From the NCBI GenBank assembly GCA_021159005.1, contig JAGGSN010000076.1, positions 1 to 35,695 of the forward strand: a stretch of 35,695 nt of DNA. The letters run 5' to 3'. Origin of the DNA: Candidatus Zixiibacteriota bacterium (GTDB lineage: Bacteria; Zixibacteria; MSB-5A5; UBA10806; 4484-95). The notes under the pieces were generated by a model. The model did no database searches. It saw nothing but the letters and a program-made list of their open reading frames with translations, and had not been told where the DNA came from. This document shows positions 1 to 35,695 of this stretch, piece by piece (positions within the stretch are counted from its first letter, which is position 1; every line of letters begins with the position of its first letter). A program made the position numbers and the translations under genes.

Positions 1-184
1 CGGGGGAATGACATAAATGGATAATCATCGAATCAAAGTCGACTTCTGAAATCTAATCCGGAAATATCTATGAAGCAAAAAACAGAACACGGGTGTTTAT
101 AAAGATATTATAGCGGCTTATTGTTTTATATGTTATGGCTTAAGCAAGCTTCATTTCTTGTGTATTAATTGGAGAATTCTATTG

Positions 185-203
185 AAAAGGCCGGACAGTA
201 GTG
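185..203 (+). repeat. Dispersed repeat word, copy 1
   Basis: AAAAGGCCGGACAGTAGTG occurs here, again at 16816-16835 in the same orientation, and at 35494-35512 as the reverse complement. The upstream flank (GAATTCTATTG) resembles the flank at 16806 (GAACTCTATG), so the repeated unit is longer than the exact core. Confidence 0.8.
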
Positions 204-229
204 ATGTTTTATGTTGTGTCAGTTCGCAG

Positions 230-244
230 TCCGCCTAAGGCGGA
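230..244. repeat. TCCGCCTNAGGCGGA palindrome
   Basis: Perfect palindrome TCCGCCTAAGGCGGA. The same 15-base motif, or a variant differing at the centre, recurs at 24985, 27024, 27094, 27263, 35454 and 35514, always between genes. Confidence 0.85.
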
Positions 245-276
245 TGAACTATCACCTTTTACTTGCAAAGAAAATC

Positions 277-304
277 GGCAGGTCACGTTTCGCTACGACC
301 TGCC
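277..304. repeat. GGCAGGTC...GACCTGCC hairpin
   Basis: Inverted repeat with 8-bp arms GGCAGGTC and GACCTGCC around a 12-base loop. Related hairpins with a 5-base loop and 9-bp arms lie at 25063-25085 and 26929-26951. No T-run follows, so it does not look like an intrinsic terminator. Confidence 0.75.
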
Positions 305-461
305 TAAACAATTGAGATGATTATTTTAAAGAAATTATATCGACATAACAAAAATATTATTTGTTATAAAAATAAATGATGCTATATTTATCAATACGAT
401 ATAAGCAGTTGATTTGTTCATCTATTTAAAGATGAACTCTTAATTGATAGGAAATTATAAA

Positions 462-1937
462 ATGAATTGCCGATTTATTAAAGTATTAACTAAATCATTG
501 ATAATATTATGCTGGTTGTTTCCTCAAGCTGTTCTAAGTCAGGCTCCTGATACTTTATGGATGCGATTGATAGGCGGACCTAATGTTGATGCCGCATATT
601 CAGCTGTTCAGACATCGGATGGCGGACATGTAATAGTCGGTTATACCTATGCTCACCCAGACAGCAATAGCGAATTATATGTTGTAAGAACCGATTCTTA
701 CGGAGTAGTTGATTGGGAGAAAATTTACGGCGGGTCTGGCGATAATTGGGCTAACTCGGTTGATGAGACCTCGGATGGCGGCTATATTATCGCAGGCGGG
801 ACGACATCTTCCGGCGGGGAGGACAGCGATATTTATCTGCTTAAAATTGACACGGCTGGCAGAATTATCTGGGAAAGCACAATCGGCGGCGAATTCGACG
901 AGGACGCCCTTAGCGTATGTCAAACATCGGATGGCGGCTATATAATGACCGGTTGGACAAACTCCTTCGGGGCGGGCGAGGATGATGTTTATATAGTTAA
1001 AACCGATTCTGAGGGCGACACTCTCTGGACTAAAACATTTGGCTATATCTTTTGCGATAAAGCGATGTCGATTATTGAGACAACTGACGGCTGTTATGCC
1101 GCGATAGGCGGAACCGGCTACTGGGGTTATTATCCCACTAATGCCTACCTGATAAAACTTGATGCCGATGGCGACTCGCTTTGGACTCGAACCTATGGCG
1201 GCTCTTGGTCGGATGCGGGCGGTGCCATAATTGAAGCTTCCGACGGCGGCTATATTTTTCTTGGCTGGACTCTTTCATTTAATGTTGAGGGACATGATTT
1301 TTACTTAGTGAAAGTTGATTCAAGCGGCGAACAGGAATTTTACAGAACTTACGGCGGTAATGAAATGGATGTTGGCCGCTCGATTTCGCTAACCTCCGAT
1401 GGCGGTTATCTTCTGACCGGCTACACATACTCATTCGGCGGTTGGATGGACATTTATGTTATAAGGACAGACAGCTTAGGCGATACACTCTGGACCGACG
1501 TTATAGGCGGCGCGGGATATGACCAAGGCTGTTTTGGCTATCAGTGTTATGACGGCGGCTATATTGTCGGCGGCAGCACGCAATCATTCAATGCCAGAGA
1601 GTGCGATATTTTGCTGGCTAAGTATGCTTCCGATCAAACCGCTATCGATAGAGATATCGAGTTTATTGCTGCCAATGAGTATTCGCTCTACCAGAACTAT
1701 CCGAATCCTTTTAATGAGACTACGACGATTTCATTTTCGATTAATACTAACCGGCATGTATCGCTTAAGGTTTATGATTTGCTCGGCCGCGAGGCTGCCA
1801 GCCTTTTTGATGAGGACCTTCCTGCGGGGTTGTACAAAACGTCGGTGAATGCCTCCGCTCTTGCCAGCGGTATTTATATTTATAGCCTGCAGATTGATGA
1901 TTATAGAGAATCGAAGATGATGACTCTGCTTAAATAG
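462..1937 (+). CDS. Secreted beta-propeller protein with type IX-like sorting domain
   Basis: About 491 residues. An N-terminal signal peptide (MNCRFIKVLTKSLIILCWLF, probably cleaved after ...AVLS) is followed by seven repeats of ~52 residues. Each repeat has a core like TSDGGYIIAG, then S-x-G-x-x-D-x-YLxKxD, then GDxLWxxxxGG. Seven such units fit a seven-bladed beta-propeller. The last ~80 residues form a T9SS type A-like C-terminal domain beginning YPNPFNETTTISF and ending in a run of beta strands (SGIYIYSLQIDDY...). The start at 462 (ATG) is preferred over an in-frame TTG at 444, because it begins the signal peptide and has AGGAAA about 8 bases upstream. Its role is unknown; it is probably surface-anchored or secreted. 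Repeat 4 is the most degenerate (TTDGCY). Confidence 0.85.
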   Translation: MNCRFIKVLTKSLIILCWLFPQAVLSQAPDTLWMRLIGGPNVDAAYSAVQTSDGGHVIVGYTYAHPDSNSELYVVRTDSYGVVDWEKIYGGSGDNWANSVDETSDGGYIIAGGTTSSGGEDSDIYLLKIDTAGRIIWESTIGGEFDEDALSVCQTSDGGYIMTGWTNSFGAGEDDVYIVKTDSEGDTLWTKTFGYIFCDKAMSIIETTDGCYAAIGGTGYWGYYPTNAYLIKLDADGDSLWTRTYGGSWSDAGGAIIEASDGGYIFLGWTLSFNVEGHDFYLVKVDSSGEQEFYRTYGGNEMDVGRSISLTSDGGYLLTGYTYSFGGWMDIYVIRTDSLGDTLWTDVIGGAGYDQGCFGYQCYDGGYIVGGSTQSFNARECDILLAKYASDQTAIDRDIEFIAANEYSLYQNYPNPFNETTTISFSINTNRHVSLKVYDLLGREAASLFDEDLPAGLYKTSVNASALASGIYIYSLQIDDYRESKMMTLLK

Positions 1938-2012
1938 CGGTTTTGTTTAGATAGGCAGCGAGGAAACACAAAAAGTACTGGCGGCGTAGAGTCTTATTAA
2001 TTAAAGAGTAAA

Positions 2013-3851
2013 TTATTGCCAGAGCAAATCGGCTAAGCCTGATGTTCTTTTAGTTCGATGTGAGACGCCGGCGCGAAATATGCTTTCGGGAGACCAGACC
2101 ACAGCCTTCTTTTTCGATCGTGTTATCGCAGTATAAAGCAATTCTCTGGCAACCACCGGAGATTCCTTATCCGGCAGGATTAACAGAACCTCATCGAATT
2201 CCGAACCTTGGCTTTTGTGGACTGTCATCGCGTAAACTGTCTCATGCTGAGGCAGCCGGATTGGGGAAATATTCCGTAATTTGCCGGTCTCATCCAAGAA
2301 GAAAGCGCGGCGTTCATTGTTTTTTTCTCTATCAGGAAGAATAATTCCGATATCGCCGTTGAATAATTTTAAGGCATAATCATTTTTAGCAACCATCACC
2401 GGACGGCCTATATACCATTCCGAATCCGGCTTAATAAGTTTTTTGGCGGTTAGTATTTTCTCGATATATCGGTTTAGGGAATTTATTCCATAGGGTCCTT
2501 TCCTAATAGCACATAATACCCTGAACCGATTGAACAACGCCAACGCTTTTATCGGCTCCTGTTCTTTAAGGTAATCTTTATATCCTCGCAAGGCAGCGCT
2601 TTCTATAGCCGCTAAAATATCATCCGGATGCGGCAAACCCAACAGTTCAATATCATCATATCGTTCATTCTCGATGGTATCAATGGCGCTGTCGGCGTCG
2701 CCATAATTAATGTATTGGCTGACAATGCCGATTCCGCTGTCTGAACCAAATCGGTAATTTTTTTGCAGGCAGATAAGACAATCTGAAATAGCGGGCGTAT
2801 TCTTATTAGATGGAGTTATCTTAATTTTATCTCCAGTAACATTTTCATACATTCGATAGAAATTTTTAGAATGCTCAAAGGAATCGCTTTTGCCGCAGAT
2901 ATCGCCAAACACCGAGCCGGCCTCGACCGATGCCAGTTGGTCTTTATCGCCAAGTATAATCAATCGAGCCGTTGAAGGAATGGCGTCAACAAGTTTGGAC
3001 ATCAAAGCTAAATCAACCATCGAGGCTTCATCGATTATTACGGCGTCATAGGGAAGCTGGTTATGCTCGTTATATCGGAAATAGGGCGAGTTGGGAATAG
3101 CGCCAAGAAGCCGATGAACAGTCGAGGTTTTTGCCGGCAGCAGTTTTTTTATTGTATCAGAACATTTCAATAATTGCATTATCTCAATAATTGATTCCTG
3201 CATGCGGGCGCAGGCTTTGCCGGTTGGCGCAGTAAGGGCGATTCTGGCGGTATTATCCTGTTCCAGCAAAAGCGACATGATTCCCACTACGGTCGAGGTT
3301 TTTCCGGTTCCCGGACCGCCGGTTATCACGCATAGCTTTTTCATAACCGCTGTTAATGAGGCGGCTTTTTGCCAGTTAATTATATCTTTATCGGTCTGTG
3401 GAAAGAGGCGGTTTAAGCCATCTTGTAAAAGCTGAATATTTGTATTGGCATTTGTTTCCTCCGCGCGCCTTTCTAAGGCTAAGGCAAATTTCGTTTCATA
3501 GTTGTGATAACGATAAAGATATAAGCGCGCTTTATTATCGAGGATAAGCGGCTTAAAATCACCTGGTTTGCCAACGACGGGACTGCTTTTTAATTCGGCA
3601 AGCCATTCAGGCAAGCCGGGACAGATAATCGGTTCCGGCAGGTTGCCCTGATTGGCGATATGTTTGCCTGCCGCCATAGTTAAGTCGAGGCAGATATGCT
3701 TGTTTTGCGTATGGCTGCTAATCATAGCCGCCGCCAGAGCAACACTCGGATGACCGCCGCCTGAGAGTTCGGAAATAAACTTAGCGAAATGGATATCAAT
3801 TTCCGAAAACAAGCCGCTTGTCTTAATTTTATTTATCTGCTCGATACTCAT
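2013..3851 (-). CDS. recD: Exodeoxyribonuclease V subunit alpha (RecD helicase)
   Basis: A 612-residue SF1B 5'-3' helicase, close to the usual RecD length (~608 in E. coli). It is the fast motor and regulatory subunit of RecBCD, which processes double-strand breaks. Visible motifs are Walker A GGPGTGKT (178-185), Walker B IIDEAS (272-277), GDKDQLASVEAG (301-312), motif V-like VHKSQG (544-549) and motif VI YTAITRS (573-579). The first ~110 residues match the N-terminal region of RecD. It is the last gene of recC-recB-recD, with its ATG five bases after the recB stop, so translation is probably coupled. Confidence 0.95.
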   Translation of the reverse strand: MSIEQINKIKTSGLFSEIDIHFAKFISELSGGGHPSVALAAAMISSHTQNKHICLDLTMAAGKHIANQGNLPEPIICPGLPEWLAELKSSPVVGKPGDFKPLILDNKARLYLYRYHNYETKFALALERRAEETNANTNIQLLQDGLNRLFPQTDKDIINWQKAASLTAVMKKLCVITGGPGTGKTSTVVGIMSLLLEQDNTARIALTAPTGKACARMQESIIEIMQLLKCSDTIKKLLPAKTSTVHRLLGAIPNSPYFRYNEHNQLPYDAVIIDEASMVDLALMSKLVDAIPSTARLIILGDKDQLASVEAGSVFGDICGKSDSFEHSKNFYRMYENVTGDKIKITPSNKNTPAISDCLICLQKNYRFGSDSGIGIVSQYINYGDADSAIDTIENERYDDIELLGLPHPDDILAAIESAALRGYKDYLKEQEPIKALALFNRFRVLCAIRKGPYGINSLNRYIEKILTAKKLIKPDSEWYIGRPVMVAKNDYALKLFNGDIGIILPDREKNNERRAFFLDETGKLRNISPIRLPQHETVYAMTVHKSQGSEFDEVLLILPDKESPVVARELLYTAITRSKKKAVVWSPESIFRAGVSHRTKRTSGLADLLWQ

Positions 3852-3856
3852 CTGCT

Positions 3857-6800
3857 TTAATGATTGCCTTTGACAAACAAACTGTCGGACAGTTCGCTTA
3901 TTAAATCCTCCGACGGCAAGTCATAGAAGATGCCGCTGCCTGAGGATTCGTTAATGCCTCTTATGAAAAGATAATATACTCCGCCGAAATGCTTTTTATA
4001 GTTATAATCAGGTACCCGCAAGGAAAGATATTTATTCAACGCAATTGCATAAATATGATACTGCAATAGATAATAATGGTTATTCATAGCCTGCATAAGT
4101 TTATCTTGATTGTAATCATCTATGCTGCTGCCAAGGTGATTTGATTTCCAGTCAACTAAGTAATAGCGGTTATTATAAACAAACACAAGGTCTATAAAGC
4201 CTTTCATGAAACCCTTAACCGGAGAAAACCGCAGTTTATCGATTGCGCTGGGGAAATCGCTATGATGTCGCCGGATATTATGTTTTGCGAAAATCCTTGG
4301 CAGAGTATCGATAGAGATTAGCTTCAAGGGGAAATAGAATTCCAGCTCGTTCAATCGGTCGCTATTGTTAATCTGCGAAAGGTTGAAAGTATTATTTTCG
4401 GAACCCAGCGGCGCTGAGATTACTCTATTAATCATTCTATAAATAGTATCATTCCATGACTTTTCAAAACCATATTTATCAAGTTTGTTTTGTATCAGTT
4501 CTTTCAAAACATCAGGATTATGGCTGGCGAAATCATATTGCTCGAATATCTCATGAATAAATGTGCCCGCCTTAGCTCCTTTGGGGAAAGCGAAAATATC
4601 CGATCGGTCTTTATCAATTACAATATCCGCATCCCGGTTGAATTGCCGGGTCAATGAATCATGGTCGGGCAGTTCCGATATCCTTGGCGAACCCGAAACA
4701 AGATATGAGAAGCTGGCTATCCTCCAATTTTGGGCAATCGTGCCGGAAAACTTTCGGCAGGTCAAACTATCTAATCCTTTCGAGGGGCTAATATATTTTT
4801 CAGGCGGAGATTTCGGCATAGCCTTTACTGCAATAGTATTGCCCGCATCAGCGCTGATATCCTCCAGCCGGCTGATAATGAATTCATCGTTAATATCGTT
4901 ATAGCTATTTTTTAATTCAGCGATTAAATCATCAGCATTATTTATCTGCGGGTTTAGAAGGAAATAAGCCATTGCCGAATATTCCGCTTCGTTGAAATTT
5001 CCCCAGACTATATAACAGCGGTTTTTAGCTCGCGTAAGCGCCACATACAAAAGCCGAAGATTCTCAGCCAGTATTTCGGTCTTGGCGATAGCGGCATTTA
5101 TCTCCGAATCAGAAGAACCGAGATCAAGAGTTTGATTGTAGTTATTCTTCGCATCATGAAAGATAAATTCCTTCATTTTAGCATTTTTAAAATCGCTCCA
5201 GGTAAATGGACAGAATACTACCGGATATTCTAAGCCTTTGCTTTTATGAGTGGTAGCAATCTTAACGGCGTTATCATCGCTTTCCAAGCGAATCTGGTGC
5301 TCATCAAGTGATTTTCTGCCGGGACCTATTTGTTCGGAAAACCATTTTGCCAGTCCGTTCATGCCTGCCTTTTTTTCAAACGACCATCTGTTTAGTATTT
5401 CAGCCAGATGTAAAAGATTAGTCAAGCGCCGTTCGCCATCGGGGAAAACCAGCAAGCGGCTGCGAATATTTTCATTGTCGATGAGTTCCCCTATCATTCT
5501 GAAAAATCCATATCTGTTCCACCGCTCGTGATATTCTCGAAATCTGATTAGCCGTGATTCCCAGTCCGAATCATCTTTTGATAAATCATACAGCCGCTCT
5601 CCGCTTAACCCCATCATGTCGGTTGACAGAGCTGTTCTTAACAGCCTTTCGTTGCTGGGCTGAACTACTGCATTAATAACCCTTTCCAATTCGATGGCTT
5701 CAAAGGAGTCAAATATATTTGCCTCGGTGTAGAGAACGTTCGGGATGTTCGCCTCGTTTAAGGCATCGCTGACAATCAAAGCCTCTCTATTTGTTCGAAC
5801 AAGCACTGCAATATCGCTGGCTTTAAGCGGTTTGTTGTCTATGGCAACGCTATTTTCCGCCGCTAAACTCAGAAGCCTTGAGATTTCACCGGCGATAGCT
5901 CGGGAGATGAGTTTTTGCGCCTGCGGTTTTAATATATTAGAATGTTTTCTATTTGCTGTTGTATCTAAGGATTCCTTTTTGATATACCATAGCTGTAATG
6001 GCGGTTCGGATTTGCCGCTTATCTTTAGTTCTTCCTGTTTTTCCTTAACTGCCGCTGATGCCGGGTTGAAAGAGATTTCCGAGTATAAGAAAGGATTATC
6101 GATATTGGAAAAGACTGCATTAGCCGCTTTAATCAAATCAGGCTCGGCGCGCCAGTTATTCAATAAAGTATATTTTGTGTCGGCATCTTTCACCGCTTGC
6201 AGGTAGGCGAATATATCAGCGCCGCGAAAGCCGTATATAGCCTGCTTGGGGTCGCCGATAAGAAACAGGATATTATTATCGGCGCCGAACACATTACTAA
6301 AAATATAATACTGGATTGGGTCGGTATCCTGAAACTCATCGATTAAGGCGGCTTTATATTTTTTACGTATCGCTTTTGAAAGTCGGCCGCCCTCATTGCC
6401 CTGCAAAGCATTATAAAGCTTAGTTAGAAGGTCATCATAATGCTGGATGTTTTGCTTTTTTTTGCGTAAGGCAAGCTCTCTATTCAAATAATCAAATAAT
6501 TTTATTTTAAGGGCGATTAGCTTTTTATTATATGCTTCTTGTAGTTTATTATTAGCATTCAGCAAATCATCGCATAATTGGAAAAATGGTTGATTTGGAG
6601 GGTTACAATTTTTCTTTAATGAATCATTAATATTAGTGATAGTGAATTTATCAAATTTATCAAATAGGGATTTAGTCCCATTAGAGTTTAAATAATCATC
6701 TAATTGAACTAACCACTTTTTAACCCATTCTTCCCGATAGTTTTTTAGTATATTTTTGTCATTTAAAAATGATTCGATGTCGCCTCTATTTGATTTCCAT

Positions 6801-7471
6801 TCCTGTAATACTCCTGAGAAAGCGTTACGGAAATCTTTTTCCAATCGTTCGGTATCAATAAATTCAGCTTTGGGGATAATTGTAAGAGTTGGCTTGTCAA
6901 TATACCTGCCTATCCGATACAGCAGCTTATCAGGTTCGAAGCCATCCTTTTTCGCATAATTGACAAACAAACCGGAAGCGCTATAAAAATGTTCTCGCCA
7001 GAAATCATCAATTACTTCCTGCTTAAGTTCGTTCTGGTCGCCTGCTAATTCCGTATCGAAAGGACAGCTGCACTCGAAAGCGTTTTCATGAAGAATCCTC
7101 TGGCAAAAACCATGAATAGTGAAAATAGCCGCCTCATCAAAATTGCGAAGCGCGCTTTCAAGCTGTTTGACAGCCTTCGGGCGGTCGACACATTTTTGGG
7201 CTATAGCTTTAAGCGTTGGGTCGCTGCCGCTGTCGCTGTCCGCATTGAATGCCTTAATAGCATCCTTAATCTTCTCCCGAATCCGGCCGCGTAGTTCCTC
7301 GGCGGCGGCTTTAGTGAATGTTACTGCCAGAATCTCGTTTACAGACAAATTCTGCTCAAGGATAAGCCTTATGAACAGCCCGGAAATGGCGTAGGTTTTG
7401 CCTGTGCCTGCGCTTGCCTCGATAAGATTTGCGCCTCTTAAGGGAACGTTTATTAAATCAAATTCCCGCAT
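3857..7471 (-). CDS. recB: Exodeoxyribonuclease V subunit beta (RecB helicase-nuclease)
   Basis: A 1204-residue protein with the RecB plan: an N-terminal UvrD-like SF1A 3'-5' helicase and a C-terminal RecB-family nuclease. Walker A is ASAGTGKT (19-26), Walker B LIDEFQDTDPIQ (376-387) and motif III-like GDPKQAIYGFRGAD (406-419). Later come ATTHKSKGLEYPVVF and LLYVALTRAKNR. The nuclease site is intact: Asp1094 in FIDLVF, Asp1107 and Lys1109 in VDWKSN, and a QxxxY motif (Gln1137, Tyr1141). The ATG directly abuts the recC stop codon (zero gap), and the recB stop is five bases before recD. Length and catalytic residues suggest a working helicase-nuclease. Confidence 0.95.
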   Translation of the reverse strand: MREFDLINVPLRGANLIEASAGTGKTYAISGLFIRLILEQNLSVNEILAVTFTKAAAEELRGRIREKIKDAIKAFNADSDSGSDPTLKAIAQKCVDRPKAVKQLESALRNFDEAAIFTIHGFCQRILHENAFECSCPFDTELAGDQNELKQEVIDDFWREHFYSASGLFVNYAKKDGFEPDKLLYRIGRYIDKPTLTIIPKAEFIDTERLEKDFRNAFSGVLQEWKSNRGDIESFLNDKNILKNYREEWVKKWLVQLDDYLNSNGTKSLFDKFDKFTITNINDSLKKNCNPPNQPFFQLCDDLLNANNKLQEAYNKKLIALKIKLFDYLNRELALRKKKQNIQHYDDLLTKLYNALQGNEGGRLSKAIRKKYKAALIDEFQDTDPIQYYIFSNVFGADNNILFLIGDPKQAIYGFRGADIFAYLQAVKDADTKYTLLNNWRAEPDLIKAANAVFSNIDNPFLYSEISFNPASAAVKEKQEELKISGKSEPPLQLWYIKKESLDTTANRKHSNILKPQAQKLISRAIAGEISRLLSLAAENSVAIDNKPLKASDIAVLVRTNREALIVSDALNEANIPNVLYTEANIFDSFEAIELERVINAVVQPSNERLLRTALSTDMMGLSGERLYDLSKDDSDWESRLIRFREYHERWNRYGFFRMIGELIDNENIRSRLLVFPDGERRLTNLLHLAEILNRWSFEKKAGMNGLAKWFSEQIGPGRKSLDEHQIRLESDDNAVKIATTHKSKGLEYPVVFCPFTWSDFKNAKMKEFIFHDAKNNYNQTLDLGSSDSEINAAIAKTEILAENLRLLYVALTRAKNRCYIVWGNFNEAEYSAMAYFLLNPQINNADDLIAELKNSYNDINDEFIISRLEDISADAGNTIAVKAMPKSPPEKYISPSKGLDSLTCRKFSGTIAQNWRIASFSYLVSGSPRISELPDHDSLTRQFNRDADIVIDKDRSDIFAFPKGAKAGTFIHEIFEQYDFASHNPDVLKELIQNKLDKYGFEKSWNDTIYRMINRVISAPLGSENNTFNLSQINNSDRLNELEFYFPLKLISIDTLPRIFAKHNIRRHHSDFPSAIDKLRFSPVKGFMKGFIDLVFVYNNRYYLVDWKSNHLGSSIDDYNQDKLMQAMNNHYYLLQYHIYAIALNKYLSLRVPDYNYKKHFGGVYYLFIRGINESSGSGIFYDLPSEDLISELSDSLFVKGNH

Positions 7472-10400
7472 CTAATGTTTAACCTTATCCTGGTGGTCTA
7501 ATAATGGCTGATATATTGCCAAGGCGGTTTCCATGAACTCGTCATCAAACGGCGCCTCTGTACCAAAGCATCTCCGGAAATATAAATCCTCACTCTCGCC
7601 TTTATGATACTCACTATTTTCCCATGCCTTTTGGGCGTTGGTTATTGAAATGCCGTCTGATTCTCCTTTACTGAGTTTTTCAGCACAGCTAAATGATGAC
7701 TCCGGGAAAAAGACTGCCGGTTTGACTAAGCCATTCCAATAAATATTCAGAAGCTTTCGAAGATGCGACTCGGCATCAGCCGCGGGTTTATATTTAAAGC
7801 CAATATCGCTGCCTATGTAAATACTTTCGCAAGGATAATTTTCAAGACTTAGATGGTTAAGCAAAAGATGATAAATCCAGATTCTTAATCTATCCTTAGC
7901 CTTAACCTTTGCCGCCCGGTATTGAATTAAACTATCCGGATAAATATCATCAATCCGGCCGGCAATGTTGAAGCCGTCAATATCGATATCTACATCTATC
8001 GGGTCAAGTTTATCCTTATGCGGATACCTGTCGAGTTTGTTAACAATAGATAGAACATCAGCTGTTAGTTCATTGTATGAACATTCACCGGGAACACCAT
8101 GAGGGAGAGCACCTCTTGCTTTAACAACTTTGAATGTGTTTGAGAGATTTTCACCGGCAAGCTGCTTCTTTAGAAGCTCGGTTTTAATATTATATTTATC
8201 CAGATAATTAATTGATATGGGTTCCCTCTCCTCCAAAATTGCCCCGCTTTGTTCGAGTTTTATCCCCAGGCGTTTTTGAAGTATAAATCGTGAGGGATTA
8301 TTAAAAAAGCCGCAAAGCTGGTCAATCTTTATTGTTCTGAATTCATCATCCGGTTCGGGCAAACCGTTTGAGATAAAAAAATCAGGCGTCTGACGACTAC
8401 CGGTGAGCATCCGGCTTGCCTGACAGTTTTCATCCGAATAGCAAAACAGTTTTCCCTCACCGCGAAAATACTCAGGGTTGAAAGCCTGCAGGCGATGTTT
8501 CGTCAATATATGCTCAAGGATATTTCTGTTTGGCAGCTCGCAATTATTCTCGATATAGTCCTGCAGTTCGCTAACTACTACCGAGGGCGGTATTACGCTG
8601 TTGTCCTCTATGCTTTGCCCTATATAGCTTAAATAAAGGTTTTGCCTTGCCGAAAGAATTGCCTCCAAGAATAAATAGCGGTCATCATTTCTTTTTGACC
8701 TGTCGCCGGGCTGAGGATTTTGGGTAATAAGATCAAAACTTATAGGTTTTACCTGTCTGGGAAAAGCATCGCTATTTAAGCCGACAATGCATATTACCTT
8801 AAATGGAATGCTTCGCATCGGCAGAATAGCGCAGAATGTAACCGAACCGGCAATGAAGCCAAAAGCCGAGCTTTCCTTTTCCAGTTCGCTTTTAAGATAT
8901 GACTTAATGATGTCTAAGCTGATTTTATTATCATAACCCGACACCTTTTCGAATTCGATTAACTCATTCAGCGTTTGACGGATTACCTGCATTTCGCGTT
9001 CATTGTCATCATCTGTTAAGATAAATTTATCAATAAGCAGATTAAGGATTTTTGCCCAGCCGCTCAGGGTCTTGGGTTTTTCAAGCGAGCCGATATATGA
9101 AAAGAGCTGATTTGTAAATTCGATAAATTTCCCCAATGCGGATGTTTTATTGCCCTCAATTTCATCATAAGGAAGAATATCATTAAACATACGCACATCA
9201 TTGCCCGTCATAGCATAACCCAGCAGAAGCCTTTCAATACCTGCCTGCCAGGTATTTTCGGGATAGGCTGATGGTCCGAATCGTTTACGGTCATGCTCAT
9301 CGATTCCCCAGCATATTCGGGTATGCTTAACCCAGTGATGGATGTATTCGATATCTTCCATATCAAGCTCGAACTTACGATATACATAAGGCGAATCAAG
9401 CAGATCGAGAACCTTGGCCGCGCCATACCTGCCGCCGGTAAGTTCAAGAATCGCCAGGAACGTATCGATTACAGGATTTTCCTTATCGAAGCTTCGGTCG
9501 GCAATACTGAAAGGGATTTTCTTATGAGCGCTTGATGATTTGCCGAATACGGTTTGAATGAAAGGCGCATATAATTCAATATCAGGAGTCATAACAAGTA
9601 TATCCGTGGGGGTTAGATTGCTGTCAGCCTCGAACATTGCCAGAAGGTTGTCATAAAGGACCTCGATTTCCCGCATTGGGCTGTGACAGGAATGAATCTG
9701 AATCGAGCAATCATTTTCGGGTATCATGGTTTTATCTGATTTATCACATCCTCGAAGGTTTAGTATATCCGATTGAATTGCGGTTAGCATGTTGTTCCTG
9801 CCGGTATCGATAAAGTGCTTATATTCTTCAAGGTCAAAATCGTTTACTAACGAAAAGAACTCCCGGCCTAAAGCTCCCATCGAGGCTAATAACGAATTGC
9901 CCTCCTCAAGATGTAAATCATCAGCTTTGAGCGTCTGCTTTTTCTTTGTGATTCTATCGATTTCCCGGTCGGATACAATATCAGCCCAGTATTCACGGCA
10001 GGGATTCATTAAAAACATGTTTACCTCGATGAGAGCGGATAATTCGGCGAATATTTCCATATAAAATGGCGGCAAGGCGGATATGCCAAAAACAGAAATC
10101 CTTTTTGGCAGATTTTTAATTTCATGAGATTTTCCTCGTGCTGCTTTTAAAAACAACTCTCGGAAGGCTGCCTGATGTGATATCTCTTTATCGCCAACAA
10201 TATTCCGCCATAGTATAGCCTGCCAGTGGTTAGTGTTTGGCTTAGCCCAGCCGAGAATCATTTGCGGTCGAAAAATCAAATATTGGTCGAATGTATCGGC
10301 TATGCGGTTAGAAAGCTGAAATAACTTCAAACCATCATCGTCATCATCGAGATATGATTTCAAGCTTTTAAATTCCGGTAAATCCAAAAGTTCCGGAAGA

Positions 10401-10699
10401 CATTTCATGATTTTCCAGGTCATGAAATTAGAAGTAAAGGGTTTTTCATCGGGGATATCCTCGATAAACTCTTGAAAGACTACGTTTACAAAAGCTCTTG
10501 GAAAAGGAAACCGGCAATTAGAAAATATACCGAGTTTTCGGGCAAGCTCTAACGATACCCAGCGCTGCATGCCTTTGCTCTGGACAACAATGGTTTCTTC
10601 AGCCATAGGCGAGTCGAGCGGATTGGAGGCAATCATCTCGCCAAGTTTATCGACGAGAATTTCAAGCTGATTGCTTAGATTGAGCTTTAAACCGGGCAT
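7472..10699 (-). CDS. recC: Exodeoxyribonuclease V subunit gamma (RecC)
   Basis: A 1075-residue protein (E. coli RecC is 1122). It starts with the family's typical N-terminus: a helical segment, then VVQSKGMQRWVSLELARKLG and a FPFPRAFV segment. RecC holds the RecBCD complex together, splits the duplex, and in E. coli recognises Chi through a helicase-like fold without catalytic motifs. I see no Walker A here, as expected. The C-terminal part (from about residue 780, FRTIKIDQLCGFFNNPSRFIL) matches the inactive nuclease-like domain. It is first in recCBD. The ATG has GAGGGA a few bases upstream. No ptrA-like protease gene lies in the operon. Any Chi sequence of this organism cannot be read from this window. 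Confidence 0.92.
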   Translation of the reverse strand: MPGLKLNLSNQLEILVDKLGEMIASNPLDSPMAEETIVVQSKGMQRWVSLELARKLGIFSNCRFPFPRAFVNVVFQEFIEDIPDEKPFTSNFMTWKIMKCLPELLDLPEFKSLKSYLDDDDDGLKLFQLSNRIADTFDQYLIFRPQMILGWAKPNTNHWQAILWRNIVGDKEISHQAAFRELFLKAARGKSHEIKNLPKRISVFGISALPPFYMEIFAELSALIEVNMFLMNPCREYWADIVSDREIDRITKKKQTLKADDLHLEEGNSLLASMGALGREFFSLVNDFDLEEYKHFIDTGRNNMLTAIQSDILNLRGCDKSDKTMIPENDCSIQIHSCHSPMREIEVLYDNLLAMFEADSNLTPTDILVMTPDIELYAPFIQTVFGKSSSAHKKIPFSIADRSFDKENPVIDTFLAILELTGGRYGAAKVLDLLDSPYVYRKFELDMEDIEYIHHWVKHTRICWGIDEHDRKRFGPSAYPENTWQAGIERLLLGYAMTGNDVRMFNDILPYDEIEGNKTSALGKFIEFTNQLFSYIGSLEKPKTLSGWAKILNLLIDKFILTDDDNEREMQVIRQTLNELIEFEKVSGYDNKISLDIIKSYLKSELEKESSAFGFIAGSVTFCAILPMRSIPFKVICIVGLNSDAFPRQVKPISFDLITQNPQPGDRSKRNDDRYLFLEAILSARQNLYLSYIGQSIEDNSVIPPSVVVSELQDYIENNCELPNRNILEHILTKHRLQAFNPEYFRGEGKLFCYSDENCQASRMLTGSRQTPDFFISNGLPEPDDEFRTIKIDQLCGFFNNPSRFILQKRLGIKLEQSGAILEEREPISINYLDKYNIKTELLKKQLAGENLSNTFKVVKARGALPHGVPGECSYNELTADVLSIVNKLDRYPHKDKLDPIDVDIDIDGFNIAGRIDDIYPDSLIQYRAAKVKAKDRLRIWIYHLLLNHLSLENYPCESIYIGSDIGFKYKPAADAESHLRKLLNIYWNGLVKPAVFFPESSFSCAEKLSKGESDGISITNAQKAWENSEYHKGESEDLYFRRCFGTEAPFDDEFMETALAIYQPLLDHQDKVKH

Positions 10700-11004
10700 A
10701 GAATTCCCTCATTCGCAACTTATTGAAGCGGTTATAGATTTGCCGTGATTGCAATTTCCTCAGGGCAGCGGTATTTCCGGCAAATCATATAATATTATGC
10801 CGCTTCTTACGAATATACTCCGCCGGGATAAATCTTTCAATGAAAAACGTTATGAAATTTTGGTTTAGATGCAGGCTAACTGTCTATTTAGATCTATACT
10901 AAATTGCTCAAACATCTTAAATATTGCTTGTAAACTCATAATTTATATCCTAACTTAAATCATAGGATGCTGAAATCAATATTTAATTTTAAAGGAGGTA
11001 AGAA
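10700..11004. other. Divergent intergenic region between recC and hflK
   Basis: These ~305 AT-rich bases separate the leftward recCBD operon from the rightward hflKC operon, so they should carry both promoters. I found no promoter boxes good enough to report and no repeat of the families seen elsewhere in the window. The last bases hold the hflK ribosome binding site. Confidence 0.6.
10991..10999 (+). promoter_or_regulatory. Strong Shine-Dalgarno deciding a TTG start for hflK
   Basis: AAAGGAGGT ends five bases before a TTG at 11005. No ATG fits the N-terminus of the product at similar spacing, so this near-perfect Shine-Dalgarno supports TTG initiation. Confidence 0.75.
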
Positions 11005-12006
11005 TTGGATTTTGAAAGCGATAGCGTTGAGGATTATCTGAAGCGTATTCCTCGACAGAAAATGAGGAAACCTATCCTTCTGGCGATAGGGGCAATTATA
11101 GTTATTGCCTTGCTCGCATCAACTTTTTATTCGGTGGGCACCGAATCGGTAGGATTAATTCAGCAGTTCGGCAAGTATAACAGAACAACGAAGCCCGGCT
11201 TGCATATGAAACTGCCGTTCGGTATCGAGAAAGTAACAAAAGTGCCGGTAACCCGAATACTAAGCCAGGAATTTGGTTTTAGAACCGCCAAACCCGGGGT
11301 TAGAACAGTCCGCAGCGGGCGTTCATTATTGAACGAATCTCTTATGTTAACCGGCGATCTTAATGTTGTCGTGGTTGATTGGATCGTCCAGTATAAGATA
11401 AAAGACCCGAAAGCGTATCTCTTTAATGTGCATCATGTTGAGGAAACTATTCGGGATATTTCAGAAGCTGCCATGCGTCAGATTGTTGGAGATAGAAGCG
11501 TGGACGGCGTCTTAACTATTGAACGTATCCAGGTGGGCGAAGATGCCGCTTTGGAGATGCAGAAGATACTGGATAGCTACGAGGCAGGCATTCAGATTGT
11601 AACGGTTAAGCTTCAGGATGTAACGCCTCCGGATGAGGTAAAACCGGCGTTTAACTCTGTAAATGAAGCCAAACAGGAAAAAGAGCAGATGATAAATGAA
11701 GCCATGAAGGAATACAATACTATCATCCCTAAAGCCCGCGGCGATGCTGAAAGAACTATCAAGGAAGCGGAGGGATACGCTATTGATAGAGTCAACAAAG
11801 CCGAGGGAGATGCCGCCAGATTTCTTTCTTTATGGAAGCAGTACGCTAAAGCTAAGAATGTAACGCGAAAACGAATTTACATGGAGACGATGGCCAAGAT
11901 ACTTCCCAAAATAAAACAGAAATATATTATTGATGAAGACGAGAACGGCATACTCAGGCTTTTACCATTAGGGCAATCTGATTTAACAGGAAAGGGAGGT
12001 AAATAA
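11005..12006 (+). CDS. hflK: HflK, band-7/SPFH membrane protein
   Basis: 333 residues. After a ~20-residue cytoplasmic N-terminus there is one membrane helix (about 24-43, ILLAIGAIIVIALLASTFYS). An SPFH/band-7 domain follows, with the motif VGLIQQFGKYNRTTKPGLHM. The EFGFRT segment at about residue 91 is characteristic of HflK rather than HflC. A charged helical region (about 205-280, EAKQEKEQMINEAMKEY...) fits the long coiled coil of the family. HflK and HflC form a large membrane cage that surrounds and modulates the FtsH protease. The gene starts at TTG behind a strong Shine-Dalgarno. Its TAA stop overlaps the hflC ATG by one base (TAATG), so the two are translationally coupled. Confidence 0.92.
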   Translation: MDFESDSVEDYLKRIPRQKMRKPILLAIGAIIVIALLASTFYSVGTESVGLIQQFGKYNRTTKPGLHMKLPFGIEKVTKVPVTRILSQEFGFRTAKPGVRTVRSGRSLLNESLMLTGDLNVVVVDWIVQYKIKDPKAYLFNVHHVEETIRDISEAAMRQIVGDRSVDGVLTIERIQVGEDAALEMQKILDSYEAGIQIVTVKLQDVTPPDEVKPAFNSVNEAKQEKEQMINEAMKEYNTIIPKARGDAERTIKEAEGYAIDRVNKAEGDAARFLSLWKQYAKAKNVTRKRIYMETMAKILPKIKQKYIIDEDENGILRLLPLGQSDLTGKGGK

Positions 12007-12932
12007 TGCCGAACTTTAAATTGATTATCACAGGAGGCCTGATATTATTAGTCCTTATAATTATTTCAGGCGTGTTTTATACGGTAGACCAGCGCGAGCA
12101 GGTTGTAATTACCCAATTCGGCAATCCGGTGCGCGTGGTTAAAAAGCCGGGACTGCATATGAAAACTCCGTTAATACAACAGGTAAACTCTTTTGAAAAA
12201 CGGCTTCTGGAATGGGATGGTCGGGCAACCCAGATTCCTACTAAGGATAAAAAATTCATCTTAGTAGATACTTATGCAAGATGGCGGATTATCGACCCGC
12301 TGAAGTTTTATCAATCGGTTGGTGATGAGTATAGAGCGCAGACCAGATTGGATAATGTAATTGATGCGGCGGTTCGCGATTATATAACCGAGAATCTTCT
12401 CATTGAAGCGGTAAGAAATTCTAATCAGCCATTAGTGCAATCTGAAGGCGAAGAAATTGAGCGTGAGATACTAAATATTGAAATGGGTAGAGAAAAACTT
12501 ACCCGCGATATCCTTCTGAAAGCATCTGAGATGACGCCCCAATATGGAATTGAGCTTGTTGATGTCAGGATTAAGCATATTAATTATGTCCAGAGCGTCC
12601 GGGAGAAAGTATTTTCAAGAATGATTGCCGAACGCGAACGAATTGCGGAACAATACCGCTCGGAGGGACAGGGCGAACGCTCGAGGATACTCGGAGACAA
12701 GGAACTAGACCTCCTTCAGATTACATCAGCAGCATACAAAACAGCGGAAGAAATCAAGGGCAGGGCTGATGGTAAATCGACGAAAATTTACGCCGATGCA
12801 TATAGAAAGGATACCGAATTCTATGCATTTTTGAAAGCCATGGATACATACCCCCAATCAATTGATGAGGATACCTGGCTGATATTAACAACCGATTCGG
12901 ATTATTTTCGCTATTTGAAAAGTACGCGATGA
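12006..12932 (+). CDS. hflC: HflC, band-7/SPFH membrane protein
   Basis: 308 residues. A membrane helix near the N-terminus (about 6-24, LIITGGLILLVLIIISGVFY) is followed by a band-7 domain with VDQREQVVITQFGNPVRVV and KKPGLHMKTP. The later YARWRIIDPLKFYQSV and the helical IAERERIAEQYRSEGQGERSR segment are typical of HflC. It partners with HflK in regulating FtsH. AAAGGGAGGT lies just upstream of the ATG, inside the end of hflK. The C-terminus (DTWLILTTDSDYFRYLKS) is also typical, and length is normal for the family. Confidence 0.93.
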   Translation: MPNFKLIITGGLILLVLIIISGVFYTVDQREQVVITQFGNPVRVVKKPGLHMKTPLIQQVNSFEKRLLEWDGRATQIPTKDKKFILVDTYARWRIIDPLKFYQSVGDEYRAQTRLDNVIDAAVRDYITENLLIEAVRNSNQPLVQSEGEEIEREILNIEMGREKLTRDILLKASEMTPQYGIELVDVRIKHINYVQSVREKVFSRMIAERERIAEQYRSEGQGERSRILGDKELDLLQITSAAYKTAEEIKGRADGKSTKIYADAYRKDTEFYAFLKAMDTYPQSIDEDTWLILTTDSDYFRYLKSTR

Positions 12933-13073
12933 GGTTTTTAGCTTTCGTGAATGAGTAAGCTGTCGGGGTGCCCGGCTTAGGCGGATATGCCCTTTTGTTG
13001 CCAGGCAGCGCTTGGTAACAAGAGGGGTTTGTTTGATTTAATTGCCAAATACTGTTTGGCAGATAATGGACGT

Positions 13074-14318
13074 ATGCTGCATGCGCATACGTATTATGAT
13101 TCGATGTTGCGGCTTTTTCATTATATAAAGCTAATCGGGGCAGTATTTCTCGTTGCATATCCTTTGGCGAATTCAAATATTAATGCCGAATCATTGCCCG
13201 ACTGCCAAGCTCAAATGAGTCCGGCTCTCGATTATAGCGGCTTTGAACATAACTGCAGATTATGGGCTGTCATATCAGACAGTATAACAGACAGCGTAAT
13301 TTACAATCAGCTTATCGCCTATCCAAGATCGCTGAAAAATCTTTCGATGAATATCAATATTGATGGCTGGGGCATCGCTTATTATCCCTGTTTTGGAGAT
13401 TCATTATATATTGATAGAGGAGCTATGCGAGCATTTGATGATCCTAATTATGACTTTACGGTTGCTCGCATCGATTCCCTGAAGCCAAATATTATCCTGG
13501 CGCATATAAGGAATTGCACTTCCGGCTGCTGCTGTCATGGCTGTGAATCTATTCCTAACCCGCATCCTTTCCGAAGATGTAAAAACAACAGAAATTGGGT
13601 ATTCGCGCATAACGGTCGTGTCGATGAAGCTTTACTATATGATTTAATTGGCGATGAATACCTTGATGAAAACCCTCTTAACGGTTCCGATATACCCGAG
13701 TGCGACCCTGCCGATTCATCGCTGGTAATTGATTCCGAGTTGTATTTTTTATATCTTCTCAAACGCATAGAGAATAATGACTGGAATGCCGCATCCGGAA
13801 TTATTAATGCGCTAACTGATTTAGTCTATACTACAGCAGGCGGATATTATAATTTTATTTTAAGCGATGGTTATACTATCTGGGCATATCATAAAGGCAA
13901 CCTATTATACTATTTTTATGATAATGAAAACAATTTCTGCGCCGCTGCTTCAATATATCCCTCCGGCGAACAGGAACAGTGGCAGGAAGTTAGTAATTAC
14001 GGTTTGGTGGTTTTGACCGCCGATGAAGAGCCGGTATTGATTAACCCGCATTATGTTCCGGGCGATATTAATGGCGATAAAAGATTATTAGGCAGCGATA
14101 TTACCTATGGCGTGCGTTATTTTAACGGTACCGGAACTCCCCCTCCTGATAGCTGCCATAACGATTCAACCGGTACCTGGCTATATGCGGCTGGCGATGC
14201 TAATGGCAATTGCGAATTTATAGGGTCTGATATAATTTATCTCGCAAGATATTTCCTAAGTAATAATCCGCCGCCATGCTGGTGTCCGCAAACGCCGCTT
14301 TATAATGAAGCATATTAA
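13074..14318 (+). CDS. Exported class II glutamine amidotransferase-like protein with dockerin-like repeats
   Basis: About 414 residues from this ATG; in-frame ATGs at 12987 and 13104 are alternatives. The segment from 13104 reads as a signal peptide (MLRLFHYIKLIGAVFLVAYP..., possible cleavage after NINA). The central domain has the landmarks of the YafJ/EgtC-like class II amidotransferase (Ntn hydrolase) family. These are CRLWAV with the would-be nucleophile Cys at codon 13254, NIDGWGIAYY, ILAHIRNCTSG, HPF...WVFAHNGRV and IDSELYFLYLL. The last ~90 residues hold two dockerin-like calcium-binding repeats (GDINGDKRLLGSDITYGVRYF and GDANGNCEFIGSDIIYLARYF). Normally the nucleophile Cys is residue 2 and is exposed by methionine removal. 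Here it lies ~23 residues beyond the predicted signal cleavage site, so a further processing step would be needed. Substrate unknown. It follows hflC by ~140 bases and is probably not functionally linked to it. Confidence 0.75.
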   Translation: MLHAHTYYDSMLRLFHYIKLIGAVFLVAYPLANSNINAESLPDCQAQMSPALDYSGFEHNCRLWAVISDSITDSVIYNQLIAYPRSLKNLSMNINIDGWGIAYYPCFGDSLYIDRGAMRAFDDPNYDFTVARIDSLKPNIILAHIRNCTSGCCCHGCESIPNPHPFRRCKNNRNWVFAHNGRVDEALLYDLIGDEYLDENPLNGSDIPECDPADSSLVIDSELYFLYLLKRIENNDWNAASGIINALTDLVYTTAGGYYNFILSDGYTIWAYHKGNLLYYFYDNENNFCAAASIYPSGEQEQWQEVSNYGLVVLTADEEPVLINPHYVPGDINGDKRLLGSDITYGVRYFNGTGTPPPDSCHNDSTGTWLYAAGDANGNCEFIGSDIIYLARYFLSNNPPPCWCPQTPLYNEAY

Positions 14319-14332
14319 TCAAGCAATTTATC

Positions 14333-15073
14333 TTAGATAGATTTTGTCGAGATGCTTGTAAATAAAAATTCGCTTAAACCCGAAATTCCTTTGAGTTTAC
14401 CTTTTCTTGAATCTGATTTCAAATCATTTGCTCGGCAGTCTTTATAGTTTTCCCATTCCTCATAAGTGATTTTAAACCCGTAATGGGATAGAAACCGGCG
14501 TATTTTGGGGATAGTAAATGTATGAGGATGACCTTTATCGATTCGTAATCTCGATACAATTTCATGCAGCGTCGCTCCCCATAATGGGTGAAGATTTACG
14601 GTTAGATATAATATTGAATTGGGTTTTAGCAAACGGCTCATCTCTTTCATAACGCCGTCGGCATTTTGAACATGATCGATAACATTTTCAATAATTATAA
14701 GGTCGAAATAAGCGTTTTCGAATGGCAAGTTCTCGCCCTTTTCGTTCTTATAGACAACATCCTTGCCGCGAAGTTTAACCAACTCGGGTTTAGAGGCATA
14801 GAAATCGCATAACGGATCAATCGCATATTTTTCTGCCGCCCCAAAAAAGGCCGTAATGCCAACTGGCCCGCTGCCTATTTCAAGAACTTTAGCTGTTTTA
14901 AACGATGGCGTGTTTTCAGGGATAGCTTTTGCTATTAATTTTAATAAATTATCAGCCCGCCATTTATACCATGATAATTGACCGGAATCCCCTTTGCCAA
15001 TTTTTTTGGAGGCGGATTCCCAGAAAGATTTTTCATATGATTGAGCTTGATTCCATCGAGATTCTGTTGCCAT
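14333..15073 (-). CDS. SAM-dependent class I methyltransferase
   Basis: 246 residues. A Rossmann-fold methyltransferase domain shows motif I VLEIGSGPVGITAFFG, an acidic motif II region (YAIDPLCDFY), and the family's post-motif FDLIIIENVIDHVQNADGVMKEMSRLLKPN (Methyltransf_11/25 type). The following LYLTVNLHPLWG and the HPHTFTIPKIRRFL segment suggest a small-molecule or lipid/saccharide methylase, but the substrate cannot be told from sequence. AGGATAAG precedes the ATG. It stands apart from the next minus-strand gene by ~110 bases and converges with the upstream exported protein gene, leaving only ~14 bases between the two stops. Confidence 0.8.
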   Translation of the reverse strand: MATESRWNQAQSYEKSFWESASKKIGKGDSGQLSWYKWRADNLLKLIAKAIPENTPSFKTAKVLEIGSGPVGITAFFGAAEKYAIDPLCDFYASKPELVKLRGKDVVYKNEKGENLPFENAYFDLIIIENVIDHVQNADGVMKEMSRLLKPNSILYLTVNLHPLWGATLHEIVSRLRIDKGHPHTFTIPKIRRFLSHYGFKITYEEWENYKDCRANDLKSDSRKGKLKGISGLSEFLFTSISTKSI

Positions 15074-15180
15074 AACTTATCCTATTTTAATTAATTATAT
15101 GTTCTCCTAATATCTTCGTCAACTATATTCTACAATTAAGTTATTTAATTATAATTCAGCAAGCCCTAATTACACGGCTT

Positions 15181-16173
15181 TCATTTAAGCATAATATCAT
15201 CAATATAAAAACTGAATGTATCGGGAGGGTTGTGAGCAAATAGTAAAACTGCCGCGATTGCTGTCATATCCATTTCACGGTTGACCAAACCCTGCCGGAT
15301 TTCCTCAATAGAAATATCAATTTGATTAAAACCGGGCAAAACAGTAAATGAATAGTTGAATCTATCTTCCCAGGTCTGATTGTAATGTAAATCATCGATT
15401 CGAATATGCAAAGCAATAGGTTTCTCTAATTCAGAATATATGGAAAAGCAGAAAGTGCCGTATGCTGTCCAATCGGGATATGGTTCTTTGATATTTAAGC
15501 CGGGATATTCTGCCGGCAGGAAAGTCAGCCTGCCTGCCTGTTCACCTTTAATGTTTTGCCATCCCTCAGGCAGGGCAGTTATTTCTAATTTGGCATCCTG
15601 AGGTTCTAAAAACTTATTTTCCAGAATCGATTCAAAGCCGCATATAATTGGAAAATTCCAATTTCTATATAGATATGCGCTCCCCCAGATTGCGGCGGGC
15701 AAAATCGAAAAGATAATAAGCATTAACAAGCCTGCGGCTAAAATAATCATAAATTTCTTATTCCTGTCCTTAAATAAACCGGCCATTTTACCATCGCAGA
15801 TTAAATAAGCGCCAAGAAATATAATTGCTCCGATTATATCGCGAACAACATCCCAGATATCGGCATCACGCGGACCTGATATTTGAAGATATTCGAGCAT
15901 CACTCCCAACATAATCGTAATGCAAAAGGCAAAAATATAATGCAAATACCGCTTCTGTATTTTCGTCCGCAAAATTATAAATGAAAGATTGAGAATAAGC
16001 ACAGACATTATTCCAAAAAGCGGTATATGCCCCCAATTATGGATTTCTCTCCAAAAGAAAGTATTCATCGGCAGATTGAATTTTAATAGAATAAGTATAA
16101 TTGCGGCAATCGCAAAAAATATTAGTATTATTGGCAGGCTTTTTTTCATGGTTGTTTTCGTAGATTTACTCAT
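15181..16173 (-). CDS. VanZ-like membrane protein with extracytoplasmic C-terminal domain
   Basis: About 330 residues. The first ~130 form a VanZ-like membrane domain with several helices. Its hallmark is EYLQISGPRDADIWDVVRDIIGA, matching the family pattern E-x-x-Q-...-R-...-D-x-x-x-N/D-x-x-G. A further membrane helix (about 142-160) leads to a ~165-residue soluble part (from about FPIICGFESILENKFLE) rich in beta strands. It ends in FYIDDIMLK, reminiscent of carbohydrate-binding or CIA30-like beta-sandwich domains. VanZ proteins are linked to resistance to glycopeptides in some bacteria, but the role of most is unknown. The ATG at 16173 is preferred over TTG at 16176. It overlaps the end of the arfB-like gene by 8 bases, so the two are probably co-translated. 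Confidence 0.75.
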   Translation of the reverse strand: MSKSTKTTMKKSLPIILIFFAIAAIILILLKFNLPMNTFFWREIHNWGHIPLFGIMSVLILNLSFIILRTKIQKRYLHYIFAFCITIMLGVMLEYLQISGPRDADIWDVVRDIIGAIIFLGAYLICDGKMAGLFKDRNKKFMIILAAGLLMLIIFSILPAAIWGSAYLYRNWNFPIICGFESILENKFLEPQDAKLEITALPEGWQNIKGEQAGRLTFLPAEYPGLNIKEPYPDWTAYGTFCFSIYSELEKPIALHIRIDDLHYNQTWEDRFNYSFTVLPGFNQIDISIEEIRQGLVNREMDMTAIAAVLLFAHNPPDTFSFYIDDIMLK

Positions 16174-16591
16174 CAAATAGCGCTTTTTTCGAGCGTTCTT
16201 GTTTTAATCTGCTGCGATGTTTTTTCTCATCGAGACGATGTTTGATTGCCGTTTTCGGTATTGTCGTTTTTTTGCGGGGAGGTTTTTCCCTAAGCGCATT
16301 ACTGAGCAATTCTATAAAACGTTTAATCGCTTCCTCACGGTTAGCGCTCTGGCTTCGATGTTTCTGAGACACAACTCTCAATATCCCTTTGTTATTAATC
16401 CGGGTTTTCAGCTTTTTAGAGATAAGTTTCTTTTGATATTCCGATAGACCAGGCGAATTGAAAACATCAAACAGCAAAGCCGCCTTGCTGTTGACTTTGT
16501 TAACATTCTGCCCGCCCGGTTTGCCGCATCGGGAAAATATGAAGATTAGTTCATCCTCCGCAAGAGCAATATTTTTTAATATATCTATCAT
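16166..16591 (-). CDS. arfB: ArfB-type peptidyl-tRNA hydrolase (ribosome rescue)
   Basis: 141 residues, the length of ArfB/YaeJ. The family releases nascent chains from ribosomes stalled without a stop codon: the GGQ domain enters the peptidyl-transferase centre and a basic tail reads the empty mRNA channel. The catalytic motif PGGQNVNKVNSKAAL is at about 25-39 (GGQ at 26-28). The C-terminal tail (RPRKK... through HRSRLKQERSKKALFDE) is strongly basic, as required. Class I release factors are excluded by the short length and the lack of a codon-recognition domain. It is the first gene of a small minus-strand unit with the VanZ-like gene. Confidence 0.9.
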   Translation of the reverse strand: MIDILKNIALAEDELIFIFSRCGKPGGQNVNKVNSKAALLFDVFNSPGLSEYQKKLISKKLKTRINNKGILRVVSQKHRSQSANREEAIKRFIELLSNALREKPPRKKTTIPKTAIKHRLDEKKHRSRLKQERSKKALFDE

Positions 16592-16815
16592 CGCTATTTG
16601 TGAATTAACTGATTATAATATCGGAAACAAGTTTAAAATATACCGGGAATTTACCCATTTTTTCAAAGACTAAGGCATCCACTCGCCACAGCTGGTTAGA
16701 CTGTTGATAAAAGGCTAAATGTCGATGTTTGCCGGAGTTGCTCAACATCTTGCTGCTCTATGGGTCGTGAATCAAGCAGGTTTCACTTGTCGAATATTGT
16801 TTAAAGAACTCTATG

Positions 16816-16835
16816 AAAAAGGCCGGACAGTAGTG
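16816..16835 (+). repeat. Dispersed repeat word, copy 2
   Basis: AAAAAGGCCGGACAGTAGTG, matching 185-203 over 19 bases in the same orientation and 35494-35512 in reverse. Weaker similarity to the first copy extends ~40 bases upstream (TTTCACTTGTCGAATATTG against CTTCATTTCTTGTGTATTA). Confidence 0.8.
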
Positions 16836-16879
16836 TATTGGGAATATTTCAAAAAAAATGCCGCAATAAATAAAATTAT

Positions 16880-16907
16880 TTGCTATAAAGTATTATTAAT
16901 GTATATT
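16880..16907 (+). promoter_or_regulatory. Candidate promoter of the pgs operon
   Basis: TTGCTA (16880-16885) and TATATT (16902-16907) are separated by 16 bases and lie ~40 bases before the preferred pgsB ATG. Matches to sigma-70 consensus are 4/6 and 5/6. In such AT-rich DNA this could occur by chance. Confidence 0.3.
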
Positions 16908-16944
16908 ACTATTGAGGAAGAGAGGAGCCGGAAAGAGATTTTAT

Positions 16945-18117
16945 ATGTGGCTCGTTTTTTTGTTAGTATTGGTTCTTTCAGCTTACGGCTTCTATGAATA
17001 TAGTCGTCATAGCAATAATATAAATCAAATATCAAATCGCATTCACATTAATGGTACGCGCGGTAAATCATCGGTAACCCGATTAGTTGGCGGCGGTTTA
17101 AAGGGCGGCGGCAAGCAGGTTTTCATAAAAACTACCGGCACCAGCCCCCGTATTATTGATGTTGACGGCAAAGAGTACCCAATTAGACGTGTTGGCTCCG
17201 CCAATATTATAGAACAGCTTAAAATTGCTCGACAGGCAGTTGCCGATAAGGCAGAGTATTTTGTTGTCGAGTGCATGGCGCTATTTCCCGGTCTTCAGTA
17301 TATAACCGAACACCAGATGATTCGATCTCAGGTTGGAGCTATTACCAATATCAGGGAAGACCATCTCGATGTTATGGGACCTCGGATTGAGGATGTCGCT
17401 CAGGCGATTTGCAATACTATCCCCCGAAATGGAATGCTGTTTACAACGGAAAACAGATTTATTGAAACCATAAATAAACGCGCCTCGGTTCTTAATACGG
17501 AAGTTATTTCGGTAGATCCGGAAACAGTAACGGTGGACGATTTAGCAGGTTTCTCTTATCTTGAACATAAAGACAATGTAGCCTTAGCGCTGGCGATTTG
17601 CGAACATTATAATATCGACAGACAATCCGCTCTCAAGGGGATGCATCAAATCAAACCAGACTCCGGAGCTATGCACAAATACTCTATAAATATTCACGGC
17701 AAGACAATTGAATTTGTCAACGCTTTTGCCGCCAACGATCCCGATAGCTATCGCGCTATCTGGAAGATGTTTGAATTCCACAAAGGCAATAAGAATCAAT
17801 TTATAGTTCTTGTAAATTCACGTCAGGATAGAATTCAGCGAGCCGAACAGCTTGGCGAGTTCATAGCCCGAGAGGTGGAAGCGGATTACTTTGTAGTATC
17901 CGGAGAATATACATACCCATTGGTGCAAAAAGCCATAAAGAGCGGTTTGTCTCCTGAGATTATTAAAGATATGGGAGGACAATCGGCTGATAAGGTATTT
18001 AATTATATATGCGATTTTACTGATAAATCATCACTGGTTGTTGGAATTGGAAATATTGTGGGGCTGGGTGATGAGATAGTGAAGTATTTTATTAATAAAG
18101 GGAGGATAGTTGCCTGA
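16945..18117 (+). CDS. pgsB: Poly-gamma-glutamate synthase PgsB/CapB
   Basis: 390 residues from this ATG, matching the Bacillus PgsB start (MWLL...) and length (~393). An in-frame TTG at 16912 would add 11 residues and is less likely; GGAAAGAGA lies ~7 bases before the ATG. An N-terminal membrane helix (2-17) precedes a Mur-ligase-like ATP-dependent amide ligase domain with P-loop NGTRGKSS (36-43). Other family landmarks are the ECMAL segment, ITNIREDHLDVMGP, AFAANDPDS, LVNSRQDRIQRAEQ and the C-terminal GIGNIVGLGDEIV. PgsB, with PgsC, polymerises glutamate through its gamma-carboxyl group at the membrane. It is the first gene of a five-gene operon and its end overlaps pgsC by 8 bases. Confidence 0.93.
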   Translation: MWLVFLLVLVLSAYGFYEYSRHSNNINQISNRIHINGTRGKSSVTRLVGGGLKGGGKQVFIKTTGTSPRIIDVDGKEYPIRRVGSANIIEQLKIARQAVADKAEYFVVECMALFPGLQYITEHQMIRSQVGAITNIREDHLDVMGPRIEDVAQAICNTIPRNGMLFTTENRFIETINKRASVLNTEVISVDPETVTVDDLAGFSYLEHKDNVALALAICEHYNIDRQSALKGMHQIKPDSGAMHKYSINIHGKTIEFVNAFAANDPDSYRAIWKMFEFHKGNKNQFIVLVNSRQDRIQRAEQLGEFIAREVEADYFVVSGEYTYPLVQKAIKSGLSPEIIKDMGGQSADKVFNYICDFTDKSSLVVGIGNIVGLGDEIVKYFINKGRIVA

Positions 18118-18574
18118 ATCGACATTAATTATGCAGGCTATCGGCCTGGGACTTGTTCTGAGTTTGATTTTTTCTGAAACTTTGGGGCTGGCTGCCGGCG
18201 GTATGGTTGTCCCCGGATATATTGCCTTGATGATTCATCAGCCGCTTCGTATTCTCGGCACTATTGTTGTCTCGCTAATAACATTTTTAACCGTCAGGCT
18301 GATGTCTCATCACATGTTTATATATGGGCGCCGCCGCACAGTTATGATAATACTTATTGGCTTCTGTTTCGGCTGGGCATCCAGGGAACTTTTTGTGATG
18401 ACACCATCAGGCTTGAGTGTCGAGTTTCAAACTATCGGTTACATCATTCCCGGTCTTATTGCCAACTGGATGGAACGTCAGGGGGTTGTCCAAACAATAT
18501 CCATGATGATTGTTGCCGGCGTGTTAGTGAGGATGCTCTTAATGATATTCACAGGCGGGGAGGTGATATTGTGA
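18110..18574 (+). CDS. pgsC: Poly-gamma-glutamate synthase membrane subunit PgsC/CapC
   Basis: 154 residues and almost entirely membrane-embedded (four to five helices), close to the ~149 of Bacillus PgsC. Family landmarks are GLVLSLIFSETLGLAAGGMVVPGYIAL near the N-terminus (PgsC: LLSLIFAE..GLVVPGYLGL), the FIYGRRR motif and IGYIIPGLIANWMERQGV. It forms the synthase with PgsB and probably helps move the chain across the inner membrane. The start is TTG at 18110, inside pgsB (GGGAGGATAG just upstream acts as ribosome binding site). The end overlaps the next GTG start by four bases, indicating tight translational coupling. Confidence 0.93.
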   Translation: MPESTLIMQAIGLGLVLSLIFSETLGLAAGGMVVPGYIALMIHQPLRILGTIVVSLITFLTVRLMSHHMFIYGRRRTVMIILIGFCFGWASRELFVMTPSGLSVEFQTIGYIIPGLIANWMERQGVVQTISMMIVAGVLVRMLLMIFTGGEVIL

Positions 18575-19716
18575 GGCAAAAAGTAGGCAAACCTTCGTAT
18601 GCATTATTAGTATTTCTGACCATATTTTCCCTTTTTCTTTTCTATTTAGCTGAAAAATCTCAAACGCCTCGCAAGGCGGCTTATTACGACCAGAAAATAG
18701 CGGCGGCAGAATTAACTAAGCAGGCTCAGGGCGTGATTAAAGATGAGCTGGTTCGGCTTGGCTATGTTATCGATATCCAAAATGACCCGAATATGACTGG
18801 TTTGATTGGCCCGCTGTCATCGCTTATCACCACCGACCGCGGTTATATCCGGGATAAGCTGATTTCTACTAATCCCAATAACAGCGCTGTCTTAATTGAT
18901 TTGTTTCATAGAGCAAAGTTGCAGCCCGGAGACCATATTGCTGTAATGTTTACCGGCTCTTTGCCGGGAATGAACATAGCGGTACTTGCAGCCTGTAAGA
19001 TAATGGAATTGACGCCGGTGATTATAACCTCTGTCGGTCCCTCATCATGGGGAGCAAACCGGGAGAAGCTTACCTGGCTGGATATGGAAAGCCTGTTTGT
19101 GAAAAGCGGGCTATGGCCTTACAAGTCGGTTGCCGCATCATTAGGCGGCGGCAATGACCATGGCCGCGGTATTTCGCCGGAGGGCAGAAACTTGCTTAAA
19201 GAGGCGATTAATAGAAATGGCGCAGGACTAATATCATCAATATCAGAAGAACTGCCGTTAGGTTCGCTTGAGGATAACATAGAAGCAAGAATCGAGATTT
19301 TCGATATGGAAAAAGGCGATGAGGAATTTAAAGCTGTTGTTAATGTTGGCGGCGGTTTGGCAGCGGTAGGCTCATCACAAAACGGACGTTTAATCCCCCC
19401 GGGATACAATGCCAGGCTATATGAAAGGCAATTACCGGCAGTGGGCGCAATAAATATTCTGGCAGACCGCTTGATACCGGTTATCCACCTGCTTCAGATT
19501 ACTCGTTTTGCCGAGAAATACAAACTGCCGGTCGATATTACAGCCGAGCCAAAAATCGGCGAGGGTCCTGTTTTTGTCCAGGAAAAATATTCTATTATGA
19601 CAACAATAATCTATACGCTCATACTAATCGTCGTTCTGTGGGCGGCTATTAGAGTTGATTTTAGATATTATATTTATAGAAATAAGCATCTTTTCGTTCG
19701 GAAAAACATTGGATGA
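18571..19716 (+). CDS. pgsW: Poly-gamma-glutamate system protein PgsW
   Basis: 381 residues with a GTG start overlapping the pgsC stop (GTGA). It matches the family called 'poly-gamma-glutamate system protein', which accompanies pgsBC in some lineages lacking the Bacillus pgsA arrangement. One N-terminal helix (about 9-26, SYALLVFLTIFSLFLFYLAE) and one C-terminal helix (about 346-365, SIMTTIIYTLILIVVLWAAI) bracket a large, probably extracytoplasmic domain. That domain has VMFTGSLPGMNIAVLAAC, TSVGPSSWGANREKLTWLDME and SLGGGNDHGRG. Its biochemical role is not established. Here it takes the third operon position; no capA/pgsA-like gene is present in the window. Confidence 0.85.
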   Translation: MRQKVGKPSYALLVFLTIFSLFLFYLAEKSQTPRKAAYYDQKIAAAELTKQAQGVIKDELVRLGYVIDIQNDPNMTGLIGPLSSLITTDRGYIRDKLISTNPNNSAVLIDLFHRAKLQPGDHIAVMFTGSLPGMNIAVLAACKIMELTPVIITSVGPSSWGANREKLTWLDMESLFVKSGLWPYKSVAASLGGGNDHGRGISPEGRNLLKEAINRNGAGLISSISEELPLGSLEDNIEARIEIFDMEKGDEEFKAVVNVGGGLAAVGSSQNGRLIPPGYNARLYERQLPAVGAINILADRLIPVIHLLQITRFAEKYKLPVDITAEPKIGEGPVFVQEKYSIMTTIIYTLILIVVLWAAIRVDFRYYIYRNKHLFVRKNIG

Positions 19717-19723
19717 GGATAAC

Positions 19724-20611
19724 ATGAGATTTAAATATTTATACATTGTATTATTTCTTGCACTTTTTATAATTGCTTCGGATATTTCGGCTAAAAATAC
19801 AATTATGCCGTTTGGACGACCCAAATCCGTTGCCTTTGATAACCATAAAGGTAGAACATACACCTATTACTGCTTGGTAGATGGTCAATCGATGGGGTTT
19901 GCGGTCGAGGGACCGGCGAAGATTGATATTAGAAACAGAGCCGGTTTGTCGAACGAGGATATGCGGGCTGAATATCAGGTGCAGGTTTGGGAGGATGAAT
20001 ATTTAGTCGCTGCCGAGAAATTCAGGAGCAAAGCCGTTGATGCTGATATGAAAAATTCAGACCTTTTACCGGCGGCTTATCGCAATATCAGTTTCGATAT
20101 TCCAGCCGGCGTCCATAACTACCGTCTCTGGCTGGTTTCGGAAAATATTGATACTGTTTTTATCCGGCTGTATAAATCAGAACTATCCGATGACAAGCTT
20201 GTCGAGAGCAATATGCACCTGCTTGATTTTAAACGTCGGGTGCATCTGTATTCAAAAAAGAATCAGACACCATATTATCTGTTGGATAAAGAAGAGGGCG
20301 CGAAACTGAGAGTTGCCGGTCCCACAGATATAATTATCCGGTGTCGGGCTAATTTTAGCAATTCTATGGATGGCAGAATTGGCTACACTATTTCAATTAT
20401 GGAAAATGACAAGGTAATCGAAACTCTATCGGCAACGACCTCCAAGTCGCTGATTATGGCTTATCAGGATTATACCGGTGTGGTGCCCTCCAAGCCGACC
20501 GAATTTATTTTCAAGGTGCCGACAGGAAATCATGTTTATACGTTCATATTAAAAGAATCAGCGGCGGAGACAATCAGTGTTCGTTTTTCTCTGCCGAGAC
20601 AGAATAAGTAG
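19724..20611 (+). CDS. Periplasmic protein of two duplicated domains, in the pgs operon
   Basis: 295 residues; the family is not recognised. The ATG has GAGGAT upstream and starts a signal peptide (MRFKYLYIVLFLALFIIASD, cleavage probably after ISA). An in-frame upstream start at 19655 would overlap pgsW and spoil the signal peptide. The mature part consists of two copies of one ~105-residue domain, about 46-150 and 182-289. Shared features in order are Y-Y-x-L-x-D near the start, V-x-GP-x-x-I-x-IR-x-RA, S-N, Y-x-(I/V)-x-(V/M)-x-E, SK, F-x-x-P-x-G-x-H-x-Y, and a final T-(I/V)-x-x-R-(F/L). The alternating pattern suggests a beta-sandwich fold. It starts 7 bases after pgsW and ends 2 bases before the outer-membrane barrel gene, so it probably acts in the same process, perhaps as a periplasmic adaptor (inference). 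Confidence 0.75.
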   Translation: MRFKYLYIVLFLALFIIASDISAKNTIMPFGRPKSVAFDNHKGRTYTYYCLVDGQSMGFAVEGPAKIDIRNRAGLSNEDMRAEYQVQVWEDEYLVAAEKFRSKAVDADMKNSDLLPAAYRNISFDIPAGVHNYRLWLVSENIDTVFIRLYKSELSDDKLVESNMHLLDFKRRVHLYSKKNQTPYYLLDKEEGAKLRVAGPTDIIIRCRANFSNSMDGRIGYTISIMENDKVIETLSATTSKSLIMAYQDYTGVVPSKPTEFIFKVPTGNHVYTFILKESAAETISVRFSLPRQNK

Positions 20612-20613
20612 TT

Positions 20614-21666
20614 ATGTTAATAAGCAGTAAATATCTCAATCGATGCCGCCTCTCGACCTTAATTGTGATAATTGTTCTGTGTGTCGGTATCGCGCCTTCC
20701 GTTTGGGCTGATAGTTTCAACTATAATGTGAGTTTGCGCGCCGGATATGATGATAATATCATCAACTATTCCGATGCCGACCTCGACCAGATGGATGATA
20801 CCAGCGCTTCAGAAAATAAGTTCGCAATAGAATCGAAAGATGATTTCATTATCATATCTAAACTTGAAGCGGTCTTAAAAACTAATATTGCCGGACACAG
20901 CACGCATTTCGGCATAAGAGGGGCTTACTATTACTATCAGGATAACGATATTAAAAGATATTATAAAGCCGGGGGATTTATCAAACGATACCTGAAAAAG
21001 GGAGTCTATCTGCAAACATCGTTCGGCTATATTCCGGATTATTACTATCGCAACAGCTACAGCTCGACAGCGGGGTATCAGGAAGCCAAGTTCGATAAAA
21101 TCACCGCGGAGGTTAAGTTTTCAGCGGTTTTGTTTAATAGCCTTAGAGGCAATCTTTACTATTATTACTCCAGCAAGGATTTTATTCCGTTGTTTGATGA
21201 ACGAGATATTACCTCCCATAGCGGCGAAATTCAATTGATTTACCGTCCGGCTAAGCTGTGTAAAGTCTGGGGTTCCTATAACTACATTACAGCCAAAGGA
21301 GCCGGCGCGGATAATGTCGATTTTCGGCGCGATACGTCATACGATTCAAATTTACTATCTTTAGGTTTGAGGTTCTATTTGCAGGGCATTGCCAGTCAGA
21401 AATTTGAACTTGCCGGTAATGGCTCATATAAAATCATCTATTTTAGAACTATTAAGATTACAAACGAAGACCGCTACCGCATTGGCCGAACTGATTATAG
21501 ATCATCTTTTAGTTTCTCTGTAAAGCATTATATGTCATCGAAATTTAGTATTGGCATAACATTCAACAGGATTATCAAAACAACAAATTTGCCGGCGGAA
21601 GATTTAAAGGCGTTTTTAGAGTACTCATCTAATTCATACTATTCTATTTTGAGTTTTGCATTTTAA
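20614..21666 (+). CDS. Outer-membrane beta-barrel protein, last gene of the pgs operon
   Basis: 350 residues. A signal peptide (MLISSKYLNRCRLSTLIVII..., cleavage probably after SVWA) is followed by many alternating amphipathic strands rich in Tyr and other aromatics (GIRGAYYYYQDND, GNLYYYYSSKDF, SSFSFSVKHYMSS, SIGITFNRIIK). The protein ends in ...YSILSFAF; a C-terminal Phe with alternating hydrophobics is the classic BAM recognition signal. An early acidic segment (ADLDQMDDTSASENK, about 50-65) could be a loop or plug. It starts 2 bases after the previous stop, so it belongs to the pgs operon. I infer an outer-membrane channel or anchor for the polymer; it is not a recognised family such as Wza or a TonB receptor. 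Confidence 0.78.
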   Translation: MLISSKYLNRCRLSTLIVIIVLCVGIAPSVWADSFNYNVSLRAGYDDNIINYSDADLDQMDDTSASENKFAIESKDDFIIISKLEAVLKTNIAGHSTHFGIRGAYYYYQDNDIKRYYKAGGFIKRYLKKGVYLQTSFGYIPDYYYRNSYSSTAGYQEAKFDKITAEVKFSAVLFNSLRGNLYYYYSSKDFIPLFDERDITSHSGEIQLIYRPAKLCKVWGSYNYITAKGAGADNVDFRRDTSYDSNLLSLGLRFYLQGIASQKFELAGNGSYKIIYFRTIKITNEDRYRIGRTDYRSSFSFSVKHYMSSKFSIGITFNRIIKTTNLPAEDLKAFLEYSSNSYYSILSFAF

Positions 21667-21715
21667 TAGATATTTTTCAGGAGTTTCCCTTAGATTTGCG
21701 CTTATATAAAGTTAT

Positions 21716-21773
21716 CCCACCCCCGCTTGAGGCGGGGGATGGGGCACCCAATTTTTAAATCCACTTGTTAGCT
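21716..21773 (+). repeat. 57-bp duplicated block with GC-rich hairpin, copy 1
   Basis: Starts CCCACCCCCGCTTGAGGCGG and ends ...CCACTTGTTAG. It is nearly identical to 25180-25236. The 5' half folds as CCCCCGC-TTGAG-GCGGGGG. Both copies are followed, directly or after one more element, by the 'GGTTATGCGTCAGG' repeat. Confidence 0.85.
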
Positions 21774-21774
21774 G

Positions 21775-21809
21775 AAATGTTGGGTTTCTCCCTCTGGTCG
21801 GAACCCGAC
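21775..21809 (-). repeat. Dispersed 35-base element, copy 1
   Basis: Reads AAATGTTGGGTTTCTCCCTC and onward on the plus strand. Its reverse complement matches 27156-27191 with about two substitutions. It sits directly after the 57-bp block here but alone at the second site. Confidence 0.8.
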
Positions 21810-21833
21810 CTGCTGCTGTTTATCTATTATCAA

Positions 21834-22131
21834 TTGGTTATGCGTCAGGATGGAGGGAACGACATCCTGACGCCCGGGAACTTATGCGGCGCTTCATTAA
21901 AAAACAGATTGAATTGCAGCCGGATATATATTTGGTTATGCGTCAGGATGGAGGGAACGACATCCTGATGCCCGGGAACTTATGCGTCGCTTCATTAAAA
22001 AACAGATTAAATTGCAGCCGGATATATATATTTGGTTATGCGTCAGGATGGAGGGAACGACATCCTGACGCCCGGGAACTTATGCGGCGCTTCATTAAAA
22101 AACAGATTGAATTGCAACCGGATATATATAT
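21834..22131 (+). repeat. Three tandem ~100-bp units, each with a perfect or near-perfect stem-loop
   Basis: Units are 21834-21931 (98 bases), 21932-22031 (100) and 22032-22131 (100). Units 1 and 3 differ by one substitution plus a two-base AT extension; unit 2 has three further substitutions. Each unit starts TTGGTTAT and then has GCGTCAGGATG, a 10-base loop GAGGGAACGA, and CATCCTGACGC, an 11-bp stem. In unit 2 one pair becomes G-T. Each ends with an AT dinucleotide run. A fourth, shortened copy lies at 25235-25277. There are no variable spacers, so it is not a CRISPR array. Confidence 0.92.
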
Positions 22132-22173
22132 TATTCATTCTAAGGTAAAGCTATAAAATTAACAGGAAATCCG

Positions 22174-23139
22174 ATGTCATCAAAAAACGATAGCTCGCTT
22201 AAAAAATCAATCAAAACCAAAGCCAAAGAACTTGGTTTCGACCTCGTTGGTATCTGCAAAGCCGAGTACAGCCCGGAAAATCACAACTACCTGCTTGAGT
22301 GGCTAAGCAAGGGCTATCATGGCGATATGGATTACATGAGCAGAAAACCCCGCCTGCGAAGCGACCCCAGTCTTTTCCTTGAGGGAGCGCGTTCGGTAGT
22401 CTCAGTAGCGATGAGCTATTATAAGAAACCCGGATACCATAAAGATAAGCCGTATATATCCATATATGCGCGCGGCAAGCCATATCAGAAAGTTCTTAAA
22501 GACAGGCTGAAAGCATTGCTTGAATATATCAAAACAATCAAACCTGATGTTAAAGGCAAGATTGCCGTTGATACATCGCCGACATTCGATAAGCTGTGGG
22601 CTGAAAAAGCCGGTTTGGGCTGGCGCGGCAAGAATACGCTTCTGATTAATAAAAACCTTGGCAGCTTCCTGTTTTTAGGCGAGCTTTTTCTCAATATCGA
22701 AATCGAACCCGATGAACCTGTAAAGAACCTCTGCGCCGCGCCCGACAGCAGGTTGGCAGATTGCCGTAAATGCCTCGATTCATGCCCGACAGGCGCTTTG
22801 GAACAGCCTAACCAGCTAAATGCATCAAAATGTATATCCTATCTCACAATCGAAACCAAAAGCCGGCTTGAAAACCCAGAACTTATTGGCAATCACATAC
22901 TTGGCTGTGATATTTGCCAGCTTGTCTGCCCTTTTAATAAGAATATTCCAGCAACAAAAACCAGTGAGTTTATGCAATCGGAGCATTTTTATGAAAGACC
23001 TATAAAAAACGGGCATAATCTCACCGAAAGTGAATTTTATCATAAATATTCGGGAACTATTATAGACGAATATGGATTTTATAGATATGTTAACAATATG
23101 AGGATGGTAAAAAGGAATATTAATACTTTTAAATCATAA
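22174..23139 (+). CDS. queG: Epoxyqueuosine reductase QueG
   Basis: 321 residues. QueG carries out the last step of queuosine synthesis in tRNA, reducing epoxyqueuosine with cobalamin and two [4Fe-4S] clusters. Landmarks are LGFDLVGICKAE at the N-terminus, GDMDYMSRKPRLRSDP, VDTSPTFDKLWAEKAGLGWRGKNT, and ferredoxin-like cysteines Cys197, Cys200 and Cys204 (CRKCLDSCPTGAL). The later CISYLTIE and GCDICQLVCPFN carry the rest. The usual first cysteine two residues before Cys197 is absent. The nearest is Cys187, giving C-x9-C-x2-C-x3-CP instead of C-x2-C-x2-C-x3-CP. The C-terminal HEAT-like extension of longer QueG proteins is missing or very short. The ATG follows AGGAAAT. Confidence 0.93.
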   Translation: MSSKNDSSLKKSIKTKAKELGFDLVGICKAEYSPENHNYLLEWLSKGYHGDMDYMSRKPRLRSDPSLFLEGARSVVSVAMSYYKKPGYHKDKPYISIYARGKPYQKVLKDRLKALLEYIKTIKPDVKGKIAVDTSPTFDKLWAEKAGLGWRGKNTLLINKNLGSFLFLGELFLNIEIEPDEPVKNLCAAPDSRLADCRKCLDSCPTGALEQPNQLNASKCISYLTIETKSRLENPELIGNHILGCDICQLVCPFNKNIPATKTSEFMQSEHFYERPIKNGHNLTESEFYHKYSGTIIDEYGFYRYVNNMRMVKRNINTFKS

Positions 23140-23153
23140 ACTATTGAATAGGC

Positions 23154-23182
23154 TTGACATTAGTAACCTGATTGATTAAATT
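23154..23182 (+). promoter_or_regulatory. Candidate promoter of the Rrf2-family gene
   Basis: TTGACA (23154-23159) is a perfect -35 match. TAAATT (23177-23182) at 17-base spacing is a 4/6 -10 match. It lies ~40 bases before the ATG at 23223. Rrf2 regulators often control their own promoter, and the AT-rich stretch between boxes and gene could hold an operator, but no clear palindrome is visible. Confidence 0.45.
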
Positions 23183-23222
23183 TGATAATGATAAAATAGA
23201 CCTTTAAAGAAAGAGGAACAAT

Positions 23223-23657
23223 ATGCAGATTTCAAGAAAAGCAGATTATGCGATTCGAGCTTTGATTTATGTTGCGGCAATTAATGGCGAGCGAACATGC
23301 AGCATCAATGAAATCGCTGAAAACGAAAAAATCCCCAGAGAATATCTGGCTAAAATCCTGAAAGAGCTAACCCAAAAAGGTTTTCTTAATAGCTATAAAG
23401 GAGTAAATGGCGGCTACCGTATGCGGAAACCGCGCGAGGAGATAACATTTCTTAGTATTCTTGAGGCTACTCAGGGACCATTTATCATTAGTTCATGCAA
23501 CATGGATGAAGAAGAAGGCGGCTGCAAGGGCAAAGATAAATGCGCCTCGTACGAATTCTGGAATGACCTTCAAAAAAATCTGAAGGCAATTTACTCCGAT
23601 ATGAATCTAAGTAAAATCGATTATGATAAATATTACGGTTTTCTTAAAACCAAGTAA
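23223..23657 (+). CDS. Rrf2/IscR-family transcriptional regulator
   Basis: 144 residues, the usual Rrf2 length. The N-terminal winged helix-turn-helix shows ISRKADYAIRALIYVA, SINEIAENEKIPREYLAKIL and GFLNSYKGVNGGYRMRKP. Three cysteines in the C-terminal half (Cys92, Cys101, Cys107) sit where IscR-type members bind an Fe-S cluster. IscR spacing is C-x5-C-x5-C; here it is C-x8-C-x5-C, with an acidic insert (MDEEEGG). It is therefore probably an Fe-S, redox or NO sensor, but which one cannot be told. AGAAAGAGGAAC lies before the ATG. The next gene on the same strand is a PP-loop tRNA-thiolation-like enzyme, ~205 bases away. Confidence 0.88.
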   Translation: MQISRKADYAIRALIYVAAINGERTCSINEIAENEKIPREYLAKILKELTQKGFLNSYKGVNGGYRMRKPREEITFLSILEATQGPFIISSCNMDEEEGGCKGKDKCASYEFWNDLQKNLKAIYSDMNLSKIDYDKYYGFLKTK

Positions 23658-23862
23658 AAAATTCACTGCTTAATATTGTTTTGCAGAGATGCCAATTTTT
23701 CTCGAAAGTTTTTACTGTTTAATGGTACCGGAACACTTTCCTGCGGTGGTAGATATACATCGAAAAAGAGTAATTCATCAAAAACCGCTGCGGGAAAGCG
23801 AATAATATATCATTAAAATATGAACCATCATCACAACACAACTTATAACATCATTATCAGCC

Positions 23863-24957
23863 ATGCGAAAACCTAAAGCAATTGCTCTGTATTCGGGCGG
23901 CCTCGACTCTGCCTTAGCCATACTTGTTATGATGCGTCATGGCGTACAGGTTGAAGCCATTAGATTTTCGACCCCTTTTATCTGTAATATATACGATTCG
24001 TCCTCCGATGATTCTGATTCCTATCTATCTGCCAAGCAATTAAGCTTTCCGATTAAAGTACATCGTCTGGGCAAGAAATTTGTCGAGATTGTGAAACACC
24101 CCCGGCACGGCTATGGCAAAAACCTGAATCCATGTATCGATTGCCGTCTTTTGATGCTGCGGGAAGCTAAAGATTACATGGAAATGACCGGCGCTGATTT
24201 CATTATAACCGGCGAGGTTTTAGGTCAGCGGCCTATGTCGCAGATGCGCAACACGATAAACTTAATCGACAAGAAATGCGGTTTGGGGGGACGGCTTGTC
24301 AGGCCGTTATCGGGAAAGCTTTTTGAGCCGACACTGCCTGAGAAAGAAGGATTGATTAAACGTGACTGGCTTTTAGATATCAATGGACGCTCCAGAAAAA
24401 GGCAGATGCAGTTGGCCGATGAGTTCGGCTTGAAAGAATATACAAATCCTGCCGGCGGATGTTATTTAACCGACAGCATCTACTGCAAAAAATTGAAAGA
24501 CCTGATGATGCACACTAAGAATTTCGATTTCAATGATATAAATCTATTAACCGCCGGTCGTCAGTTCAGGCTCTCGGAAAATTGCAAGCTTGTAGTCGGC
24601 AGGGATGAAAAAGAAAATGATAAGCTCGTTTCTCTGATTAAAGATGATGACATGATCATAGAAGTTCTGGATGTCGGCTCGCCGATTGCCGCGCTCAGGG
24701 GAGAAGTTCAGGTTGAGGATATAGAACTTGCCGCCGCTATTGCCGCCCGCTACAGTGATGCTAAATATAAGGATTCGGTGATGGTCAATGTTTTAGATAT
24801 AGCTGGCAGCTGCATATCAGATAAGGATAATTCAAGCCATTCGCAGAGTGAATTTATCAGTTCGGCTGCCGAGCAAAGGGACATCAGCAGACGCCGTAGT
24901 TATGATATTACGGTTAAGCCTGCCGATGCGGATACCGTTGATAGCGTGAGGATATAG
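23863..24957 (+). CDS. PP-loop ATPase related to tRNA thiouridine synthases
   Basis: 364 residues. The N-terminal half is an adenine-nucleotide alpha-hydrolase fold with PP-loop SGGLDS (11-16), as in ThiI/MnmA-type enzymes. NPCIDCR gives Cys91 and Cys94 (C-x2-C), and PAGGCYLTD gives Cys200; these cysteines could carry sulfur or a cluster. The region from about 210 (LTAGRQFRLSENCKLVVGRDEKEN) resembles an NFACT-R/DUF814 RNA-binding domain. The last ~50 residues are low-complexity and hydrophilic. No THUMP or rhodanese domain is present, so this is not canonical ThiI, and it lacks the MnmA layout. Probable role: sulfur insertion into a tRNA base; the exact base is unknown. The Rrf2 gene upstream suggests a link to Fe-S or sulfur control. 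Confidence 0.75.
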   Translation: MRKPKAIALYSGGLDSALAILVMMRHGVQVEAIRFSTPFICNIYDSSSDDSDSYLSAKQLSFPIKVHRLGKKFVEIVKHPRHGYGKNLNPCIDCRLLMLREAKDYMEMTGADFIITGEVLGQRPMSQMRNTINLIDKKCGLGGRLVRPLSGKLFEPTLPEKEGLIKRDWLLDINGRSRKRQMQLADEFGLKEYTNPAGGCYLTDSIYCKKLKDLMMHTKNFDFNDINLLTAGRQFRLSENCKLVVGRDEKENDKLVSLIKDDDMIIEVLDVGSPIAALRGEVQVEDIELAAAIAARYSDAKYKDSVMVNVLDIAGSCISDKDNSSHSQSEFISSAAEQRDISRRRSYDITVKPADADTVDSVRI

Positions 24958-24969
24958 ATTTGTAGAGTC

Positions 24970-25037
24970 AATCTGCCAGAGGCGTCCGCCATAGGCGGAA
25001 ATGACTTTCCTATATTTTTTATGAATAATGCGCGCTA
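24970..25037. repeat. Composite dispersed repeat, copy 1
   Basis: Reads AATCTGCCAGAGGCG, then the palindrome TCCGCCATAGGCGGA (24985-24999), then ATGACTTTCCTATATTTTTT, then TGAATAATGCGCGCTA. The same order recurs at 27068-27151 with a few base changes. Confidence 0.8.
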
Positions 25038-25062
25038 ATATTTTCAAGCAAGCACTATGTAG

Positions 25063-25085
25063 GGCAGGTCTTTCCGAGACCTGCC
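25063..25085. repeat. GGCAGGTCT hairpin, copy 2
   Basis: Perfect 9-bp arms GGCAGGTCT and AGACCTGCC around TTCCG. Identical to 26929-26951, including the preceding GTAG; a variant lies at 277-304. Confidence 0.85.
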
Positions 25086-25123
25086 TCTTGGTTATGCGTC
25101 AACTACGTAGGGTGGTCGGGTGC

Positions 25124-25150
25124 CCCACTCCCGCCCAAAGCGGGAGTGGG
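25124..25150. repeat. GC-rich hairpin
   Basis: Perfect 11-bp arms CCCACTCCCGC and GCGGGAGTGGG with loop CCAAA. It is similar in plan to the hairpin in the 57-bp block. It is not followed by a T-run. Confidence 0.85.
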
Positions 25151-25179
25151 CTGCCTCATTGGCACCTTTATAAAGGAAT

Positions 25180-25236
25180 CCCACCCCCGCTTGAGGCGGG
25201 GGATGGGGCAACCAATTTTTAAACACACCTGTTAGG
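25180..25236 (+). repeat. 57-bp duplicated block with GC-rich hairpin, copy 2
   Basis: Nearly identical to 21716-21773, with small differences such as GGGGCAACCAATTTTTAAAC here against GGGGCACCCAATTTTTAAAT. Confidence 0.85.
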
Positions 25237-25277
25237 TTATGCGTCAGGATGGAAGGGACGACATCCCGACGCCCAGG
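25235..25277 (+). repeat. Partial copy of the ~100-bp stem-loop unit
   Basis: GGTTATGCGTCAGGATGGAA and onward matches the first ~43 bases of the units at 21834-22131. The stem GCGTCAGGATG / CATCCCGACGC keeps 10 of 11 pairs. The 3' part of the unit is missing. Confidence 0.8.
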
Positions 25278-25373
25278 AGTAATTCTGCCTAAGAAAGCGC
25301 TTGCAGTCTTAATCGTTTTCCGTTAACTTATTATTCAGGTTCTATTGCATTAAAACCAACTCCGGAGGAGTAG

Positions 25374-25811
25374 ATGAAACAGGCAGATCTTGGCGATACG
25401 GTAAAAATACACTATATAGGCAAACTTGAAAATGGGTTGATATTTGACTGCACCCGAGACAATGAACCGTTTGAGATACAAGTCGGCAGCGGCAAATCCG
25501 TACCGGGTTTTGAGATGGGCCTCACCGGTATGGCAATCGGGGATAAGCGCACTATTGCCGTGTCGCCGGAAGATGGTTTTGGCTTGCGGGATGAAAAATT
25601 GTCCGATAAAATAAATAAAAGCGACTTGCCTGATAATATTACAATAGCTGTTGGCAAGCAATTGATGATGCCTCACTCGGATGGCGAGTTCATTCGGGCA
25701 ACAATAACAGAAATACAAAGCGACAGCATAACTGTTGACTTGAATCATCCGTTAGCCGGCAGGAAACTTATATTTGAAGTTGAAATGCTTGAGATAGTGG
25801 AATCATCATAA
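25374..25811 (+). CDS. SlyD-like FKBP-type peptidyl-prolyl isomerase
   Basis: 145 residues. An FKBP domain starts GDTVKIHYIGKLENGLIFD and continues PFEIQVGSGKSVPGFEMGLTGMAIGDKRTIAVSPEDGFG. An insert-in-flap region (about 70-125, ending TVDLNHPLAGRKLIFEVEML) is the hallmark of SlyD-type proteins. These are cytoplasmic folding helpers combining prolyl isomerase and chaperone activity. The His/Cys-rich metal-binding tail of E. coli SlyD is absent; this one stops soon after the domain. There is no signal peptide. CCGGAGGAG lies a few bases before the ATG, a strong ribosome binding site. It appears to be transcribed alone. Confidence 0.92.
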   Translation: MKQADLGDTVKIHYIGKLENGLIFDCTRDNEPFEIQVGSGKSVPGFEMGLTGMAIGDKRTIAVSPEDGFGLRDEKLSDKINKSDLPDNITIAVGKQLMMPHSDGEFIRATITEIQSDSITVDLNHPLAGRKLIFEVEMLEIVESS

Positions 25812-25860
25812 TCTTACAAGCGCAGTTATTATAACCGCCAAGCTTTAACCTGCCTTATAA

Positions 25861-26748
25861 TTATTTTAAATACTTTTTTATTCCCTCGGCAAAATTAATT
25901 GGGGTAATATCGAGGTCGCTGAAAAAAGAATAGCTGCCGGAGGTATTTTCCGCTAACAGCATTTTAATCATATCAACAGTTATCGGGATAGGCAGGAAAC
26001 GCCCATAAAGCCTGGCTTTGAATTTCACGAATCTGACCGGCTGGTGGAATTTCCGGATTTTCTTTTTGCCCAGCGCTAAACCGATAATATCGAGCATCTC
26101 ATCAAATGTATACTTGTCCAGACCGGCTATATCATAAGTTTTACCGATTGTCTGGCGTTTGTCAATTGAGCGAACGAATCCCTCGGCAACATCATCGACA
26201 GATATCGGCTGAAGGCGATACTTGCCATCCCCGATAACCGGAAAAATCGGAGATAACTTTAATACTTTCACCAGCAGATTCACGAATTTATCCTCCGGTC
26301 CGAACACTACGGATGGTCTGAAAATAGTATAATCCAAGCCGCTCGCCTTGACTACATTTTCGCCCAGATGTTTTGTTTCCATATACTCGGTGTCGATATT
26401 ATTGGCTGTGCCAAGAGCCGACATATGCAGGAAACGTTTAATGCCAGACCCTTGCGCTGCTTTCACTAACGACATAGGTATCAAATGATGAGCGTAATCA
26501 AATGAGGTCTCTTTCGTTTCCTTGATTATGCCTATCAGATTAATAACCACCTCGCAGCCCTCGAGGATTTTCCTAATCTGCGAGGGGGAATCGTAATATA
26601 TGTAGCGCGACTCCGTACCCGAAAAACTGGCGATTTTGAGCAGAGAGCCCGGGCGAATCAGGGCGACAACATGATGGCCGGCCTTAACAAGCCTTTTTAT
26701 TATCACTTTTCCGATAAAACCGGTTCCGCCGGCGATAGCTATGTTCAT
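25861..26748 (-). CDS. Atypical SDR / NAD(P)-dependent epimerase-like protein
   Basis: 295 residues. An N-terminal Rossmann fold shows GGTGFIG (7-13). Later landmarks are VINLIGIIKE, LHMSALGTA, YMETKHLGENVV (the YxxxK pair), DYTIFRPSVVFGPEDKF and LQPISVDDVAEGF. This pattern fits the NDUFA9-like 'complex I NAD-binding subunit' and related quinone or ubiquinone-associated atypical SDRs rather than true sugar epimerases. The substrate is unknown. It converges with the SlyD-like gene, with ~49 bases between the stops, and is followed upstream by a large repeat-bearing gap. Confidence 0.82.
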   Translation of the reverse strand: MNIAIAGGTGFIGKVIIKRLVKAGHHVVALIRPGSLLKIASFSGTESRYIYYDSPSQIRKILEGCEVVINLIGIIKETKETSFDYAHHLIPMSLVKAAQGSGIKRFLHMSALGTANNIDTEYMETKHLGENVVKASGLDYTIFRPSVVFGPEDKFVNLLVKVLKLSPIFPVIGDGKYRLQPISVDDVAEGFVRSIDKRQTIGKTYDIAGLDKYTFDEMLDIIGLALGKKKIRKFHQPVRFVKFKARLYGRFLPIPITVDMIKMLLAENTSGSYSFFSDLDITPINFAEGIKKYLK

Positions 26749-26928
26749 AATATTATAAATAACATACGCATTTTCTATTCATCCTTATATGCTGCAAATA
26801 TATATGAGCTTGAAATTAAATCAACTGAATTTTTGTTTTCCGTGGCTGGCGTATGCCCTCGCCCAAAGGCACGTTTGTACCATACGGCCTGTAGGGTATG
26901 CCAATTGGCGTTGACATTACAGCAGTAG

Positions 26929-26951
26929 GGCAGGTCTTTCCGAGACCTGCC
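26929..26951. repeat. GGCAGGTCT hairpin, copy 3
   Basis: Identical to 25063-25085: arms GGCAGGTCT and AGACCTGCC, loop TTCCG, preceded by GTAG. Confidence 0.85.
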
Positions 26952-27023
26952 TATACAAAACGGTGATTATCGATGAGTATTAAATGTGATGATACTATAA
27001 ACATTTTGAATAGGCAAAAGTCG

Positions 27024-27038
27024 TCCGCCTGAGGCGGA
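27024..27038. repeat. TCCGCCTNAGGCGGA palindrome
   Basis: TCCGCCTGAGGCGGA, a member of the palindrome family, followed by TGCCCTAC. Confidence 0.85.
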
Positions 27039-27067
27039 TGCCCTACTTGGCTGATTATAAGCATACA

Positions 27068-27151
27068 GATTGCCGCGTCGCCCGCCAAAGGCGTCCGCCT
27101 AAGGCGGACTCGCAATGACTTTCTTATATTTTTTGTGAATAATGCGGGCTA
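27068..27151. repeat. Composite dispersed repeat, copy 2
   Basis: AGATTGCCGCGTCGCCCGCC and AAAGGCG precede a 17-bp palindrome GTCCGCCTAAGGCGGAC (27093-27109). Then come TCGCAATGACTTTC, TTATATTTTTTGTG and AATAATGCGGGCTA. Read on the minus strand it has the form GTCATTGCGAG...GCGACGCGGCAATCT, a layout I recall from dispersed repeats in many bacterial genomes. The palindrome sits inside it. Copy 1 is at 24970-25037. Confidence 0.8.
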
Positions 27152-27155
27152 GTAA

Positions 27156-27191
27156 GTCGAGTTCCGACCGGAGGGAGAAACCCAACATTTT
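27156..27191 (+). repeat. Dispersed 35-base element, copy 2
   Basis: GTCGAGTTCCGACCGGAGGG and onward to CCCAACATTT. It matches the reverse complement of 21775-21809. Confidence 0.8.
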
Positions 27192-27245
27192 GGACAGTGA
27201 CAGGTGATTTGCTAAGGGAAAGGGCGGCATATTGCTGCGAAAGGT

Positions 27246-27286
27246 GTCGGGTTTCTTGTTCATCCGCCTAAGGCGGAGAACCCGAC
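27246..27286. repeat. Nested inverted repeat with central palindrome
   Basis: Outer arms GTCGGGTT (27246-27253) and AACCCGAC (27279-27286) enclose the palindrome TCCGCCTAAGGCGGA (27263-27277). The arrangement could form a branched hairpin in RNA or a cruciform in DNA. Confidence 0.8.
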
Positions 27287-27354
27287 CTGCGATTGTATAA
27301 AAAAACGGGGAAACTCCTGTAATATGGCGGGCTGATAAAAAATGCCTTAGACAG

Positions 27355-28602
27355 TTAGCTGCTCATCGAATCCAAAAACTTAGCGTTAGTCTTGGTCTTA
27401 AGCAAACGGTCTAAAATAAACTCCATGGCGTCAACCGGGCTCATCTCGTTGAGAAACTTGCGCAGAATCCAGATACGCTTCAATTCATCGGCGGTCAACA
27501 GCAGTTCTTCCTTGCGAGTTCCCGAACGGTTAATATCAATAGCCGGGAAAGTGCGTCTATCAGCCAGGCGTCTGTCAAGCACTATTTCCATATTGCCGGT
27601 ACCCTTGAACTCCTCGAAAATAACATCATCCATGCGGGAACCGGTTTCAATAAGTGCTGTGGAGATGATAGTAAGCGAGCCGCCCTCTTCGATATTACGA
27701 GCCGCTCCGAAGAAACGTTTTGGTTTCTGCAGGGCGTTTGAATCAACGCCGCCGGACAGAATTTTGCCGGAGTGAGGTACAACAGAATTATAGGCGCGCG
27801 CCAGACGAGTAATCGAATCCAGCAGGATGCAAACATCTTTTTTATGCTCGACCAGCCTTTTGGCTTTCTCGATAACCATCTCAGCGACAGTAACATGCCT
27901 GTCGGCGGGTTCGTCAAATGTCGAGGAGACAACCTCAGCCTTAACAGTCCGCTCCATGTCGGTAACTTCCTCCGGACGCTCATCAATCAACAGCACGATT
28001 AATTTCATATCAGGATGATTAGTAGTAATCGAATTAGCGATTTTTTGCAGGATAATTGTTTTGCCGGCTTTCGGCGGCGAGGTAATAAGACCGCGCTGCC
28101 CCTTGCCGACTGGCGTCAGCATATCCATAATTCTGGTAGTGGCATCCTTAGAATCGACCTCAAGTTTAACTTTTTCCTCAGGGTAAAGCGGGGTAAGATT
28201 ATCAAACATAATTTTATGTTTGGCGATTTCCGGGTTTTCGTAATTAACCGCCTCGATTTTTAAAAGCGCAAAATATCTTTCGGTTTCTTTCGGGGGACGA
28301 ACCTGACCGCTGACAGTATCTCCCGACCGAAGATCGAATTTTTTAATCTGTGAGGGGCTAACATAAATATCATCAGGACCGGGAAGATAGTTATAGTCCG
28401 AGCTTCGCAAAAAGCCATAACCTTCAGACAACACTTCCAACACTCCCTCGGCAAAGATAAGACCATCCTGCTCGGTTTGCGCCTCGAGGATTTTAAAAAT
28501 CAGCTCGGATTTTTTCAAGCTGGAGACACTGGGAACCTGAAGTTCCTCGGCTAACGATGTAAGGTCATTAATAGTTTTTGATTTTAATTCAACAATATCC
28601 AT
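27355..28602 (-). CDS. rho: Transcription termination factor Rho
   Basis: 415 residues, near the E. coli length (419). Rho is a hexameric RNA-dependent ATPase that ends transcripts. The N-terminal helical domain (about 1-45) leads into a cold-shock-like RNA-binding domain ([38 protein letters not shown]). The ATPase has PPKAGKT (176-182), [13 protein letters not shown], the Q-loop-like and R-loop regions, and the conserved [39 protein letters not shown] region. No N-terminal insertion is present. AAAGGAG lies ~8 bases before the ATG. It is last in a five-gene minus-strand unit, ~108 bases after rsfS, so it may also have its own promoter. Confidence 0.97.
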
Positions 28603-28710
28603 AAAAAATACTCCTTTTATATCATTATTTTATGGGAGAAACAGAGGCCAGCTAAATCGCCTCCGCAGCCAACTCGTTATCAGTTAATTCGTTACGCGGT
28701 CAAAAGGTTT

Positions 28711-29052
28711 TTATTCCAGTTTTTCGCCAGGCGCATCTCCCCATAATTTTTCAAGTGAATAGTATTCCCTGACATCGGGTTGAAAAATATGCACAACTAC
28801 TGTTATATAGTCGAGTAAAACCCATTTAAGGTTTTTATAGCCCTCAACATGCCAAGCGCGAACATCTTTTTGTTTTAATCCCCCTATTATATTGTCAGTA
28901 ATCGCCTTTACATGAACATCAACAGAACCGCTAATTATTACAAAATAATTAGTTACATCCGAACTCTTGCGAAGATCCATAAGATATACATCGAATCCGT
29001 TTTTCTCAAGGGCGAGTTTTCCAACTTTGCGAGCTATTTGTTTAGGCGTCAA
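28711..29052 (-). CDS. rsfS: Ribosomal silencing factor RsfS
   Basis: 113 residues of the RsfS/YbeB/iojap family. These proteins bind uL14 on the large subunit and block joining of subunits in starved cells. The family pattern is clear: DVYLMDLRKSSDVTNYFVIISGSVDVHVKAITDNI, AWHVEGYKNLKWVLLDYITVVVHIFQPDVREYYSLEKLWGDAP. The start is TTG; GAGGT inside the last codons of the upstream LytR_C gene serves as ribosome binding site, and the next ATG (residue 25) would cut into the domain. Only three bases separate it from the upstream stop, so translation is probably coupled. Confidence 0.95.
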   Translation of the reverse strand: MTPKQIARKVGKLALEKNGFDVYLMDLRKSSDVTNYFVIISGSVDVHVKAITDNIIGGLKQKDVRAWHVEGYKNLKWVLLDYITVVVHIFQPDVREYYSLEKLWGDAPGEKLE

Positions 29053-29055
29053 TAG

Positions 29056-29568
29056 TTAATTAACCTCGTTTATTATGTTTTTTAAAACTGATGAGTAATC
29101 ACTGCCAATTATAACGGTTACATCAATATCAAGCAAATTATCAGACAATTTCTGAATTAGCAGCTGGTCTTGCTTGACTTTCGCAAGCTCAGCAACATAC
29201 AAGACGGCATTGGAATAATGGCCGTTATTTTCCTGGTTTCCCTTGCGGTCTAATATTAATGTATGCTCGAAATTACTCACTTTCGCATTGCCTTTGTCGA
29301 TAACGTCAAAGAATACCTCAGGGGATGACTCCATGAAGGCTTTAGCCATAGTTTCAGCGGCTCCGCTTACACCGCAGCCATTTAAAAGTTGAAGGCGGAT
29401 AATTTTGGGCACAGACTTGGATAGGCTAACTTCCGAGCGCGGTAAAAACATCGAAACTAAAAACACGACGATAAAAACCGATAGAAATATCACCGCCCAG
29501 CCTGTTATTCCAGGGCTTTTTAAATATTTACTGCTTGTTTTCTTTTTAGATTTTCTTATTGTTGGCAT
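29056..29568 (-). CDS. Membrane-anchored LytR_C domain protein
   Basis: 170 residues. A basic N-terminus (MPTIRKSKKKTSSKYLK) and one membrane helix (about 22-42, TGWAVIFLSVFIVVFLVSMF) are followed by an extracytoplasmic LytR C-terminal-like domain. That domain shows IRLQLLNGCGVSGAAETMAKAF, ILDRKGNQENNGHYSNAVLYVA and DVTVIIGSDY. There is no LytR_cpsA_psr catalytic domain, so it is a stand-alone LytR_C protein; its role in the envelope is unknown. A gene of this kind directly before rsfS is a recurring order in FCB-type genomes as I recall it. Confidence 0.85.
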   Translation of the reverse strand: MPTIRKSKKKTSSKYLKSPGITGWAVIFLSVFIVVFLVSMFLPRSEVSLSKSVPKIIRLQLLNGCGVSGAAETMAKAFMESSPEVFFDVIDKGNAKVSNFEHTLILDRKGNQENNGHYSNAVLYVAELAKVKQDQLLIQKLSDNLLDIDVTVIIGSDYSSVLKNIINEVN

Positions 29569-29602
29569 GTTTTTTGGGAGAAATTAATAGTAATGTTGGC
29601 GT

Positions 29603-30067
29603 CTAACGATCCCCCTCCCGAGAATAATAATTGTTATCATATGCAGAATTGTTGTCCTGATAGAATAGCGGCGTTTGCCGGTAATTAAACCGGAATAATA
29701 GATTTTTCGTAGGCCTATAGCTGATAGAAATTGCCGGCAATATACGACCATCAGTTAAAGAAACTCCGCTTGTATTAAAAAATGCTCCGGGTTGATGAAC
29801 ATACGCAATATCCAATTTTATATTAAGCGGATTGGATACTTGGTATTCAATAGAATTCAAATACATGCCCAAGCTTTGCGAACCGGAATTCGATGACATG
29901 AACATAAACGAATAACTTTGCGACATGTGAAAACGACTGGGGTCAAAAAGTGAAAATGATGATTTAGCAGGAGCATAACTCAAAGGTAAATTACTTTGAA
30001 GCTGAGCATAAGCCGAACCAGCTAACAATATGACCGCAATTATTAAAATAAATTTTCTCATTTCCAA
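29603..30067 (-). CDS. Small exported protein, probably outer-membrane associated
   Basis: 154 residues from a TTG with GGGAGGG about 7 bases upstream; the ATG two codons later (30061) is the alternative, and both give the same signal peptide (MRKFILIIAVILLAGSAYAQ). The mature protein has a conserved-looking segment LFDPSRFHMSQSYSFMFMSS followed by beta-strand-like stretches (LGMYLNSIEYQVSNPLNIKLDIAYVHQP, PAISISYRPTKNLLFRFNYRQTP). I believe I have seen similar proteins, with the DPSR...SYSF motif, beside GlmU-like and LytR_C genes in other FCB-group genomes. The function is not known. It is too short for a normal barrel, though it could be one small module. Confidence 0.7.
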   Translation of the reverse strand: MEMRKFILIIAVILLAGSAYAQLQSNLPLSYAPAKSSFSLFDPSRFHMSQSYSFMFMSSNSGSQSLGMYLNSIEYQVSNPLNIKLDIAYVHQPGAFFNTSGVSLTDGRILPAISISYRPTKNLLFRFNYRQTPLFYQDNNSAYDNNYYSREGDR

Positions 30068-30149
30068 TATTTACCCTCCCACTAAATGTGGTTAATAAAG
30101 TTACAACGCTAAAATTGTTCTGTCAATCTTTTTATTGTTTTACTGAAAT

Positions 30150-30905
30150 CTATTTTCTTTGTTCCTTGATTTTGGTTTCCATCAAAATTAATTCTTCTTT
30201 AGAGTTGATTCCAAGTCCTTCATCCGGATTATCGGAAATGAGCGCCGACACCTTTAGGCCTCTTTCCCGAAATAGAGCGATTGTATCAGTAAGATAATAC
30301 TCAGATTGGGCGTTTTCCGATTTTAACTGTTTTAGAACCGGTTTTAATTCGCGATTGTCAAAACAATAAGCGCCGGTGTTAACCTCATCGATTTGACGAA
30401 TATTATCATCGGCATCACGATACTCGATAATAGCCTTCAAAAAACCATCCCGATTGCGGACAATTCTGCCATAACTGCCCGGCTTATCAAGCCGCGCAGT
30501 TAACACTGTTGCGGCTGACCCGGTTTTTCGGCGCTTTTCCAATAAGCCGGCAATAGTCGAGGAGGAAATCAGCGGCATATCACCGCATAGCGCTAATAGA
30601 TCGCCGTTAAAATCACCAAGGGCAGGCATGGCTATCTGCACCGCATGGCCGGTTCCCAGCTGCGGCTGTTGAATAGCAAATTCAACTCCCCTGTCGGCAA
30701 GTTTTGTTTGAACAAGTTCATATTTATGGCCAATTACCAATATGATTTTTTCTACTCCAGCCTGCCTGACATTTTCAATAACATAATCGACAAGATATTT
30801 ATCGCCAAGTTTATGAAGTATTTTTGGCAAATCAGATTTCATACGTTTGCCGAGTCCTGCCGCCAATATGACAGCCGCTGTATTACTTTTGATTGCATCA
30901 CTCAT
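30150..30905 (-). CDS. GlmU-like UDP-HexNAc uridylyltransferase, single domain
   Basis: 251 residues. The nucleotidyltransferase domain matches the N-terminal half of GlmU: LAAGLGKRMKSDLPKILHKLG (14-34), then VIGHKYELVQ, QQPQLGTGHAV, LLALCGDMPLISSSTI, GSYGRIVR, IIEYRDAD, EVNTGAYCF and SEYYLTD. GlmU makes UDP-GlcNAc from GlcNAc-1-P and UTP, and its C-terminal left-handed beta-helix acetylates GlcN-1-P. That half is absent: the protein ends after LGINSKEELILMETKIKEQRK, where the helix would begin. Acetylation must be done elsewhere or the substrate differs. It is first of the glmU-like, exported protein, LytR_C, rsfS, rho unit. Confidence 0.87.
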   Translation of the reverse strand: MSDAIKSNTAAVILAAGLGKRMKSDLPKILHKLGDKYLVDYVIENVRQAGVEKIILVIGHKYELVQTKLADRGVEFAIQQPQLGTGHAVQIAMPALGDFNGDLLALCGDMPLISSSTIAGLLEKRRKTGSAATVLTARLDKPGSYGRIVRNRDGFLKAIIEYRDADDNIRQIDEVNTGAYCFDNRELKPVLKQLKSENAQSEYYLTDTIALFRERGLKVSALISDNPDEGLGINSKEELILMETKIKEQRK

Positions 30906-31049
30906 AACGTTTAAATATCCAAAGTAAATAGTAAGGTTGTTAATTGGTTAACTTTCAAGAATTGCGTTCCTAAGTAAAAAGTTTAGCAATAAATAAATAT
31001 AGCTTAATATCCTGCTGCTATAATGAGAAACCAACAATAATGATATTTC

Positions 31050-31397
31050 CTATGCCGGTCTGTTTTTTTCATCCACTTTAATAATTATCGGTTTATGGTC
31101 AGCTATTTCTTCGGGGTGAAGATGACAGTAGGAGATTATAATTATTATATCGCCTTTTATTCCCAGACGAGCCGCCGGACCGTTCAGGCATATTTCGCCG
31201 CTGTCGGGCTTGGCCTCAATTACATAAGTTTCCAGCCGATTGCCGTTATTGAGATTGACCACCTGAACTTTTTCGTGGGGATATATGCCGGCAGTTTCCA
31301 TAAGCTTTTTATCGATAGATATAGAACCATCATAATTGAGTTCAGCGCCGGTTATAGCAGCCCGGTGAATCTTGGATTTCATTACCGTGATAAACAT
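31050..31397 (-). CDS. panD: Aspartate 1-decarboxylase PanD
   Basis: 115 residues, the normal length. PanD makes beta-alanine for pantothenate and coenzyme A. It is made as a proenzyme that cleaves itself between Gly24 and Ser25, the Ser becoming a pyruvoyl group. Here YDGSISID has Gly24-Ser25 at exactly the classic position. Other landmarks are [38 protein letters not shown], and [29 protein letters not shown] lies before the ATG. It appears to be alone; no panB or panC is nearby. Confidence 0.96.
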
Positions 31398-31753
31398 AAC
31401 TTTCCTAACTTGAAATTAATAGCTAAAAACCCTTTTGACAAGACTTTTTTAACAATTCCGAAAAATCTCATTAATTATCTAATCGTTGATATTATTCAAT
31501 AATAACAAACCAACTACAACTAAATATTTATCGTCATTTATATTTATATATAGATAAGAACATTTTTCAGTTAAAACCGAAACATTTTTTCCCCTTTTTG
31601 CCGCTTTAAATAATATTTTCAACTGAAAACTTTATCTTTTTAATTGACTGATAATGTATTACAGGGAATATCTCAAATCCGGCGGCAGCGGCACGTTGTT
31701 TGCCATTAAATCATATGGAAAATAATGATTAATTCTTGTTATCGGGAAGGATT
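31398..31753. other. Divergent intergenic region between panD and the SLBB export gene
   Basis: No gene or dispersed repeat is seen in these ~355 bases. The DNA is AT-rich with several homopolymer runs (for example TTTTTTCCCCTTTTT near 31586). Promoters for both divergent genes are expected, but no pair of boxes stands out. GGGAAGG precedes the export gene ATG. Confidence 0.6.
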
Positions 31754-34102
31754 ATGAAAAGAATTTTAATTTGCGTGTTAGTATGCCTGCTAAACGTTGT
31801 CTTCTGTTATGCTCAATTGACGCCAGCCCAAAAAGAACTGTTTGAAAAATACGATAATAAAAGAAGCGTACGGGACACCGAAACCGAAAAATATTCATCG
31901 CCGGAAATCTATGAAATTGATGATGACACAACGAAGATTTTTAATAACGAAAAATTGTCTGATAAGGAGAAAGAAAAGCTTAAAAGACATGACTTTTTAA
32001 CTGATTGTGAAGATTCCGGTGAAGTAAAGGAGCCGGAACTCAAGCTTTTTGGCCATGACATTTTCAATGATGTCGATTTGTCGTTTATTCCAAACCCTTA
32101 TGATTTACCGCCTGATGGTTATGTTTTAGGACCGGGCGACAATATTATTGTCAATGTCTGGGGGCGGGCTGATTTGGAGCTGAATCTTACAATTGACCGT
32201 GAAGGCAGGATTTTTATCCCGAAAATTGGCGAACTAACAGCCTCGGGTCTTACGCTTACACAACTTACGCAAAGACTTAAAAAAAGCCTCAATGAAGTTT
32301 ACTCCGATAATCAGCTCTCGATATCATACGGCAAACTTCGCCAGATAACCGTATATATATTCGGTGAGGTTAATAAGCCGGGCGGTTATACGGTTTCCTC
32401 GCTTTCCAATCTTCTTCATGCTCTTTATACAGCCGGAGGAATAACCGAAAACGGCAGCCTTCGCAATATCAAACTTATTCGCAATACCAAAGTTGTCAAT
32501 AGCTATGATTTATATGACCTTCTATTAAAAGGAGATAGCAGCAAAGGTTTAAAACTGTTATCAGGCGATGTTGTCTATGTACCAGTAAATGGGCCGCTGG
32601 CAGCAATAGCCGGCGAGGTGAAACGTCCGGCAATATATGAATTATCAAGCAATGAAACAATAGTCGAGGCGATTGAACTGGCAGGCGGCATCAAACCGGA
32701 GGCTTATTTGCAGTCGGTCGGTTTGGATAGAATCGGGCCAAATGACAGCCGAATATTAAAAGACTTGAATCTTGCTGATAGCAATAATACCGAATTAAAC
32801 AATATAAAACTTCAGGATGGCGATAAAGTTACGGTTTATTCCATCTATGATTTTCATGAGAACCGGGTTTTTCTGTCAGGTCATGTCAAACATCCGGGTT
32901 CGTATGGTATAAATGATACGATGAGAATATCACATCTAATAGCTAAAGGAGAACAACTTAAGGAAAATGTCTATTTAGATAGAGCAGATCTGTTCAGAAT
33001 TAAAAGCGATGGTTCGCAGTCTATTATCCCAATCAATTTGGAGGATATTCTTAATAATGAAAATGATTGCGATATTTTGCTCGCGCCATTTGACAGCTTA
33101 GTGATTTATTCTTTCGCTGATATTGCGAGAACTAAATATGTCAGTATAGGCGGAGAGGTTAAAAAACCCGATAAGTATAAATTATACAACCAGATGAAGC
33201 TTTCGGATTTGATATTTTTAGCTGGCAATCTGACCAAACAAGCTTATTTGGTTCAATGCGAAGTGGCTCGGGTTAATCCCGGCAAAGCAGCTGATATTAT
33301 GCTTATTGATCTTGAGGATATATTGAATAACAAGAAGCCTGAAGCTGATATTTTGCTCAAAGAGGATGATCATGTTTTCATCCGTCAAATCCCCGACTGG
33401 CAGCCAATTGAAATTGTTACTATAGAGGGAGAAGTGTTTTTCCCGGGCAAATATGCTATCAAGGATAAAGATGAAAGACTATCGGATTTAATCGCCAGAG
33501 CCGGTGGAATTACGCCAACTGCCTTTCCCGAGGGAGCATTGTATTACCGTAAAACAATTGAAAAAAATATCTCAAAGCGGAATATTGGCCAGATAATTCA
33601 AAACACTCAAGAAGCTTATTATGATTCTACCGGAAGTATAAAAACGGAAACGCAGGTAAAGTTTAACCCCTCACAATTGAATCGGATAATAATTGACTTG
33701 CCGGAAATGTTGAAAAATCACGGCAGTCCTCTCGATATTGTTTTGGCGGATTCGGATTATATCTTTATACCTAAATATCCCTCCGGCGTCCAGATAATCG
33801 GCGCCGTTGCGGCAAATGGAACTATTTCCTTTATAAAAAATAAAAAATCGCAATACTATATCGAACGGGCAGGAGGCTGCACTCCGGATGGCGACAAGTC
33901 TGAACTGCGGCTCGTGAAGCCTAATGGCATGGTCTTTTACGGCCGCAAGGCGCGAAACGCTAAAATCCAATTAGGGGATGCCATAGTAATCCCCTCAAAG
34001 ATTAAACGGAAAACTAATTGGGGCAAAATCCTGACCACTTCAGCTACCATAATTGGCACAATGGCAACGACAGCTCTTGTTATAGATAGATTAAATGAAT
34101 AA
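31754..34102 (+). CDS. Polysaccharide export protein with Poly_export and multiple SLBB domains
   Basis: About 782 residues; the ATG has GGGAAGG ~4 bases upstream and starts a signal peptide (MKRILICVLVCLLNVVFCYA). An in-frame TTG 18 bases upstream is less likely. After a charged linker comes a Poly_export domain (PDGYVLGPGDNIIVNVWG, LNLTIDREGRIFIPKIGEL, LTLTQLTQRLKKSL). About five to six SLBB-like beta-grasp repeats follow, each with a form such as V-x-I-x-GEV-x-x-PG-x-Y and L-x-x-L-I-x-x-AGG. A hydrophobic stretch near the C-terminus (TTSATIIGTMATTALVI) may be a membrane helix. It resembles Wza-type outer-membrane secretins for capsule or exopolysaccharide but is about twice the length of E. 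coli Wza. Genes for chain-length control or glycosyltransferases, if linked, lie beyond the window. Confidence 0.88.
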   Translation: MKRILICVLVCLLNVVFCYAQLTPAQKELFEKYDNKRSVRDTETEKYSSPEIYEIDDDTTKIFNNEKLSDKEKEKLKRHDFLTDCEDSGEVKEPELKLFGHDIFNDVDLSFIPNPYDLPPDGYVLGPGDNIIVNVWGRADLELNLTIDREGRIFIPKIGELTASGLTLTQLTQRLKKSLNEVYSDNQLSISYGKLRQITVYIFGEVNKPGGYTVSSLSNLLHALYTAGGITENGSLRNIKLIRNTKVVNSYDLYDLLLKGDSSKGLKLLSGDVVYVPVNGPLAAIAGEVKRPAIYELSSNETIVEAIELAGGIKPEAYLQSVGLDRIGPNDSRILKDLNLADSNNTELNNIKLQDGDKVTVYSIYDFHENRVFLSGHVKHPGSYGINDTMRISHLIAKGEQLKENVYLDRADLFRIKSDGSQSIIPINLEDILNNENDCDILLAPFDSLVIYSFADIARTKYVSIGGEVKKPDKYKLYNQMKLSDLIFLAGNLTKQAYLVQCEVARVNPGKAADIMLIDLEDILNNKKPEADILLKEDDHVFIRQIPDWQPIEIVTIEGEVFFPGKYAIKDKDERLSDLIARAGGITPTAFPEGALYYRKTIEKNISKRNIGQIIQNTQEAYYDSTGSIKTETQVKFNPSQLNRIIIDLPEMLKNHGSPLDIVLADSDYIFIPKYPSGVQIIGAVAANGTISFIKNKKSQYYIERAGGCTPDGDKSELRLVKPNGMVFYGRKARNAKIQLGDAIVIPSKIKRKTNWGKILTTSATIIGTMATTALVIDRLNE

Positions 34103-34144
34103 TTGCAAGAAGATGACTTGATGATAAAATAATGAGGCGTATTT

Positions 34145-35311
34145 ATGAAAAAATATTTAGTTAAGGCAGCCCCGCATATATTTGATATGGAGGAACCGGA
34201 AAATGGCTTATCGGCGGCAATATCAGGTTTGGAGGAAGAAACATTTTTAAGGCTTAACCATAATGAGGCAACTGTTACTCCCTCGCCTTTGGTTGCTCGG
34301 GCAATTTCAGAATCGTTGAACAGCTTATCATTGAACCATTATCCTGATTTCAGGTCGAAAAAACTGCGCACCAAATTATCAAATTACACTGGTGTCGAGG
34401 CTAATTGCATAGCCTGTTATTCTGGCATGTCAACAGCTTTAGATACTTTAGTTAGAACCTATCTTCAACCGGGCGATGAAGCGATAACTGATTGGCCAGC
34501 CGAAAGGATGTTTAAAGAATACGCTGTTGGCGCGGGCGCCAGAGTAATTTCAGCAAAACAAACTGATTCTTTTAAGGGTAATATTGAAGAAATAACCGCT
34601 TATATAACCTCCAAAACAAAGCTTATATATTTGCCTAATCCAAACAGCATTTCAGGTTCGATAATTACTGAGGCAGGGATAGTATTTCTGCTCTCTTATG
34701 CCAAAAACGTATTAGTGGTTATCGATGAATCATATTTTGAGTTTTATGGCTTATCAGTAGTCGATTTGATTGCAAAATATTCCAACCTGACAGTTATCAG
34801 AACCTTTTCCAAAGCGTTCGCCTTAGCCGGATGTGATGTTGCCTATCTTTTAACAGATGCGGATAACCTGCAGCATATTAACAGACTCGGATACTATAAG
34901 GGACCTGATGCCTTAGCTCAGATTGCTGCAGAGGCGGCTATTGATGATATTAACTATACTGCCAATTATGTTCATTTAATCAATGAATCGAAAAAAATGC
35001 TGTCCGAAAATCTGACAAGATTTGGATATGACTTCAGAATAACCCCGGCAAATTTCTTCCTGCTGAAAATTAATGATATTAATAATTTAACAGAAACGCT
35101 GACAGAAAATAAAATATTTATAAACAATCTTCTCGGCATTCCTGGGTTCGATAATTATGTAAGAATTACTATCGGCACACCATCACAAACCGGAGTTTTA
35201 TTGGATATTTTAGCAAAATCAGCAAGCGGGCAAATAAAAAGTTCTGGTAAAAAACCAAACAGAATAAAAGTATCCAAGGCAAACCAAAAAGAACTTGAAG
35301 CGACTCATTAA
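34145..35311 (+). CDS. HisC-like PLP-dependent aminotransferase
   Basis: 388 residues of fold-type I aminotransferase class I/II, closest in pattern to histidinol-phosphate aminotransferase. Visible are FLRLNHNEATVTPSPLV, HYPDFRSKKLRTKLS, the phosphate-site SGMSTALDTLVR, the LPNPNSISGSII equivalent of NPNxPTG, VVIDESYFEFYG, and TFSKAFALAGCDVAYLL with the PLP lysine. A basic C-terminal tail of ~25 residues (SSGKKPNRIKVSKANQKE) is additional to the usual enzyme. GAGGCG precedes the ATG, 42 bases after the SLBB gene, so the two may be co-transcribed. No other his gene is near, so a role in nucleotide-sugar or amino-acid chemistry for the exported polymer is as likely as histidine synthesis. Confidence 0.82.
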   Translation: MKKYLVKAAPHIFDMEEPENGLSAAISGLEEETFLRLNHNEATVTPSPLVARAISESLNSLSLNHYPDFRSKKLRTKLSNYTGVEANCIACYSGMSTALDTLVRTYLQPGDEAITDWPAERMFKEYAVGAGARVISAKQTDSFKGNIEEITAYITSKTKLIYLPNPNSISGSIITEAGIVFLLSYAKNVLVVIDESYFEFYGLSVVDLIAKYSNLTVIRTFSKAFALAGCDVAYLLTDADNLQHINRLGYYKGPDALAQIAAEAAIDDINYTANYVHLINESKKMLSENLTRFGYDFRITPANFFLLKINDINNLTETLTENKIFINNLLGIPGFDNYVRITIGTPSQTGVLLDILAKSASGQIKSSGKKPNRIKVSKANQKELEATH

Positions 35312-35416
35312 TCCGAAGAGGATTATTGGCGCATAATAAATTCAATATTGCCGGGATATATAATTCAATTGTAATCTCGGCAACTTGCTGTCTGTATATT
35401 TATTAATTACCTTGTA

Positions 35417-35439
35417 CTGTCGGAAGTTACTTCCGACAG
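35417..35439. repeat. Perfect 23-bp palindrome
   Basis: Arms CTGTCGGAAGT and ACTTCCGACAG around a single T. It lies ~105 bases after the aminotransferase stop. No T-run follows, so a terminator role is doubtful. Confidence 0.85.
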
Positions 35440-35453
35440 CTCTGACAGAAGAG

Positions 35454-35468
35454 TCCGCCTATGGCGGA
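35454..35468. repeat. TCCGCC-TAT-GGCGGA palindrome
   Basis: TCCGCCTATGGCGGA, a variant of the palindrome family, followed by AAAATTTATGAATAATGC, which resembles the flank of the copies at 24985 and 27094. Confidence 0.8.
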
Positions 35469-35493
35469 TTAAAATTTATGAATAATGCAGAAT

Positions 35494-35528
35494 CACTACT
35501 GTCCGGCCTTTTGTCCGCCTTAGGCGGA
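35494..35528 (-). repeat. Dispersed repeat word copy 3 joined to a palindrome
   Basis: CACTACTGTCCGGCCTTTT (35494-35512) is the reverse complement of the word at 185-203. It is followed one base later by the palindrome TCCGCCTTAGGCGGA (35514-35528). At the left edge of the window the same two elements also lie close together (185-203 and 230-244). Confidence 0.85.
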
Positions 35529-35548
35529 TGCTTTAATGATGTCATGTC

Positions 35549-35650
35549 ATTCCCAACACTGCCCGCATCATTCCCAACACTGCCCGCGTTATTCCCACAC
35601 TGCCCGCGTTATTCCCACACTGCCCGCGTTATTCCCACACTGCCCGCGTC
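35549..35650 (+). repeat. Five short tandem repeats of 20-21 bases
   Basis: Units: ATTCCCAACACTGCCCGC plus three bases (35549-35569 and 35570-35590, 21 bases each), then ATTCCCACACTGCCCGCGTT and near-copies of 20 bases at 35591-35610, 35611-35630 and 35631-35650. The first A of ATTCCC in the sixth position begins a different element. There is no repeat-spacer pattern. Confidence 0.9.
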
Positions 35651-35671
35651 ATTCCCAACTTGATTGGGAAT
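35651..35671. repeat. ATTCCCAA...TTGGGAAT inverted repeat
   Basis: Arms ATTCCCAA and TTGGGAAT around CTTGA, preceded by CGTC and followed by CCAGAG. The form GTCATTCCC...GGGAATCCAG is one I recall from dispersed repeats in other genomes. The window's first bases (GGGGGAATGAC) look like the reverse end of a similar element. Confidence 0.75.
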
Positions 35672-35695
35672 CCAGAGATTGGTCATGCCGATACC

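What the first reader, a model, noticed from the sequence alone, without database searches (positions are those of the whole stretch)
16945..21666. Five-gene poly-gamma-glutamate operon extended to the outer membrane
pgsB, pgsC and pgsW are followed without real gaps (overlaps of 8 and 4 bases, gaps of 7 and 2 bases) by a signal-peptide protein of unknown family and an outer-membrane beta-barrel. Poly-gamma-glutamate synthesis is best known in Gram-positive Bacillus, where no outer membrane must be crossed. The layout suggests a Gram-negative export or anchoring system for an amide-linked polymer, with inner-membrane ligase, periplasmic piece and barrel in one transcript. The sequence shows gene order and families; the polymer and the export role are inference.
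Basis: partly seen in the sequence, partly recalled or inferred. Interest (0 to 1): 0.78.

Follow-up and report, generated by a model that had tools for sequence, protein, structure and literature searches.

The report
Polyglutamate operon with outer-membrane barrel
In many uncultured two-membrane bacteria, the genes that make the polymer poly-gamma-glutamate are followed by two unnamed genes, for a periplasmic protein and an outer-membrane pore, which look like the missing exit route for this polymer.

Summary
Window 16945-21666 carries five same-strand genes: pgsB, pgsC and pgsW (curated families TIGR04012, TIGR04011, TIGR04332), then two genes that match no named family. In 132 genomes of the window's phylum (Zixibacteria), the fourth protein (D4) and the barrel (OMB) occur in the same 16 genomes; all 16 carry pgsBCW, and none of the 113 genomes without it has D4. 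Among 73 long-enough loci from about a dozen phylum labels, 61 have D4 directly after pgsW. Exceptions are mainly Myxococcota and a divergent type with gamma-glutamyltransferase. D4 is a tandem duplication. OMB is confidently predicted as a 14-stranded barrel. D4 is fused to the barrel in three Cloacimonadota genomes, and one D4 repeat in two further loci, so D4 is probably a periplasmic partner of the barrel. Most likely D4-OMB carries, or holds, poly-gamma-glutamate across the outer membrane. Gene order, families, co-occurrence and fusions are shown; polymer identity and export are inferred. Poly-gamma-glutamate in Gram-negatives is not new (Fusobacterium, 2009; Cloacimonadota genomes). No paper found here describes the D4-OMB module.

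The parts
16945..18117 (+). pgsB: N-terminally membrane-anchored Mur-ligase-type poly-gamma-glutamate synthase
   Evidence: TIGR04012 427.7 bits, cut-off 222.7; Mur_ligase_M PF08245
18110..18574 (+). pgsC: integral membrane partner
   Evidence: TIGR04011 132.5 bits; PF14102 CapC 125 bits
18571..19716 (+). pgsW: two-TM inner-membrane protein with a periplasmic alpha/beta domain; takes the CapA/PgsA position in the operon
   Evidence: TIGR04332 279.8 bits; AF2 pLDDT 94, helices 10-29 and 342-380 flank the domain; no PDB match with E<=0.001; positively charged tails on both sides, N-tail 3 K/R and 0 D/E, C-tail 5 and 0
19724..20611 (+). D4: exported periplasmic protein, tandem duplication of a ~130-residue module with an invariant Arg in equivalent positions of each repeat (R72, R208)
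   Evidence: duplication: hhalign prob 99.8, E 1.2e-27; invariant columns; N-terminal hydrophobic stretch in 60 of 61 family members; no family match
20614..21666 (+). OMB: 14-stranded monomeric-type outer-membrane beta-barrel
   Evidence: AF2 on 47 homologues pLDDT 92.1, pTM 0.84, 14 TM strands; Foldseek matches OmpG (TMt 0.64), CymA, VhChiP, PgaA, all about 8-12% identity; ends in Phe

Best explanation
The five genes form one envelope-spanning system of two-membrane bacteria. PgsB with PgsC polymerises glutamate into poly-gamma-glutamate (or a close gamma-linked polyamide) at the inner membrane. PgsW presents a periplasmic alpha/beta domain that receives the nascent chain. D4, a double module in the periplasm docked on the barrel, binds the chain and hands it to OMB, a 14-stranded pore through which it leaves, or in whose mouth it is held as a surface layer. 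Shown: gene order, families, near-obligate co-occurrence of D4 and OMB with pgsBCW, duplication, predicted barrel fold, D4-barrel fusions. Inferred: polymer identity, binding by D4, direction and fact of export, order of hand-over.
For: PgsB, PgsC and PgsW are above curated cut-offs. Reverse test in 132 Zixibacteria: D4 in 16 genomes, OMB in the same 16, all carrying pgsBCW, none of the 113 without it having D4; Fisher p 6e-18, not corrected for relatedness. Forward test: 61 of 73 loci with room have D4 within 1.5 kb after pgsW, 49 of 61 have OMB; the 12 exceptions are the same loci for both. Cloacimonadota: pgsW in 105 of 125, D4 in 87; by inspection 83 of the 87 are adjacent to pgsW on one contig and the other 4 have D4 at a contig edge. 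Fusions: D4+OMB in one ORF of 639-642 aa in L118-L120; one D4 repeat + OMB in L086 and L053. Since a barrel's N-terminus is periplasmic (general knowledge), the fusions put D4 in the periplasm. Distances of D4 and OMB follow those of PgsB (r 0.85 and 0.91, permutation maximum 0.26). 14-strand pore with inward-facing K/R 14 vs D/E 5; over the family six inward positions are mostly K/R and none mostly D/E. A sister type of pgsBCW has gamma-glutamyltransferase (TIGR00066, 456 bits) just before pgsB, supporting gamma-glutamyl chemistry.
Against: No polymer, localisation or transport data. Lumen charge is only mildly positive over the family (15.8 K/R vs 11.2 D/E inward; strand phase was guessed from hydrophobicity). 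capABC alone in E. coli gives PGA (quoted in PMC5542703), so a dedicated outer-membrane protein is not always required for production. Myxococcota and the GGT type, presumed two-membrane, carry pgsBCW without D4/OMB. A few solitary D4 copies exist (L116, L117, L127). The D4 structure was not predicted.
Confidence: 0.68

Rival explanations
1. Anchoring rather than export: OMB-D4 is an outer-membrane receptor that tethers poly-gamma-glutamate as a capsule, while the chain crosses by another route.
For: No CapD-type anchoring gene in the block; most barrel residues conserved above 90% lie on or next to the loops that should be extracellular (e.g. D76, D77, D198, D240, D286, R292), fitting a conserved surface site.
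Against: A 14-strand pore and an N-terminal periplasmic module are more than a tether needs; no other route is seen in the neighbourhood.
Confidence: 0.17
2. The polymer is not poly-gamma-glutamate but another amide-linked chain made by a PgsB relative with changed specificity; the envelope layout is the same.
For: PgsB specificity cannot be read from sequence; these lineages are distant from characterised producers.
Against: PgsB is far above the equivalog cut-off; GGT next to sister loci and an Asp/Glu racemase near L113 fit glutamate.
Confidence: 0.1
3. D4 and OMB serve uptake (a porin for degradation products or peptides) and are linked to pgsBCW by shared regulation only.
For: Closest fold matches are diffusion porins (OmpG, CymA, chitoporin).
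Against: Near-obligate pairing over many phyla, no conserved hydrolase or importer inside the five-gene block, and fusion of D4 to the barrel.
Confidence: 0.05

Closest known systems
CapBCA / PgsBCA poly-gamma-glutamate synthase (Bacillus; also Fusobacterium nucleatum, Francisella capBCA)
   Same: PgsB and PgsC families and their order; membrane-anchored third gene product
   Different: Third gene is TIGR04332 (PgsW) with no PF09587 CapA domain; two extra genes for a periplasmic protein and an outer-membrane barrel
Poly-gamma-glutamate loci reported from Cloacimonadota genomes (PMC13082233, PMC8542988)
   Same: Same phylum, probably the same loci; L069, L078 and L107 are Tenebribacter and Stygibacter genomes of the kind described in PMC8542988
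   Different: PMC13082233 describes three genes (CapB, CapC, CapA) and never mentions the outer membrane; [quoted passage not shown]
Outer-membrane exporters of secreted polysaccharides (AlgE, PgaA, BcsC, PelB)
   Same: Barrel with a periplasmic partner module, encoded with an inner-membrane synthase; PgaA and BcsC are among the Foldseek matches
   Different: 14 strands rather than 16-18 (strand numbers of the known ones from general knowledge), a duplicated module instead of a TPR scaffold, no sequence relation; 1 of 47 members touches PelB_C at E 0.013
OmpG / CymA / FadL 14-stranded barrels
   Same: Strand number and overall fold (OmpG TMt 0.64)
   Different: About 10% identity; different gene context; partner D4

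Membership tests
PgsB/PgsC poly-gamma-glutamate synthase | PgsB and PgsC above curated equivalog cut-offs, adjacent | tested here: met
   427.7 vs 222.7 and 132.5 vs 96.45 bits; 8-base overlap
PgsB/PgsC poly-gamma-glutamate synthase | makes gamma-linked glutamate polymer | not testable with these tools
   needs biochemistry
TIGR04332 poly-gamma-glutamate system protein (PgsW) | score over 100 bits, next to pgsBC | tested here: met
   279.8 bits; next to pgsC in the window and relatives
PF09587 CapA/PgsA (PGA_cap) | PGA_cap domain in the operon | tested here: not met
   no Pfam match in PgsW; the genome's only PF09587 gene lies in a glycosyltransferase-like cluster on another contig (cluster read from sequence, not by HMM)
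Outer-membrane beta-barrel | closed transmembrane barrel with signal peptide and C-terminal aromatic residue | tested here: met
   14 strands, pLDDT 92; window protein ends in Phe; of 49 relatives 21 end in F and 9 in L
Known polysaccharide exporters AlgE/PgaA/BcsC/PelB | family HMM match or homologous TPR scaffold | tested here: not met
   no Pfam or NCBIfam match for the window barrel; only one weak PelB_C hit in 47 members
BBP2_2 (PF10082) putative porin | score over the gathering cut-off | tested here: inconclusive
   6 of 47 members hit at best E 6e-4, the window protein does not
Dedicated exporter of PGA | polymer crosses the outer membrane through the barrel | not testable with these tools
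   needs deletion, localisation and conductance work

The most novel reading that the evidence does not exclude
D4-OMB is a new class of outer-membrane exporter: the first dedicated route for a ribosome-independent polyamide across the outer membrane, with a duplicated module as periplasmic guide and a 14-strand pore, spread over many bacterial phyla together with a periplasm-facing PgsW of unmatched fold.
Probability: 0.5. Interest if true: 0.78.

Novelty: new variant of a known kind. Interest (0 to 1): 0.66.

Why it matters
PGA loci are known in most phyla, including two-membrane ones (PMC5542703). That survey notes that two-membrane bacteria need at least one more protein to cross the outer membrane, yet its PGA model, built on Bacillus anthracis, names none. 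The D4-OMB pair is a concrete, widely conserved candidate for that missing step and makes the question testable with two gene deletions. Export of a charged polyamide through a defined pore would also interest polymer production, and the pair gives a sequence signature for Gram-negative PGA producers in uncultured phyla.

Tried and rejected
Pfam scans of every D4, OMB and PgsW member for a shared weak family: none consistent. Sequence searches of the PDB with PgsW, D4, OMB, PgsB and PgsC: nothing significant. Fold search of PgsW: no match with E<=0.001, TM low, so the cysteine-synthase-like top hits were rejected. CapA (PF09587) as the missing operon member: the genome's only copy is in another cluster. 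Papers naming PgsW or TIGR04332: none; the phrase 'poly-gamma-glutamate system protein' only as Francisella CapA. Promoter and terminator scan: counts within chance. D4 hits in Cloacimonadota at E 1e-3 to 1e-9 looked like noise but lie directly after pgsW, so they were kept. The marginal OMB hit in G010 (E 3.5e-4, 63-aa frame) was treated as noise.

Full report
WHAT IS THERE. PgsB, PgsC and PgsW are above the curated NCBIfam cut-offs. The two downstream proteins, here called D4 and OMB, match no Pfam or NCBIfam family. The window is contig C76 of a 3.66 Mb genome; its closest named relatives are 'Candidatus Zixiibacteriota' MAGs.

CO-OCCURRENCE, FORWARD. TIGR04332 is in 19 of 132 genomes of the phylum. 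Sixteen have D4 and OMB after pgsBCW. The L021 contig ends at pgsW; the barrel of G002 is on a second contig because the operon contig ends; D4 of L027 was recovered by tblastn. Three (L032-L034) are a divergent type with gamma-glutamyltransferase before pgsB and no D4 or OMB. A scan of the GTDB genome set with a PgsW profile gave 108 relatives, of which 80 were kept. Their labels include Zixibacteria, Cloacimonadota, Fermentibacteria, WOR-3/Stahlbacteria, TA06, Eisenbacteria, Electryonea, Calditrichaeota, Ignavibacteriaceae, Bacteroidales and Myxococcales/Polyangia; some MAG labels may be wrong. D4 lies within 1.5 kb after pgsW in 61 of 73 loci with room, and OMB in 49 of 61. The 12 exceptions are the same loci for both: seven Myxococcota or Deltaproteobacteria, three Bacteroidetes-type, one UBP14, one WOR-3 with a truncated pgsW.

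CO-OCCURRENCE, REVERSE. D4 and OMB profiles were searched in all 132 Zixibacteria genomes. D4 is in 16, OMB in the same 16 plus one noise hit, and no genome without pgsBCW has D4. In 125 Cloacimonadota genomes pgsW is in 105 and D4 in 87. By inspection of the listed coordinates, 83 of the 87 have D4 directly after pgsW on the same contig, and the other four have D4 at a contig edge. Solitary D4 copies are rare: L116, L117, L127. Fisher p values are 6e-18 and 2e-9; they ignore relatedness.

FUSIONS. In L118-L120 a single ORF of 639-642 residues holds D4 followed by OMB, directly after pgsW. In L086 and L053 the barrel ORF begins with one D4 repeat, while a full D4 gene precedes it. The two fusion types differ in architecture, so they are probably separate events. 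Because the N-terminus of an outer-membrane barrel is periplasmic (general knowledge), D4 should be periplasmic and next to the barrel.

STRUCTURE. D4: its halves align with hhalign probability 99.8, E 1.2e-27; a Tyr (48 invariant, 184 near-invariant) and an invariant Arg (72, 208) fall in equivalent places. A paired invariant Arg suits binding a polyanion (inference). OMB: AlphaFold2 pLDDT 92.1, 14 strands; among Foldseek matches OmpG has the best TM-score (TMt 0.64), with CymA, chitoporin, FadL, PgaA and BcsC, all near 10% identity. Most residues conserved above 90% lie on or next to the long loops, which should be extracellular. Inward-facing positions, assigned from hydrophobic alternation, carry 14 K/R and 5 D/E in the window protein, and 15.8 vs 11.2 on average in the family: weak support for an anionic substrate. 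PgsW: pLDDT 94.0, an alpha/beta domain between two hydrophobic helices, basic tails at both ends, hence a periplasmic domain by the positive-inside rule. No PDB structure matches with E<=0.001.

CO-EVOLUTION. Over 46 complete loci, pairwise distances of D4 and OMB follow those of PgsB (r 0.85, 0.91) and each other (0.89), above all 500 permutations. D4 and OMB are only 23% identical on average against 44-51% for the core genes, which would explain why no family has been defined.

CHEMISTRY. The link to glutamate rests on PgsB and PgsC equivalog scores and on gamma-glutamyltransferase (TIGR00066, 456 bits) and an Asp/Glu racemase in sister loci. The window genome's only PF09587 (CapA) gene is in another cluster.

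LITERATURE. Fusobacterium nucleatum was the first Gram-negative shown to make polyglutamate (Candela 2009, cited in PMC3815933). PGA loci were reported from Cloacimonadota genomes (PMC8542988; PMC13082233), the latter as three genes with no mention of the outer membrane. PMC5542703 finds PGA loci in most phyla, says two-membrane bacteria need an extra protein for translocation, and models PGA on B. anthracis without one. No paper found uses PgsW or TIGR04332. Only open-licence PMC papers were searchable, so a description in a subscription journal or preprint cannot be excluded.

VERDICT. The core is a known synthase; the new part is a conserved outer-membrane module, best read as export or surface retention of poly-gamma-glutamate.

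Noticed in passing
window 21834-22129: Three tandem copies of a 98-base repeat (97-99% identical), each containing an inverted-repeat-like stretch (GCGTCAGGATG...CATCCTGACGC), directly after the barrel gene; function unknown.
   Followed up: partly
L032:4671-11025, L033, L034, L112-L115: A second pgsBCW type without D4/OMB. L032-L034 have secreted gamma-glutamyltransferase before pgsB; L032-L034 and L112 have, after pgsW, a secreted protein with a similar N-terminal domain of about 350-400 residues; in L112 only a sorting tail matches Pfam. L113 also has an Asp/Glu racemase nearby.
   Followed up: partly
L101, L103-L106, L108, L109: Myxococcota/Polyangia (and one Deltaproteobacteria) pgsBCW loci without D4 or OMB; no conserved replacement was seen downstream.
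   Followed up: partly
L121:8813-9145 and following gene; similar in L122, L124, L126, L129, L130: In Cloacimonadota a conserved 91-112 aa gene without Pfam match follows the barrel, often followed by a glycerol-3-phosphate-dehydrogenase-like gene.
   Followed up: no
L020:7391-8918; similar in L019, L023, L026, L030: In several Zixibacteria an ECF sigma factor (Pfam-confirmed in L020) and a second gene (possible anti-sigma) lie just upstream of pgsB, suggesting envelope-stress control; absent upstream in the window itself.
   Followed up: partly
L116:6698-7714, L117:6823-7659, L127:4421-5302: Solitary D4 homologues without barrel or pgs genes nearby.
   Followed up: partly
window 18571-19716: PgsW has a high-confidence predicted fold (pLDDT 94) with no significant match among solved structures; its many invariant Gly/Asp/Ser residues suggest a catalytic or ligand site.
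   Followed up: partly
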